Source: Acidithiobacillus sp. YTS05 (GTDB lineage Bacteria > Pseudomonadota > Gammaproteobacteria > Acidithiobacillales > Acidithiobacillaceae). From it: a stretch of DNA of 64,000 nucleotides. This document shows positions 1 to 64,000 of the stretch, one piece after another (position 1 is the first letter of the stretch; the number at the start of each line of letters is the position of its first letter). The notes beneath the pieces are model-generated. The model did no database searches, was not told the DNA's origin, and saw nothing but the letters and a program-made list of their open reading frames with translations. The position numbers and the translations under genes were made by a program. The stretch covers positions 62,001 through 126,000 of the forward strand of contig NZ_CP094359.1 of NCBI RefSeq assembly GCF_024396695.1, read 5' to 3'.

Positions 1-1272
<1,272 letters not shown>

Positions 1273-1281
1273 GGAACGGCA

Positions 1282-3586
<2,305 letters not shown>

Positions 3587-3591
3587 GAGCT

Positions 3592-4017
3592 ATGGCCATG
3601 ACCATCGATGTGCGGGTAGTCAGCGCGGAAGGCAGCATCTACGAAGGCACGGCGGATATGGTGATCGCACCGGGGCAGATGGGCGAGCTGGGTATCCTTC
3701 CCCGCCATGCCCCGCTGCTCACCGGGCTGCGTCCGGGGGAGCTGCGCATCAAACACGGTGCCGAGACCGAGTATCTCTTCGTAAACGGCGGCATCCTCGA
3801 AATCCAGCCCGACGTGGTAACGGTTCTGGCGGATTCCGCAGAGCGTGCCGCTGATATCGATGAGGCGAAGGCCAAGGCTGCCAAGGAGGCGGCAGAGGCG
3901 CGCATCGCCAATCAGGTGGACGAGCTGGATTATGCGGCGGCGCAAGCGGAGCTGCTCGAGCAGGTCGCACGCCTGCGCACCCTGCAGCGTCTGCGTGAGC
4001 AGGGTATCCTGCGCTAG
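3592..4017 (+). CDS. atpC: ATP synthase F1 subunit epsilon
   Basis: This small F1 subunit of the central stalk inhibits ATP hydrolysis. It has an N-terminal beta-sandwich (the [23 protein letters not shown] region is characteristic) and C-terminal helices; 141 residues is normal. Two ATG codons, 3592 and 3598, are possible starts. It is the last gene of the atp operon and a strong hairpin terminator lies about 35 bp behind its stop. Confidence 0.95.
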
Positions 4018-4051
4018 CCTTTTGGGCGGTCTTTTCCCGCGCAGCTTGTCG

Positions 4052-4090
4052 AAGGCCCCGACGCAGTAGCGTAGTGGGGCCTTTGTTTTT
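4052..4090 (+). terminator. Rho-independent terminator after atpC
   Basis: An 8-bp perfect stem AAGGCCCC (4052-4059) / GGGGCCTT (4076-4083) is followed by a T-rich run TTTGTTTTT. It closes the atp operon and ends only about 12 bp before glmU. Confidence 0.85.
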
Positions 4091-4101
4091 GGGGGAATCA
4101 T

Positions 4102-5481
4102 ATGACAATCGACATCGTCATCCTGGCCGCTGGCAAGGGCACGCGCATGCGCTCCTCGTCGCCCAAGGTGTTGCAGCCATTGGCGGGTAAGCCATTACTG
4201 GCGCATGTACTCGATACGGCGCGGACGCTAGCGGGAAACCCGCGGGTCCACGTCGTTGTTGGTTACGGCGCGGAGCTGGTGCGGGCGAGCTTTGCGCACG
4301 ATGGCGAGATCTGTTGGCACCATCAAGAACGGCAACTCGGCACCGGCGATGCCGTACGCCAGGCCTTGCCAGCTCTGCAGGAGGCCGAGCGGGTGCTGGT
4401 GCTGTATGGCGACGTGCCGCTACTGCGTGTCGAGACCCTACAGCAGTTTCTGCATGGCGTGCCAGCGGATGTCCTCGGGCTCTGTACCGGGGACCTGACT
4501 GACCCCCAGGGCTATGGTCGAATCCTTCGCTCCTCGCGAGGGGAGGTCCTGGGGATTCGCGAGGAGCGTGACTGCAGCGTAGAGGAGCGGCTGCTGCGGG
4601 AGGTCAATCTGGGCATCATGCTCCTCCCCGCGAGTCGTCTGGCTGACTGGCTAGCGCGCCTTCAGCCCAGTAACGCGCAGGGAGAGTACTATCTTACGGA
4701 CTTGGTGGGCTTTGCACGTAGCGACGGCGTCGCGGTGCACGGCTTTCGCCTGCCGCAACCGGAGGAGGCCCTGGGGGTGAACGACCCCGCCCAACTCGCC
4801 TTTGCGGAACGCTTCTACCAGCGCCGGCAGGTGGAGGCCCTGCAGCGTGCCGGGCTGCGCTGTGCCGATCCTGCGCGTCTGGATCTGCGCGGTGAACTTC
4901 ACTTTGGCATGGACTGCTGGCTGGAACCGGGAGTGATCATCGAGGGCAAGGTCTCGCTCGGGGATCGTGTACGCGTCGGTGCTGGCGTGATTCTGCGTGA
5001 CTGTACGATCGGCGACGATGTGGAGATTCTCCCCTATTCGTTATTGGAGGAAGCGCGCATTGGCACGGCGGCCCGTGTCGGCCCGTTTGCCCGCATTCGG
5101 CCAGGAAGTGACATCGGCGCGCGTGCCCATGTCGGCAATTTTGTGGAAACCAAAAAGGTCCTTCTGGGAGAAGGAAGCAAGGCCAATCACCTGAGTTATC
5201 TCGGCGACGCAGAGATCGGCAAGGGCGTGAATATTGGTGCGGGCGTGATCACCTGCAACTATGATGGCGTACACAAACATCGCACCGAGATTGGTGACGA
5301 TGTTTTCGTAGGCTCTGATACGCAGCTGGTGGCTCCGGTTTCTGTGGGAAAAGGTGCCACCATCGGTGCGGGAAGCACCATCACCAAGGCGGTACCGGAA
5401 GGTGGCTTGACTCTTAGCCGGACGCCACAAAAGACGATTCCACACTGGCAGGGTCCCAAAAAATCCTGTACACCATCCTGA
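4102..5481 (+). CDS. glmU: Bifunctional UDP-GlcNAc pyrophosphorylase / glucosamine-1-phosphate acetyltransferase
   Basis: GlmU acetylates glucosamine-1-phosphate and then couples it to UTP, giving UDP-N-acetylglucosamine for peptidoglycan and LPS. The N-terminal nucleotidyltransferase domain opens with LAAGKGTRMRSSSPKVLQPL (residues 8-27). The C-terminal half is a left-handed beta-helix of hexapeptide repeats with the acetyltransferase segments RPGSDIGARAHVGNFVETKK and NIGAGVITCNYDG. The length of 459 residues is normal. It is followed by glmS, so the last steps of amino-sugar synthesis are linked. Confidence 0.97.
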   Translation: MTIDIVILAAGKGTRMRSSSPKVLQPLAGKPLLAHVLDTARTLAGNPRVHVVVGYGAELVRASFAHDGEICWHHQERQLGTGDAVRQALPALQEAERVLVLYGDVPLLRVETLQQFLHGVPADVLGLCTGDLTDPQGYGRILRSSRGEVLGIREERDCSVEERLLREVNLGIMLLPASRLADWLARLQPSNAQGEYYLTDLVGFARSDGVAVHGFRLPQPEEALGVNDPAQLAFAERFYQRRQVEALQRAGLRCADPARLDLRGELHFGMDCWLEPGVIIEGKVSLGDRVRVGAGVILRDCTIGDDVEILPYSLLEEARIGTAARVGPFARIRPGSDIGARAHVGNFVETKKVLLGEGSKANHLSYLGDAEIGKGVNIGAGVITCNYDGVHKHRTEIGDDVFVGSDTQLVAPVSVGKGATIGAGSTITKAVPEGGLTLSRTPQKTIPHWQGPKKSCTPS

Positions 5482-5502
5482 ACGAGCCGGAGGACCGGAG
5501 CA

Positions 5503-7338
5503 ATGTGTGGAATTGTTGGTGGAATTGCGGCAGACGATGTGGTCCCAGTCATTCTCGAGGGCTTACGGCGTCTGGAGTACCGTGGCTACGACTCGGCCGG
5601 CCTGGCCTTTGTCGACGCGCAGGGTGAGTTGCAGCGGCGGCGCAGCGTCGGGCGTGTCGCGGAGCTGGCGGCGTTGCAAACCAAGGAAGAGTTCCGAGCC
5701 ACGATCGGCATCGGCCACACCCGTTGGGCGACCCATGGCGGGATTGCTGAGCACAATGCCCATCCGCTGATCTCCCATGACGAGATTGCCGTAGTCCACA
5801 ATGGCATCATCGAAAATTATCAGAACTTACGCAGTCGTCTGCAGTCCCTGGGCTACCGCTTTACTTCCGAGACCGATACCGAAGTCATCGCCCATCTGGT
5901 GCACTGGTATCGTCAGCAGCTTCCTACCCTCCTTGCGGCGGTACAGGCGGCCAGTCGTGAGTTACAGGGTGCCTACGCCTTCGCCGTGCTCAGTCGGCGC
6001 GATCCGCAGGAGCTGATACTGCATCGCAAGGGTTGTCCCCTCTTGTTGGGCATCGCGGCGCAGGGACACTTTTTTGCCTCAGATGTGGCGGCACTGTTGC
6101 CGGTGACACGGCGGGTGATCTATCTCGAAGATGGCGATTTTGCCCGGCTCCAGCAGAATGCGTCATCTCTGCAGGATGTCGAGGGAGTGCTGGTACAGCG
6201 GGAAGAGCATTGGAGCCAGTTGAGCTCGGCCGCCATCGACCTCGGACCGTACCGCCACTTCATGCAGAAGGAAATCTACGAGCAGCCGCGCGCCGTCGCT
6301 GACACCCTGGAAGCGGCGCTGGATGGGGATTTTTCCATCGACCAGTTGTGGGGAAAGGGGGCGGCGGAGCGACTGCAAGAAATTGATCGCGTCCTGTTGC
6401 TGGCCTCGGGAACCAGTCATTATGCAAGCCTGGTGGGGCGCCAATGGATCGAGTCCATTGCGGGCATTCCGGCAGCGGCAGAACTTGGACACGAGTACCG
6501 CTACCGCGAGAGCATTCCCGATCCGCGCCAGCTCATCGTTACCCTGTCGCAGTCCGGTGAGACCCTGGATACCTACGAGGCGCTGCGGCACGCGCAGACC
6601 TTGGGGCATCTGCACACCCTGTCGATCTGCAACGTCGCGGAGAGTGCCATCCCGCGAGCGTCGGCCCTGCGGTTTCTCACTCGCGCCGGACCGGAAATCG
6701 GCGTCGCGTCGACCAAGGCCTTTACCACTCAGCTCGTTGCCCTCTACCTGCTCGCCCTCAGTCTCGGCGTGCTGCGTGGCCGGGTAGATGCGACCGCATT
6801 GCATACGCATCGCGAGGCCTTGCGGCAACTGCCGGGCAGCCTGCAGCAGGCCCTCAATCTGGAACCCCAAATCCAGCTCTGGGCGAATCGCTTTGCCGAC
6901 AAAGAACATGCCTTATTCCTCGGCAGGGGACTGCACTATCCCATTGCCCTGGAGGGAGCGCTGAAGCTCAAGGAGATTTCCTACATCCATGCCGAGGCTT
7001 ACCCTGCCGGCGAGTTGAAGCATGGGCCCCTGGCGCTGGTCGATCGGCAGATGCCCGTGGTGGTGATTGCCGCCAACGATCAGCTCTTCGAGAAGGTCGC
7101 TGCCAACATGCAAGAGGTCCACGCCCGTGGTGGGCAGCTCTACGTCTTTACCGATCTCGATAGCCACTATGAAGGCGGAGAGGGGGTGCATGTGATTCGC
7201 CTTCCCCGCCACGCCGGGCTGCTGTCACCCGTCCTCCATGCCATTCCGGTGCAGCTTCTCGCCTACCACGCCGCCCTAGTGAAGGGTACCGACGTCGACC
7301 GCCCGCGCAACCTGGCAAAGGCCGTGACTGTCGAGTAA
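5503..7338 (+). CDS. glmS: Glutamine–fructose-6-phosphate aminotransferase (isomerizing)
   Basis: This enzyme makes glucosamine-6-phosphate from fructose-6-phosphate and glutamine, the first step of hexosamine synthesis. The N-terminal class II amidotransferase domain starts MCGIVGG with the catalytic cysteine at residue 2. Two SIS sugar-isomerase domains follow ([18 protein letters not shown]; the SIS loop [20 protein letters not shown]). The C-terminus [11 protein letters not shown] is the conserved end, and its codons are the known TnsD recognition region of attTn7. The length of 611 residues is normal. Two Tn7-like elements follow directly. Confidence 0.98.
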
Positions 7339-7363
7339 CTACCGGTATCCGAGACGAGCGACA
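7303..7363 (+). other. attTn7 site (glmS 3' end and insertion point)
   Basis: In Tn7, TnsD binds the last codons of glmS and directs insertion about 25 bp past the stop. Here the stop codon ends at 7338 and the transposon begins at 7364, exactly 25 bp later. The last five of these bases, CGACA, are repeated at the far end of the inserted element. The binding region is inferred from the family; the spacing and repeat are seen directly. Confidence 0.85.
7359..7363. repeat. Target-site duplication CGACA (glmS-side copy)
   Basis: The 5-bp CGACA stands directly before the right-end terminus TGTTCGC of element 1 and recurs at 33589-33593 directly after its left terminus. Tn7-type transposition makes 5-bp duplications. 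Confidence 0.85.
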
Positions 7364-7431
7364 TGTTCGCAGGCAATAAAGTTTGCTCATGGGTAATAAA
7401 GTTTGGACATGGGCAATAAAGTTTACTCATG
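7364..7431 (+). repeat. Right end of E1: three 20-bp TnsB-binding repeats
   Basis: The core AATAAAG occurs at 7375, 7395 and 7415, an exact 20-bp period. The units are GGCAATAAAGTTTGCTCATG, GGTAATAAAGTTTGGACATG and GGCAATAAAGTTTACTCATG. Tn7 ends carry the same CAATAAAG core in their TnsB sites. Unlike the right end of E2, no repeat here is interrupted by an IS. Confidence 0.85.
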
Positions 7432-7437
7432 AGTGGC

Positions 7438-7646
7438 CTGTGTCATGGCCCAAAGTTCACCAAGCAGGATGGTTTGCGAGGTAGCTTCCACAGGCGCTGC
7501 CTGCGTCTGATCGTTGCCAAGCACGTTCTTGCGGGATATCCTCACGACTAACGTATGACGGCTTGAGACTGAAAGCGGTCATTTCGATCTTTCTAGGAAC
7601 GCGCCTAGTGGGCCCAAAATGCTTCCTTCCCATCGCCTTGGTTTTT
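7438..7646. other. Non-coding stretch inside E1 right end
   Basis: About 210 bp lie between the last TnsB repeat and the stop of the LysR gene. I see no convincing gene, RNA or strong hairpin here. In Tn7 this is where tnsA would begin; nothing resembling it remains. Confidence 0.6.
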
Positions 7647-8543
7647 TTATTTGGCTGGGTTCAGGTACTCTAAAAAACGTGCGATGGTATGAGAGCGATA
7701 GGGGATTTTGGGGGCGACCAGATATAGGGTCCAGTGGATCGGGTCGCCAACCCGGCGACTCTCGATTGCCCAATCTGGGCGATGGCACAAGGCGGTGCTG
7801 GTGATAAAGCCGATACCCAGCCCGGCCGCCACGGCCGTTCCCATGGCTTCGACACCGTTGACTTCGATACGAATGCTGGGTTCGATACCAATTTTGCGGA
7901 ACTCTTGCAGGATACGCTGGCGAATGCCCGATTGCTCTTCCCGCCAGACCAGTGGTTCGCTCGCCAAATCCGCTAAATCCAGCTTAGGCTTTTCCGCAAA
8001 GGCGTGCCCCCTGGGGAAAATGGCAAGAATCTCGTCCTCGAGCCAAGGGCTAGCCTCATAGTGGGGCGGCAGCCCCGTCATTGGTGTGCCCTCTTCGAGA
8101 AAGAAGAGATCCCAATCCAGCAGAGAATACTGAGACCAATCCGTGATTCCTCCGCGCAATTGCAGTTCCACCTCGGGGTAGTCCTGCCGAAACCGCACGA
8201 GATACTGGGGCAGAAAGTAATTGGCTACGGTATTGGTGGCGGCGATCTTGAGAACGCCTTCCTGCAACTGCCGCCGGCGCTGCACCATGTCTGACCATTC
8301 CCGCTTGAGATCCCGAAGGCGGCGTGCAGGAGCGAGGTAGGCTTCCCCCGCTGCCGTTAGGCGAACACCGCGACCCATCCCGTAATAGAGGGGCTCCCCG
8401 GCCAGTTCCGTCAGTCGCTGCAGTCGTTCACTGATGGCTGGCTGACTCCGGTGCAGGATTTGCGCGGCTTTGCTCACGCTGCCGCTCTCTGCCAGAGCGA
8501 GAAAGGTCTCGAGGAGTTCCAAGGAAGGAGTAGATATCGCCAT
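7647..8543 (-). CDS. LysR-family transcriptional regulator
   Basis: The protein has 298 residues with an N-terminal winged helix-turn-helix (residues ~8-66, including SVSKAAQILHRSQPAISERL) and a C-terminal substrate-binding domain (~90-295). It is divergent from the efflux operon starting at 8628, the usual arrangement for a LysR regulator controlling its neighbour. The inducer is unknown. The length is normal and no disruption is seen. Confidence 0.9.
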   Translation of the reverse strand: MAISTPSLELLETFLALAESGSVSKAAQILHRSQPAISERLQRLTELAGEPLYYGMGRGVRLTAAGEAYLAPARRLRDLKREWSDMVQRRRQLQEGVLKIAATNTVANYFLPQYLVRFRQDYPEVELQLRGGITDWSQYSLLDWDLFFLEEGTPMTGLPPHYEASPWLEDEILAIFPRGHAFAEKPKLDLADLASEPLVWREEQSGIRQRILQEFRKIGIEPSIRIEVNGVEAMGTAVAAGLGIGFITSTALCHRPDWAIESRRVGDPIHWTLYLVAPKIPYRSHTIARFLEYLNPAK

Positions 8544-8627
8544 AGCTGATAGTTTCTATCATAACTTCCTATTGGTCCGATAGCTTTGCCATTGCTAGGC
8601 TCCGCTCTGGATTTTTGCAGAGCTGCC
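8544..8627. promoter_or_regulatory. Divergent regulatory region with two dyads
   Basis: The gap between the LysR and MFS genes holds the dyad GATAGTTTCTATC (8548-8560) and a second one, CTAT-N7-ATAG (8570-8584). Such partly overlapping dyads are typical LysR boxes. Binding by the adjacent regulator is inference. Confidence 0.5.
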
Positions 8628-10193
8628 ATGTTTCACATCCTTCATCGCCAGTTACAAAGTGCCAGCGCGTATTCGGCTTCCAACCGATTTCTGGCGGTAA
8701 ACCTAGCCATTGGCCTGGAGCATTTCCTGGTCCTCTTCAATGGTGGTGCCTACCTGCCAATGATCCCCCGGGTCATTGGCTCCTTGGGGCGCAATATGAT
8801 CTATGGTGACTGGACCCAAGACCTGTACTTCCTGGCTTTGGGCTTAGGCCTGCCTCTGGGGCATTGGGCCAGCCAACGTTTTGGCAATCGCAATGGCCTA
8901 CTCTTTTGTTTAGCAGCCATTTTTTTTGCGTCGCTGATCAATGCTACAACGCGCGAATATGTGCCGTTTTTGGCCGCTCGCATTGTCGCCGGCCTCGCTG
9001 GGGGGCTGAGTATCCCCCTTTCCCTCAACCTGCTCTTGCGCCACTACCACAGTGACCGGCGCGACCATGGCTTATTTCTTTGGGGCATAGCCGCCATCAC
9101 GCCCTTTGCCATTGGGCCTTTTCTTGGGGGCTGGATTGACGATGCGTGGGGCTGGCGGTGCTTGTTCCTCCTCAATCTGCCCATTCTGCTGATGAGTTTT
9201 CTGGGAATATGGCTGTGGGAGCCGCCGGAGCGCCAAGGGGAACGGCCATCGATGGATTGGTTGGGCTATGCCCTTTTGGTGGCGAGCCTAGTAAGCCTGC
9301 AAACGCTTTGCAATCTGGGGAGTAAAGACGACTGGTGGCGCTCGTCGGAGATTCGCCTGCTGACGATGCTGACTCTGGTGTTGGGGGGGGCGACCGTCTG
9401 GTGGTTGCGGCGACAGACCCTGCCAGCGTTGGATTTGCACAGTTTTCGCTATGTCAATTTTCGCGTTGCGGCCCTTGGCGTTTTTCTCACCGCGCTGGCA
9501 TTTCAGGGTACGCTGGCGTTACTCATCGTTCAGTATCAGCTCAGTTTTGGCTTCAGTGCTCGTGCCATTGGCGAGCTTCTTCTCAGTATGGCCATTTTTG
9601 CACCCGCAAGCGCCACCTTCTCTCACTGGTATCTGGGCCGCCACGATCCGCGCCCACTGGCGCTCGTTTCCCTGCTCTTGCTCAGTGGGGCGGCTTGGTG
9701 GCTTTCCAGCTACGACCTTCCGGTCTCGCCTAGCAGCCTGGTCGAGGCGCCCATGCTAGTGGGTTTGGGTCTTGGTGGGGCCTTTGCTGCCTGGGCACGG
9801 ATCGGGCTTTGGGGGCTTTCTGGCCCATCGGAGCAGCGTGCTGCCGTCGCGTTGAATCTTCTCCGCAGCACCGGTCAGGCCATGGGAATTCCCCTCGTAG
9901 CAGCCCTGTGGGAACGGCGTTTGGATCTCCATCGCCATTTTCTGGTAGAGGTGCAGGGCAGCAATCTGCTCTTTTGGCATGCCGCCGAGCGCCATTTTGC
10001 CAATGTCCCCGGCCTGCTCGCGGCGTCGGTACGACAACACGCCGCCATGCTCGCCTTCAACGAGATTTTTTACCTGGCTGCCGGGATTTTTGGCGGGCTG
10101 GCCCTGTGGAGCCTGCTGTCACGAGCGCCAAAGGAAAAGAGTCCCGAGAGTGTTGCGGAGCAAACGGCCATTGCCGAGCTGGTGGAACCATGA
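8628..10193 (+). CDS. MFS drug exporter, DHA2 (EmrB/QacA-like), 14 TM
   Basis: This is a proton-driven inner-membrane exporter of the 14-helix DHA2 group. The motif region ITPFAIGPFLGGWIDDAWGW resembles the antiporter motif of EmrB/QacA. ATG 8628 (MFHILHRQLQ) gives 521 residues; an upstream TTG at 8586 is possible but has no better ribosome-binding site. It overlaps the following outer-membrane factor gene by 4 bp (ATGA). With the OMF and the membrane-fusion gene it forms a tripartite pump operon that would expel hydrophobic compounds across both membranes. Confidence 0.85.
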   Translation: MFHILHRQLQSASAYSASNRFLAVNLAIGLEHFLVLFNGGAYLPMIPRVIGSLGRNMIYGDWTQDLYFLALGLGLPLGHWASQRFGNRNGLLFCLAAIFFASLINATTREYVPFLAARIVAGLAGGLSIPLSLNLLLRHYHSDRRDHGLFLWGIAAITPFAIGPFLGGWIDDAWGWRCLFLLNLPILLMSFLGIWLWEPPERQGERPSMDWLGYALLVASLVSLQTLCNLGSKDDWWRSSEIRLLTMLTLVLGGATVWWLRRQTLPALDLHSFRYVNFRVAALGVFLTALAFQGTLALLIVQYQLSFGFSARAIGELLLSMAIFAPASATFSHWYLGRHDPRPLALVSLLLLSGAAWWLSSYDLPVSPSSLVEAPMLVGLGLGGAFAAWARIGLWGLSGPSEQRAAVALNLLRSTGQAMGIPLVAALWERRLDLHRHFLVEVQGSNLLFWHAAERHFANVPGLLAASVRQHAAMLAFNEIFYLAAGIFGGLALWSLLSRAPKEKSPESVAEQTAIAELVEP

Positions 10194-11614
10194 AGATACG
10201 TTTTGCATCGACGATGCTGTGCTTCTCGCTCGTGGTGAGCGGCTGCGCGCGCTTGCCTGAGCAGCTACCCGACAATCCGAAAGACAAGGTGGATTTGCAC
10301 ATTCCCAGACCCATCGGGATAGCAACGGCACCCTGGCCCGCCCAAGAGTGGTGGCGGAGTGCGAAAGACCCGGGGCTTGACCGTCTGGTACAGATCGCTT
10401 TCGAGCGGAATCCAGATTTACGAGCCGCAGCTGCAAAGGTGCTGCTGGCGCAAGCCGATGTCGGCGCTGCGCGATCACGGCTCTTACCCCATTTCGATGC
10501 CAATTTCGCGTTCACGCAGCAATATTTCTCGGCCCAAGGTCTGCATCTCAACGCCAATGGCACGAGCAATACCTTTGGCGCACTCAATCCCATCGACATC
10601 CGCTATCACGTCGATCTCTGGGGACAAGATCGCGATCTGGTGCAGGCAGCTCGCGGACGCCTGGCCATGAACCAGGCGGAGGCAGCTCAGGCACGGCTCT
10701 TGGTCAGTACTGCGGTCGTCGTCCAGTATTTCGCTTTCGAAGGTGACCGACGCTTGCTCCAGCAGACAGAACATCTGCACTCCCTGCAAGAGCAGGCCAA
10801 GGCCGTGGCTGTGGGCGGTTTTCAGCAAGGCTTGTTCAACGCCAGCCAGATCCATGCCGAAGATTTAGCCCTAGCCGAGTCCGCCCAGCGCATCGCCAAG
10901 CTGCGAGCGGCCATCGCTACCGAGGAGCATGCCCTGGCCGCACTCTGCGGCGAAGGACCCTCCATGACGATAGGGTCCGCTACCATAACAACGCAGGCGC
11001 TCACCCCAGCACTGGGGTTGCCGAAGGATCTCCCATTGCGACTGCTCGCTCGGCGCCCCGACATCGTCGCCACCTGCTGGGCAGTGCAAGCGGCAGCGGC
11101 GGAGGTTGGGGCGGCACGGGCTGCCTTCTACCCAGACATCAATCTTCGTCTGCTCGCCGGTTGGAACAGTATCCACCTGGGCGATCTGTTTGACCCGGGG
11201 AATTTCGCTCATGCCGTCGGCCCGGTCATTACGTTGCCGATTTTCGAGGGAGGTGCCCTACGTGCCCACCTGCGGGCCCAGAATGCGGTGTTTCTCGCCG
11301 CCCAGGATCGCTATCGGCGCACCCTCCTGGCAGCTTTACGCGAAATTGCCGATCGCCTGAGCACGGCGCAGAAGCTAGAACGCCAAGAACAGGCCGAACA
11401 CCGCGCCGCGGCAGCGGCGCAGGCACAGTGGGAGTTGCGCCAGCAAGCTTGGCGCCAGGGTCTGAGTGACGCTCTGCCCAGTATCGCGGCAGAAATCACC
11501 TGTGTTCAGGTTCGCCAACGGCAAACTGCCATCGCCACCGCACGTTGGCAAAACTGGGCTCTACTGGAATCCGCCTTGGGCGGAGGATATCGACAAGCAA
11601 CAAAGGATGACTGA
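10190..11614 (+). CDS. Outer-membrane efflux lipoprotein, NodT/TolC family
   Basis: This is the outer-membrane channel of the tripartite pump. A lipoprotein signal ends in VVSGC with the lipidated cysteine at residue 19. It is followed by two OEP repeats (about 60-240 and 265-455) with the typical phrases LARRPDIVA and GAARAAFYPDINL. The length is 474 residues. The ATG overlaps the stop of the MFS gene (ATGA), showing translational coupling; the open frame upstream of it is only a shadow of the MFS gene. Confidence 0.9.
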   Translation: MKIRFASTMLCFSLVVSGCARLPEQLPDNPKDKVDLHIPRPIGIATAPWPAQEWWRSAKDPGLDRLVQIAFERNPDLRAAAAKVLLAQADVGAARSRLLPHFDANFAFTQQYFSAQGLHLNANGTSNTFGALNPIDIRYHVDLWGQDRDLVQAARGRLAMNQAEAAQARLLVSTAVVVQYFAFEGDRRLLQQTEHLHSLQEQAKAVAVGGFQQGLFNASQIHAEDLALAESAQRIAKLRAAIATEEHALAALCGEGPSMTIGSATITTQALTPALGLPKDLPLRLLARRPDIVATCWAVQAAAAEVGAARAAFYPDINLRLLAGWNSIHLGDLFDPGNFAHAVGPVITLPIFEGGALRAHLRAQNAVFLAAQDRYRRTLLAALREIADRLSTAQKLERQEQAEHRAAAAAQAQWELRQQAWRQGLSDALPSIAAEITCVQVRQRQTAIATARWQNWALLESALGGGYRQATKDD

Positions 11615-12770
11615 GGTGCCAGAAGACCTTTCCCAAACACCTATTCGTTCCCGTCGCAATTACCTCGTATTTGGCCTCATCCTCGCCTTGCTGCTGATGG
11701 GGTGGGCGGCGTGGTGGGTGCTGGTGGGCAGTCAGCGTATTGCTACCAACGATGCCTACGTGGAGGGAAATGTCACGCCCGTCCAGGCGCAAAGCGCGGG
11801 TACGATCCGGCGGGTATATGTGGAAAACACCGAATACGTGCGCGCCGGCACCATCCTTGCGAGTCTCCAGGGAGACCGCAGTCTGCTGGCTCTGCAAGCC
11901 AGCGAGGCCGCCTTGGGACGCACGGTGCGACAACTGCGTCAGGAATTTGCCGCGGTACAGGAAACCCAAGCAAAACTCCGCGCCCAACAGGCACAATTGA
12001 CGAAGCTTCGCGATGATCTCCAGCGGTATCGTGGCGCGCAGGCGAGCGGCGCCGTAGCCACCATTCAGATTGCCAATACTGTGCAAGACGTAAACGCGCT
12101 ACAGGCAGAGATCGCCGCAACGGCGGCCAAACTCTAGGCAGCACAAGCACTGGTGGGAGGCACCACCTTGCAAAACAACCCCCAGGTGCGGGCGGTGGTG
12201 GCCGAGCTGGAGCGCCGCTATATCGACTGGGCCAGGCGGGATCTGCGTGCCCCCATCAGCGGTTTCGTAGCCCAACGCAGCGCCTACCCCGGTCTGATGA
12301 TTCACCCGGGAGAGCGGCTCTTCACCATCGTACCCTTGGATGATCTCTGGGTAGTAGCCAACGTCAAAGAAACCGAGATGGATCAACTGCGGCCAGGGCA
12401 ACCGGTGCGACTGGAGAGTTATTACTATGGCGACCGTGTCATCTTTCACGGCACCGTTCAGGGGCTCCTGCCCGGCGCTGGCAGTGCCTTTGCCGTTCTG
12501 CCTCCAGAAAACGCGACGGGTAATTACATCCATATCGTGGAGCGGGTACCGATCCGGATAAGCTTGCGGCCGGCAGAGCTCCGCCGCCACCCCTTGCGCC
12601 CGGGTCTATCGATGATTGCGCGAATCGCTATCGACGACAACAAGGAAGCCAAGACCGTTTTACAACCGATCACGACGACCCCAAACCGGGGATACCATAC
12701 CAAAATCTATACCGGCGAATTGCTGCAGGCGCAACAATTGGCACAGAAAATCATCGCCAAGAACTCTTGA
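11607..12770 (+). pseudogene. EmrA/HlyD-type membrane fusion protein with in-frame amber stop
   Basis: The periplasmic adaptor of the pump has a transmembrane anchor (~residues 20-40), a lipoyl-like half motif (NDAYVEGNVTPVQAQSAGTI), a coiled-coil hairpin, and then the second half with APISGFVAQRS and PGERLFTIVPLDDLWVVANV. Codon 177 is TAG (12135-12137), after which the same frame continues without other damage to 12770, giving the normal ~387 residues. One point mutation therefore separates two parts. A GTG at 12153 could restart translation but would lack the membrane anchor. It is either a recent nonsense mutation, a suppressed stop or a sequence error. Confidence 0.8.
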
Positions 12771-12909
12771 TCTCACCCTTTGCCGGGGGAGTGTCTTCAG
12801 CGGCATGAGGATCCCGCCTGGTCTATAGTGATTAAGTAGGTGCGCCGCTTCGCGATGGTGCGGAGGGTTAGGAAAGATCCATGACATTGCGGGATGCTGG
12901 AGGTAAGTA

Positions 12910-14127
12910 ATGAACGACATATCCCCTTGGGATTACGTCATCGTTGGCGCGGGTCCAGCGGCAGCAGCCGCAGCGATGGCTATCCGCGAGTCGGACGATG
13001 GTGGCAGGCTGCTGATGCTGGGAGCAGAGACAGAATTGCCTTATCAACGTCCACCTTTATCAAAGGGTCTCTGGACGAATAAGGTAGCGCTGGATGACTT
13101 ACCCCTGCGTTCCGCCGCCGATTGGGAACATTTGGGTGTGCAGACACGGCTCGGGGACGTGGTAGTGAAACTAGACGCTGCGGCCAAGACTCTCACCAGC
13201 GCCGCCGGGAAAATTTATCGCTACGAGCGTCTCCTTCTAGCTACGGGGGGCCGTGCACGGCAGCCCGAACTTACCAACACCGAACTGCGGGAGCGCGTCC
13301 ATGTCTTGCGCAGCCTCTCGGACTATCGTCGGCTTCGGACTGCGGCACAGTCAGTTTCTCGCTTACTGGTGGTGGGAGGTGGTTTCCTTGGCGCAGAGAT
13401 TGCGGCCGCGCTCTCCCAGCAAGAGGGTTTAAAAGTCCACTACGCTTTTGCCGGCGACGCGCCTTTGGCCCATATCTTCCCACCAGTCTTGCAAAAAGCC
13501 GTCCTCTCCCGCTACCACCAAGCCAGAGTCCTGCTGTATCCACGCCACCGCTTGGAAACGCTGAGCTGGAAGGAAGGCCATGTGCGCGCGGACTTCCGTG
13601 AGCACGCGCCTATCGCTGGTGATCTTTTGGTTTACGCACTGGGCATGGAGGGCCAGCTTGAACTCGCCCAGCAGGCAGGTCTAGCACTGGACAAAGGCGG
13701 GATCGCGGTCAATGCCGAGCTGCGCAGCAGCGACGCGCACATCTGGGCTGCGGGAGACGTTGCGACTTACCCAGACCCCGTATGGCAAACACCCTGTCGG
13801 CTGGAGCACTGGGATAATGCTGAAGCGACGGGAAAGGCGGCAGGGCGTGCGATGGCTGGGAGAGAGGAGCCTTTCCGGCATCAGTCGCTTTTCTTCAGTG
13901 ATATCTTTGACCTCGGCTTCGAGGCCGTGGGACGCTGCGATTCCCGGCGGGTGCTGCGTGTAGCGAGTCCCGAGGAGGGAAAGGCCGTCATCTATTATGG
14001 ATCTGATGACCGGGTGGAGGGTGTACTGCTCTGGAATGTCTGGGAAAAAGCCGATGCTGTACGCGCAGGAATCGCGGCTCGCCGATCCCTAAAGGATCCA
14101 TACTGGACGGAAACACTGGAGCGGTGA
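12910..14127 (+). CDS. AIF-like FAD-dependent NAD(P)H oxidoreductase
   Basis: A pyridine-nucleotide disulfide reductase-fold flavoprotein of 405 residues. The FAD Rossmann motif DYVIVGAGPAAAAAAMAI stands at the N-terminus. A second Rossmann motif LLVVGGGFLGAEIAAALS (~residue 150) binds NAD(P)H. The FAD-closing AAGDVATYPDP follows, and the C-terminal segment FFSDIFDLGFEAVGR resembles apoptosis-inducing-factor and rubredoxin/ferredoxin reductase families. The electron acceptor is unknown; nearby ferredoxin and globin genes are possible partners only by inference. It has its own intergenic region of 139 bp upstream. Confidence 0.8.
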   Translation: MNDISPWDYVIVGAGPAAAAAAMAIRESDDGGRLLMLGAETELPYQRPPLSKGLWTNKVALDDLPLRSAADWEHLGVQTRLGDVVVKLDAAAKTLTSAAGKIYRYERLLLATGGRARQPELTNTELRERVHVLRSLSDYRRLRTAAQSVSRLLVVGGGFLGAEIAAALSQQEGLKVHYAFAGDAPLAHIFPPVLQKAVLSRYHQARVLLYPRHRLETLSWKEGHVRADFREHAPIAGDLLVYALGMEGQLELAQQAGLALDKGGIAVNAELRSSDAHIWAAGDVATYPDPVWQTPCRLEHWDNAEATGKAAGRAMAGREEPFRHQSLFFSDIFDLGFEAVGRCDSRRVLRVASPEEGKAVIYYGSDDRVEGVLLWNVWEKADAVRAGIAARRSLKDPYWTETLER

Positions 14128-14214
14128 TGATCGCCGGACCAGAAGCGAAGTCACGCGCCACGTGTCGACTACTGGGATACAGCCTTGCGTAACCACGAAA
14201 GAAGTATCGGGAAA

Positions 14215-14658
14215 ATGTCTCCTGCTCCGCAAGCCCAAGAATTAGATGGACTCTGCACCATCCACGTCTGGCGCGTCTATGACAAACCCATTCCGCCAGG
14301 ATACCGTGTGCTCGTGGAGCGCCTATGGCCACGGGGACAGCGTAAAACGGATCTCCCCCTGGATGACTGGACCAAAAACCTTGCTCCCAGCACAGCACTA
14401 CGCCAATGGTTTCATCACGATCCGTCGTTGTGGCCGGAGTTTCGCCAACGTTATCTCGTCGAGCTGCAAGATCACGAAGCTGAAGCCCGCAGCTTGCTGG
14501 CCGCGGCGAGGGGAAAAGACCTCATACTGCTGTATGCCGCCCAGGATCGGGAGCACAATGGTGCCTTGGTCCTCAGGGATTTTGTATGTAGTCACTTGCC
14601 AAAAACCGCGCAGCGACCGGACCCTACGAGGGAGTCCGGGGAATCGGATGCGCCGTAG
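14215..14658 (+). CDS. DUF488 family protein (YeaO-like)
   Basis: The 147-residue protein has the family signature VWRVYDKPIPPGYRVLVERL followed by WPRG and a central W-FHHDP segment. Function is not established. I chose ATG 14215 over an upstream TTG (14185). DUF488 members are often found near stress and metal or nitrogen-oxide genes, but no role can be read from the sequence. Its stop lies 2 bp before the convergent narK-like gene. Confidence 0.75.
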   Translation: MSPAPQAQELDGLCTIHVWRVYDKPIPPGYRVLVERLWPRGQRKTDLPLDDWTKNLAPSTALRQWFHHDPSLWPEFRQRYLVELQDHEAEARSLLAAARGKDLILLYAAQDREHNGALVLRDFVCSHLPKTAQRPDPTRESGESDAP

Positions 14659-14660
14659 GA

Positions 14661-15977
14661 TCAACGCTTCGACGAGAAGGAGTGTCCTTCGCCGATCTGC
14701 TCTTGGGTCTTGATTAGAATCCAAACCAACAGCAAGCTCACGATTGCCAGTCCGATATATACGCTATAACCCAGGGAGTATCCCTGCACGCCAAAGCGAT
14801 CTACAAATCCACCCAGTAGCGGCGGCACAGCAAACCCGCCCAGACAACCCAATCCCCCAACCCATCCCGACGCACCACCCACGGCATCCGGCACATAGTG
14901 GGGTACTAACTTGAAAACCGCTGCATTGTTAATGCCCATTCCGGCACCGACCAAAATTTCTCCTATTACCGTCAACCAGAGCGTCTGTGAGAGGGTCATG
15001 ATGACCGCGCCAATGAGCAGGATGATCAATGAAATTATAGCTACCTTCTCACCACCCTTGCGATCCGAAAGCACTCCACCCCAAACGCGAATGAAGGCAG
15101 CGAGCAAAGAGAAGGTCGCGGTCAGAATGACGGCCGTCATGGTGCTGGTATGGTAATAGCTTTCCCAGAAGGTGGGAAGCCAGACCGTGAGCGCAAGAAA
15201 TCCCCCAAAATTCGTAAAGTATAGCCCCACTAAAGGCCAGGTTCGCCAATGGCGTGCGGACAATCTGAGTGAATGCCAAACGCCGCCCGTAGGAAACAAT
15301 TCTTCTCCATCTGCTTTTGCACGTACCATCGCTTCGCGTTTTTCCATACGATGCGCATACTGAAAAAACGGGGCATTATGCCCCCAGAGGAAGTACAGAA
15401 GTATGCCGAGAATAATCATGGCCAAGGAAAAAAGATAGCCAGACCACAATCCGGTTAGTAATATCACGCTTGGAAGAATAAGGGCAACAAAACCCGGCGA
15501 GGAATCTCCCAGCCCACCAAAAACGGCTAGCGCTGCCCCTTGCCGTTTTTTCGGGTACCAATACGATACCTGGCCAATTCCCACAGAAAATGTCGCAATA
15601 CCGCTGCCTGCGAGAGCGCCAAGCAATAGCAAATAGGGATAGTAGCGTGCATCCAAATGGTTCGGATACAAGGTCAACAGCATCCAGTAAAGTCCTGCTA
15701 TGCCAACCAGAGATGCGATCAACAGAATCAAGAACGGTGTTCGCCCGCCGTTGTGATCGACTGAGGCACCAAAGGGTATGCGAAGCAATGCGCCAGTCAG
15801 CATGGGCATCCCGACCAGCCAACCAATTTGCGTGGGAGATAGGTGCATGGCTTGCACAAAAATGTGCGCAGTTGGCCCGTAGAGTGAGACCGACCCCGCG
15901 CCAATGAAGAAGCCAATGGTTGACCCAGCCAGAACGCTACGGGGTGAACCCTGGATCATGATACCATTCTGCGCCAT
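14661..15977 (-). CDS. narK: NarK-like nitrate/nitrite MFS transporter
   Basis: This 438-residue, 12-helix MFS protein matches the nitrate/nitrite porter group by context and by the glycine-rich segment LAVFGGLGDSSPG in the position of the nitrate signature, plus GWVGGLGCLGGFAVPPLLGG in the second half. It would bring nitrate in and/or take nitrite out across the inner membrane. It is the last gene of the minus-strand narGHJI–DUF302–narK run, 41 bp after the DUF302 stop, and is probably co-transcribed. Substrate is inferred mostly from the operon. Confidence 0.8.
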   Translation of the reverse strand: MAQNGIMIQGSPRSVLAGSTIGFFIGAGSVSLYGPTAHIFVQAMHLSPTQIGWLVGMPMLTGALLRIPFGASVDHNGGRTPFLILLIASLVGIAGLYWMLLTLYPNHLDARYYPYLLLLGALAGSGIATFSVGIGQVSYWYPKKRQGAALAVFGGLGDSSPGFVALILPSVILLTGLWSGYLFSLAMIILGILLYFLWGHNAPFFQYAHRMEKREAMVRAKADGEELFPTGGVWHSLRLSARHWRTWPLVGLYFTNFGGFLALTVWLPTFWESYYHTSTMTAVILTATFSLLAAFIRVWGGVLSDRKGGEKVAIISLIILLIGAVIMTLSQTLWLTVIGEILVGAGMGINNAAVFKLVPHYVPDAVGGASGWVGGLGCLGGFAVPPLLGGFVDRFGVQGYSLGYSVYIGLAIVSLLLVWILIKTQEQIGEGHSFSSKR

Positions 15978-16018
15978 AAATCGTCCTCCGGGATTTTTTG
16001 ACTATCACGTCTATTGGA

Positions 16019-16444
16019 TCAGTTTGTATCCATCAGGATATTGGTAACGATGGTGCTGACTTTGTGATCAAAAGCACGGACCTCGGCCAGGTACCGGTCG
16101 CTCCGGAGACCGTGGCGTTGGGCGGTGTATGCCAGTTCCGTCACCGCTACCAACGATATATTGGACTCACGTTCGTAGATGAGCATTTTGCTTGGCAAAT
16201 CGATGGCGAGCGTAGGAGCAACGCGCATGAGTTCGGTACCACCGCTGGGCCGACCAAAAATCAACACTACGCAAAAGGGCAGAAACAGGCCGGCAGATTT
16301 CGCCGCCTGCGCGTGATCAATGCGATCGAAGAGGGTAAAACCTGCTTCCACCAGCTGAGCTTCCGCACGGCTCAAAACTGTAGCCGGCGCGATCGCACGT
16401 TGCCATTGGCGCAATCCAGGTATATCGCTGACGTGCATATCCAC
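16019..16444 (-). CDS. DUF302 family protein in nar operon
   Basis: The 141-residue protein carries the DUF302 core: LIFGRPSGGTELMRVAPTLA, then IDLPSKMLIYE. DUF302 proteins are small and of unresolved function, common in sulfur oxidisers and near heme or redox enzymes. No signal peptide is visible, so it is likely cytoplasmic. It lies 3 bp behind narI and is clearly part of the nar transcript. A second, secreted DUF302-like protein is encoded in element 2 (58076-58555). Confidence 0.7.
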   Translation of the reverse strand: MDMHVSDIPGLRQWQRAIAPATVLSRAEAQLVEAGFTLFDRIDHAQAAKSAGLFLPFCVVLIFGRPSGGTELMRVAPTLAIDLPSKMLIYERESNISLVAVTELAYTAQRHGLRSDRYLAEVRAFDHKVSTIVTNILMDTN

Positions 16445-16447
16445 CCC

Positions 16448-17146
16448 CTATATCACTGACCGAATCTTAGCCCGTACCAGCTGATAAGGGCGGATGGCAT
16501 AATTTAGCGGTACAGTCCAGATATGTACCAGTCTACTAAAAGGAAAAAGCAAAAAAACGGTCATTCCACAAAACATATGGATCTTATAAATAATGGGAAT
16601 AGTGCGAATGAGAGCGGGATCTGGCTGGAATGTCGCTATGCTCCGCACATACTGGATCAGGATCTGCATGTTCTGAACATGTCCCGATACCGCGTCCGGG
16701 ACGCTGACAAACTGGGTACCCAGCCCAAAGCTCAGGGTAATCAACAACCACACGAGAATAAAAATATCCATAAAGCGGCTAGCATACCGGACTTTGGGAT
16801 CGAGAAGCCGCCGAAGCAGGAGCATGAGCCCCCCGATCATGGCAAGCACACCTGCGGTGATTCCAGCACTAGCGGCAATCCACTGGTGTTCGACGGGATC
16901 AGCCCCTAACCACTCGAGAATGTTAGTGAGAAATCCTGTAAAATGGCCAAGAAAGAGGGTGAGAATACCGACATGCCAGAGATTGCTTGCCCACATCATG
17001 TAGCGTTTTGATGCAAGGATCTGGCTGGAGAAACTTGACCAACCGTACTGCTCTCGCTCATAACGGATTGCCGATCCGACAAGGAATGTCGTCCCGGCAA
17101 TGAAAGGGTAGACGCCAAAGAAAAAATAATTCCAAGACCAGATCAT
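16448..17146 (-). CDS. narI: Respiratory nitrate reductase gamma subunit (cytochrome b)
   Basis: NarI anchors NarGH to the membrane and passes quinol electrons via two b hemes. The 232-residue protein has five hydrophobic helices. The likely heme ligands are histidines in LWHVGILTLFLGHFTGF and in KIHMFCGMTVFLLF/SRLVHIWT. It overlaps narJ by 4 bp. The length is standard. Confidence 0.93.
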   Translation of the reverse strand: MIWSWNYFFFGVYPFIAGTTFLVGSAIRYEREQYGWSSFSSQILASKRYMMWASNLWHVGILTLFLGHFTGFLTNILEWLGADPVEHQWIAASAGITAGVLAMIGGLMLLLRRLLDPKVRYASRFMDIFILVWLLITLSFGLGTQFVSVPDAVSGHVQNMQILIQYVRSIATFQPDPALIRTIPIIYKIHMFCGMTVFLLFPFSRLVHIWTVPLNYAIRPYQLVRAKIRSVI

Positions 17147-17688
17147 GACTCCACTCCTGCTCGAAGCTTGTCAACGAGTTGTGCATACGGAAGGATTGTC
17201 GCCACCAGCTCTGCATATGGACTGTGAACGCTGCGCAGATTTTGCTCAAGAATGGAGATCGACTCCTGCGCGCCCGCCAGAAAGACGCGACTCTCCTCCG
17301 TGGTGAGTGTGGCGGCAAAGTCCAGAATCACTGGCAGGTAATCTGGCAGACAGTGATTACTGGGGATCCAACCGTGCGCCGAATAGTGCTCCAGTAAGCG
17401 TAATAGCACAGACCCTCGGCCGCGGTCGTCTTCTGGTAGAAGATGCGTGCTCAAATGCAAGTCGCAGCTTGGAGTCCAATCGAAGGTCTCGACATATTTC
17501 GCCTCCAGTGCAAGCGGCTCTTGCATCTCCATCCAGTCGAGATGCTGTAGTACCGTGCTTCGCTCAGATGAGTGCAGACGGACTTCTGCAAGCAGGTCCG
17601 TGTGGAGTTCCGGAAGAGCGGCGCGCAGCGCGTCGTCCGGATAGTCCAACAGCAGGGCGAGGATGTGAAACAGAGGTTGGCGAATCAT
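17143..17688 (-). CDS. narJ: Nitrate reductase assembly chaperone
   Basis: NarJ binds the NarG N-terminus and helps insert the molybdenum cofactor before membrane attachment. The 181-residue helical protein with LLDYPDDALRAALPELH near the start and the acidic HLLPEDDRGRGSVLLRLLEHY segment fits the NarJ/TorD fold. It lies 8 bp behind narH and overlaps narI by 4 bp. Confidence 0.9.
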   Translation of the reverse strand: MIRQPLFHILALLLDYPDDALRAALPELHTDLLAEVRLHSSERSTVLQHLDWMEMQEPLALEAKYVETFDWTPSCDLHLSTHLLPEDDRGRGSVLLRLLEHYSAHGWIPSNHCLPDYLPVILDFAATLTTEESRVFLAGAQESISILEQNLRSVHSPYAELVATILPYAQLVDKLRAGVES

Positions 17689-17696
17689 GTTGGTTT

Positions 17697-19250
17697 CTAT
17701 CGATAAGGACGGAAGTGTAGGGGTTGCACGTTTGCGCTGGGGCTCTCCTTGCGGCGCTTGGGGAAAATCTCAGCCCCGCTGATACCGGTGCTGCTATCGT
17801 TACCGAAGACAAAACCATTCTGCCCCTGGAAATCGTAGGGATCGTCCATCATGGTTTCCTGATGGCTCGTGGGAATGACAAAACGATCTTGGTAATGGGC
17901 AAGGGCTAGGTAGCGATACATCTCCTGCGCCGTAGCAGCATCGAGACCCGCGCCGGCTAACACGTCTAGATTAGCGCGCTTGTCCACATGCAGACCGCGT
18001 TGATAAGCACGCATCGCGATCAGTTTGGTCAACGCCGCGAGTACTGGCTCACGCTTGCCTGCGGTGAAGAGGCTGGCCAGATAGTCGATGGGAATCCGTA
18101 ACGATTCCAATCGAGGAAGCACCTCCTCCGCGCTTTGCGGTATGCGCTTGGGATGAATCTCGCGGCCCATGGGCGACAGTGGCGGAACGTACCAAACCAT
18201 GGGCAAGGTGCGAAATTCTGGGTGCAGGGGAAGTGCTATTTTCCAGTCCACGGCCATTTTATAAATTGGCGATCGTTGAGCTGCGTCGATCCATGAATCG
18301 GGAACGCCATCCAAGCGAGCCTGGGCTATAACTTCTGGATCGTGTGGATCCAGGAAGATCTGGATCTGTGCTTCATAAAGGTCTTCGAGGTTTTCGGTGT
18401 TGGCGTACTCGGCAATACGGTCCGCATCGTACAGCATGATGCCGTTATAGCGGATACGGCCGACGCATGTGTCGGAACAGATAGTCGGTAGGCCAGACTC
18501 TACTCGAGGGTAACACGCAATACACTTTTCCGACTTACCAGACTCCCAATTAAAATACACTTTCTTGTAGGGGCAGGCGGAAATGCACATACGCCATCCC
18601 CGACAACGATCCTGATCAATAAGCACAATGCCGTCTTCTTCTCGCTTATAGATCGCTCCAGACGGGCATGCGGCTACGCAAGCCGGATTAAGGCAATGGT
18701 TGCACATGCGCGGGAGATAGAAAAAAAAGGTTTTTTCGAATTCGCCAAGCAGTTCGCTATCGGGCACATCCCGCAGGTTGTAATCTACTGAGCGGGTTTT
18801 ATACGTTCCGCCCAGTTGGTCTTCCCAGTTGGCGCTCCAGTCGATCTTGTCTAGTGTGCGTCCACTCACCAGGGATACGGGTCGGGCCACAGGGGCCGTT
18901 TCCACAAGTGGGCTGTCGACTAGATGGCTATAATTGAAAGAAAACGGCTCGTAGTAGTCGAGAATTTCGGGAAGGTGCGGGTTAGCGAATATGGTCATCA
19001 ACTCCCAGAGGCGTCCGCCCTGTTTCAACTGCAACCTGCCGTTCTTGCGTACCCAGCCGCCGTGCCAGTGATCCTGATGTTCCCAGTTTTTGGGGTAGCC
19101 TATGCCGGGTTTGGTTTCGACATTATTGAACCAGATGTATTCAGTGCCGCGACGGTTGGTCCAGGTATTCTTGCAGGTTACGGAACAGGTATGACAGCCG
19201 ATACACTTGTCGAGATTAAAAACCAGAGCAAATTGCGCGCGAACTTTCAC
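17697..19250 (-). CDS. narH: Respiratory nitrate reductase beta subunit
   Basis: The electron-transfer subunit has 517 residues. Four cysteine clusters are visible: CIGCHTCSVTCKNTW near the N-terminus, CNHCLNPACVAACPSG, CRGWRMCISACPYKK (a Trp replaces one Cys, as in the NarH [3Fe-4S] cluster) and CIACYPRVESGLPTICSDTC. It overlaps narG by 4 bp. All ligands look intact. Confidence 0.96.
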   Translation of the reverse strand: MKVRAQFALVFNLDKCIGCHTCSVTCKNTWTNRRGTEYIWFNNVETKPGIGYPKNWEHQDHWHGGWVRKNGRLQLKQGGRLWELMTIFANPHLPEILDYYEPFSFNYSHLVDSPLVETAPVARPVSLVSGRTLDKIDWSANWEDQLGGTYKTRSVDYNLRDVPDSELLGEFEKTFFFYLPRMCNHCLNPACVAACPSGAIYKREEDGIVLIDQDRCRGWRMCISACPYKKVYFNWESGKSEKCIACYPRVESGLPTICSDTCVGRIRYNGIMLYDADRIAEYANTENLEDLYEAQIQIFLDPHDPEVIAQARLDGVPDSWIDAAQRSPIYKMAVDWKIALPLHPEFRTLPMVWYVPPLSPMGREIHPKRIPQSAEEVLPRLESLRIPIDYLASLFTAGKREPVLAALTKLIAMRAYQRGLHVDKRANLDVLAGAGLDAATAQEMYRYLALAHYQDRFVIPTSHQETMMDDPYDFQGQNGFVFGNDSSTGISGAEIFPKRRKESPSANVQPLHFRPYR

Positions 19251-22200
19251 TGAGAATCCTCCACGGCCTGTCTAAGATTGGCCTCGTCCCGTGCCGATAG
19301 GGGCGCTTCCAGCCAGTGAATTTGTGCGTCACTCACCTTGCGGATGAGGATTTCCGAATCGCGCTGACTACCTACGGGGCCGTAATAGTTCAATGTCCAG
19401 GCCAGCTGGGCATAGCCCCCAACCATATGGGTAGGTTTGACGATGACGCGAGTGGCGCTGTTGTTGATACCACCACGTTTGCCCGTGCTCGGAGAGCCCG
19501 GGACGTTGATGGTGTTTTCCTGCTGGTGGTACATGATGGCCACGCCTTCGGGAATCCTTTGGCTGACCACCGCGCGGGCCATCAACGCACCATTTTCGTT
19601 GATCCCTTCGAGCCAGTCGTTATCGGCAATCCCCAGGCTTTCCGCGTCTCTTTCGCTAATCCAGATATGTGGGCCACCTCGGGAAAGGTGAAGCATGCGT
19701 AGATCATCATGATAGGTACTGTGAATGCCCCATTTGTCGTGAGGGGTGAGGAACCGCAACACGAGGCCATTCGTGGTATCGAAGCGTTCAGGTAAACCGT
19801 GAACCGCTAGAGTGGGTAGCGGTGGGCGGTAAGTACACAGTCCCTCACCAAAATCCAGAAACCATTCATGGTCCAGGTAAAATTGGCCGCGCCCTGTCAA
19901 AGTTCGGTAGGGAACGGCATTATGCACGTTGATGTATCCTGCACTGTAACTGACTTCCTCAGACATTAGTCCGCTCCACGTGGGCGAGGAAATGACTTTC
20001 CGAGGCTGTACCTGAAGATCGTGGAAGTGAAATTTCTCGCCACGCCGGTCAGCAGCCAGCTGCGCGAGCTTGAGGCCCGTTTTCTTCTCCAGCGAACACC
20101 AGGCTTTATGGGCAACCTCGCCGTTGGTTTCGGGAGAGAGATGTAACACCATATCGCAGGCGTGGATATCGGCGCTGAGAGAGGGACGTCGCGCGCCTTC
20201 ATTAGACTCGTTTGGAAAGGCACCGTTGATGTGCAGCAACTCCTCTATTTCCTGTCCCGCTTCCCAATGCTCGCCTTTGGCACCGTTGCCCGAGCTTTGC
20301 AGACGCGGCCCTATACTGCAGTATTGCTGATAGATTTGGGGGTAATCTCGGGTGACGATCTCCAAGCGCGGGCAATTCCGCCCCGGAACTGGGCGAGAGC
20401 CATTCTTTTTCCAGTCGTCCACGCCTATGGCCTGGCCTAGCTCGTCGGGGCTATCGTGCAGTAGAGCTAGCGCCAAAAGATCTTTCCGGGTACCCAGGTG
20501 CTTTTGGGCAAGTTGGGAGAACTGCTGCGCAATATGCCGAAAAATCTGCCAATCGCTGCGACTTTCCCACCCCGGGTCCACCGCTGCCCCCAAGGGGTGG
20601 ATGAAGGGATGCATGTCGGTGGTGTTGAGATCGTTCTTCTCGTACCAAGTAGCCGTAGGCAAGATGATGTCAGAGTAAGCGCCAGTGCTGTTCAGGCGAA
20701 AGTTGATGTCGACCATGAGGTCCAGCTTGCCTATGGGCGCGCGCTCACGCCATCGGATCTCTTGACTGGCAGAGCCTGCATCGTCCTGTCCCAACACGGC
20801 ATTCTCCGCACCTAGCAAGTGTTTTAGGAAATACTCGTGTCCCTTGGCATTGGTGCCAATCAGGTTGTTGCGCCACACGAAAAGATTGCGTGGCCAATTA
20901 TTGGGGTGGTCGATATCCTCGCTCGCGAATCGTAGCTCACCGCTTTGCAAGGCCGTGACAACGGCCTCGGTGGCTTCCGCGTTCGTAGAATGTCCCTCCC
21001 GTTCCAGGTCCGCCAGAATCTCCAGGGGATTACGATCAAAGTGCGGTGCCGCAGGCAACCAACCCATTCGCTCGGCGACGACATTGTAGTCCGCGAGCGT
21101 GCGGCCTCGATAGCTGGCCTTGGCAGCCGGCTGCAGGAGCTGTTCTGGATGGACACGCTCGTAGCGCCATTGATCCGTGTGAAGATACCAATAGCTCGTT
21201 CCGGCGGCTTGACGCGCGTGGGGGTGCCAGTCGCTGGCAAAAGCCAGGGAAAGCCACCCTGCTTGGGGCCGGAGAGCCTCTTGTCCGACATAATGTGCCC
21301 ACCCGCCACCACTTTGCCCAACGCAACCGCAAAGGTGTACCAAGTTGATGATAGAGCGATAGTTCATGTCGTTGTGATACCAATGATTGGTACCCGCTCC
21401 CACTATCACCATGGAACGACCTTGCGTGGCTACAGCATTTTGCGCGAACTCTCGGGCAATACGCACGCACACGTCCGGGGATATTCCTGTGATGGTCTCT
21501 TGCCAAGCCGGGGTAAAGCAATGGTCAGGGTCCGTATAGTCCGCAACCCGATCATCCTCCTGCACTATTTCTACGCTAGGTCGGCGCACACCATACTGAG
21601 CCAGTAACAAATCAAAAACAGAGCAGACGAGAGATTCGCCCTGTGTTGTCTGCAGGCGCCGCGCACAAACTTTGCGTTCCATCAAGATAGGAGTGTCCTC
21701 GCCGCGTTTGCCATAGTGCGGGAAAACCATAGTTACAAGTTCGGCGTCGGGTTTCCCTAGAGCCGAGAGTTCGGCGACAATAGGCGTATGGCTGCTGGCA
21801 TCCTCTTGTAGCAGGTTCCAGTTGCCTTCAGCCTCATCCCACCGGAATCCTATCGATCCATTTGGACAACGGTAATTATGGCTTAGCTCGTCGAAAATGA
21901 CGGTTTTCCAGTCTGGATTGGAGTCTTGTCCCAGCTGGTCCGTAAAATCGCTCGCACGCAGAAACCGGTCACTGGCATGGCGTCCGTCCGGCAGAGCCCG
22001 AAGCATTACCTGCATGGGTAGATCCGTGAAACGGCGAGCGTAGTCCATGAAATAGGGTACTTCTTTTTGGATATAGAACTCCTGCAAAACGACATGCCCC
22101 ATAGCCAAAAAGAATGCCGCATCGGTACCGGCCCGGACGGGCAACCATTCATCGGCAAACTTGACGTATTCAGCATAATCGGGGGCCATGGCAATCACCT

Positions 22201-23029
22201 TGGTCCCCTTGTAGCGAACTTCAGAATAAAAGTGCGCATCTGGGGTGCGCGTGGCCGGGATATTGGTGCCGGCCACGATGATATAGGTGGAGTTGAACCA
22301 GTCGGCCGATTCCGGCACATCCGTCTGCTCCCCCCAGACCTGGGGCGAGGAGGGCGGCAGGTCGCAATACCAGTCGTAGAAGCTCAACGGCACGCCACCG
22401 ATGAGGGAAAGGTAACGGGCGCCCGAGGCATAACTGATCATGGACATGGCAGGAATAACGGAAAATCCGGCAATGCGATCCGGACCGTACTGCAGGATGG
22501 TATAAATGTTGGCGGCAGCAATAATCTCATTGACTTCGTCCCAGGAGCTGCGAACGAACCCCCCCAGACCGCGTACGGCAACATAGCTACTCCGCTTGCG
22601 TGGATCCTCTTGAATCGCCCGCCAGGCCTCTACCGGATCTTTACCCTGCGCTTTCTCGGCACGATAAAGCTCAAGCAACCGCCCGCGCACCATGGGATAT
22701 TTGATGCGGTGCGGACTGTAGAGGTACCAAGAAAAGCTGGCACCTCTTTGACACCCACGAGGCTCGTGATTGGGAAGGTCTGGGCGCGTTTCGGGATAGT
22801 CGTGGGCCTGCATCTCAAACACCACCAGGCCATTTTTGACGTGAACATTCCAGCTGCACCCACCGGTGCAGTTGACCCCGTGGGTGGTGCGCACGATCTT
22901 GTCATAGCGCCAACGATGACGATAAGCATCCTCCCATTGGCGGTCGTCGCGCAGTTTTATACCGTGGCCGTCGGCAAAGCCTTCTTTGTCCCGCACCAAG
23001 AACTTCAAGCGATCCAATAGGTGACTCAT
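19247..23029 (-). CDS. narG: Respiratory nitrate reductase alpha subunit (molybdoenzyme)
   Basis: This is the catalytic subunit reducing nitrate to nitrite at the inner face of the membrane; 1260 residues is standard for NarG. The N-terminal iron-sulfur region TTHGVNCTGGCSWNVHVKNG with RGCQRGASFSWYLYSPHRIK binds the FS0 cluster and the bis-MGD cofactor. The start MSHLLDRLKFLVRDKEG resembles the usual NarG leader remnant. No frameshift or stop is seen. It is the first gene of the nar run, with a 316-bp divergent regulatory region upstream. Confidence 0.97.
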   Translation of the reverse strand: MSHLLDRLKFLVRDKEGFADGHGIKLRDDRQWEDAYRHRWRYDKIVRTTHGVNCTGGCSWNVHVKNGLVVFEMQAHDYPETRPDLPNHEPRGCQRGASFSWYLYSPHRIKYPMVRGRLLELYRAEKAQGKDPVEAWRAIQEDPRKRSSYVAVRGLGGFVRSSWDEVNEIIAAANIYTILQYGPDRIAGFSVIPAMSMISYASGARYLSLIGGVPLSFYDWYCDLPPSSPQVWGEQTDVPESADWFNSTYIIVAGTNIPATRTPDAHFYSEVRYKGTKVIAMAPDYAEYVKFADEWLPVRAGTDAAFFLAMGHVVLQEFYIQKEVPYFMDYARRFTDLPMQVMLRALPDGRHASDRFLRASDFTDQLGQDSNPDWKTVIFDELSHNYRCPNGSIGFRWDEAEGNWNLLQEDASSHTPIVAELSALGKPDAELVTMVFPHYGKRGEDTPILMERKVCARRLQTTQGESLVCSVFDLLLAQYGVRRPSVEIVQEDDRVADYTDPDHCFTPAWQETITGISPDVCVRIAREFAQNAVATQGRSMVIVGAGTNHWYHNDMNYRSIINLVHLCGCVGQSGGGWAHYVGQEALRPQAGWLSLAFASDWHPHARQAAGTSYWYLHTDQWRYERVHPEQLLQPAAKASYRGRTLADYNVVAERMGWLPAAPHFDRNPLEILADLEREGHSTNAEATEAVVTALQSGELRFASEDIDHPNNWPRNLFVWRNNLIGTNAKGHEYFLKHLLGAENAVLGQDDAGSASQEIRWRERAPIGKLDLMVDINFRLNSTGAYSDIILPTATWYEKNDLNTTDMHPFIHPLGAAVDPGWESRSDWQIFRHIAQQFSQLAQKHLGTRKDLLALALLHDSPDELGQAIGVDDWKKNGSRPVPGRNCPRLEIVTRDYPQIYQQYCSIGPRLQSSGNGAKGEHWEAGQEIEELLHINGAFPNESNEGARRPSLSADIHACDMVLHLSPETNGEVAHKAWCSLEKKTGLKLAQLAADRRGEKFHFHDLQVQPRKVISSPTWSGLMSEEVSYSAGYINVHNAVPYRTLTGRGQFYLDHEWFLDFGEGLCTYRPPLPTLAVHGLPERFDTTNGLVLRFLTPHDKWGIHSTYHDDLRMLHLSRGGPHIWISERDAESLGIADNDWLEGINENGALMARAVVSQRIPEGVAIMYHQQENTINVPGSPSTGKRGGINNSATRVIVKPTHMVGGYAQLAWTLNYYGPVGSQRDSEILIRKVSDAQIHWLEAPLSARDEANLRQAVEDSQ

Positions 23030-23345
23030 CGACTACCTCCGATTTTACGGCATCACTAAAGCACGCAGGACAGGCTGGGCCCGACCCGCGCCATCCGCTT
23101 CTTGATCCTCACTACTGTGCTCAGTATAGACTATGCTAATCGCCGTGTGGTGATACTGCACCAATGCGTCCTTGGTGAACGGAGGTTTCTTGACGGAAAT
23201 CAAGGCAACCATCCGTGCGACGCGCTATCCTGGCGAAAAGTGGAAGCGGATGAACACTTAGGAGTCACCAGGGCGTGTCGATGTCGAAAAACACCATCAA
23301 TGGCAGCTGCAGCCAAGATATCAATGTGCTTGAAGGAGTCAGATC
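23030..23345. promoter_or_regulatory. Divergent region between narG and hemerythrin operon
   Basis: The region of 316 bp has no convincing gene. It holds the FNR-like box listed at 23190-23203 and should contain the promoters of both the nar operon and the hemerythrin-led operon. Confidence 0.6.
23190..23203. promoter_or_regulatory. FNR/DNR-type operator
   Basis: TTGACGGAAATCAA matches the FNR/DNR consensus TTGAT-N4-ATCAA with one deviation. It lies 143 bp before the hemerythrin start and 161 bp before narG, in their shared upstream region. A DNR-type regulator is encoded in the same element at 31026. Confidence 0.65.
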
Positions 23346-23876
23346 ATGGATTTGCTGGATACGCCCGCACCATCCTTTGATGATCCGGTAGGACTCTTGT
23401 TGGCCTGTCACCGGCGCATAGAGAAGCACTGCGATACCCTGCAGCGGATGCCTAAGCATCTCGAAAAGCATGGGGTGGACAGCGATCTGCAAACAGCCAT
23501 CACACGCATCCTGCGCTATTTTAGCTTGGCCGGCCCAGCCCACCACGCCGATGAGGAACTGGGACTTTTCCCCTGGCTTTTGGCACGGCCGGATTTTCCA
23601 GGAGCCTTACGTGCCCCCTTGCGCAATCTTGTGGATCAGCACCGCCAACTGGAAACCGCCTGGCAGAATCTTTCAGAGGATCTGAATGATCTCATCGTTA
23701 CGGAAAAGCCCCGAGCGTTACGTCTCGAGCCCTTCGTCATAATGAACCGCGCCCATATCGCCTTGGAGGACGGAGAAATTTTTCCCCTGGCCAGGCAAAT
23801 CTTGGATCCAGATTCTGCCAACGCCTTGGGTAGGACCATGATACTGCGACGGCGTGAAGAGGATGGCAGTTCATGA
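23346..23876 (+). CDS. Hemerythrin-domain protein
   Basis: The 176-residue protein has a hemerythrin-like four-helix pattern with iron-ligand candidates: the H of CHRRIEKH, HH-DEE in PAHHADEELGLFPWL, QHRQLETAW, and H-E in NRAHIALEDGEIFPLA. Such di-iron proteins sense or scavenge O2 or NO. It heads an operon divergent from narG and its ATG has a good site (GAAGGAG). A role in nitrosative stress is inferred from the nar context. Confidence 0.85.
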   Translation: MDLLDTPAPSFDDPVGLLLACHRRIEKHCDTLQRMPKHLEKHGVDSDLQTAITRILRYFSLAGPAHHADEELGLFPWLLARPDFPGALRAPLRNLVDQHRQLETAWQNLSEDLNDLIVTEKPRALRLEPFVIMNRAHIALEDGEIFPLARQILDPDSANALGRTMILRRREEDGSS

Positions 23877-24389
23877 AGGCCTGTATGGAGGCGAATCGAC
23901 GTCCTCTATGGGTATGGTTTTTCCTTGCTGGGCGTCGTTTTACCGTTACTTTTCAGCTACTCTCTGGGTTCGCTTTTGCCATGGGTGGCGGGGTGCTTTA
24001 TCTTGGCATACGGCGGATGGTTTGGCTGCAGCCTGCTTTTGCTGGGTGAGTAGTTGTGGCTGTTGGGCGCAAAACGTGGGCGGGTACTACATCTGCGGTG
24101 TATTTTTCTGTTCACGGAAGAATATCGTCGCACTTTTCGCCACCCACTACGTGGCCGGTCTGAATCGCGTTTGCACGATGGACTCAATGCTTTATTCGAT
24201 GGCGACTTCCTGTTGGCGGCGAGCGCTACGGTCGTTCTTGGCATTGCCCCTTGGCGCGGTTGCGGTGCATGCCTCATGGGTCATCTGCTACTTGCCTGGA
24301 TCATAGCCGCGCCCTGGATTACCAATTTTGTATTCAGTCTCTGGGATCATTGGCCGCTTGATTTACGTGGCACAGGGGGGAACATATGA
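23877..24389 (+). pseudogene. Broken small membrane-protein gene
   Basis: One frame gives a continuous hydrophobic protein (SLLGVVLPLLFSYSLGSLLP, then GCSLLLLGE, then a TAG at 24051-24053, then LWLLGAKRG through TVVLGIAPWRG to [12 protein letters not shown]). It ends by overlapping the ATG of the next gene. This frame has no start of its own after the hemerythrin stop. The best start, ATG 23873 (overlapping that stop as ATGA), is in another frame. A frameshift near the 5' end plus the TAG therefore seem to have broken a gene of about 170 codons with four helices. I do not recognise the family. Confidence 0.5.
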
Positions 24390-25006
24390 CCCACGTTGTT
24401 ACCGAGTCTTGCATTCAATGCAAATATACCGATTGCGTTACGGTTTGTCCGGTCGATTGCTTTCATGAGGGGCCTAATTTTTTGGTGATCGACCCTCGCG
24501 AATGCATCGATTGCACCCTTTGTGTAGCAGAGTGCCCAGTTGATGCCATCTTTCGTGATGTAGATTTGCCTGAAGGGAGTGAAGCATACTTGGAACTCAA
24601 TGCCGAACTCGCCGCAGTGTGGCCGGTGATCATCCAAAAAAGGGCCGCTCTACTGGAGGCGGAACGCTGGCGACATATTACGCAAAAAAGAGCCTATCTG
24701 GATTTGGGCGGTGCCGACAAGAAAGATTCGCTGCCGGAACCTGAAGCTCCCATGCAAGAACACGAGCGTACACCCGAGTTCACGGAGTCTACTGCACCCA
24801 AGGGGCTGCAACACAACCACCGCGTCAAAGCCGGGGTCTGGGGACGACTCACCGTCGTCGACGGAAAGTTGCGCTATTGCCTTGAAGATGGAAGCGGGCG
24901 TCATTGGGTGCTCTGCGCCGATGAATCGGTCTGGATCCCGCCCGATGTGCCCCACCGCGTGGAGATTCTGGGGCCAACACGCTTCTATCTGAGCTTCTGG
25001 CACTGA
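24386..25006 (+). CDS. Ferredoxin fused to DUF1971 cupin-like domain
   Basis: Residues 1-~107 are a 7Fe/8Fe FdxA-type ferredoxin: [18 protein letters not shown] and [16 protein letters not shown]. After a charged linker (~108-130), residues ~131-206 form a DUF1971 domain ([20 protein letters not shown], then AGVWGRL, then [21 protein letters not shown]). That domain is known from the N-terminus of some TehB-type proteins and from stand-alone proteins. The 206-residue join is one continuous frame. It overlaps the broken upstream gene by 4 bp and precedes a GST gene. A redox or sensing role in nitrite/NO stress is inference. Confidence 0.85.
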
Positions 25007-25044
25007 GGTTTTTGTTACTATCTGCAAGACATCGGAGGTTAACT

Positions 25045-25695
25045 ATGCTCTTATATCACGGTGCACGCCCCAACCCGCGCGCAGTACGCATGTTTATGCT
25101 AGAAAAAGGGATGAGTATTCCTATGCGTGATCTGGATATCGATAAGGGCGAAAATCGCGAGCCTGAGTTTGTAGCTCGCAATCCTTCTGGCCAGGTTCCG
25201 GTGCTCGAATTGGATGACGGCTTCTGGCTGGCAGAAAGCGGTGCGATTTTTCAGTACCTGGAAGAAATTCATCCGGAGCCAGCGCTCATTGGTAGCACAG
25301 CGCAAGAGCGGGCCGAAACACGAATGTGGCAACGGCGGGTGGAACGGCGCATTACCGAGCCTCTCTATGCCGCCTTTCATTATGGCAAGGGCTTGTCCAT
25401 GTACCAAGAACGTATGGTTGTTCTTCCTGAATGTGTGCCTAGTCTCGTGAAACTGATGCACGACGGTATGCGTTGGTTGGATTCGGTAATGACTGAACGC
25501 AGCACGATCGTACCGCAACGATTTACCGTAGCGGATATCGTGCTGTATACCGCAGTAGATTTTGGGGATGGCGTCGGCCTCGGTATTCCAGAGGACCTGA
25601 ATACGCTTCGAAATTGGCGGACAGAAATTTCATGGCGCCCTTCGGCCAAGACGAGCTTGCATCCGCGATCCAGTGAGACTGGTATGCGCTACTAG
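25045..25695 (+). CDS. Glutathione S-transferase family protein
   Basis: The 216-residue protein has an N-terminal thioredoxin-like GSH-binding domain (LLYHGARPNPRAVRMFMLEK, and NPSGQVPVLELDDGFWLAES with the cis-Pro and Ser-binding motif). A helical C-terminal domain follows (~85-200). ATG 25045 is preceded by CGGAGG; the open frame upstream is not used. It is the last gene of the hemerythrin-led operon. The substrate is unknown. Confidence 0.85.
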   Translation: MLLYHGARPNPRAVRMFMLEKGMSIPMRDLDIDKGENREPEFVARNPSGQVPVLELDDGFWLAESGAIFQYLEEIHPEPALIGSTAQERAETRMWQRRVERRITEPLYAAFHYGKGLSMYQERMVVLPECVPSLVKLMHDGMRWLDSVMTERSTIVPQRFTVADIVLYTAVDFGDGVGLGIPEDLNTLRNWRTEISWRPSAKTSLHPRSSETGMRY

Positions 25696-25788
25696 AGTAT
25701 GTGTGCCATATAGGTAACTATACACTATTTTAGCACGGACTCAATAACGTGGTCTATCATGCTGATTATGGATCTTTTTCCATGGAAC

Positions 25789-26849
25789 TTAGTTAGCAAA
25801 TATAGTTGACGAAGTGGAACTTCGTAGCATACTGACAAAGATGAATATCCAAGCAGCCAGCGCCAAAGCGAAAAAGATGTCGGCAATCGGCAGCAAGAAC
25901 GGCAGCACCATACTCTTTGCCATGTTATAGGTTGCAAGACTGTACATACCGAGGGGGAACACCATACCCCAATATTGGGGATCGTAACGGAAATGGAGAC
26001 CTTGATGGCCGTAGCGCCAGATCTCCAGAGCAATGAGTAAGGGAATCCACCAGCTTCCAGCAGCCCAATAAAAAATGGTAAATCCCCTGAGGAAAGGAAG
26101 TAGAGAATGAAGATAAGGGGCGCTCGTCCCTTGCTCTATGAGCAATGATCCAGCCAAAGTAGAAATAGCCATGGCACCCATGTTGATCCAATACGGCGGA
26201 GCGAGATCTTCTGCATGAAAGCGAAAAAAATGTATCTGTAAAAAATAAGAACCATAATCCAAATATATAACATACCTCCCCAAAGCCATAGGGATAAGGC
26301 AACAAAATTATATTCCAGACGATGTAGTGCACTCCACGAACCATCCAACTGCAACGCCAGTACTGCCAGAGACTGTACCGCCACCACCGCAAGCAACCAA
26401 ATTCCGCTGATGCCGTTTTCTAGCCGAGGTTTGTCGAGCCGAATGGTGTAAAGTGTGAAAATACCGTAATTCAGGAGAAACCACAGCACGGCACCAAAAA
26501 TCCAAAGCACCAGAGCAATATCACGATACTGCACCAACAATATACACTGACTACCAAGCACACTAGATGCGGCCACTATAGAGAAAAAGCCAGGGCCGCG
26601 TTGATAGTTCAGAAGATCATTCCACAATCGCTGAGGGAAATACAGACTTCTCCACAGGGTAAGGACCCACAAGACGGCATAAAAAACAATATTGAGTCCG
26701 AAAAGATATCGCGCCAACAGCGGCAAACCGAAGGTATCGCTGGACAAGGACAACACACCGGTGGCCATGACCAGGGCAAAGTACGCGGGCGCCAGACCCT
26801 GGGCGGCAAGGTCGAGCCGTCGGGAAAAAGCTCTCAAGTAGGCTGGCAT
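25789..26849 (-). pseudogene. SLAC1/TehA-type anion channel, frameshifted in an A7 run
   Basis: The N-terminal part starts MPAYLRAFSRRLDLAAQGLAP and runs in one frame to FYRYIFF; the rest (RFHAEDLAPPYWINMGAMAI onward) is in the next frame. The switch falls on seven A at 26224-26230 (seven T in the coding strand). Together they give about 350 residues and about ten helices, the normal size of the tellurite-resistance/dicarboxylate (TDT) family. Plant SLAC1 conducts nitrate and chloride, so an anion role near nar genes is possible. One-base slippage, a true mutation or a read error cannot be separated here. Confidence 0.75.
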
Positions 26850-27076
26850 CCGCCAGGTTCCAAGAGACGCAGCGCGCTCCCTTTGTGATATGCGATGTGT
26901 GCGGTTTTGTCGCTACGTATGGCATATTGCGGTGCGTCGAGAGTAGCGTGGTGGATATACCCGTGTACAGAGAAGTCACTTTCGTGAATGGCGATGATTT
27001 TCCCAGTCATCCAGCCAGCCTCCGAGTTCCAGGTCACGTGGTCACCAATATTGAATTGTGGGCTACTTTTCACCAT
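26834..27076 (-). CDS. DUF2945 (HVA1/TUDOR-like) small protein
   Basis: The 80-residue protein has the full family pattern: FNIGDHVTWNSEAGWMTGKI, HGYIHHATLDAPQYAIRSDK and HIAYHKGSALRLL. Function is unknown. It overlaps the start of the SLAC1-like gene by 16 bp, so the two are likely translated together. Confidence 0.85.
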   Translation of the reverse strand: MVKSSPQFNIGDHVTWNSEAGWMTGKIIAIHESDFSVHGYIHHATLDAPQYAIRSDKTAHIAYHKGSALRLLEPGGCQPT

Positions 27077-27161
27077 GAATTCCTCAGCGGCTTTCTCGAT
27101 TTTTGTTTGGTATATTTCCTCTCAAGTTCTACTCCACGCTGATTTTGGCGCATTTCGGATT

Positions 27162-28079
27162 CTAGGTGATGTGGCCTGCTTCTTCCAGGCGACGCAGGAG
27201 CATAAAAAAATACACCATGCCAGCGAAAGGCGCCCAGGGTTTGAGATGCGCAATCGTCTCTTCATAGCCGACGACCGTGGCGTCGCCACCGAGCCAGCGC
27301 AGGAGACTTTTTCGTCCCCCCACGTCGTCGCCGGGGAAGATCTCGAGCTGACCCAAAGCTCGCAGGAGCACATATTCTACGGACCAGCGCCCGATTCCCC
27401 GAATCCATAGTAAGCGTTCCCTAATCTGTTCTACCGGCATGCCTGGCCACGCCCGCTCGTCCCAATCACCGGCGCTGGCGGCTTCCGCTACGGCGCGTAC
27501 ACTCCGTATTTTTTGCTGGCTGAAGCCGATGTCACGCAATAATTCCGGCGCCAAGTTCAGGATCTGCTGCGGGGGTGGGAAAGGAAGGGCTCGATCTAGG
27601 CCGCCGCTATCTCCTTCGCAGATCCTGCATAAACGATTGAGCAAATGGATACCCACCTGCAGACTCAGCTGCTGACAGGCTATGGCATTGATCAGCCCCT
27701 CATAGAGGGAATCGAAACGAGGCGGGCGAAATCCCCGGTAGTGCACCACGAGCGCCCCAAGGCGAGGATCTTTGGCTGCGAAGGCATAAAAGGGCGCCAG
27801 ATCGCGATTGATCCCGAGAATCCACTGGAGACGCTCGCGGACCCAGGCAATGGCACGGTCGTCATCGGGACCTGCGTAGATTTCCGCTTCCAGAACCGGA
27901 TCCATCGGCCCACGGGTCTGCCACAACCGCAGCGCCAAGCGCTCCTCGCCATAGATCCAGCTGCGGCGGTAGGTACCCTGATCCCAAACGTCTATGGCAT
28001 TGTGGGCCTGACGGCGCAGCACCCAGACCGTGAGGTCGAGGCGAAAGGGTGCGCTGGGATGGAGGGTAAAATAGGCCAT
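27162..28079 (-). CDS. DNA-3-methyladenine glycosylase, AlkA/HhH-GPD type
   Basis: This base-excision repair enzyme for alkylated bases has an HhH-GPD domain with the hairpin LLWIRGIGRWSVEYVLLRAL and the catalytic aspartate region IFPGDDVGGRKSL. A central segment DSLYEGLINAIACQQLSLQV is typical of AlkA. ATG 28079, just after the stop of the upstream GcvH-like gene, gives 305 residues. It is the third gene of a hemerythrin–GcvH-like–AlkA run. Repair of nitrosative/alkylation damage would suit the setting (inference). Confidence 0.85.
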   Translation of the reverse strand: MAYFTLHPSAPFRLDLTVWVLRRQAHNAIDVWDQGTYRRSWIYGEERLALRLWQTRGPMDPVLEAEIYAGPDDDRAIAWVRERLQWILGINRDLAPFYAFAAKDPRLGALVVHYRGFRPPRFDSLYEGLINAIACQQLSLQVGIHLLNRLCRICEGDSGGLDRALPFPPPQQILNLAPELLRDIGFSQQKIRSVRAVAEAASAGDWDERAWPGMPVEQIRERLLWIRGIGRWSVEYVLLRALGQLEIFPGDDVGGRKSLLRWLGGDATVVGYEETIAHLKPWAPFAGMVYFFMLLRRLEEAGHIT

Positions 28080-28081
28080 GA

Positions 28082-28528
28082 TTAATCGGAACAACGCATG
28101 CACTGGACGTCGTAGCGTTGAATCCAGGCCTGCAGGGCCTCGATGGCCTCGGTGCCGGTGTGGAGCGTATCCAGGGCATGTTCTGGATCATCGGCGCGGA
28201 TACGGGCGATCCAGGCATCGCCGTAGGGGTCGATGTTGATGAGGTGAGGATCGGTGATGAGGGCATCGTTGCGGTCCACCACCTCTCCCGCGAAGGGAAC
28301 GGGCACGCCGCCCGCCCATTTGCCGCTCTCCAGGGTGGCGACATGGCGGCCTGCGTCGATTTTGGTGCCCAGCTTTTTGATGCGGGCTTTTTGCAGGCGT
28401 CCAGACATGGTCTGGGCCGGATCAGTCACGCCGATGGTGAAGATACCCTCGCCTTCGGGACGAACCCAGACATAATCGAGATCGTAGAAGAGTTCCTCCG
28501 GTAATTCGCAGCCACGGAATTCGCTCAT
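28082..28528 (-). CDS. GcvH-like lipoate-binding protein
   Basis: The 148-residue lipoyl-domain protein has the lipoylation lysine in ATLESGKWAGGVPVPFAGEV, and the start FYDLDYVWVRPEGEGIFTIG is typical of glycine-cleavage H proteins. No gcvT or gcvP is nearby, so it may not serve glycine cleavage. Lipoate-binding GcvH-like proteins (LbpA) act in the sHdr sulfur-oxidation pathway of some sulfur oxidisers, a possible but unproved role here. It lies 5 bp behind the hemerythrin gene and 2 bp before the glycosylase gene. Confidence 0.8.
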   Translation of the reverse strand: MSEFRGCELPEELFYDLDYVWVRPEGEGIFTIGVTDPAQTMSGRLQKARIKKLGTKIDAGRHVATLESGKWAGGVPVPFAGEVVDRNDALITDPHLINIDPYGDAWIARIRADDPEHALDTLHTGTEAIEALQAWIQRYDVQCMRCSD

Positions 28529-28533
28529 GATTC

Positions 28534-28983
28534 TTACTCCTGCCCGGCAACTAGACGTTTGGCCGCAGCTTCTCCACCATCTGCCACCGCCGCGGCCAAG
28601 TGGGGATAGACCTCACTCTCTTCCTTGGCGTCGTGTTGTTTGAGGATGGTCTGCACCGTGCTCAAGAGATCGTCAAACTCCTCCGCGTCTTGAGCAGCAA
28701 TGGCGTCGGCCATCTCGCTGAAAAATACCTGCAGGTCCCGATGCCCCTTTCGTAGTAAGGCCGTGAGGGCATGGTCCTGGTCTCCTTCCCAAGTCTCGAA
28801 GGCCGGGAAAAGCAGGCTCTCTTCCACCGCCATGTGTCCGTCGACGATACCCCGGCGGAACGTTTCCAAGGTCTTGGCGGCGTCCGCCCAACGCTCGTCT
28901 TTGACCGCTTGGGCGGCGTCCTCCAGGAGACGATCGAGACGTTCGTGGTCTTGCTGCAAAATTTTAGCGATATCGTGCGCCAT
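28534..28983 (-). CDS. Hemerythrin-domain protein (second)
   Basis: The 149-residue four-helix protein carries the complete ligand pattern: QQDHERLDRLLED, GHMAVEESLLFPAFE, GHRDLQVFFSEM and KQHDAKEESEVYPHLA. It is predicted to be a cytoplasmic di-iron protein binding O2 or NO. It leads the three-gene run with the GcvH-like and AlkA-type genes. The ATG is preceded by GGAGT. Confidence 0.88.
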   Translation of the reverse strand: MAHDIAKILQQDHERLDRLLEDAAQAVKDERWADAAKTLETFRRGIVDGHMAVEESLLFPAFETWEGDQDHALTALLRKGHRDLQVFFSEMADAIAAQDAEEFDDLLSTVQTILKQHDAKEESEVYPHLAAAVADGGEAAAKRLVAGQE

Positions 28984-29077
28984 GGCGGGTACTCCTTTGC
29001 AATCTGCCTATTATCAGTGGATGAATATATCCGAGGAGTTTAAACTACTTTCCAAGATCTTTTCGAGGGAGAAAGAA

Positions 29078-29320
29078 ATGAAAGTGCAACTGCTGGTGTC
29101 CAAATGGTGTCCGGTCTGCCCTCAGGCGGAAACCATCTGGCAGGAAGCTGCCGAAAAACGAGCCATGGATCTGGAAATTCTTGACGTGGCCGACAAGACC
29201 GGGCGCGAAGTGGTCAGCCGTTTGCGAATCAAGACGGTGCCCGCTGTCGTCATCGACGGGGCCCTGAAAACCGTGGGCGTTCAACCTCTCTCTCAAGTCC
29301 TGCAACTGCTGGATAGTTGA
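29078..29320 (+). CDS. Small thioredoxin-like protein (CPVC)
   Basis: The 80-residue protein has a redox motif WCPVCPQAE at the N-terminus and the cis-Pro segment IKTVPAVVIDG, typical of short archaeal/bacterial thioredoxin-like proteins. ATG 29078 has a GAGGGAG site; an in-frame ATG further upstream (29022) lacks one. It is divergent from the hemerythrin operon and convergent to the reductase gene. Partners are unknown. Confidence 0.8.
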   Translation: MKVQLLVSKWCPVCPQAETIWQEAAEKRAMDLEILDVADKTGREVVSRLRIKTVPAVVIDGALKTVGVQPLSQVLQLLDS

Positions 29321-29351
29321 GCTGGGGCGTACTGGCGCCGCACTGCAAGGA

Positions 29352-30338
29352 TCAGCCGGCGCTGGGCGCAAAACTGTCGAAGTGGATGCGCTCATGGACA
29401 ATACCGTGCGAGAGCAGGAGATCCACAGCCGCCTCGATCATGCCAGGGCTACCGCAGAGATAGACCTCGTGTTGGGACCACGGACCATTCTCCGACACGC
29501 TGGGCAGGAGCCGCCGGGGTCCGCCGGGCCCCGTGAAATGGGGATCGGAGCAGCAGATCTCCAAACGTAAATTGGGCCAGGAGTCTGCCAAGTTCTGCAG
29601 ATCATCGAGATGATAGAGATCAGCCGCGCGCCGGACGCCAAAAAAGAGGGCGACCGGGGTCGTCCAAGGTAACCGCATCCGCTCTTGGACGATCGCCTCG
29701 ATAGGGGCGAGGCCGGTACCAGCAGCCACGAGCAGTAGAGGCCGCTCCTCGTTCTGCTGCAGAGTGAATTCCCCCTGGGCAGGGCCCAACTGGAGCGTGT
29801 CTCCCACTCTCGCTTGCGCGAAGAGCCAATGGGAAAAAGCACCGCCGGCTACGGCGCGAATGTGAAAAACCAGCTCGGCTGCAGAGGGGTGGCTGGCCAT
29901 GGAATAGGAACGCCACTGCCCCGGCTGGTCGGGAACGGCAATCCGGGCATACTGGCCGGCGCGGAAAGGATAAGGGCGGTCACAGCGCAGCCGCAATTCC
30001 ATCACCGTGCTGGCAAGCTGCTGGAGAGTCGTCACCGTCCCCGTCCACAGCTCGGCAGCGCCATCCACCTGCGCCTCGATGCGCATGGCGCTACGTGGTT
30101 GTAATTTGCAGAGAATGGCTCGGTTGTCTGCCCGCTCCCCAGGCGTGAGCAGCAGGGGCATGAACGGGAGTTGCACACCCTCGCCGTCCACGATCCGCCC
30201 CTTACAGTCGCCGCAGGAACCATTACCGCAGCCATAGTGAATGGCCACCCCCTGTTCCAAGGCGGCCTCGACAATGCATTGGTCTTCCCGTACCTGCAAG
30301 CAGTGCCCGGAGGGCTCCAGAATGACCTCATGTTCCAT
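29352..30338 (-). CDS. 2Fe-2S/FAD/NAD(P)H oxidoreductase
   Basis: The 328-residue electron-transfer protein has an N-terminal plant-type [2Fe-2S] domain (C37, C42, C45, C77; motif CGNGSCGDC). An FAD domain follows (RAGQYARIAVPDQPGQWRSYSMAS, ~145-165), then an NAD domain (LLLVAAGTGLAPIEAIVQE). It resembles phenol-hydroxylase or CDP-glucoseen reductase types. It sits behind the globin gene on the same strand (64-bp gap), so it is probably the reductase for that globin. Confidence 0.85.
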   Translation of the reverse strand: MEHEVILEPSGHCLQVREDQCIVEAALEQGVAIHYGCGNGSCGDCKGRIVDGEGVQLPFMPLLLTPGERADNRAILCKLQPRSAMRIEAQVDGAAELWTGTVTTLQQLASTVMELRLRCDRPYPFRAGQYARIAVPDQPGQWRSYSMASHPSAAELVFHIRAVAGGAFSHWLFAQARVGDTLQLGPAQGEFTLQQNEERPLLLVAAGTGLAPIEAIVQERMRLPWTTPVALFFGVRRAADLYHLDDLQNLADSWPNLRLEICCSDPHFTGPGGPRRLLPSVSENGPWSQHEVYLCGSPGMIEAAVDLLLSHGIVHERIHFDSFAPSAG

Positions 30339-30402
30339 GGAAAACTCCTGTCGCAGCGTGCCGGACGAAGGCCCGGCACGCAGCGTGTTGCGCGAAGATC
30401 AG

Positions 30403-30867
30403 TTACTGCGTAATGGGAGGAACGTCTTCCAGGACCAAGGGCACGTAGCGCTCTGGGGCCATGGCCTCGGCGGCTGCCTGAATGCAGATAGTTGAGGCAA
30501 GGTTATAGGCTTCGATCCAGGATTCGGCCATGGCCGTCGTCCAAGCCGGTCCCAAGAAGTGCTTGAGGGTCAGGAGTAGACTTTTGCCGACGATGGGATA
30601 GTGCTCGGGACGGGTATCGTAGCGAATGTGTCCCACCCCCAAATCTTTGAGGTAGGGTACGAGCATGTCGGTGTTGTCGATGTTACTGGCGATGAGGATG
30701 ACGGAATTGAAGAGGCGCACCCGCTGTTCAGTCATGTCCCCGGGGAACATCTTCCGAACCTCGGGATAGTGGCTGAACATCGTGTCATAAAAATGCTGCG
30801 CGACCTGCACTCCTAAATCCTGTACGGCTTTACCGCTGCTTTTGATCAATTCTATATCGATAGTCAT
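30403..30867 (-). CDS. Single-domain globin (flavohemoglobin-type)
   Basis: The 154-residue globin closely matches the heme domain of flavohemoglobins: FYDTMFSHYPEVRKMF (B10 Tyr), TEQRVRLFNS (E-helix Gln), and the proximal His in GVGHIRYDTRPEHYPIVGK. ATG 30867 has an AGGAGAG site; the longer open frame upstream is not needed. Likely NO dioxygenase or O2 carriage, with electrons from the following reductase. An FNR-type box lies 77 bp upstream. Confidence 0.88.
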   Translation of the reverse strand: MTIDIELIKSSGKAVQDLGVQVAQHFYDTMFSHYPEVRKMFPGDMTEQRVRLFNSVILIASNIDNTDMLVPYLKDLGVGHIRYDTRPEHYPIVGKSLLLTLKHFLGPAWTTAMAESWIEAYNLASTICIQAAAEAMAPERYVPLVLEDVPPITQ

Positions 30868-30943
30868 GAGTCTCTCCTGAAATGCTGCATGGTCTTGCCC
30901 TAAACGGCAAGGAAGAGTCTGCACCGCCTGCGCCAGACCGTCC

Positions 30944-30957
30944 TTGATCTGCGTCAA
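30944..30957. promoter_or_regulatory. FNR/DNR-type operator
   Basis: TTGATCTGCGTCAA is a near-perfect TTGAT-N4-ATCAA box with outer TTGA/TCAA symmetry. It is centred in the divergent gap between the globin gene and the Crp/Fnr gene, so it could control both, including autoregulation. Confidence 0.75.
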
Positions 30958-31025
30958 GAATTTCAGATGAAGGGTAGACGATGTACCATAGAGCGATTCG
31001 AAATCACCATCTAGCTGGGGTTGAT

Positions 31026-31709
31026 ATGAAACTTCCTGATATTAATGATCTATTGCGCCAGCAGCCTATTTTTAGTGCGTGGCCGCCAGCTTTGCTCAGC
31101 GCGCTTCTGCCATCTACCCAACTGGAAGAATGGAAAGAGGGCGAGATTATTTTCCTCGAGCAAAGTCCCGCGGCGGATTTCTTCTTTTTAGAATCGGGAG
31201 TGGTAGAACTGGTCAGCAGTAGCGCCGAGGGCAAGGAAAAGATTGTCGAAATCATGCAGGCTGGGGACCTTTTTGCCGAGGGTGTGGCCTTCATGGGTGG
31301 CCGTTACCCGGTCTCGGCGCGTTGCAGCGGGGCGGTGCGCGTACTAAGGATTCCTTTTGCGCCGGTAATTACCACCTTGGATGCCAACCCCCAACTCATG
31401 CGTCGCATCCTCGCCCAACTCAGTATGCGTTTACATTTTTTGGTGAAAGAACTGCGTCAACGTAGTGTGCAGTCGGCAGATGCCAGGGTGGCCTCGTATT
31501 TGCTCGAGCTGGGCCAATCTGCGAAGACCGGGCAGGGATGCGTTTCCTTACCGGCCAAAAAGGCTGCCGTTGCCGCTCGCATTGGAATCACACCGGAAAC
31601 TTTGTCCCGAGTGCTGCGACGACTGCGGGAGGCAAGGATCATCACTATCGAGGGGCGAAACTTGCATATTCTCGATCCTAGTTCCTTACAGCGCTGGACT
31701 TGTAGTTGA
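31026..31709 (+). CDS. Crp/Fnr-family regulator, DNR/NnrR-like
   Basis: The 227-residue regulator has an N-terminal cyclic-nucleotide-binding-type beta-barrel (~15-130) and a C-terminal winged helix with the recognition helix ITPETLSRVLRRLREARI. The E-x-x-SR pattern fits reading of TTGA half sites. It lacks the N-terminal cysteine cluster of Fnr, so it is not an [4Fe-4S] oxygen sensor; DNR/NnrR types respond to NO via heme. ATG 31026 (MKLPDINDLL) was chosen. Two matching boxes occur in the element, before the globin/regulator pair and before narG/hemerythrin. Confidence 0.82.
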   Translation: MKLPDINDLLRQQPIFSAWPPALLSALLPSTQLEEWKEGEIIFLEQSPAADFFFLESGVVELVSSSAEGKEKIVEIMQAGDLFAEGVAFMGGRYPVSARCSGAVRVLRIPFAPVITTLDANPQLMRRILAQLSMRLHFLVKELRQRSVQSADARVASYLLELGQSAKTGQGCVSLPAKKAAVAARIGITPETLSRVLRRLREARIITIEGRNLHILDPSSLQRWTCS

Positions 31710-32015
31710 TGCCGTCGCAACGGAACCATTTCGTGGTCAAGGCAATGGCATGATCACGGTGAGATGAATCACATGAAAAAAACATAAAAATGTGAATTCG
31801 GAGTCCTAGACATCAATCTCCTCCCTGAATAAACCAATCTGTGTCGTTCTTAAATTACGCACTATAAATTCACAAGGAGAAGGCGGCCCGAACGACCGCT
31901 AACGCTGCGTACCCGCCGTTGACGCCGCTAGGCTAACCTGCAGCAAACCGTCTTGTTTGACGACACGCCCCCTTTGGATAGGGCGTTTGCCTTGGTAAGA
32001 AACGCCGTGATCAAT
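31710..32015. other. Gap between regulator and IS copy A
   Basis: About 300 bp without a convincing gene. It includes a hairpin ACGCCC (31965-31970) / GGGCGT (31981-31986), which may be a weak terminator, and it ends in the innermost TnsB-type repeat of the E1 left end. Confidence 0.5.
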
Positions 32016-32075
32016 CTTATATGGATGCCTCCATTTGAGCAAGTCGACGTTCGATGTATGACGGTGAGGTCAAAG

Positions 32076-32200
32076 TGCTGCCTTATATCCGGCCTGTTAT
32101 GCAGGAGGTTCCTGCTGGCCCTGATGAAATCCGCTGAAAGGGACCTTATCTTTATTGCGTCCTTTTTTGGGACAAGATTGATCCAGGCTCTCCCTTCCCC
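32076..32200 (-). ncRNA. Putative bridge RNA/seekRNA of IS copy A
   Basis: Same 3' non-coding segment as in copy B (described there). On the plus strand the right-half target guide reads AAGATTGATC at 32174-32183, an exact match to this copy's own right flank ATTGATC plus core. Limits are approximate. Confidence 0.7.
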
Positions 32201-32282
32201 GGTCTGACCTGTTACGCCATCAATCGTGCCTACCTGCGCAACTGTGAAACTATAAACATGCTATTCGACTATCGTCCTGTAA

Positions 32283-33314
32283 TCATGCGACGGCTACCGC
32301 TATTGGCTTGTAATTCGGGTCATACTGGCGGTTTTTGGCCAGCAACGCCCAGATCGTTCGAGCCATTTTATTGGCTTGTGCTACGACGACCACATTGTGG
32401 GGCCGCCGACAGCGTAATTTGTCGATCCAGGGATTTCGATCCCTGGTCTGGCAATTCACCACGGCTCGCGCCCCATGGGCCAATAGGGTTCGGAGATAGG
32501 TATCTCCGCGCTTGCTGATACCCAACAGGCGAATCTTCCCGCCAGTACCGGTCTGCCGTGGAACCAACCCCAAGAACGACGCGAACTCCCGGCCAGAGCG
32601 AAAGGACTTCATATCCCCTACTGTAGCCACGATAGCTGTGGCAGTGAGTAGCCCCACGCCAGGGATCGCCATCAAACGGGCCACCGCTTCCTGGTCCTTT
32701 TTCCATAGCCTCAGCCGTTTCTCTATATCGGCTATGTCTTTGTCGAATTCTGCCAGCCGCTGGATCTGACGCCGGAAGGTCTCTAGTGCCACGGCCGATA
32801 GCCTGTCCTCCAACGTCGAGAGAGCATCGGGGATCTCCTTGAGACCTTTCTCGCGGCCTTGGGGAAGATCTATACCAAATTCATAGAGCAGCCCCCGAAT
32901 CTCATTCACCTGCATGGTCCGGATCTTGACCAACTGTTCCCGCATGCGATGCAAGGCCAGAACGGACTGCTGCTCCTCGCTTTTGACGGCGACAAAGCGC
33001 ATACCAGGACGCTGAACAGTTTCCCAGATCGCCGCTGCGTCTGCCGCATCGGTCTTGTTGGTCTTGACGAAAGGGCGCACAAACTGCGCCGCGATCAAGC
33101 GCACCTCGTGCCCTAGCTTGCCCAGTTCCCGCGCCCAGTAGTGGGCACTACCACAAGCTTCCATGGCGACAATGCCGGGCTCGCGGTTCACAAAGAACTC
33201 GAGCAATTTGCCACGTCGCACTTGCTTGCGATGAATCTCGCCCGTCTCCCAATCTACCCAGTGCAACTGCATCACCCGTTTTGCCAAATCCAGCCCATAA
33301 ATTGTATTCTGCAT
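32283..33314 (-). CDS. IS110-family transposase, copy A
   Basis: The 343-residue DEDD recombinase is identical in translation to the other full copies; see copy B for motifs. ATG 33314 has an AAGGAGG site; the extra 13 codons upstream are probably not used. It faces towards the E1 interior. Confidence 0.92.
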   Translation of the reverse strand: MQNTIYGLDLAKRVMQLHWVDWETGEIHRKQVRRGKLLEFFVNREPGIVAMEACGSAHYWARELGKLGHEVRLIAAQFVRPFVKTNKTDAADAAAIWETVQRPGMRFVAVKSEEQQSVLALHRMREQLVKIRTMQVNEIRGLLYEFGIDLPQGREKGLKEIPDALSTLEDRLSAVALETFRRQIQRLAEFDKDIADIEKRLRLWKKDQEAVARLMAIPGVGLLTATAIVATVGDMKSFRSGREFASFLGLVPRQTGTGGKIRLLGISKRGDTYLRTLLAHGARAVVNCQTRDRNPWIDKLRCRRPHNVVVVAQANKMARTIWALLAKNRQYDPNYKPIAVAVA

Positions 33315-33588
33315 CGTGAGTCCTCCTTGACCCATTTGTGGATGAACTTCCACCTTGGCACTTTGATGCCGTTCGGTTCAAGCGAGGGCTCCCTGCCTAC
33401 TCGTGGAGCTCCCCGCTGCCGATCCTATAAGGGGAGGCATCCATTACATCTTTATTACCGCAGAGAAGCGGCATATGATGAATCGTGTTCGATCCATGAT
33501 CAAACTATATTTTTTGAGTATGGGCAGGATGTTCACAAAAACAATAAGTTACGATACGTTCATGATCAATCTTTATTGACCATGAACA

Positions 33589-33593
33589 CGACA
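33589..33593. repeat. Target-site duplication CGACA between E1 and E2
   Basis: The 5 bp separate the left terminus of E1 (…GAACA) from the right terminus of E2 (TGTTCGC…). They equal the CGACA at 7359-7363. One copy serves both elements, as expected when a second element enters the same attTn7 point. Confidence 0.85.
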
Positions 33594-33746
33594 TGTTCGC
33601 AGGCAATAAAGATGTAATGGATGCCTCCCCTTATAGGATCGGCAGCGGGGAGCTCCACGAGTAGGCAGGGAGCCCTCGCTTGAACCGAACGGCATCAAAG
33701 TGCCAAGGTGGAAGTTCATCCACAAATGGGTCAAGGAGGACTCACG

Positions 33747-34778
33747 ATGCAGAATACAATTTATGGGCTGGATTTGGCAAAACGGGTGATGCAGTTGCAC
33801 TGGGTAGATTGGGAGACGGGCGAGATTCATCGCAAGCAAGTGCGACGTGGCAAATTGCTCGAGTTCTTTGTGAACCGCGAGCCCGGCATTGTCGCCATGG
33901 AAGCTTGTGGTAGTGCCCACTACTGGGCGCGGGAACTGGGCAAGCTAGGGCACGAGGTGCGCTTGATCGCGGCGCAGTTTGTGCGCCCTTTCGTCAAGAC
34001 CAACAAGACCGATGCGGCAGACGCAGCGGCGATCTGGGAAACTGTTCAGCGTCCTGGTATGCGCTTTGTCGCCGTCAAAAGCGAGGAGCAGCAGTCCGTT
34101 CTGGCCTTGCATCGCATGCGGGAACAGTTGGTCAAGATCCGGACCATGCAGGTGAATGAGATTCGGGGGCTGCTCTATGAATTTGGTATAGATCTTCCCC
34201 AAGGCCGCGAGAAAGGTCTCAAGGAGATCCCCGATGCTCTCTCGACGTTGGAGGACAGGCTATCGGCCGTGGCACTAGAGACCTTCCGGCGTCAGATCCA
34301 GCGGCTGGCAGAATTCGACAAAGACATAGCCGATATAGAGAAACGGCTGAGGCTATGGAAAAAGGACCAGGAAGCGGTGGCCCGTTTGATGGCGATCCCT
34401 GGCGTGGGGCTACTCACTGCCACAGCTATCGTGGCTACAGTAGGGGATATGAAGTCCTTTCGCTCTGGCCGGGAGTTCGCGTCGTTCTTGGGGTTGGTTC
34501 CACGGCAGACCGGTACTGGCGGGAAGATTCGCCTGTTGGGTATCAGCAAGCGCGGAGATACCTATCTCCGAACCCTATTGGCCCATGGGGCGCGAGCCGT
34601 GGTGAATTGCCAGACCAGGGATCGAAATCCCTGGATCGACAAATTACGCTGTCGGCGGCCCCACAATGTGGTCGTCGTAGCACAAGCCAATAAAATGGCT
34701 CGAACGATCTGGGCGTTGCTGGCCAAAAACCGCCAGTATGACCCGAATTACAAGCCAATAGCGGTAGCCGTCGCATGA
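33747..34778 (+). CDS. IS110-family transposase, copy B
   Basis: This RNA-guided DEDD recombinase has 343 residues. The N-terminal RuvC-like domain has D9 (YGLDLAK), E52 (AMEACGS), and D89 and D92 (NKTDAADA). The C-terminal Transposase_20 domain has the HhH-like IPGVGLLTATAIVATVGD and the conserved serine S267 in GISKRGDTYLR, the catalytic serine position in IS110 enzymes. ATG 33747 is preceded by AAGGAGG at the right distance. All catalytic residues are present, so the enzyme is probably active, in line with identical copies. Confidence 0.93.
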   Translation: MQNTIYGLDLAKRVMQLHWVDWETGEIHRKQVRRGKLLEFFVNREPGIVAMEACGSAHYWARELGKLGHEVRLIAAQFVRPFVKTNKTDAADAAAIWETVQRPGMRFVAVKSEEQQSVLALHRMREQLVKIRTMQVNEIRGLLYEFGIDLPQGREKGLKEIPDALSTLEDRLSAVALETFRRQIQRLAEFDKDIADIEKRLRLWKKDQEAVARLMAIPGVGLLTATAIVATVGDMKSFRSGREFASFLGLVPRQTGTGGKIRLLGISKRGDTYLRTLLAHGARAVVNCQTRDRNPWIDKLRCRRPHNVVVVAQANKMARTIWALLAKNRQYDPNYKPIAVAVA

Positions 34779-34860
34779 TTACAGGACGATAGTCGAATAG
34801 CATGTTTATAGTTTCACAGTTGCGCAGGTAGGCACGATTGATGGCGTAACAGGTCAGACC

Positions 34861-34985
34861 GGGGAAGGGAGAGCCTGGATCAATCTTGTCCCAAAAAAGG
34901 ACGCAATAAAGATAAGGTCCCTTTCAGCGGATTTCATCAGGGCCAGCAGGAACCTCCTGCATAACAGGCCGGATATAAGGCAGCA
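34861..34985 (+). ncRNA. Putative bridge RNA/seekRNA of IS copy B
   Basis: Target loop: outer stem GGGA..CCT (34867-34876) with AGGTCCC (34915-34921); guide GATCAATCTT (34878-34887); hairpin GTCC/GGAC (34888-34902); guide GCAATAAAG (34903-34911). Read as DNA, the guides give GCAATAAAG + AAGATTGATC, both halves of the TnsB repeat around the AAG core. Donor loop: guide ATTTCATC (34931-34938; IS left end gives ATTACATC), hairpin GGCC/GGCC with inner GCAGG/CCTGC (34941-34970), guide ATATAAG (34973-34979; equals the IS right end 35039-35045). Both loops have the same order of guides. The fold is mine; ends of the RNA are not known. Confidence 0.75.
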
Positions 34986-35200
34986 CTTTGACCTCACCGT
35001 CATACATCGAACGTCGACTTGCTCAAATGGAGGCATCCATATAAGTTTGATCATGGGTAATAAAGATGTAATGGATGCCTCCCCTTATAGGATCGGCAGC
35101 GGGGAGCTCCACGAGTAGGCAGGGAGCCCTCGCTTGAACCGAACGGCATCAAAGTGCCAAGGTGGAAGTTCATCCACAAATGGGTCAAGGAGGACTCACG

Positions 35201-36232
35201 ATGCAGAATACAATTTATGGGCTGGATTTGGCAAAACGGGTGATGCAGTTGCACTGGGTAGATTGGGAGACGGGCGAGATTCATCGCAAGCAAGTGCGAC
35301 GTGGCAAATTGCTCGAGTTCTTTGTGAACCGCGAGCCCGGCATTGTCGCCATGGAAGCTTGTGGTAGTGCCCACTACTGGGCGCGGGAACTGGGCAAGCT
35401 AGGGCACGAGGTGCGCTTGATCGCGGCGCAGTTTGTGCGCCCTTTCGTCAAGACCAACAAGACCGATGCGGCAGACGCAGCGGCGATCTGGGAAACTGTT
35501 CAGCGTCCTGGTATGCGCTTTGTCGCCGTCAAAAGCGAGGAGCAGCAGTCCGTTCTGGCCTTGCATCGCATGCGGGAACAGTTGGTCAAGATCCGGACCA
35601 TGCAGGTGAATGAGATTCGGGGGCTGCTCTATGAATTTGGTATAGATCTTCCCCAAGGCCGCGAGAAAGGTCTCAAGGAGATCCCCGATGCTCTCTCGAC
35701 GTTGGAGGACAGGCTATCGGCCGTGGCACTAGAGACCTTCCGGCGTCAGATCCAGCGGCTGGCAGAATTCGACAAAGACATAGCCGATATAGAGAAACGG
35801 CTGAGGCTATGGAAAAAGGACCAGGAAGCGGTGGCCCGTTTGATGGCGATCCCTGGCGTGGGGCTACTCACTGCCACAGCTATCGTGGCTACAGTAGGGG
35901 ATATGAAGTCCTTTCGCTCTGGCCGGGAGTTCGCGTCGTTCTTGGGGTTGGTTCCACGGCAGACCGGTACTGGCGGGAAGATTCGCCTGTTGGGTATCAG
36001 CAAGCGCGGAGATACCTATCTCCGAACCCTATTGGCCCATGGGGCGCGAGCCGTGGTGAATTGCCAGACCAGGGATCGAAATCCCTGGATCGACAAATTA
36101 CGCTGTCGGCGGCCCCACAATGTGGTCGTCGTAGCACAAGCCAATAAAATGGCTCGAACGATCTGGGCGTTGCTGGCCAAAAACCGCCAGTATGACCCGA
36201 ATTACAAGCCAATAGCGGTAGCCGTCGCATGA
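35201..36232 (+). CDS. IS110-family transposase, copy C
   Basis: The 343 residues are identical in translation to copy B with all DEDD residues and S267. The gene ends 133 bp before the insertion of copy D and is intact. Confidence 0.92.
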   Translation: MQNTIYGLDLAKRVMQLHWVDWETGEIHRKQVRRGKLLEFFVNREPGIVAMEACGSAHYWARELGKLGHEVRLIAAQFVRPFVKTNKTDAADAAAIWETVQRPGMRFVAVKSEEQQSVLALHRMREQLVKIRTMQVNEIRGLLYEFGIDLPQGREKGLKEIPDALSTLEDRLSAVALETFRRQIQRLAEFDKDIADIEKRLRLWKKDQEAVARLMAIPGVGLLTATAIVATVGDMKSFRSGREFASFLGLVPRQTGTGGKIRLLGISKRGDTYLRTLLAHGARAVVNCQTRDRNPWIDKLRCRRPHNVVVVAQANKMARTIWALLAKNRQYDPNYKPIAVAVA

Positions 36233-36500
36233 TTACAGGACGATAGTCGAATAGCATGTTTATAGTTTCACAGTTGCGCAGGTAGGCACGATTGATGGCG
36301 TAACAGGTCAGACCGGGGAAGGGAGAGCCTGGATCAATCTTGTCCCAAAAAAGGACGCAATAAAGATGTAATGGATGCCTCCCCTTATAGGATCGGCAGC
36401 GGGGAGCTCCACGAGTAGGCAGGGAGCCCTCGCTTGAACCGAACGGCATCAAAGTGCCAAGGTGGAAGTTCATCCACAAATGGGTCAAGGAGGACTCACG

Positions 36501-37532
36501 ATGCAGAATACAATTTATGGGCTGGATTTGGCAAAACGGGTGATGCAGTTGCACTGGGTAGATTGGGAGACGGGCGAGATTCATCGCAAGCAAGTGCGAC
36601 GTGGCAAATTGCTCGAGTTCTTTGTGAACCGCGAGCCCGGCATTGTCGCCATGGAAGCTTGTGGTAGTGCCCACTACTGGGCGCGGGAACTGGGCAAGCT
36701 AGGGCACGAGGTGCGCTTGATCGCGGCGCAGTTTGTGCGCCCTTTCGTCAAGACCAACAAGACCGATGCGGCAGACGCAGCGGCGATCTGGGAAACTGTT
36801 CAGCGTCCTGGTATGCGCTTTGTCGCCGTCAAAAGCGAGGAGCAGCAGTCCGTTCTGGCCTTGCATCGCATGCGGGAACAGTTGGTCAAGATCCGGACCA
36901 TGCAGGTGAATGAGATTCGGGGGCTGCTCTATGAATTTGGTATAGATCTTCCCCAAGGCCGCGAGAAAGGTCTCAAGGAGATCCCCGATGCTCTCTCGAC
37001 GTTGGAGGACAGGCTATCGGCCGTGGCACTAGAGACCTTCCGGCGTCAGATCCAGCGGCTGGCAGAATTCGACAAAGACATAGCCGATATAGAGAAACGG
37101 CTGAGGCTATGGAAAAAGGACCAGGAAGCGGTGGCCCGTTTGATGGCGATCCCTGGCGTGGGGCTACTCACTGCCACAGCTATCGTGGCTACAGTAGGGG
37201 ATATGAAGTCCTTTCGCTCTGGCCGGGAGTTCGCGTCGTTCTTGGGGTTGGTTCCACGGCAGACCGGTACTGGCGGGAAGATTCGCCTGTTGGGTATCAG
37301 CAAGCGCGGAGATACCTATCTCCGAACCCTATTGGCCCATGGGGCGCGAGCCGTGGTGAATTGCCAGACCAGGGATCGAAATCCCTGGATCGACAAATTA
37401 CGCTGTCGGCGGCCCCACAATGTGGTCGTCGTAGCACAAGCCAATAAAATGGCTCGAACGATCTGGGCGTTGCTGGCCAAAAACCGCCAGTATGACCCGA
37501 ATTACAAGCCAATAGCGGTAGCCGTCGCATGA
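36501..37532 (+). CDS. IS110-family transposase, copy D
   Basis: The 343 residues are identical in translation to copy B, intact, with the same AAGGAGG ribosome-binding site. Confidence 0.92.
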   Translation: MQNTIYGLDLAKRVMQLHWVDWETGEIHRKQVRRGKLLEFFVNREPGIVAMEACGSAHYWARELGKLGHEVRLIAAQFVRPFVKTNKTDAADAAAIWETVQRPGMRFVAVKSEEQQSVLALHRMREQLVKIRTMQVNEIRGLLYEFGIDLPQGREKGLKEIPDALSTLEDRLSAVALETFRRQIQRLAEFDKDIADIEKRLRLWKKDQEAVARLMAIPGVGLLTATAIVATVGDMKSFRSGREFASFLGLVPRQTGTGGKIRLLGISKRGDTYLRTLLAHGARAVVNCQTRDRNPWIDKLRCRRPHNVVVVAQANKMARTIWALLAKNRQYDPNYKPIAVAVA

Positions 37533-37614
37533 TTACAGGACGATAGTCGAATAGCATGTTTATAGTTTCACAGTTGCGCAGGTAGGCACGATTGATGGCG
37601 TAACAGGTCAGACC

Positions 37615-37739
37615 GGGGAAGGGAGAGCCTGGATCAATCTTGTCCCAAAAAAGGACGCAATAAAGATAAGGTCCCTTTCAGCGGATTTCATCAGGGCCAG
37701 CAGGAACCTCCTGCATAACAGGCCGGATATAAGGCAGCA
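37615..37739 (+). ncRNA. Putative bridge RNA/seekRNA of IS copy D
   Basis: Same segment as in copy B, intact here: target guides GATCAATCTT and GCAATAAAG, donor guides ATTTCATC and ATATAAG. Limits are approximate. Confidence 0.7.
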
Positions 37740-38030
37740 CTTTGACCTCACCGTCATACATCGAACGTCGACTTGCTCAAATGGAGGCATCCATATAAGA
37801 TAAGGTCCCTTTCAGCGGATTTCATCAGGGCCAGCAGGAACCTCCTGCATAACAGGCCGGATATAAGGCAGCACTTTGACCTCACCGTCATACATCGAAC
37901 GTCGACTTGCTCAAATGGAGGCATCCATATAAGTTTGGACATGGGCAATAAAGTTTGCTCACAGCTCTTGCCATTTCCGATGGTGAGGAGTAGCGTGAAC
38001 TTTCGGTAGTCTCGATCCGGGGAGGGCACT

Positions 38031-38873
38031 GTGGCCCGACGCCGTTACACTATCGACGAACAGCGGATTGCCCTGTTTGAGCAAGAGGGACGGGGCAGAG
38101 GTGTCGGCGCGGACTACAAACCCTGGTTGGCGATTCAGGACGTGCCGTCAACGGGGCGGAGTACCCGCCTCCGAGGGATTCATACCGGGCGCATACACCA
38201 TTTGCTCTCTGACATTGAACGAAGCCTCTTCTACTGCTTGGATTGGGAAGATTCGGTCGCTGATATTCGGGAACAGTTCCCCTTGGACCGATCCGCGACC
38301 TCCCAGATTGCCGAAGCCTGCAATATTCCGCACCCCCGCTTCCCGGGTATGGTGACACCGATGGTTATGACCACGGACTTTGTGGTCGATGCCTGCGCCG
38401 GCGGCAAATTGGTGCAAACGGCCTATGCCGTAAAATCCGCCAAGGATCTCGACCAGCCCAGAACACTGGAAAAGTTGGAAATAGAAAGACTCTACTGGGA
38501 AAGAAAGGAAGTTGAGTGGAGCATCGTCACCCCGGCCGTTCTTCCGACCCAACTGATCCGTAATATTGAGTGGGTTCACAATTTCTACCGTCTGGAGGGC
38601 CTTGTCGAACCGCACCCGGGCTTCTACCAAGACGCTGGACGCCGAATGCGGGCACAAGTCAGCGCCTCCCCCTGGTTGTCGCTGCGACAATTTTGTGGGG
38701 ACATGGAAGTCCGCTTGGGTCTGGGCAGCGAAGAGGGTTTGATGCTGTTCCGACACTTTCTGGCGACCAAGTCGGTTCTTTGCGATATGGATTCAGTGGT
38801 GCTGAGCGACCCGCTGATCACCATGGCGTCCTTCCGCACTCTGCCTGGCGGACGCCAGGAGAACCGGGCATGA
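38031..38873 (+). CDS. tnsA: Tn7-like transposase subunit TnsA (endonuclease)
   Basis: TnsA cuts the 5' strands at the transposon ends together with TnsB, giving cut-and-paste movement. The 280-residue protein has the restriction-endonuclease-like residues E63 (SDIERSLF), D116 (MTTDFVVD) and K135 (AVKSAKDL), close to E63/D114/K132 of Tn7 TnsA. The start is GTG with a GGGGAGGG site. It lies about 75 bp after the last TnsB repeat, so in the ancestral state its promoter would overlap the right end. It overlaps tnsB by 4 bp. Confidence 0.93.
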   Translation: MARRRYTIDEQRIALFEQEGRGRGVGADYKPWLAIQDVPSTGRSTRLRGIHTGRIHHLLSDIERSLFYCLDWEDSVADIREQFPLDRSATSQIAEACNIPHPRFPGMVTPMVMTTDFVVDACAGGKLVQTAYAVKSAKDLDQPRTLEKLEIERLYWERKEVEWSIVTPAVLPTQLIRNIEWVHNFYRLEGLVEPHPGFYQDAGRRMRAQVSASPWLSLRQFCGDMEVRLGLGSEEGLMLFRHFLATKSVLCDMDSVVLSDPLITMASFRTLPGGRQENRA

Positions 38874-41017
38874 GCTTTCTTGCCCTCAACCAACTGTTGG
38901 AATTCTCCGAGGACGGGCACACTGAGCGGGTATTGTGGATCGACGCGGGCGACCCGGGCTATGTTTGCATAGACATTCATGCTGAGCACTCCAACCCGCT
39001 GTACCGACGTCACGCCGATGTGATTCGCCTGCTGGATGAGGGTGTTGTCCAACTAGGCAAAGAAGATTCCTTGCTCATCAACAAGAGTGAAGGCCGGCTC
39101 TCTGCTGCACAACGGGCTAAGCGCGACCAAAACTTTGCTCGGATCGCTCCGGTTCTGCAGCGGCAGCCGGAGATCTTTGATCTCCGCAAGCGCGGCAAAA
39201 TCCTTGCTGAATTTTCTTCCACTCATGGGGAAAGTCATCACAGCCTGTTGCGGTTGTTGCGTCGTTACTGGCAGCGCGGCATGACACCGAACGCTCTGCT
39301 GCCCGATTACGCCAATTCCGGCGCACGTGGCCGGGAACGCGCTGCCACTGGCAAGCGTCGTGGACGACCACCGAAGAACGACGGGAACTCCGTCAATGTC
39401 ACGCCGGAAACGCGCGCGATTTTCAAGGCGGCCGTCACCCGATTTTATGCCATGCATCCGGTTTTTGAGCTGACGGAGTGTTACCACGCGATGCTGCGTG
39501 CCTCTTTTTCGGATTCGGTGGTAGACCCCGGCACCGGCCAGCAGGAATGGGTTTTGCGTTCGGGTGCGCCAAGCTGGTGGCAGTTTCGTTACTGGTATCA
39601 GAAAGATAACGACATTTTTGCGCTCAAACGTCGTCGGGCATCTTCACGCGTCTATGACAAGGACATGCGCGCTCTGACCAGCACGGCAACGGGGGAGACT
39701 GTTGGCCCGGGCTCGCGTTACCTCATCGACGCGACGATTGCGGATATTTATCTCGTCTCCCGCTATTTTCCCGACAAAATCGTCGGTCGACCCGTGGTGT
39801 ATGTGGTCATAGACGTATTCAGTCGAATGATCGCCGGGTTACACGTGGGATTCGAGGGGCCGAGCTGGGTCGGCGCCATGCAGGCGTTAGGCAACGCCGT
39901 GCTCGATAAAACGGACTACTGCGCCCAATTTGGTGTTGCTATCGACACTGCGGACTGGCCGTGCCAAGGCATGCCGGAGGCAATTCTGGGCGACCGCGGA
40001 GAAATGGTTGGCGAGATGATCGAAACGCTGATTCAGACTTTCGCCGTCCGAATAGAGAATTCAGCTCCATACCGTGCCGACTGGAAGGGGGTTGTAGAAC
40101 AACAGTTTCGCCTGCTGCCTGCGAGATTCAAGGCCTATACGCCTGGGTATATTCAGACAGACTATCGGGAGCGTGGGGGTAACGACTACCGCTTGGACGC
40201 GAAACTAAATATTGATCAGTTTACCAAGATTCTGATTTATTGTGTAAAGTACTATAATACCCAGCATCGGGTCAAGGAGTACCCGCTTGCTCCAGAGATG
40301 ATTCATGATGCAATTCCAGCTGTTCCGATCGAGCTATGGAATTGGGGGATTTCGCACCGTAGCGGTCGGCTTCGTCGCTACCCGGATGAGATCGTGCGCC
40401 TTAGCCTGTTACCACATGCGGACGCGATGGTAACTGCCAGAGGTATCCGCTTATTCGGGCTGTATTACTCCTGTTCGTTTGCCATGCAAGAGCATTGGTT
40501 TGAACGTGCGCGCCAAATTCGAAATTGGCGGGTCCGTGTTTCTTATGATCCGCGTTGTATGGATGCTATATGGTTGCAGGGGAAGTCTGGGCAACCGCGG
40601 TTCATCGCTTGTACCCTTATGGAGCAAAGCCGCGAGCATGCATGCAAGACTCTATGGGAGATCGACCAATTACGGCAGGCATCGAAGGAGGTTGCTCATA
40701 GTCACCAGCGTAGCGAAACAACCGGACGTATCAATCTGGTCGATCAAATTCAACGGGTCGTTGCCGATGCCAAATCACGGCTTCCCCTGGTTTCTGATCG
40801 GTCTGATCGCCAAAGAACCAAGGACATCCGTGGTAACCGTCGCGCGGAACTGGCTGCCTTACGTCATAAGGACGCAACGCGCACGACAAGTATGAAGACG
40901 GACGTCCCTGCCGAGGTTGTTTCTTTCCCTGGCGCTCCACCCACAAAGGACTACAGCCTGCCGGATATCACGGAGATGCTGCACAAATTTCGCGAAGGCG
41001 AGCAGGAAGAGGAGTAA
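38870..41017 (+). CDS. tnsB: Tn7-like transposase subunit TnsB (DDE integrase)
   Basis: TnsB binds the end repeats and performs 3' cleavage and strand transfer. The 715-residue protein has a DDE triad D287 (YLIDATIADIYL), D375 (ILGDRGEM) and E410 (GVVEQQFRL). The spacings of 88 and 35 residues equal those of Tn7 TnsB (D273, D361, E396). ATG 38870 overlaps the tnsA stop as ATGA; the open frame upstream is a shadow of tnsA. N-terminal helix-turn-helix regions would bind the AATAAAG repeats. No defects seen. Confidence 0.95.
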   Translation: MSFLALNQLLEFSEDGHTERVLWIDAGDPGYVCIDIHAEHSNPLYRRHADVIRLLDEGVVQLGKEDSLLINKSEGRLSAAQRAKRDQNFARIAPVLQRQPEIFDLRKRGKILAEFSSTHGESHHSLLRLLRRYWQRGMTPNALLPDYANSGARGRERAATGKRRGRPPKNDGNSVNVTPETRAIFKAAVTRFYAMHPVFELTECYHAMLRASFSDSVVDPGTGQQEWVLRSGAPSWWQFRYWYQKDNDIFALKRRRASSRVYDKDMRALTSTATGETVGPGSRYLIDATIADIYLVSRYFPDKIVGRPVVYVVIDVFSRMIAGLHVGFEGPSWVGAMQALGNAVLDKTDYCAQFGVAIDTADWPCQGMPEAILGDRGEMVGEMIETLIQTFAVRIENSAPYRADWKGVVEQQFRLLPARFKAYTPGYIQTDYRERGGNDYRLDAKLNIDQFTKILIYCVKYYNTQHRVKEYPLAPEMIHDAIPAVPIELWNWGISHRSGRLRRYPDEIVRLSLLPHADAMVTARGIRLFGLYYSCSFAMQEHWFERARQIRNWRVRVSYDPRCMDAIWLQGKSGQPRFIACTLMEQSREHACKTLWEIDQLRQASKEVAHSHQRSETTGRINLVDQIQRVVADAKSRLPLVSDRSDRQRTKDIRGNRRAELAALRHKDATRTTSMKTDVPAEVVSFPGAPPTKDYSLPDITEMLHKFREGEQEEE

Positions 41018-41023
41018 GTCACC

Positions 41024-42646
41024 ATGGCTTCATCCCCGACCGACCCCCCTCTTTTGCCGGAGTTTCGGGACAACCCCTTCATCAATCGCTTACCGCCGCA
41101 GCTCTCACAGCGAAATGCTTGGCAGTTTCTGTCCGACCCGCCGGAGTTTAACCCTGAGGAGCGGACCTATCCAATCCAACTCCGAATGAATTGCCTGTAT
41201 CGGCTCCGCCGCTTCTTCGAGCCCCTGGAACACCACCTGCGGCTGGAATCAGCTTTTTCCACCCTGTTACGCCAGGGTTATGTCAGCCGCAATCCCTTGC
41301 AGTCAGATTACATCTGGCGTCTGCAAGATGGCCATGAGCGCATCCTCGCCCGCGATCTCAGTGCGGGACGTCATTATGTTGGAGGAACTGCGGAAGGGTT
41401 TGCGCTCATTGGAGCCTCAGGGGCGGGTAAAAGCACTGCGATCAATCGGATTCTGAGCTACTACCCGCAGGTTGTTACGCATGACGAACCCTTTAGCCTT
41501 CAGCAGGTGGTTTGGCTCAAGCTCGACTGTCCCCACCAGGGCTCACCGAAGCAGCTCTGCATGCATTTTTTCCAGGAGCTTGATTTGGCCCTAGGCGCGC
41601 GAACGTTTGCCCAATTTGGCAAAACGCGCAATCCGGTGGACTTGATGATGGCCCAGATGGCGCAACTCGCAAATCGCCATGCACTTGGCGTGCTCATCAT
41701 TGACGAGATACAACATCTGACCTTGGCCAAGGGAGTGGGGCGGGATGCTTTACTGAACTTCTTGGTGACCCTCATCAATACCATCGGTATTCCGGTAATT
41801 ATGATTGGGACGATGGGGGCCCTGTCCCTCTTCCAGGATGACTTTCGGCAAGCCCGTCGCGCCAGTGGCATCGGGTGCGCGGTCTGGGAGCGCCTGCGGC
41901 CAGAGTCAGCATGGGACCACTTCGTCGACGTCTTGTGGAAATACCAATGGACGCGGCAAGAAACTCCGCTTACAGACGAAATCCGCTATGTTTTATATGA
42001 GGAAAGTCAGGGGGTCATTGACGTACTGATCAAGCTGTTTATGTTGGCGCAACTTCAGGTGATGGAGCAGAGCGCTTTCCGCAACACACCCGAGGTGATG
42101 GATGCGCGACTGTTCCGCGAGACATCTGCGAGGCACCTCAAGATCATCGAACCAATGATGAGAGCGCTCAAGACCAATAATCAGCGGGAGATTAGCAAGT
42201 ATGACGATTTGCGACCCTTGGATAGCCACGTTTCACAGGTTTTCCAGAATGTTATGCCGCAAATGGAGACCATTTCGCTATCCATGCCGGACTTCGATTC
42301 TGGAAAGGGCGGGGAATCGGGCGATGTCGACCCGCTGATCGGTGTTTTGGTGCAGGCCGGGTTGGCAACAGACCTTGCCACACCGATGGCCGCCAAGGTT
42401 CGAGCCCTGCACCCTGATGCTTCGATGCTGGAACTTATCGGCTTCGTCTCTGTTTTGTTACAAGATCCGGGGAATGCGGTGCCAAGGAAGGGTAAACGCC
42501 CATCAGGAAAGCAAGTACCACGCAAACCTTTGGCAGTATCCAGGATCTCGGACATGGTGCGAGAGGGCCAGGAGGTTGGGCGAAATGCCGAAGAATCGCT
42601 GATAGCTGCCGGGCTGATCCGCCGCCCACAATTCGGTCCAGGATGA
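41024..42646 (+). CDS. tnsC: Tn7-like AAA+ regulator TnsC
   Basis: This ATP-dependent switch links target selectors TnsD/TnsE to TnsAB and mediates target immunity. The 540-residue protein has Walker A GASGAGKST at 130-138 and Walker B VLIIDEIQHL from residue 223. The length is close to Tn7 TnsC (555). It lies 6 bp behind tnsB and 3 bp before tnsD. Confidence 0.94.
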   Translation: MASSPTDPPLLPEFRDNPFINRLPPQLSQRNAWQFLSDPPEFNPEERTYPIQLRMNCLYRLRRFFEPLEHHLRLESAFSTLLRQGYVSRNPLQSDYIWRLQDGHERILARDLSAGRHYVGGTAEGFALIGASGAGKSTAINRILSYYPQVVTHDEPFSLQQVVWLKLDCPHQGSPKQLCMHFFQELDLALGARTFAQFGKTRNPVDLMMAQMAQLANRHALGVLIIDEIQHLTLAKGVGRDALLNFLVTLINTIGIPVIMIGTMGALSLFQDDFRQARRASGIGCAVWERLRPESAWDHFVDVLWKYQWTRQETPLTDEIRYVLYEESQGVIDVLIKLFMLAQLQVMEQSAFRNTPEVMDARLFRETSARHLKIIEPMMRALKTNNQREISKYDDLRPLDSHVSQVFQNVMPQMETISLSMPDFDSGKGGESGDVDPLIGVLVQAGLATDLATPMAAKVRALHPDASMLELIGFVSVLLQDPGNAVPRKGKRPSGKQVPRKPLAVSRISDMVREGQEVGRNAEESLIAAGLIRRPQFGPG

Positions 42647-42649
42647 TCT

Positions 42650-44470
42650 ATGTTGACGTACCTGCCCGCGCTGCATCCCGAGGAGCTGCTATATAGCCTA
42701 TTGGCACGAACATGCCGCCACAGCGGATGGCAAAGCCCGAAGCTTGCTCTGGAGGAGTTTTTTGGGCACCGGAGTGTTCGTGCAGGAGTGTTTCTGCAGA
42801 CGGAATTGAACTGTCTCGCTGATCGATTACCGGCTCGGCGCCAATTGACTTCAAAACGGTTGGCGCACAAAACCACCTTGCTGCCCTATCTCACAGCTTT
42901 TTCGACGCCTGATGTTCGTGACTGGGCGCTAAATGTTCTGATGGGTGAAAACGGGGATGCCGATACCCTGTATATCAGATTGGGGCTTGTCGCTAGTTCC
43001 GTGAACCTTACTACCACGCTGCGGTATTGTCCGGCTTGCCGCACGGAGATGCTGGAGAAGTACGGCGAACTCTACTGGCGGCGCGACCATCAACTTCCTG
43101 GCGTACTGGTTTGCCCAACTCATGCCGTGCCACTCGTCGATAGCCGGGTGATTCTCTCGCATACTGGTCAACATGAATTCATCGCTGCCGATGAGAACAA
43201 TTGCCCAGCCAATCCAAATCTGCCATCTTGGTCAGATCGCGCAAACGTTGCTGCACGGCTACTCGAGATCGCCAAGGCCAGCGTCGCTCTTTTGATCGCA
43301 CCACCAAATCCGCTTCCACTGCACAGCTGGGGTCGGGAATACCGGACCGCGTTGCGGGCGCGGGGGTTCGGTCGCGGTAACTCCCATATCGATCAATCCG
43401 CTCTGCTGCATTCCTACGATGCCCGCTTTGGGGCGGTCATCGATGTCTTACCGGAAGCCATACCCGACGGGTGGCTGGAAGCCATCACACGCAAACACCG
43501 TCACGCTTTTGCCCCACTACGCCATATTCTGATTCGTCTGCTGATCGATTCTCGGCCCTTGGTGCCGGAGCTTCGCCCATTCGGCGACGGACCTTGGCCC
43601 TGTTGCAATCCGCTCGCCGAGCATTACGGGCACCTAATGATCGCCGAATGCCAACTCCATGCGGAAAAAAGGAAAATCATTGGAGTGTTCCGTTGCACCT
43701 GTGGCTACGCGTTCAGCAGAGCGGCACATCCCGATAGTCGTCCCAGAATCCTGAACTTTGGCCCTCTGTTCGAGAGCCGACTGCGCGAACTAGTTATTTC
43801 CGGGACCAGTTTGCGCGGTACTGCCAAGGCCTTGCATGTCGACACCAGGACAGTGTTGCGTTACGTCGCTCGACTGGAGTTGACGACCCCTTGGAAGGTC
43901 TTGCCAAAGCAAGTCACATTGCCGCCTCCCGACCGCATGACCATGCGTGAACGATGGAATCGAGCGTATTGTGCAGAGCGGAGCCTTACCCGAAAGGAAC
44001 TGCGTAAGCGGATGCCTGCAGTGTATATGTGGCTCTACCGCTATGACCGGGAGTGGCTGGGGTCCCAGCCACCTTTGCCCAGGTCCTTGAGAAACAACAG
44101 AGCGCGCATCAACTGGGCACATGTAGACGCCCAAACTGCAGAGTTTTTGCGAGGCGAAGCAGATAAGTTGTTGACTCATCTCCCTCCGGTTCGGGTTACC
44201 CGTGCCGCATTGGAGCGCGCTCTGGATCGACGAGGTTGGCTGGGGAAGCGGCTACACAAATTGCCGCTGTGCGCGTCAATCCTGGACGAGGTGACGGAAA
44301 ATGAGGATGCGTTCCAATGTCGGCGCATTGCTTGGGCCTATGCAGAATTGTGCCGGCAGGGATTGCCTGTCCAAGCCTGGCGGCTACGCCGATTGGCCGG
44401 CCTGCCGGAACAGTGTGCAACAGTAGTGGAGACGGCTATCTTCGCTGCCCAGAACCGAGGGGAGAGATGA
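42650..44470 (+). CDS. tnsD: Tn7-like target selector TnsD (TniQ family)
   Basis: TnsD recognises the glmS 3' end and steers insertion to attTn7. The 606-residue protein has an N-terminal TniQ domain with the zinc ligands C127, C130 (YCPACRTEM), C155 and H158 (CPTH), matching the CCCH finger of Tn7 TnsD. A helix-turn-helix at about 380-410 (ISGTSLRGTAKALHVDTRTV) follows. It is longer than Tn7 TnsD (508). E1 and E2 both sit behind glmS, which agrees with attTn7 specificity. Confidence 0.93.
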   Translation: MLTYLPALHPEELLYSLLARTCRHSGWQSPKLALEEFFGHRSVRAGVFLQTELNCLADRLPARRQLTSKRLAHKTTLLPYLTAFSTPDVRDWALNVLMGENGDADTLYIRLGLVASSVNLTTTLRYCPACRTEMLEKYGELYWRRDHQLPGVLVCPTHAVPLVDSRVILSHTGQHEFIAADENNCPANPNLPSWSDRANVAARLLEIAKASVALLIAPPNPLPLHSWGREYRTALRARGFGRGNSHIDQSALLHSYDARFGAVIDVLPEAIPDGWLEAITRKHRHAFAPLRHILIRLLIDSRPLVPELRPFGDGPWPCCNPLAEHYGHLMIAECQLHAEKRKIIGVFRCTCGYAFSRAAHPDSRPRILNFGPLFESRLRELVISGTSLRGTAKALHVDTRTVLRYVARLELTTPWKVLPKQVTLPPPDRMTMRERWNRAYCAERSLTRKELRKRMPAVYMWLYRYDREWLGSQPPLPRSLRNNRARINWAHVDAQTAEFLRGEADKLLTHLPPVRVTRAALERALDRRGWLGKRLHKLPLCASILDEVTENEDAFQCRRIAWAYAELCRQGLPVQAWRLRRLAGLPEQCATVVETAIFAAQNRGER

Positions 44471-46116
44471 AAGTCAGAGCATTTGCCAATGATCGGGGCG
44501 AACTCACGCTGCGTTGGCTCAATTCAATAGCGAAAAGCTCCGACAATAGGATGTGGGTTACCGCGTTGTTTCTCAGAGACAACGGGGAGACCGTATCCCG
44601 GCGTCTTCCGTTTGGCATGTTGCCCTTTCTGATGCCGGGATTCGTTGTATCGCGGGGTGAGGTTCTGACCACTCGTCTGGGCGGAAAACAGGGTAGAGCG
44701 ATGATTTCTGACCTTTCCGCACGGGAGGTCGTTACAATCCACGACGCGGTGACTCGTCGTCACTACGATTTGGGGGGACACACTGGCGGCAGCCACCGCA
44801 TCCTTCGATACGAATCCAGAGGTTGGGTCATTCTGATCCCCGAGATGGAGTTGATCCGATTTTTGTTTCTCCACGGTAAGGTGATGGCAAATGCCATTTT
44901 ACAGCCCTTGGGCCTGATGGATCTGGCCATCACCCCAACCCCCGGTTCTTATCGAGAAATCCTGATCGAGTTTCAGGCGGGTATGCCGCGTGCATTGACT
45001 CGTCCTGAATTTGTCAAAGAGTTCGCGTGGTTGGCGGTTCACCCCGATGGAAGGAGGGCATGGGATAGTGTCCTACGACTCAGCCAAGGGGAGCGAAGCT
45101 TAATGTTTGAGCCGCCACCTCTGAAAAATTGTCGTGTGACCTTTCGTGGTGTCGCTCTGAATAAGGTCTGGCTGGTCCTCGAAATCCTGGCTATATCAGG
45201 CCGTAGCCTGCCGGCATCAATCATCAACTGGACGCACCCTTCGGAAAGAGAGCGGGAAGAAGATACCAAGGAGGGAGAGGATGGCAAGCAATCGGAAGAA
45301 GACAACCTGGACGACAGCCGCCCCAGACAGGTTTGCGAGGAACTGGTTGATGACCAATCGGAGAGTAAACAGGATGTCAATCAAGCGCTGATTCTTCTGG
45401 GTGGCAAACGAGGAGAATTTGAGACACTTGCATGGGTGAAGAAGGTGCTGTCTCCTCCACACTCGCGATCAAGGAGGCCAAGTTCCTCTGAACAACAGGA
45501 GGGTGGATTGCGAAAAAAAAGAATCGCTACAGGCCTTCCGGTTGACCCTCGTTTGTCACCGGTGACTGTTACCAAACCAGTTAGCATGGGGGAAAGAGCT
45601 GTCGCCGGAGGTCTACCCCCCGTTGAAGTGTCCGTGCTGGAGCCTCTGAATAGGGATGCTGTCGGCGATCTTGGGCTCCTGGTCAAGGTGCTGCAGCAAG
45701 TTGAGATGCTGCAATCCGATGTGACCTTGTCGGTTTCTCTGGTGGCCTTAAAGGCTGGTCATGGAGCCATTTCGCGCCATGGCCCACGCGCTTGCCTGGT
45801 GGCGGTGTTCACAGCTCCGACCCGGTTCCCCAGAGTAGTTCTTGATGTCGATCACAACAATCTTCCGGGTGCATTATCGGGGTTGCTGCTGCGCTACAAT
45901 CGGCAATGTAGCCTTGCCGATATGGAGCGGCAGGTAAAGCAGTTACTGGACAATATGGTAGACCTTTCGGGCCGGTGGGATGAGAAAACAGAATGGGAAT
46001 TGTCTAGCTACGCGACAGTTACACGATTGCCCAAGCTCGCCCGGATGACGAAAAAGGGGAATGATGAGAACTATGTGAAAAGATGGGCAAAGAGGCTAAA
46101 GGCCCTGCTATGGTAA
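44467..46116 (+). CDS. tnsE: Tn7-like target selector TnsE
   Basis: TnsE directs insertion to lagging-strand DNA in conjugating plasmids and during repair, by contact with the sliding clamp. The 549-residue protein (Tn7 TnsE: 538) starts MKVRAFANDRGELTLRWLNS and has the C-terminal region ARACLVAVFTAPTRFPRVVL. A charged, low-complexity middle (about 255-300, E/D/K rich) is seen. ATG 44467 overlaps the tnsD stop (ATGA). Family assignment rests on position and overall pattern. Confidence 0.85.
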   Translation: MKVRAFANDRGELTLRWLNSIAKSSDNRMWVTALFLRDNGETVSRRLPFGMLPFLMPGFVVSRGEVLTTRLGGKQGRAMISDLSAREVVTIHDAVTRRHYDLGGHTGGSHRILRYESRGWVILIPEMELIRFLFLHGKVMANAILQPLGLMDLAITPTPGSYREILIEFQAGMPRALTRPEFVKEFAWLAVHPDGRRAWDSVLRLSQGERSLMFEPPPLKNCRVTFRGVALNKVWLVLEILAISGRSLPASIINWTHPSEREREEDTKEGEDGKQSEEDNLDDSRPRQVCEELVDDQSESKQDVNQALILLGGKRGEFETLAWVKKVLSPPHSRSRRPSSSEQQEGGLRKKRIATGLPVDPRLSPVTVTKPVSMGERAVAGGLPPVEVSVLEPLNRDAVGDLGLLVKVLQQVEMLQSDVTLSVSLVALKAGHGAISRHGPRACLVAVFTAPTRFPRVVLDVDHNNLPGALSGLLLRYNRQCSLADMERQVKQLLDNMVDLSGRWDEKTEWELSSYATVTRLPKLARMTKKGNDENYVKRWAKRLKALLW

Positions 46117-46366
46117 TAAACAACGGGCTTTACTGCCGTCAGTGGCCCACAATATGGCGCCATGTATGAGCGCCCTCAGTTTTGCAAGATGCCTCAGCAG
46201 GCGCTGTTGCGTTGGGCGGAGCCGTTGAGCGCAAGGAACAGCTGTTCCCCAATTCCTGCTACGGGTCAGGGTAGTTGCAACTTCAGGAAGGACGGAGTAG
46301 CTTCCTCGTTTCAATACAGGTACGTTGTGTAACATCATTAATACAAAGACAAGGAGGGGGTCTGCT

Positions 46367-47140
46367 TTGCCTCTCAGTGAAGACGATACGGAGTTGGCTT
46401 TACTTCTTCCTAGCCGGGGAAACTTACCCTTGGTCGAGTTCCTGCCGCTCGTATTTCTATCAGGATCCCACGAATTCTTGTTGCCCAACCCGGAAGACCT
46501 GGGGGCAGCAGAAGGGCAAAGTGCCATTTTTTACACCCCGGATTCGGGGGACAATGGTACCCTATGCCACTTTCTGCGCTGGGAAGGGCGAGAGTTTCTA
46601 CTAGAACCGGCGGGTCCCTCCCTCAGTGCAGAGACGCAGCTACGTAAGCCACTCATCTTTCTGCTGGCACGGCCACAGATTTTGGGGTTCTTCGCAGACT
46701 GGAAGTATTCTGGTGAAGGTCTTCACCATTTTGAACTGCCCACCCGTGTGCTTGCCAGAAGCGCTCGTAGGCAACGGCGAGTGCCGATTGAAGGCAACAT
46801 CCTGATGCGATCGAAGAATGGCAGGACGCTCTATGGCAAGCTGCACGACTTCAGTCCCGGGGGGGCCTCGATGTTCCTGGATCAGGACATCCTGGAGCCT
46901 GGAGAGATGGTATTGGTGGAGTTCGAGATTCCGGAGTGTGGGATCTGTGAAACGGTTGCTACCATAGCACGCCGGGAGCGCATCACCCACCCGATCTACC
47001 CGTATTTGTATGGCATTTACTTTCAGCTGACTGAGGCCCAGCAGCGGAAGGCAGAACACCTGTACCTATGCAAAAAGGCCGAACAGATCAAAAAAGTGGT
47101 TAACTCTGCTCAGGATCGCTTTTCTGGCAAAACCTTCTAA
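46367..47140 (+). CDS. PilZ-domain protein
   Basis: The 257-residue protein has a C-terminal PilZ domain with both c-di-GMP motifs: RRQRRVPIEG and, about 25 residues later, DFSPGGASMFL. The N-terminal half (~1-125) is unrecognised. The start is probably TTG 46367, with AAGGAGGGGG 6-15 bp upstream; a longer open frame begins at TTG 46325. It is the first cargo gene behind tnsE, after about 250 bp without a gene, and leads a c-di-GMP group with two GGDEF–EAL genes. Confidence 0.8.
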   Translation: MPLSEDDTELALLLPSRGNLPLVEFLPLVFLSGSHEFLLPNPEDLGAAEGQSAIFYTPDSGDNGTLCHFLRWEGREFLLEPAGPSLSAETQLRKPLIFLLARPQILGFFADWKYSGEGLHHFELPTRVLARSARRQRRVPIEGNILMRSKNGRTLYGKLHDFSPGGASMFLDQDILEPGEMVLVEFEIPECGICETVATIARRERITHPIYPYLYGIYFQLTEAQQRKAEHLYLCKKAEQIKKVVNSAQDRFSGKTF

Positions 47141-47142
47141 CT

Positions 47143-47376
47143 ATGCGGAAGATTTTTCCACTTGATTTGGGACGTGATGCCCGTTGGCGTCGGCATTGTC
47201 TGAATGAGCTGGCAAAACGCTGGCGGATGCCGCCAGAGCAGATACTGGATACCTTGCTGTTGGAGGCCTATCTCCAGATGATCGTTGATGGAGCACGGCC
47301 GCCGACCCAACGTGATGGGGAAAGGATGGCAGATGGCGATGCTGAAGGAAGGGATGGGGACAACTGGTCTTCCTGA
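47143..47376 (+). CDS. Small hypothetical protein
   Basis: A 77-codon frame starting 2 bp after the PilZ gene. The first ~50 residues (RDARWRRHCLNELAKRWRMP, then PEQILDTLLLEAYLQMIVDG) look like a compact helical domain, perhaps DNA- or protein-binding. It overlaps the following GGDEF–EAL gene by about 44 bp. I do not recognise it. Confidence 0.5.
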   Translation: MRKIFPLDLGRDARWRRHCLNELAKRWRMPPEQILDTLLLEAYLQMIVDGARPPTQRDGERMADGDAEGRDGDNWSS

Positions 47377-49606
47377 GGAGCTGCGTTGGTTGCATGGCGA
47401 CCTGACACTCTCCGTTCGTGCCCAGCGCAGTTTACGTCGTCTGGGAATAGAGGCATCTGCACATTTTCCTCGCATAACGACAACCATTACCAAGCGTTTT
47501 GCCTCCCTGTGTAAGGATGCAGCGCATCGGACTGCAGATTGTCCCTATACAGCCGACTGGTTCAGGCGCCTTTTCTCTGGCACTTATGAACAAGCATTTT
47601 GGGAAGAGCAATTATTGATTGGCGAGCACTTGGCTGCCGCCAATGTTCCGGACCAGGTTCTCCCGCAAGTATTCATGACATTGCGCACTCTACTGCTCGC
47701 GCAAAAAGAGGACGCAATTTTGCCAGGGAGGGTGAGCCCATGGATGAGTCTCTTGCGGGTGCTGGACGCCTGTCAGTATGCGCAACACTTTGGTCTTGAG
47801 CGGGAGCGGCGCCACACGGTATTGCGGCAACTGCGTGGATTGCTGCAGGTAGTTGACTTTGAATCCTTTTTTTCGGCATCCACACAGCTGGCCTGCGGGA
47901 TTGCCGAAGCTGACGGCGCGGGTTTGATTCTGCGGGAAGAAGGAATGCTTCATTACCGGTTCTTTCATGGGTTGTCTGCGCGTTATCAGGAACTCGGCCA
48001 GTGGGAGTTCCCAGAAACGGAAGGGGTGTCGGGTGCGGCAATTGCACGCGGCGAGCCAGTCTATGTTCCCGATTATCCGGGTAGCCCGTGGGCGATGCCG
48101 GAATTCGTTACAGCAGGGCTCCGGGCAAGCCTGGCGATTCCATTGCCCAGCATGGCAGACGATGCAATGCCAGGTGTTTTGGTGATCTCCTGGTTTCAGC
48201 AGCCTGCGCCGCAGCGGATTCCGGAAGCCAACTGGGATCATTTACGCCTTCTCGCCGATCTGTTGGGTGCGAACCTGTACCGGGAACGACTGGAGCATCG
48301 GATGGAAGGTCTGGCCACGCAAGATCTGCTGACGGGCTTGCCGAATCGTCGGGTAGTACAGGAGCGGTTACGTGCTGCCATGTCTCGCGCTGATCGGCAC
48401 CAACGACTGGCTGCCTTGTTCTTTCTTGATCTGGATGGATTCAAACCCATCAATGACCAGCTGGGACATCACCGCGGGGATGAGGTGCTTTGCACCATTG
48501 CGAGTCAGTTATGCGCCATTGTCCGCGCAGAGGATTGCGTGATTCGCTACGCAGGCGATGAATTTTTGGTCATTCTGGAAGATATTGCCAATGTTGAGGA
48601 AGTGGAGTGTATTGCCTCGCGGCTTCTGCAGGCTGCGCAGTGCTCCGTAGCAGATGAGCAAACCCGGCTACAAGTCAGTGCCAGTATGGGTGCGGTTATT
48701 TACCCTTTTTCCGATGGGAGTGCCGAGGAGTTGATTCGCCAGGCGGATCTCGCCATGTATGCCGCCAAGGATGCAGGGGGAAATACCTGGAAACTATATG
48801 GACGAGATCTCATAGAGACGCAACCGCAAGAAGAATCTCTGTACCAGGAGTTGATCTTGGCACAGGAGCGAAAGGAGTTTGAGTTGCTATGGCAGCCGAT
48901 TATCAACCTGTCAGACCATACGATATCTGGTGTCGAGGCATTGTTGCATTGGCGGCACCCGGAACGCGGGCTGTTGGGCCCAGAGGAAATTTTGCCTCCG
49001 TTGGAACGGTCACGGTTGATTCTGGAGGTTGGGCATTGGGTGCTGAAAACTGCCCTGGCGCAAGCGGAGTGCTGGCAAACCCAGGGAAATCTTCTAGATA
49101 TCCACATCAACCTGTCTGCGGTGCAGTTGGAAGATGCGGGCTTTGTGGGCGTATTGCAGAATGCCCTGGCAGAGCATCCATCGGTGGACTGCGGACATAT
49201 TTGGCTGGAGGTGGTTGAGCAGGTCGCGCTACGTGATATACCGGCTATGGCGGCAATAATTCGTGCCGCCCGTCGATTGGGCATTCATTTCACGTTGGAT
49301 GATTACCGCAGTGGTATTGCCGCTTTGCAATATTTGACGGGGTTGGCCTGCGATGGGATCAAGCTGGATCGGGACATGATGCGTGGAATGGCGGAGCATT
49401 CCTCTCACATTCAGCATGTTCGCGCCTTGATGGATGTGGCGAGTGACTTGTCGCTGCAAGTGGTGGCGGAAGGAGTAGAGGATGAGGAAATGGCCAATAC
49501 GCTGAGAGACCTTGGGGTGCACAAGGCACAAGGGCACTGGTTTTCTCCGCCGGTATCTGCGGCAGAGCTCCAGATGGGATTGGTGGGGCAGAGAGGAACG
49601 TTTTGA
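47333..49606 (+). CDS. GGDEF–EAL protein with globin-like and GAF sensor regions
   Basis: The predicted cytoplasmic c-di-GMP enzyme has about 757 residues. Residues ~35-140 resemble the globin of globin-coupled sensors (FRRLFSGTYEQAFW, LLIGEHLAAANVP); ~165-320 look like GAF. GGDEF follows with AGDEF at 407-411 and an inhibitory-site RAED five residues before it. The EAL domain starts at E535 (VEALLHWRHP) and has DDYRSG and VVAEGVE, so both activities may be retained. ATG 47333 was chosen by its GGAAAGG site; ATG 47354 is an alternative. It is coupled to the next gene by stop/start overlap. Confidence 0.85.
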   Translation: MAMLKEGMGTTGLPEELRWLHGDLTLSVRAQRSLRRLGIEASAHFPRITTTITKRFASLCKDAAHRTADCPYTADWFRRLFSGTYEQAFWEEQLLIGEHLAAANVPDQVLPQVFMTLRTLLLAQKEDAILPGRVSPWMSLLRVLDACQYAQHFGLERERRHTVLRQLRGLLQVVDFESFFSASTQLACGIAEADGAGLILREEGMLHYRFFHGLSARYQELGQWEFPETEGVSGAAIARGEPVYVPDYPGSPWAMPEFVTAGLRASLAIPLPSMADDAMPGVLVISWFQQPAPQRIPEANWDHLRLLADLLGANLYRERLEHRMEGLATQDLLTGLPNRRVVQERLRAAMSRADRHQRLAALFFLDLDGFKPINDQLGHHRGDEVLCTIASQLCAIVRAEDCVIRYAGDEFLVILEDIANVEEVECIASRLLQAAQCSVADEQTRLQVSASMGAVIYPFSDGSAEELIRQADLAMYAAKDAGGNTWKLYGRDLIETQPQEESLYQELILAQERKEFELLWQPIINLSDHTISGVEALLHWRHPERGLLGPEEILPPLERSRLILEVGHWVLKTALAQAECWQTQGNLLDIHINLSAVQLEDAGFVGVLQNALAEHPSVDCGHIWLEVVEQVALRDIPAMAAIIRAARRLGIHFTLDDYRSGIAALQYLTGLACDGIKLDRDMMRGMAEHSSHIQHVRALMDVASDLSLQVVAEGVEDEEMANTLRDLGVHKAQGHWFSPPVSAAELQMGLVGQRGTF

Positions 49607-52374
49607 GCACTCCACTGCAGGCATACCTTCCATCATTTGGGACCCGATGGTTATTCCGCCTCTGGTTGGGATTTGCAGCACTGGTATTAGCCTCCGGATG
49701 CTATTGGGGGTGGCAGACCTGGCGGGAGCTCTATCACCACGAAGCAGCAAATCTGCTGACCTTGAGTGCGGCGTTGGCGACGAGCACGCATGCGGATTTG
49801 CATGGATTGCAAGTTTCCCTGCTCATGCTACGTCAGCAGAGCCACGATCTGCCAGGGACTGCTTCATCGCACCACCAGGAACTTCTCCATCAGTATCTGC
49901 GGATGCAGCCGCATGTGGCGGCAGTCGGAATGGCTCTTGCGAACGGGAGGATAGTTGCTGCAGGACCCGAGGGGAAGACCTTGGCCGGATTATGGCAGGC
50001 GCTGATCCATCCAAAGACGGCGCCTGCAGACAAAGTGCAATTATCCGTAGAACAGCGAGATGCCTTACATGCCTGTCTTGTGAGCACAAAGTTCTGTGTC
50101 GCCCCGCCGGTGGAACTCAAAACAAGCAAACGGGATTCCGGAACCTGGATGGTGCCGGTCCTGCAGTCGGGTGCCAAAGGACGGGCGTCCTTCTTGGCCT
50201 TGATCCCTCTTCTACAGGGTCGACTTCCTTCCTGGCAGCGCTTTCCGATCCAAACCCCTGTTTCTCTGTTTTTATTGCAGTCAGACGGGTTTCTGGAAAC
50301 CCGTTTTCCAGTGCCAACGGCAACTGGCTTCGCTATGCCACAATCTGGTATTGCAGTCCGCTATCTGCAGTCGCATCCCGACTTGCAGTCGGGTACGTTT
50401 GTTGGATTGTCAAAGGCTGCCGGCGAGTGGCGTATGGGCGCCATGGTGCGGGTCCCTGGATTCCCGATGGTTGCCGGCGTCGGAATTGGCTATGCGGCGC
50501 TTTGGGCACGTTGGTGGCAAATCTTTCAAGGGACTTTCTGGGGGCTGTTGGCACTGCTGGGGCTGAGTTTTGCGGGCTATCGCTTCCTGCAATCTGCTGA
50601 CCGGAAGCGTGAAGTGGTGGCACAGGCGTTATGGGAAAGTAAAGAGCGGGCCGAGGTGACCTTGCGCAGCATCGGTGACGCTGTCATCGTGACGGATGCC
50701 GATGGACGGATTAGTAGTGCAAACCCGGCTGCCGAACGACTGTTAGACGTTCGAGCGCCCCAAGCCTGTGGGCAAAAACTGTCACAGATCCTTGCACCAG
50801 GTGAGCGCGAAAAGGATAGGGAGGAGTTCAGCCAGAGCGGCGCCCTTCGACAGGCCGAGTTATCGGAAGGGCAACTGGGCATGCAATCACCAGTTTTGTT
50901 AATGGATCGTCAGGGAGAGGAGCGGTGGATTGAACGTAGCGCCGCACTGATTCACGACCAGCAAGGAGGAGACACCGGCATGGTGTGGGTCCTGCGTGAC
51001 GTGACAGAGACCCAGCGGCTGCAAGAGCAACTCCGCTATCAGGCAACGCATGATGCATTGACCGACCTTCCCAATCGCCGGATGTTCCTGGCGTGTCTGG
51101 AGCACTATCAGGATCAGACACTATACTCAGGCAACCTGCTGGTGGGGATTCTAGACCTGGATGGGTTTAAGCAACTCAATGATCGCCATGGCCATGGCTT
51201 TGGTGACACCCTGCTGCAGGCCGTAGCACAACGATTGCTTGTATGGCAGCGCGAAAACGATGTAGTGGCACGGATGGGCGGCGATGAGTTTGCTTTGCTG
51301 GTCCCCGGGATTCAATCGGTCGAAGAGGCGGAAAATCGCGCACAGGCAATACTGAACGCCTTACGGGCGCCGCTGGAGATGGCGGAAATGACGGTTTATC
51401 TCTCTGCAAGCCTTGGGCTGACCTGCTTCCCGACGGACAAGAACAGCCCTGCAGGGCTGTTGCGGCATGCTGACCTTGCTCTTTATGCCGCCAAAGAAGC
51501 GGGCAGAGATAACTACCGTTTCTTTCACGAGGGTATGGACCGATTTCAGGATCGTAGTTTGGAGATCTGCAGAATGACCGAAGAAGCACTAGAACAAGGC
51601 CAATTGGTCCTACACTACCAACCCATTGTAGAGGCCGAGCGTGGCCCGGTGGGGGTAGAGGCCCTGCTACGCATGAATCATCCACAGCAGGGACTGTTAA
51701 CCCCGGCGGCGTTCGCCAGTGCATTGGATTCTCCACGCCTGGCCCGGCGGATTGGCCAGTTCGTCTTTGCCACAGCCTTTCGTCAAAACCAGTCATGGCA
51801 CCGACAAGGCGTCCATCTGCGAGTGTCCGTGAATATCAGTGCTCATCATTTGCTTGACCCCGCATTTCTCTCGGATTTGCAGGCCGCTTTGGACGCTCAT
51901 CCGGAACTTCCTCCAGAGAAGGTCGAAATCGAAGTGACGGAAACTGCCCCATTACAGGATTTTCGTAAAGCTCAACAGGTGCTGCTCAGTTGTCAGCAAC
52001 TGGGCGTGCGGGTGGCACTCGATGATTTTGGTACAGGAAGCGCCTCTTTGACCTACCTCCAGAAGCTCCCCGCCGACAGCATCAAGATCGACCAAAGTTT
52101 TGTACGCGACATCCTGCACAATCCCAAGGACTATGCAATCATCTCTGGGATCGTCACGAGCGCCCGCTTACTGGGACTGGAGGTGATTGCCGAGGGGGTG
52201 GAAACCTGGGATCATGCTGCACTGCTTCACCAGCTCCAGTGTCAGTGTTTTCAGGGCTATGCCATTGCACGCCCAATGCCCTCTGATCAGGTCGAAAATT
52301 GGGTAAAACAATACAACCAATTGTTTTCAAATGGTAATTCTACCCCCCCCCCCCCCCCCCCCAAGCGGGATTAA
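49603..52374 (+). CDS. Membrane GGDEF–EAL protein with PAS domain
   Basis: The 923-residue protein has a transmembrane helix near 17-38, a periplasmic sensor region to about 300, a second helix (~310-330), and PAS (~345-465, GDAVIVTDADGRISSANPAA). GGDEF is intact (MGGDEFALL at 558-566) and so is EAL (EALLRMNHP from 686; DDFGTGSASL; IKIDQSF). The start is TTG, overlapping the upstream stop. The C-terminus ends in a run of prolines followed by KRD, encoded by a 20-C tract whose length is likely unstable. Confidence 0.9.
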   Translation: MSTPLQAYLPSFGTRWLFRLWLGFAALVLASGCYWGWQTWRELYHHEAANLLTLSAALATSTHADLHGLQVSLLMLRQQSHDLPGTASSHHQELLHQYLRMQPHVAAVGMALANGRIVAAGPEGKTLAGLWQALIHPKTAPADKVQLSVEQRDALHACLVSTKFCVAPPVELKTSKRDSGTWMVPVLQSGAKGRASFLALIPLLQGRLPSWQRFPIQTPVSLFLLQSDGFLETRFPVPTATGFAMPQSGIAVRYLQSHPDLQSGTFVGLSKAAGEWRMGAMVRVPGFPMVAGVGIGYAALWARWWQIFQGTFWGLLALLGLSFAGYRFLQSADRKREVVAQALWESKERAEVTLRSIGDAVIVTDADGRISSANPAAERLLDVRAPQACGQKLSQILAPGEREKDREEFSQSGALRQAELSEGQLGMQSPVLLMDRQGEERWIERSAALIHDQQGGDTGMVWVLRDVTETQRLQEQLRYQATHDALTDLPNRRMFLACLEHYQDQTLYSGNLLVGILDLDGFKQLNDRHGHGFGDTLLQAVAQRLLVWQRENDVVARMGGDEFALLVPGIQSVEEAENRAQAILNALRAPLEMAEMTVYLSASLGLTCFPTDKNSPAGLLRHADLALYAAKEAGRDNYRFFHEGMDRFQDRSLEICRMTEEALEQGQLVLHYQPIVEAERGPVGVEALLRMNHPQQGLLTPAAFASALDSPRLARRIGQFVFATAFRQNQSWHRQGVHLRVSVNISAHHLLDPAFLSDLQAALDAHPELPPEKVEIEVTETAPLQDFRKAQQVLLSCQQLGVRVALDDFGTGSASLTYLQKLPADSIKIDQSFVRDILHNPKDYAIISGIVTSARLLGLEVIAEGVETWDHAALLHQLQCQCFQGYAIARPMPSDQVENWVKQYNQLFSNGNSTPPPPPPKRD
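52343..52362 (+). repeat. Poly-C tract (20 C) at the end of a GGDEF–EAL gene
   Basis: Twenty consecutive C lie six codons from the end of the coding sequence. Slippage would change only the last residues and the stop position, so the enzyme core would survive. It could also be a sequencing or assembly artefact in length. Confidence 0.9.
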
Positions 52375-52515
52375 GAATTATTTTTAATTACATGCATTCC
52401 CCCGCATTGCAAGATGGAAGTCTGATTTGGGAAATGCCAGGAAGATTTCAGATGTAGAGCCTTTGCAATAACCTGGCCACGATGCTCGATTCGTAGGACG
52501 AGATCGGGGTTGGGC

Positions 52516-52544
52516 TTGACAACGGACGCGCCCCGGCAATAGTT
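52516..52544 (+). promoter_or_regulatory. Candidate sigma-70-type promoter for the sulfur operon
   Basis: TTGACA (52516-52521) with a 17-bp spacer to ATAGTT (52539-52544), about 34 bp before the metallo-beta-lactamase start. The -35 is perfect, the -10 weak. Confidence 0.4.
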
Positions 52545-52577
52545 TAAGAATTTCGAAAGTAACGAAACAGGTGCTCC

Positions 52578-53315
52578 ATGTTATTTCAACAGCGTGGTGG
52601 TGCCGATGGCACGCAGTCCTATTTCTATGGCTGTGGTGGCAAGGGATTCGCGGTGGCGGTCGATGTCGTCGCTGGCGACGAGGATTGGTTTCTGCAACAG
52701 GCAGAGCAAAAAGGGGTGCGCATCTCCTATGTCATCGACACCCATCTCCATGCCGACCATCTTTCCGGCGGGCGGCAGTTGGCACAGGAAATCGGGGCGC
52801 CTTACTGCCTGCACGAGAGCGATCAGGATCTGGCCAACTTTCCAATCTGCGCTCTACACGATGGTGAAGTGTTGGAAACCGGGAATGTCCAGACCAAAAT
52901 TCTGCACACTCCGGGGCACACGCAGGACAGTATCTGTCTGTTGGTGACCGACCAGCGGCGTGGCCCCGAGCCCTGGTATTTGTTGACGGGAGACACTCTT
53001 TTCGTCGGTGCGGTTGGACGTCCAGACCTGGGCGGGACGCCGGAAGAAATGGCGGCCCTCCTCTATGAGAGCCTGCAGAATAAAATCCTTCCCTTGGCGG
53101 ACACCATCGAAATCTATCCCGGACACGCGGCAGGGAGTGTCTGTGGTGCGGGGTTGTCAGGCAAGGCCAGTTCTACCCTGGCCTTCGAGAAGCGCTGGGA
53201 CCCCTATTTGCAGATGGATCGCGCAAGCTTTGTGCGCGAACTCGTGGCCAGCATCCCGCCACGACCCGCCCAGATGGAACAGATCGTGGCGGCCAATCTC
53301 GGGCGTGCGGCATGA
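52578..53315 (+). CDS. Persulfide dioxygenase-like metallo-beta-lactamase-fold protein
   Basis: The 245-residue MBL-fold protein has the metal motif THLHADH (H56, H58, D60, H61), then TPGHTQDS, GDTLFVG and IYPGH. The pattern GDTLFVGAVGRPDLGG with THLHADHLSGG is that of ETHE1/persulfide dioxygenases, which oxidise glutathione persulfide to sulfite with one iron. It leads an operon with an ArsR gene, an MFS carrier and a DsrE protein, each coupled by ATGA overlaps, which supports a sulfur or sulfide role. Confidence 0.85.
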   Translation: MLFQQRGGADGTQSYFYGCGGKGFAVAVDVVAGDEDWFLQQAEQKGVRISYVIDTHLHADHLSGGRQLAQEIGAPYCLHESDQDLANFPICALHDGEVLETGNVQTKILHTPGHTQDSICLLVTDQRRGPEPWYLLTGDTLFVGAVGRPDLGGTPEEMAALLYESLQNKILPLADTIEIYPGHAAGSVCGAGLSGKASSTLAFEKRWDPYLQMDRASFVRELVASIPPRPAQMEQIVAANLGRAA

Positions 53316-53661
53316 GTACAGGAACCGTGCGTTTCGCCCTCTTTGCCGAGGTATTCGCCGCCCTTGCGCATCCCAAGCGCCTGGAAATCATCCATCTTTT
53401 GGGAATGAAACAATAAGTGCCGGAGAGTTGGCAGAACGAACCGGCCTCGCCAAGGCGAACCTCTCCCAGCACCTCAATGTCCTCAAGGCGCGGGGGCTGG
53501 TCCACTGTGAAAAATGCGGCACCTTCTGTCATTACCGTTTGACGAGTCCCAAGGTGCTGGAGACTTGTCAGATCGTGCGCGGCTTGATTCTGGAACAAAT
53601 GGAACTCACCACGCAACAACGCGCGGAACTGGTGCAGCTCCCGCAAAAAGATTCGGCATGA
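53312..53661 (+). pseudogene. ArsR-family regulator, frameshifted
   Basis: ATG 53312 overlaps the upstream stop and gives RFALFAEVFAALAHPKRLEI and IHLLG, then runs into TAA. The rest of the winged helix (NETISAGELAERTGLAKANL, SQHLNVLKARGLVHCEK, CGTFCHYRL) continues in another frame to 53661. One missing base near GGG at 53401-53403 explains the switch. CEKCGTFCHYRL holds three cysteines that could sense sulfur species or metals. If the deletion is real the operon has lost its repressor. Confidence 0.8.
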
Positions 53662-54959
53662 ATGCCATGCCGTCTGCAGCCTCGGCGCGATATCCGCAGG
53701 GTATCACGCAGAACTCCCAACAATTCGCCCTGCAGACGGCGCAGGTCTTTTTCGTCGGCCTCCTCCTTGGCATGGAACGCACTGTCTTGCCGACCATGCG
53801 GGAGGATTTTGGGCTCAGCAGTCACGCCTTTCTCTTTCTCGCCAGTTTTGTGGTCTCCTTCGGCTTGGTGAAAGGCATCCTCAATTTTGTTGCCGGCGAT
53901 CTCTCCGATCGGGTGGGCCGGAAACGGGTATTGTTTTGGGGTTGGCTGGCCGGTATACCCATTCCTCTGCTGATTTTCTTTGCCCCGAACTGGTGGTGGA
54001 TCATTGCCGCCAATGTTTTTTTAGGTGTTAATCAAGCCCTTACCTGGACGATGACGGTGACCAGCCAGATCGACTTGGCCGGCAGCCGCCAACGCGGGTT
54101 GGCGGTGGGCATCAACGAAGCCATGGGGTATATCGCCGTAGGCCTCGCCGGTTTGGGCACTGGTTATCTGGCAGTACTCTATGGCCCCCGCTGGACGATT
54201 CTCGGCTTTGCCTTGCTGGTGATTGCCTTGGCTTTGCTGGCGCTGATTGGGGTGCGTGATACCCTGCCCTGGGCCCAGGCCGAACATCAGGAACAGAACG
54301 GCTCCGGTCCACTCCACCCTGATTCGGCCAGAACCCAGCCGGAAAGCCGATGGCAGAGCTTTGTCCGGGTCTCGTTTCGTGATCATACCTATCGCGCGCT
54401 CTGCCAGGGTGGGGTGGCCAACAAGGTGGCAGACACTCTGGTCTGGGTGATGCTGCCGGTGTACTTTCGCTTTCATGGGGAGGGGATTGTCCAGATTGGG
54501 TGGATTACGGGTAGCTACGCCATGGTTTGGGGCCTATGCCAGTTTTGGACGGGGCATCTTGCCGATCGTGTGGGACGCAAAGTGCCCATATTGTCTGGGT
54601 TCTTTCTTTTGACCTTGGGGCTCGTGGGGATTGCCTTGGTCCATCACTTTGCCGCCTGGATGCTTGCCGCCGCCGTCATGGGGCTGGGTATGGCGTTACT
54701 CTATCCCAACCTGATTGCAGCCATGGCAGATGTGGCACCCGCGGCGGTGCGGGGGAAGACGTTGGGGATCTATCGCTATTGGCGGGATACGGGATACGCC
54801 ATCGGCGGACTACTTTTGGGTGGCGCTGCGCAGTGGGCCGATGCTGCCCTGCCGACGATCTGGTTGACGGCGGGCGTCACCGCTGTTTCCGCAATCTGGA
54901 TCGCCCTGACGGTGGAGGAAACGCATCCCATTTCCTGGCGTCAAGGAGCGGGAGAATGA
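53658..54959 (+). CDS. MFS transporter in sulfur operon
   Basis: The 433-residue, 12-helix MFS protein has motif A-like DLSDRVGRKRVLF between helices 2 and 3 and the symmetrical HLADRVGRKVPIL in the second half. ATG 53658 overlaps the ArsR stop (ATGA), and its own stop overlaps the DsrE gene. The substrate is unknown; the operon suggests a sulfur compound. Confidence 0.85.
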   Translation: MNAMPSAASARYPQGITQNSQQFALQTAQVFFVGLLLGMERTVLPTMREDFGLSSHAFLFLASFVVSFGLVKGILNFVAGDLSDRVGRKRVLFWGWLAGIPIPLLIFFAPNWWWIIAANVFLGVNQALTWTMTVTSQIDLAGSRQRGLAVGINEAMGYIAVGLAGLGTGYLAVLYGPRWTILGFALLVIALALLALIGVRDTLPWAQAEHQEQNGSGPLHPDSARTQPESRWQSFVRVSFRDHTYRALCQGGVANKVADTLVWVMLPVYFRFHGEGIVQIGWITGSYAMVWGLCQFWTGHLADRVGRKVPILSGFFLLTLGLVGIALVHHFAAWMLAAAVMGLGMALLYPNLIAAMADVAPAAVRGKTLGIYRYWRDTGYAIGGLLLGGAAQWADAALPTIWLTAGVTAVSAIWIALTVEETHPISWRQGAGE

Positions 54960-55297
54960 TTACCGCACTCATCGTACTACACAGCAGTATCGCCGAAGAA
55001 AATCCGCGGGCAGACACGGCCATTCGCCTCGCCGGGGCCATGTTGGCGGAGGATAAGGCTGTACGCCTGTTTCTGGTCGGCGATGGAGTAACATTACTGG
55101 GCGCCGACAACCTTGCTGGAGGAGCCGCTACTCTAGGGCTTTTTCGGGAGCTGCTGGACTTGGGGCTGGAGGTGCAATGTTGTGGAAGCTCGCTCAAGAG
55201 GCACGGCATATCCGTATTGCCCGCAGGTGTGCAATCTGGCTCCATGAAAAGCTTGTCGGCGTGGATTAGTGCGGCGAATGAGTTGGCATATTTCTAG
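54956..55297 (+). CDS. DsrE-family protein
   Basis: The 113-residue protein has a DsrE/TusD-type alpha/beta fold: start MITALIVLHSS, a glycine-rich VRLFLVGDGV, and LGLEVQCCGSSLKRHG with adjacent cysteines where the family places its persulfide-carrying cysteine. It likely carries or transfers sulfane sulfur in the cytoplasm, alongside the persulfide dioxygenase of the same operon. Confidence 0.82.
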   Translation: MITALIVLHSSIAEENPRADTAIRLAGAMLAEDKAVRLFLVGDGVTLLGADNLAGGAATLGLFRELLDLGLEVQCCGSSLKRHGISVLPAGVQSGSMKSLSAWISAANELAYF

Positions 55298-55410
55298 CTT
55301 GCCTGTGAGCGACTGCGGGGGGATTTCATCCTTCCCGACTCTGAATCGTTCAAGGCGGCAAAGCGTGGGAGTCCGGTGTGGTTGCGAGCGCATGCAAAGG
55401 AGGAATATCC

Positions 55411-56001
55411 ATGAAGCGCATCCTAGGGTTGTCAATGGCAGTCGGGATGTTAGGGTTGAGTAGCGCGCTGGCCGGCACGAAGAGCGTGCCGACGCCGCAA
55501 GCCCTTTGGCAAGAGATTCAGATTCTTCAGAAGAACCACGCCATTATGCCAGAAAGCCGGCTATTCCAAGTGGGTTCCCGCACGGTAGACGCTTTCACCA
55601 CCGATCTCGCCAATCCCGCCGCAGTGCAATCCATTGCCCAAGCGGGTGGCATCATCCACGTTTCCCGATATGCAGATCATAGTCTTCTGGTCAAAGAGAA
55701 TTACGGGATGGACAAGCAGTTAACCGGCGTGACAGCGATGCTGAAGCTTTCTAAGTATGATGCCGGGGATCGAAACTGGGTGATGGCGGCCTACAAGCCA
55801 AATGGCACCGTAGTCGCCTTTGGAAAGATAGGGTCTTGCATCGCCTGTCACACGATGGTCCGGCAGCAGGATTTTGTGTTCGCCCCACCGCCGCAGCAAT
55901 TACTCCCGGTGAGCACCTGGAAGGCCTTTTTCCCCAAGCAGGAGATGAACCCGGCCTATGTGGCTCTCCTCCAGGAGCATCCCGAGGTGGTGGTCAAATG
56001 A
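55411..56001 (+). CDS. Cytochrome P460-family periplasmic heme protein
   Basis: The 196-residue protein has a signal peptide (MKRILGLSMAVGMLGLSSAL, cut near ALAG) and one c-type heme site C143-I-A-C146-H147 followed by QQDFVFAPP. The preceding NWVMAAYKPNGTVVAFGKIG resembles cytochrome P460. Some P460 proteins oxidise hydroxylamine or bind NO; here the substrate is unknown. AAGGAGGAA precedes the ATG. It overlaps the next small gene by 4 bp. Confidence 0.75.
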   Translation: MKRILGLSMAVGMLGLSSALAGTKSVPTPQALWQEIQILQKNHAIMPESRLFQVGSRTVDAFTTDLANPAAVQSIAQAGGIIHVSRYADHSLLVKENYGMDKQLTGVTAMLKLSKYDAGDRNWVMAAYKPNGTVVAFGKIGSCIACHTMVRQQDFVFAPPPQQLLPVSTWKAFFPKQEMNPAYVALLQEHPEVVVK

Positions 56002-56249
56002 GCGGGATCACTTTGCAATCGATCATCACCTGCCCAGTGTGCGGGCACCCCGAGATAGAAACCATGCCCGTGGACTCCTGCCTGTATTTCTACGAATGCC
56101 AGGGTTGCGGTGCCCTGCTTTCGCCCAAATCTGGTGATTGTTGTGTGTTCTGTTCCTATGGCACCGTACCGTGCCCACCAAAGCAGAACATTGCCCGATC
56201 CTCTGAGCATCCGTGTTGTAACGCTGAGAACAATCGCGCAGATTCATGA
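55998..56249 (+). CDS. Small cysteine-rich zinc-ribbon protein
   Basis: The 83-residue protein has two cysteine pairs ([14 protein letters not shown]) and the segment [16 protein letters not shown], in all eleven cysteines. It is coupled to the P460 gene (ATGA). I recognise the conserved cysteine pattern but no function. Confidence 0.7.
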
Positions 56250-56286
56250 GTGTTGTTGCATAAATATCAATAGGAGACCGTTACTC

Positions 56287-57297
56287 GTGCAGGAAACTTT
56301 GGCCACACAAATTGCAGCCTATCTTCTCGGGATTATGGGAAGTACGGCGAAAGTTGATCTCACCCGGGAAGAAGAACTTCCTTTCACGCTACAAGAGATC
56401 CTGGATCCTGTAGTGCAACGTATCCAAGTTATGCAGGGAGCGGAAGACAAGGCACACAAGACGGCAGAGTCATTGCGCAATGTCACCGTCCGGGTGGATC
56501 ATTCTGCTGAAGAGATTGAATCGGCCGCCCAGGGTATGTCGATCGCTTCCAAAAACACCGCTACCGTGATTCATAACAATGAACGAATCGTTTTGGCCTT
56601 GCATCAGAAATTGCAGGATATTGGATCCATCCTGCAAGAGATACAACAGATTTCCTATCAAACCAATTTGCTGGCCCTGAACGCAGCAATCGAAGCCGCG
56701 CGAGCCGGAGAACATGGGCGGGGTTTTGCCGTAGTTGCAGATGAGGTCCGGAACCTGTCGAACCGGGTTCGCGCATCTACCGAGGATATTGACGCTGGGA
56801 TTTCTGCCCTACAGGAACAAGGACAGGAAATAGCCAAACATAATCAGGAGCTGCAGGACCATGCGAGTAATGTACTGAGTTTTGTCGAATCCTTGCAGGG
56901 GAAGGCGCACAGCATGCGGATCATGACCACCCTCATGCAATTCGACGCCACGGCAGAGACCCATGGCCACTTTGTTGATGTTGCGTTAATCGAGTCTGAG
57001 AAAGGGGATGCTGCGATAGCAGCGCAAGAGCTGCCCCTGCCCGTAGACTATCATCAATGCCGACTGGGCAAATGGTATGACGGCGCCGGACGGCAGAATT
57101 TTGGACACCTGACCGAATTTGCGCCCCTGGAGAAGCCGCATCGGGAGATTCATGAACTATCCGTTGCTATACTGGAGGCAGCACACCGCGGGGATACCTT
57201 GGCTTTGGGATCACTCCAGATAAAGCTGAGGTCCGCCCGTGAGGCGTTTCTGCAGCAGCTTGCAAAACTGGCAGATGCAATCCGGCTCATTGATTAG
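56287..57297 (+). CDS. Soluble chemoreceptor-like protein with CZB domain
   Basis: The 336-residue protein has no transmembrane helix. The MCP signalling hairpin is clear ([37 protein letters not shown]). The C-terminal CZB zinc-binding domain follows, with [21 protein letters not shown] and [10 protein letters not shown] giving the His/Cys/His/His ligands. CZB domains also regulate c-di-GMP enzymes by zinc. The start is GTG 56287 with AGGAG 10 bp upstream; no ATG fits. No che genes lie nearby. Confidence 0.8.
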
Positions 57298-57346
57298 GCC
57301 AAAGGCGTTGGAGATCTGAGGTAAGCCTGCGACCACCTCAAGCGTG

Positions 57347-57559
57347 TCAACGAGTCATGCTCGAAAGTAATGGGATGAACGTCTCCTTTCCCCAGCCGTG
57401 GTCAGATGCCACGATGGGGGCCCGCAGCTCGCGTTTCCGATACTGGAAGGCCGCCACTGCTACGCCAGCTTGGACACAAAATGCCCTCTGGCTCAGGCCG
57501 CTGGCCTCTTGATCGTCGATCAGTCTTTGCCAGTTGCTCTGGCTACGTCGCTGGTTCAT
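57347..57559 (-). pseudogene. IS66-type TnpA remnant
   Basis: A 70-codon fragment with the IS66 accessory pattern: SNWQRLIDDQEASGLSQRAF and CVQAGVAVAAFQYRKREL. No TnpB or TnpC follows, so only a remnant remains. Confidence 0.5.
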
Positions 57560-58075
57560 GTCGCGCTCCTGCTCAGTGAATGCAGGAGCAGGTTAAGACG
57601 TCCAAAGAACAGAAAGTACGGTGCGGTTTGAGTGGTTACCGTCTTGGCGGCGTTTTGGCCCGATAGAGAACCGATACCTTACTCCCGTAAACAGTCTCAT
57701 CCCAGTCCATCGCAAATGTTTCGCGTCATGAACTAAGGCAAGAGCCGTATGCGGTAATTCCGCGCGTACGGATCTCTGCGGGGGCAGTGGGTAACTACTG
57801 TCCCTACTGCAACCGATTGGGCCCCGGGCGTCCTGGTTACCAGCGCACCGTCCCGCCCTCGCTGGGGTTCAGAGGGTGCGCACATCTTTCTATGACTCGA
57901 CGATCACACCATACGGCAAAGCACGCTGCTGCACTCCCAGCCTTCGGCTGTCGTTTCGGCGGATGCAACACACCACGTAGCCTGTCTGGGACTGATCGCT
58001 TCGTTCTCCCGGCGAGTAGCGTATGACTCTTCGAGAGGCCCAGCAATGTACGTCATTGCCAGCACCTCTCAGATT
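57560..58075. other. Non-coding stretch with mobile-element debris
   Basis: About 500 bp without a convincing gene. It contains the group II intron domain V-like segment at 57741. The rest (57808-58075) shows only short shadow frames and I recognise nothing in it. Confidence 0.5.
57741..57807 (+). mobile_element. Group II intron 3' remnant (domains V and VI)
   Basis: The segment from 57742, GAGCCGTATGCGG, then TAATT, then CCGCGCGTACGGATC, folds as the domain V hairpin of bacterial group II introns, with the catalytic AGC at 57743-57745. GGGCAGT (57782-57788) / ACTGTCCC (57797-57804) behind it fits domain VI, and the intron would end at TAC 57807. No intron-encoded protein is found upstream, so this is a fragment. 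Confidence 0.6.
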
Positions 58076-58555
58076 TCAACTGGCTTTAGGAATAGACTTC
58101 AGAGCAGAGATGACTGCAGAGTCAATGTGTTGTGCCGTTGCGTTGGCCGGGGTGCTTTGGGCGTATGCGGTGCGTTCAGGGTACACGATGGTTGTGGATC
58201 CATCCTTGCCGTATACTGTTAGATTCAACGGGCAGAGGGAAGCAGATTTCCAGTCACTATTCAGCAACTGACTGAAAAACATTGGGTTGCAAAATACAAA
58301 GGCCTGCACATCGGTAAACTTTCCCTTGTTGAGATGAGGGATATGCAACGCTTTTTCCTTCGCTTCAATTCTCTTCAAAATATCCAGATGCATTACAACC
58401 TTGAAGTGATGTGCAGCTAAGGCTTGGGTCAATTCTGGCGCAACTTGCTTGATTGGTGCATTCACCGTCTCAACGTACAAGTCCGCTCCAACCGCTACAG
58501 GCGCCAGAAGCATCGTGGCCATAGCACCTGTGAAAATTTTTGCAAAGCTTCTCAT
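58076..58555 (-). CDS. Secreted DUF302-like protein
   Basis: The 159-residue protein has a signal peptide (MRSFAKIFTGAMATMLLAPV, cut near VGA) followed by a DUF302-type core: FVFCNPMFFSQLLNSDWKSA, then SLCPLNLTVYGKDG. ATG 58555 has a GGAGA site; the longer open frame upstream is not supported. It is divergent from the porin gene at 58737. Function is unknown. Confidence 0.7.
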   Translation of the reverse strand: MRSFAKIFTGAMATMLLAPVAVGADLYVETVNAPIKQVAPELTQALAAHHFKVVMHLDILKRIEAKEKALHIPHLNKGKFTDVQAFVFCNPMFFSQLLNSDWKSASLCPLNLTVYGKDGSTTIVYPERTAYAQSTPANATAQHIDSAVISALKSIPKAS

Positions 58556-58736
58556 ACACGTCTCCAATAAATAAATCATAATATAATGTATATTTGTTGT
58601 ACCTTGCGGGACACCAACTCCTAACTTCACTGCGCCATTTAGCGCCTCACGAAGGGCAGCAGCGTGGTTTCCAAATGGCACAGATAATGCTTACACGAAT
58701 CGCCAATTTATACAAGCCAAAAAAGAGGAGAACAAA

Positions 58737-60098
58737 ATGATCGCTTCCGTCGCGGCAAAACGTCAGTTTGCTGTGGCTATAGCCGTGAGTTTGGTGGGTA
58801 TGTGTCTGACCACAGCTTCGGCAGCCAATTGGTTTAAGATCCAGGACACCAACACGAAAAATGTGCCGCTGATCTCGGGGTTCATCGAGCCAGACGTTTT
58901 TGCGATGGCTGGGACGCCGGCAGAAATCTATAATCCAGCCTTAAAAAGATATATTGCCGCAGTGCCACATGACAACTTGGTTGGGCCGAATTTTTCACAA
59001 AGTACGACTGGGATCATTCAGCGAGCCCGATTGATGATCCGCGGTTGGATCAATCCCCACATTTCCTACTTCTTTGCTGGAGAGTTCGGAAACAACGGCG
59101 CTACCAATGTTAGGGGGCAGTACACCCCACAACTGCAGGATGGTCGCTTTACTTTCAGCGGCTACATTCCTTGGGTGCGCGTAGAAGCAGGAATAATCCG
59201 CGCGCCAAGTGCGGAGGATGCCATGAATGGGTACATGAGCTACAACTATGTAGTTTTTCCCACGGTCATAAATCAGCTGATGTTGCAGCCGTTTTACGCA
59301 GCAAGGCCTTCATCGCCATATGGTGCAGGCCCAAGTGGGTCCGTGCTCGTACCATCTTCTGAAGCCCTCGGAGTCAATGCATTTCGCTATCCTGGCATTC
59401 AGCTTTTCGACTGGAAGACATGGGGCCACTGGCAGTTTGCTTACGGGGCAATGGTGGGAATGTATGGCAGCGTCTCAGCAGGAAATCTTTCTAATAGCCC
59501 TCTGTACGCAGCCCGACTACAAGGATCATATATCTTTGGAGGACATGGCCCTTTCCGTAGCGACGTCACCGCTTGGGTCTGGTATCAAAATGCACAGCCA
59601 GACTACCTAGGTAAAGCATATACTATGCAAAGAGAGGGAGCCGGGTTCCAGTATCTGCAAGGTTACATGCACCCATGGGGACGACGTCTAAAGTTCGAGT
59701 ACATGCGAGGCAACGGTTGGATCTCAGCGCCTGCTGCTTTTAGTCAAGAACTGGGCTTGCAACCAGCGCTATATAACAACCAGTTGTATACGAACATTAG
59801 CAATACTGCAAACGGGTATTATGTGGAGGGTGGACTCTTTCTCACCAAACGGATTGAGGCGGATGTCCGCTATGACTACTACAACCGACTGCCTAATCTG
59901 GAAGCAGCTGGTCAGGAGAGAATATTTAAGACATGGGCACTAGCTCTACAGTACCACTTCACACCGTTTACCAAACTCATGGCGGGATACTATTTCCGCA
60001 CGCTAAAGGCGCCAGGTGTAGCGCCGAATAGCCCAGGGGCAGCCGTGAGCGCTGCAACCGATAATGAATTTGCCATGCAGGCTATGATTAGTTTTTAA
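58737..60098 (+). CDS. Outer-membrane beta-barrel porin-like protein
   Basis: The 453-residue protein has a signal peptide (AVAIAVSLVGMCLTTASA, cut near ASA|AN) and many alternating aromatic strands, ending in an aromatic residue (AMQAMISF) as outer-membrane barrels do. The body resembles phosphate-selective/OprO-like porins (GIIQRARLMIRGWINPHISY). The substrate is unknown. A gene for a secreted DsrE-like protein follows 18 bp later, likely in the same transcript. Confidence 0.75.
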   Translation: MIASVAAKRQFAVAIAVSLVGMCLTTASAANWFKIQDTNTKNVPLISGFIEPDVFAMAGTPAEIYNPALKRYIAAVPHDNLVGPNFSQSTTGIIQRARLMIRGWINPHISYFFAGEFGNNGATNVRGQYTPQLQDGRFTFSGYIPWVRVEAGIIRAPSAEDAMNGYMSYNYVVFPTVINQLMLQPFYAARPSSPYGAGPSGSVLVPSSEALGVNAFRYPGIQLFDWKTWGHWQFAYGAMVGMYGSVSAGNLSNSPLYAARLQGSYIFGGHGPFRSDVTAWVWYQNAQPDYLGKAYTMQREGAGFQYLQGYMHPWGRRLKFEYMRGNGWISAPAAFSQELGLQPALYNNQLYTNISNTANGYYVEGGLFLTKRIEADVRYDYYNRLPNLEAAGQERIFKTWALALQYHFTPFTKLMAGYYFRTLKAPGVAPNSPGAAVSAATDNEFAMQAMISF

Positions 60099-60116
60099 GG
60101 CGAGGAGGCCAATCCA

Positions 60117-60614
60117 ATGAATCTTATCAAAAAAATGTTCAACAAACTGACACTCGGGATGTTGGTTATTGTCTTCGGAACAACAACAGCTCTGGCTAAT
60201 GTTTCAATGTTGCATGATTTTCATTTTGATCATCCTGCCTTTATTCATGATCACCCATTTGCGAACCGAAAGCTGGTAGTCCAGGTCAGCCAAGACGATC
60301 CAGCACGTTGGAACTTGGTCCTGAACACCAGCCAAAATATTCTAAATTATTTCGGGCAAGAAAAAGTTCAGGTGGTAATAGTTGCATTTGGCCCTGGACT
60401 AAAGTTTTTGTTAGCTAATAGTCCTATGAAGCAGAAAATTTCGGCGTTGAATTCTGAGGGTGTAGAGTTCGATGCTTGTCATAATACCATGCTTCAATTT
60501 AAAAAGAAGCTTGGGCATATGCCAAAGTTGGTTCCTTCTGCGGTTGTTGTTCCGGCTGGAATTGTCAGAATCATGCAATTAGAGAGTCGTGGATTTGACT
60601 ATGTAAAACCTTAA
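60117..60614 (+). CDS. Secreted DsrE-family protein
   Basis: The 165-residue protein has a signal peptide (LGMLVIVFGTTTALA) and then a DsrE-type domain: KLVVQVSQDDPARWNLVLNT, VQVVIVAFGPGLKFLL, and one cysteine in GVEFDACHNTM. Periplasmic DsrE-like proteins occur in sulfur oxidisers. It follows the porin gene closely, suggesting joint work at the cell envelope (inference). Confidence 0.75.
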   Translation: MNLIKKMFNKLTLGMLVIVFGTTTALANVSMLHDFHFDHPAFIHDHPFANRKLVVQVSQDDPARWNLVLNTSQNILNYFGQEKVQVVIVAFGPGLKFLLANSPMKQKISALNSEGVEFDACHNTMLQFKKKLGHMPKLVPSAVVVPAGIVRIMQLESRGFDYVKP

Positions 60615-60895
60615 CCCCTCTTCTGATGGTAGGGAGCGCCTTGGAGAACGTTAATAAAATTATTTTGGCTCAAGCGTAAAACGCAAAAACTGCGCGCAGC
60701 ACATTAATTTGTTGTGCCATGACTTCGGCGTATAACTGAGATTCAGGATCGCATGGGCCACCCTTATGAGGTAAGAGAAGTTTCCACCGGAGTAAAGCGA
60801 TTTTGTTGGTGTCTGAGGTCGCTGAAATCGCAACACAACAAACCTATGAATTGCGCGCAGGCGTCGCATTTTATACTTGAAACTGCCCACAATTG
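60615..60895. other. Intergenic stretch after DsrE-like gene
   Basis: About 280 bp with no convincing gene or clear hairpin. Confidence 0.5.
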
Positions 60896-61445
60896 TTAAT
60901 CTCTATGATGATAGGCGTGGAGCAATGCCTGCAGAAATCGTTGCTCGGCATCATCGACCGCAGCCCAGTCCAGAGCCCCTGCCTGACCCCCGAAAGGGTA
61001 TGGCTCTTGCGCCCTATCTGCCGCAAGCGTCGCGCCACCATCCGCTGATTTACCCGGCTCAGACTTGCCAGACCCTTCCCACTTCCCCATCCGGCGCAGC
61101 CAGTCTCCCGTCGCATCCGTACTGGGCACCCGTGCCAACGGCAGTAAGCGACGTAGAACCGAATCACCGTGGATCATGCGTAGATCTCCCAGCAAGTAGT
61201 CGCCGCCAGCCAACATCTGGAGCAATGGAAAGCTGTGACCAAAGGCGGTGTAGGCATGGCCACTGGCGGGTGTCGGCATTTGCTATTCGAGCCAACACCC
61301 GAGTCACTGCCCCAACGCAAACTCCCCAAAGAGCAAGAGCCCCGAGTGGGCGGTCATGGATTCTTCGGTTGCTGCCACCGGGAATGGACGCACCGTTTGT
61401 GCCACTTCCTTCATCAGCCCCTCCTGCAAGTCCACCCGGTGAGTG
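60896..61445 (-). pseudogene. IS1380-type transposase remnant
   Basis: The minus strand reads TEESMTAHSGLLLFGEFALG, then after a frame break TPASGHAYTAFGHSFPLLQM, LAGGDYLLGDLRMIHGDSVL and DATGDWLRRMGKWEG, the N-terminal pattern of IS1380 transposases. The C-terminal two thirds are missing. It is dead debris near the E2 left end. Confidence 0.65.
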
Positions 61446-61637
61446 AATCTTTCGGACGAGAGCATTATACCGAAAACCCTTGTGGGTTGGGCCTTCCCAA
61501 CAATTTATCGCTACGCCAATCGCGGGAATAGGGCTTCGACTGGCGGGTCTTCACCGCAACGCCTTGCTGTGATTAAACTTATATGGATGCCTCCATTTGA
61601 GCAAGTCGACGTTCGATGTATGACGGTGAGGTCAAAG

Positions 61638-61762
61638 TGCTGCCTTATATCCGGCCTGTTATGCAGGAGGTTCCTGCTGGCCCTGATGAAATCCGCTGAA
61701 AGGGACCTTATCTTTATTGCGTCCTTTTTTGGGACAAGATTGATCCAGGCTCTCCCTTCCCC
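61638..61762 (-). ncRNA. Putative bridge RNA/seekRNA of IS copy E
   Basis: Same segment as in copy B, intact on the minus strand. Limits are approximate. Confidence 0.7.
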
Positions 61763-61844
61763 GGTCTGACCTGTTACGCCATCAATCGTGCCTACCTGCG
61801 CAACTGTGAAACTATAAACATGCTATTCGACTATCGTCCTGTAA

Positions 61845-62876
61845 TCATGCGACGGCTACCGCTATTGGCTTGTAATTCGGGTCATACTGGCGGTTTTTGG
61901 CCAGCAACGCCCAGATCGTTCGAGCCATTTTATTGGCTTGTGCTACGACGACCACATTGTGGGGCCGCCGACAGCGTAATTTGTCGATCCAGGGATTTCG
62001 ATCCCTGGTCTGGCAATTCACCACGGCTCGCGCCCCATGGGCCAATAGGGTTCGGAGATAGGTATCTCCGCGCTTGCTGATACCCAACAGGCGAATCTTC
62101 CCGCCAGTACCGGTCTGCCGTGGAACCAACCCCAAGAACGACGCGAACTCCCGGCCAGAGCGAAAGGACTTCATATCCCCTACTGTAGCCACGATAGCTG
62201 TGGCAGTGAGTAGCCCCACGCCAGGGATCGCCATCAAACGGGCCACCGCTTCCTGGTCCTTTTTCCATAGCCTCAGCCGTTTCTCTATATCGGCTATGTC
62301 TTTGTCGAATTCTGCCAGCCGCTGGATCTGACGCCGGAAGGTCTCTAGTGCCACGGCCGATAGCCTGTCCTCCAACGTCGAGAGAGCATCGGGGATCTCC
62401 TTGAGACCTTTCTCGCGGCCTTGGGGAAGATCTATACCAAATTCATAGAGCAGCCCCCGAATCTCATTCACCTGCATGGTCCGGATCTTGACCAACTGTT
62501 CCCGCATGCGATGCAAGGCCAGAACGGACTGCTGCTCCTCGCTTTTGACGGCGACAAAGCGCATACCAGGACGCTGAACAGTTTCCCAGATCGCCGCTGC
62601 GTCTGCCGCATCGGTCTTGTTGGTCTTGACGAAAGGGCGCACAAACTGCGCCGCGATCAAGCGCACCTCGTGCCCTAGCTTGCCCAGTTCCCGCGCCCAG
62701 TAGTGGGCACTACCACAAGCTTCCATGGCGACAATGCCGGGCTCGCGGTTCACAAAGAACTCGAGCAATTTGCCACGTCGCACTTGCTTGCGATGAATCT
62801 CGCCCGTCTCCCAATCTACCCAGTGCAACTGCATCACCCGTTTTGCCAAATCCAGCCCATAAATTGTATTCTGCAT
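61845..62876 (-). CDS. IS110-family transposase, copy E
   Basis: The 343 residues are identical in translation to copy B, intact, with an AAGGAGG site before ATG 62876. Confidence 0.92.
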   Translation of the reverse strand: MQNTIYGLDLAKRVMQLHWVDWETGEIHRKQVRRGKLLEFFVNREPGIVAMEACGSAHYWARELGKLGHEVRLIAAQFVRPFVKTNKTDAADAAAIWETVQRPGMRFVAVKSEEQQSVLALHRMREQLVKIRTMQVNEIRGLLYEFGIDLPQGREKGLKEIPDALSTLEDRLSAVALETFRRQIQRLAEFDKDIADIEKRLRLWKKDQEAVARLMAIPGVGLLTATAIVATVGDMKSFRSGREFASFLGLVPRQTGTGGKIRLLGISKRGDTYLRTLLAHGARAVVNCQTRDRNPWIDKLRCRRPHNVVVVAQANKMARTIWALLAKNRQYDPNYKPIAVAVA

Positions 62877-63192
62877 CGTGAGTCCTCCTTGACCCATTTG
62901 TGGATGAACTTCCACCTTGGCACTTTGATGCCGTTCGGTTCAAGCGAGGGCTCCCTGCCTACTCGTGGAGCTCCCCGCTGCCGATCCTATAAGGGGAGGC
63001 ATCCATTACATCTTTATTACCTCGTTGCGGGACCTGGCGACGATGCTGATGGGCACCATGATCAAACTATATTTTCGAGGTGGAGTATCGGTGCCTAAAA
63101 AAACAATGTGTTATGATCTATCCATGATCAAACTTATATGGATGCCTCCATTTGAGCAAGTCGACGTTCGATGTATGACGGTGAGGTCAAAG

Positions 63193-63317
63193 TGCTGCCT
63201 TATATCCGGCCTGTTATGCAGGAGGTTCCTGCTGGCCCTGATGAAATCCGCTGAAAGGGACCTTATCTTTATTGCGTCCTTTTTTGGGACAAGATTGATC
63301 CAGGCTCTCCCTTCCCC
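63193..63317 (-). ncRNA. Putative bridge RNA/seekRNA of IS copy F
   Basis: Same segment as in copy B, intact on the minus strand. Limits are approximate. Confidence 0.7.
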
Positions 63318-63399
63318 GGTCTGACCTGTTACGCCATCAATCGTGCCTACCTGCGCAACTGTGAAACTATAAACATGCTATTCGACTATCGTCCTGTAA

Positions 63400-64000
63400 T
63401 CATGCGACGGCTACCGCTATTGGCTTGTAATTCGGGTCATACTGGCGGTTTTTGGCCAGCAACGCCCAGATCGTTCGAGCCATTTTATTGGCTTGTGCTA
63501 CGACGACCACATTGTGGGGCCGCCGACAGCGTAATTTGTCGATCCAGGGATTTCGATCCCTGGTCTGGCAATTCACCACGGCTCGCGCCCCATGGGCCAA
63601 TAGGGTTCGGAGATAGGTATCTCCGCGCTTGCTGATACCCAACAGGCGAATCTTCCCGCCAGTACCGGTCTGCCGTGGAACCAACCCCAAGAACGACGCG
63701 AACTCCCGGCCAGAGCGAAAGGACTTCATATCCCCTACTGTAGCCACGATAGCTGTGGCAGTGAGTAGCCCCACGCCAGGGATCGCCATCAAACGGGCCA
63801 CCGCTTCCTGGTCCTTTTTCCATAGCCTCAGCCGTTTCTCTATATCGGCTATGTCTTTGTCGAATTCTGCCAGCCGCTGGATCTGACGCCGGAAGGTCTC
63901 TAGTGCCACGGCCGATAGCCTGTCCTCCAACGTCGAGAGAGCATCGGGGATCTCCTTGAGACCTTTCTCGCGGCCTTGGGGAAGATCTATACCAAATTCA
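63400..64000 (-). CDS. IS110-family transposase, copy F (5' part outside window)
   Basis: The C-terminal ~200 residues, including the Transposase_20 domain and the catalytic serine region GISKRGD, are visible and identical to the other copies. The N-terminal DEDD part lies beyond the window. Confidence 0.9.
   Translation of the reverse strand, partial: EFGIDLPQGREKGLKEIPDALSTLEDRLSAVALETFRRQIQRLAEFDKDIADIEKRLRLWKKDQEAVARLMAIPGVGLLTATAIVATVGDMKSFRSGREFASFLGLVPRQTGTGGKIRLLGISKRGDTYLRTLLAHGARAVVNCQTRDRNPWIDKLRCRRPHNVVVVAQANKMARTIWALLAKNRQYDPNYKPIAVAVA

Follow-up and report, generated by a model that had tools for sequence, protein, structure and literature searches.

IS4321 and IS5075 are IS1111-type elements that enter the terminal inverted repeats of Tn21/Tn3 transposons and, in addition, look-alike chromosomal sites such as ureC (PMC8269217, in the part of the text available). 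The insertion sequence (IS) analysed here resembles them in both habits but differs in that it targets a Tn7-like host with several internal end repeats, so that a single end has room for more than one copy. Its predicted RNA resembles the seekRNAs of ISEc11, ISKpn4, ISPst6 and ISPa11, which, according to the accessible sections of PMC11187229, lie in the 3′ non-coding region of elements with sub-terminal repeats, place the guide complementary to the top strand first and show natural reprogramming; those RNAs, in contrast, are directed to a short linear site, to attC sites and to REP sequences. SeekRNAs are reported to measure roughly 70-100 nt (PMC11187229), the size expected for an RNA covering about 34860-34985 here. 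The bridge RNA of IS621 has target and donor loops, a common core and a circular donor (PMC11208160, portions available), and its transposase matches the present one in sequence, but IS621 belongs to the IS110 group, carries the RNA in its 5′ end, uses simple internal loops and targets REP sequences. Tn5468, located at glmSU in A. ferrooxidans, is a Tn7-like element from the same bacterial family; it corresponds to the victim and not to the IS, and the part of its description available mentions no IS in its ends (PMC2621215).

Literature searches combining IS1111/IS110 with Tn7, TnsB or bridge RNA, with most subscription papers outside their reach, returned no report of insertion into Tn7-like ends, as judged by titles, the opening lines of abstracts and some passages. 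As far as these searches extend, the Tn7-end niche and a hit on the element's own guide are new, while the RNA plan is already known. The distinct targeting niche suggested in the original prediction stands, within the reach of these searches, for Tn7-like ends as a target; a guide set against the ends of another family has a precedent in IS4321/IS5075 on Tn21-family transposons, as far as the sources seen in part describe it. Here, we describe a segment (34861-34985) of a 64-kb window, the whole stretch of Acidithiobacillus DNA that was analysed, which very probably encodes the predicted bridge/seek RNA of an IS1111-type IS, with target guides spelling a Tn7-like end repeat.

The IS1111-type element and its predicted RNA

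The segment lies in the 3′ non-coding part of one complete IS copy, which is laid out as follows.

33612 to 35045, plus strand: complete IS copy 2, 1,434 bp, carrying segment 34861-34985; ends set from 12 copies
33708 to 34778, plus strand: IS1111/IS110-type DEDD transposase, 356 aa (PF01548, E 2.3e-10; PF02371, E 1.8e-23)
34818 to 35045, plus strand: aligned portion of the predicted bridge/seek RNA, in the 3′ non-coding region and extending to the right IS end, from the alignment and conserved fold
34878 to 34887, plus strand: right target guide GATCAATCTT, complement of AAGATTGATC, from sequence and guide/flank comparison
34888 to 34902, plus strand: hairpin GTCC..GGAC separating the target guides, stem arms 34888-34891 and 34899-34902, from the conserved fold
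34903 to 34911, plus strand: left target guide GCAATAAAG with the terminal core AG, from sequence and guide/flank comparison
34931 to 34938, plus strand: donor guide ATTTCATC, directed at the left IS end with one mismatch; the variant goes with the left-end type
34973 to 34979, plus strand: donor guide ATATAAG, exact right IS end, from sequence and alignment

Transposase domains, end layout and relatives all bear out the claimed IS110/IS1111 identity. The protein combines a DEDD N-terminal domain with a C-terminal Transposase_20 domain (PF01548 and PF02371, both above cut-off), and among PDB sequences its C-terminal part matches the IS621 and ISCro4 transposases. Sub-terminal repeats of 12 bp (ATGGATGCCTCC and GGAGGCATCCAT), within the 11-13 bp of the IS1111 group, leave 7 bp outside on the left (AGATGTA) and 3 bp on the right (ATA), as in IS1111 elements; this end plan matches the description in the available part of PMC11187229, and a script recovered the same repeat layout in the relative L059. 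The non-coding DNA is likewise distributed in the IS1111 manner, with 267 nt past the transposase stop versus 96 nt ahead of the listed start. Twelve copies of the transposase gene, with 100% protein identity, are present in the genome (2.76 Mb, two contigs); 11 of the IS copies are uninterrupted and identical across all 1,434 bp, and the twelfth (copy 3) is split by another copy, its two pieces being likewise identical.

The guide, hairpin and donor strings named in the original prediction are all present at the positions listed above. The target loop holds guides for both strands, the complement of the top strand coming first, and the donor loop, which also has a GGCC/GGCC stem, agrees with both IS ends as had been proposed, ATATAAG exactly and ATTTCATC with its one mismatch; both features are those of a seekRNA or bridge RNA. 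Folded as a single strand, 34779-35045 reaches -79.3 kcal/mol (z -2.6), and 4 of 200 shuffles did at least as well. Comparison extended to 13 non-coding regions, that of the window and those of 12 relatives, in which mean column identity is 85% and both target guides stand out as variable islands. RNAalifold assigned 58 pairs to these sequences, 8 of them with two-sided changes. The stems originally drawn, comprising 23 pairs, are paired in 99.0% of cells across the 13 sequences and show two-sided changes in 7 pairs, and sliding the partner by one column lowers pairing to 50-54% (35-54% for slid structures overall). None of 500 shuffles scored as high on four of five measures; on the fifth, further pair types, the count was 9 against a shuffled mean of 10.8, and 498 of 500 shuffles scored as high. 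Most of the covariation falls in the outer stem around the target loop, a single helix in which it affects 5 of 7 pairs. The structure check on relatives that had been called for thus came out in favour of the named stems, and the two-loop bridge/seekRNA plan is upheld by a fold kept with compensatory changes. A scan of the window against Rfam at the gathering score gave 0 matches to described RNA families.

Tn7-like ends as insertion sites

Read together, the target guides give CAATAAAG|ATTGATC, which is the end repeat of a tandem pair of Tn7-like elements behind glmS, the usual Tn7 attachment gene.

5503 to 7338, plus strand: glmS, with GATase and SIS domains
7364 to 33588, no strand assigned: Tn7-like element 1, nitrate reductase cargo, R-end repeats 7375-7428 without IS, from its ends and an ORF domain scan
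32016 to 33449, minus strand: IS copy 1 in the element 1 L-end repeat GGTAATAAAG|ATTGATCAC, from junctions
33564 to 33578, minus strand: CAATAAAGATTGATC, joint guide target, unoccupied L-end repeat of element 1 and the only exact match in the 2.76-Mb genome
33589 to 33593, no strand assigned: CGACA, 5-bp repeat common to both elements, also at 7359-7363 and 64585-64589, from sequence
33594 to 64000, no strand assigned: Tn7-like element 2, ending at 64584 beyond the window, from end repeats and junctions
35066 to 36365, plus strand: IS copy 3, first part, occupying the second repeat at the R end of element 2, from junctions
36366 to 37799, plus strand: IS copy 4, lying within the target loop of copy 3 immediately past GCAATAAAG, from junctions
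37800 to 37933, plus strand: IS copy 3, second part, from junctions
38031 to 44470, plus strand: tnsA, tnsB, tnsC and tnsD of element 2 (PF08722/PF08721, PF09299, PF13401/PF05621, PF15978/PF06527)
61578 to 63011, minus strand: IS copy in the element 2 L-end repeat GGTAATAAAG|TTTAATCAC, from junctions
63133 to 64000, minus strand: IS copy in the outermost repeat at the L end of element 2, running to 64566 past the window, from junctions

Element 2 is recognizable as Tn7-like by its tnsABCD genes, TGT...ACA ends, several repeats, 5-bp duplication and glmS site. Each of the four ends of the tandem pair carries three repeats of the type GG(C/T)AATAAAG(A/T)TTGATCATGG; 2 of these 12 read ATATAG, not ATAAAG, and both are empty. 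End repeats in the Tn7 plan are bound by TnsB, and this plan, together with the conservation of the repeats in relatives, suggests that those described here bind TnsB as well. Compared with plasmids, the element 2 transposition proteins gave a best TnsB match of 49% identity, which added nothing on targeting. Element 1 carries respiratory nitrate reductase genes; no tns domain was found in its 18 ORFs scanned, and it may depend on the transposition proteins of element 2 for movement. A third Tn7-like element lies elsewhere in the same genome (C1, about 2,662,300-2,696,400; L197, L198 and L217), with a TnsA match at 2,662,661. Its repeats (left half of the CAATAAAG type, another right half; CAATAAAGTTTCATC-type, CAATAAAGTTTCATCCTG) were intact where found, and none of those seen holds an IS.

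Among the 12 IS copies, 5 sit in Tn7-like end repeats, 1 inside the guide of a sister copy and 6 elsewhere. Ten end repeats have a matching left half, and the five that are occupied, one at the L end of element 1, two at the R end and two at the L end of element 2, were entered precisely and in a single orientation relative to the repeat. The empty ones include the perfect match, all three repeats at the R end of element 1 and one of those at the R end of element 2. The claim that the guides spell a Tn7-like end repeat is therefore sustained by 5 of the 12 copies sitting in such repeats and by the only exact joint match being one of them. IS-free counterparts in related genomes cover four of the five occupied sites (G022 for the R end of element 2, L204, and for a further L-end site, L208; G025 for the L end, L205), and the insertions were therefore precise and without target duplication at these four. 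Single orientation at all five end-repeat copies and the lack of duplication at the four with an empty counterpart are IS1111 traits. Were insertion random, five end-repeat hits would have a chance of about 9e-27 when calculated with nine repeats, and of 9e-17 when any position within 450 bp of end sequence is allowed.

Homologous recombination, or the duplication of a single first insertion, could in principle have spread the copies to the Tn7-like ends, given that the end repeats are mutually similar and the copies identical. The flanks of the five copies all differ, however, and four equal empty ends in G022 or G025, as also holds for copies 2 and 3, which lie only 20 bp apart; the IS borders, moreover, are exact at every insertion. 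We regard this route as extremely unlikely. At the right junctions of the window copies, the IS right end CATATAAG followed by TTTGATCATGG is similar to AAATATAG-TTTGATCATGG, a naturally occurring variant of the end repeat, and a plugged repeat may therefore be partly restored at the right end of the IS.

Guides and flanks across relatives

The IS end and the target have an AG core in common, which reads CT on the opposite strand. Left flanks of relatives, located without requiring AG, close with AG in 21 of 21 cases (20 distinct), a count that omits the left junctions from other family genomes, whose search pattern itself contained AG. The predicted CT core on the opposite strand is confirmed by these flanks, and the predicted shared core AAG is corrected to an invariant AG. 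In the present genome, AAAG is common to all 12 insertion sites, and the six copies outside Tn7-like ends keep it, five of them with ATTG or TTTG no more than two bases away. As half of the 12 copies are at other sites, targeting is preferential, not exclusive, and the single perfect genomic match to the guides stays empty. At the off-target sites (L003, L004, L009, L010, L011 and L012), ATTG or TTTG often stands 1-2 bases farther from the core than the guide predicts; such spacing of the right half also occurs in several relatives and hints at loose spacing in right-guide pairing.

The correspondence between guides and flanks was assessed in a close clade, for which 37 rows were tabulated. 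Once 12 without a full flank had been removed, there remained 25 distinct sites, 11 from the own genome and 14 from elsewhere, with 10 guide pairs; the split copy 3 was left out because its loop is broken. Left guides score 5.04 of 6 against their own flanks and 2.42 when permuted, with 0 of 20,000 permutations as high. For right guides of this clade the agreement is weaker, at 3.23 of 7 against 2.47 permuted (123 of 20,000 as high). An earlier guide-by-flank search in 22 distant relatives was biased, the guides having been picked by flank match, and was replaced by flank-blind anchors, which retained 15 of 30 distant relatives, the other 15 being dropped where the anchor or flank was not found. 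In these 15, left guides reach 4.47 of 6 versus 2.38 permuted and right guides 5.07 of 6 versus 3.50 permuted (0 of 5,000 as high for each), averages that still include L070, L071 and L074, probably mis-anchored with left matches of 0 to 2 of 8. The donor guides ATTTCATC and ATTCCATC occur with left ends ATGT and ATGG, respectively, in 12 of 12 rows including the window, of which 11 are distinct, L059 repeating L021; one mismatch is always left in both the ATGT and ATGGC groups, and the agreement comes from two related groups of rows. In five distant relatives from four genera (L081, L083, L086, L090 and L099), the right guides are near-identical (CGTCCGG), and 3 of the 5 sites begin CGTCCGGC, perhaps one conserved target across genera.

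Since guides agree with their own flanks, the guides of this clade track its insertion sites in the comparison that the original prediction had proposed, and this tracking is nature's equivalent of swapping guides in an experiment. ISEc11/ISXne4 are reported to have been reprogrammed naturally (PMC11187229, in the sections available). These comparisons also bear on whether a short AAAG-type core preference alone could direct the element, the Tn7-like ends being hit for their several such motifs in A+T-rich DNA and the guide match being incidental. AAAG at all 12 sites, six of them unrelated to Tn7-like ends, would fit such a preference, but family members with about 80% identical transposase have other left halves, which match their own guides, and a 4-bp core does not explain why five copies fell within roughly 450 bp of a 2.76-Mb genome. 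This makes a core preference acting alone very unlikely, and guiding by the predicted RNA is the reading we retain. The claim of a guide set against Tn7-like ends thus holds in its guide/flank co-variation and natural empty sites, as a preference, with half of the copies elsewhere.

Within the family at large, the guide pair stands apart. In other family genomes, 33 left junctions were found and 27 examined (one cut off at a contig end), and the left half ATAAAG occurs in 0 of the 27, as it does in 0 of the 21 left flanks of relatives found without requiring AG; the guides and left junctions read in 28 other family genomes likewise include no second copy with the guide pair of this IS, and viral contigs gave 0 AATAAAG left junctions. 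A TnsA survey of 369 genomes of the class gave 34 matches in 25 genomes, the own genome included, and 30 neighbourhoods were examined, 28 of them from 24 other genomes. The only IS110-type gene within 1.5 kb of TnsA in these 30 neighbourhoods, a small sample, is that of the window, and no second lineage attacking Tn7-like ends was found among them.

Self-insertion, proposed mechanism and significance

Copy 3 is broken 1,300 bp in, just past its own left target guide, where copy 4 begins, and both pieces are otherwise intact. By its very design the left guide repeats, as DNA, the left half of the target, which makes the guide gene itself a partial target; past the core, the in-register match to the right half is limited to AT at this site. 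The insertion of copy 4 has presumably cost copy 3 its guide RNA. A regular-expression search of the available loci, using the motif of this clade, for a copy behind a sister's left guide found copies 3 and 4 of the window as the only true match. A match at L199 was rejected as an ordinary left flank with no likeness to the guide RNA region. Tandem IS110 genes on a Paraburkholderia sabiae plasmid (L200) were likewise set aside as a self-hit, the second gene being by eye a different element and the border lying on the donor side. On that plasmid (L200, 3000-3300), a seemingly different IS110-type element starts just past the donor loop of an IS1111-type one.

From the sequence evidence, we infer that the RNA is made and guides insertion. 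In the mechanism that we propose, the 3′ non-coding RNA would bind the transposase; the first loop of the RNA would pair with the two strands of CAATAAAG|(A/T)TTGATC, the second with the ends that meet in the excised, circular IS, and recombination at the common AG core would insert the IS in a single orientation and without target duplication. Plugging 5 of 10 repeats, two of them at each end of the tns-bearing element 2, would block Tn7-like movement, and the IS likely cripples the transposon it enters.

Two readings of this mechanism differ in how far the element is specialized. It may be an RNA-guided hyperparasite, whose guide is set to the predicted TnsB repeats, which spreads with Tn7-like islands and locks them with several copies per end, and which, through the half-target that its own guide gene inevitably carries, strikes and silences sister copies as a brake on copy number; this is a tentative reading that we consider rather unlikely. 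It may instead be a generalist whose guide has come to fit the ends by drift, the cluster reflecting one recent burst, which is quite conceivable, although we would not expect it to prove correct. The generalist reading is compatible with RNA-guided insertion as set out above and competes solely with the hyperparasite. It draws on the half of the copies that lie elsewhere, on the guide pair unmatched among the guides and junctions read in 28 other family genomes and on the single IS110-type gene near TnsA in the 30 neighbourhoods, but two of the repeats agree with the right guide along ten bases, core included, in addition to the agreement with the left guide, which is beyond what drift would readily produce.

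Under RNA-guided insertion, the locus offers a natural and fully readable bridge/seek RNA case, in which the guide, the target repeats, occupied and empty sites and differently guided relatives are all present in the sequence, and in which the target family, Tn7-like ends, is one that the literature found, seen in part, does not name as a target. That the guide gene holds a copy of the half-target raises the question of whether such elements are exposed to self-insertion, which, if general, would be a practical warning to tool builders on the self-targeting of bridge-RNA constructs. It also makes testable the question of whether RNA-guided IS elements immobilise Tn7-like islands.
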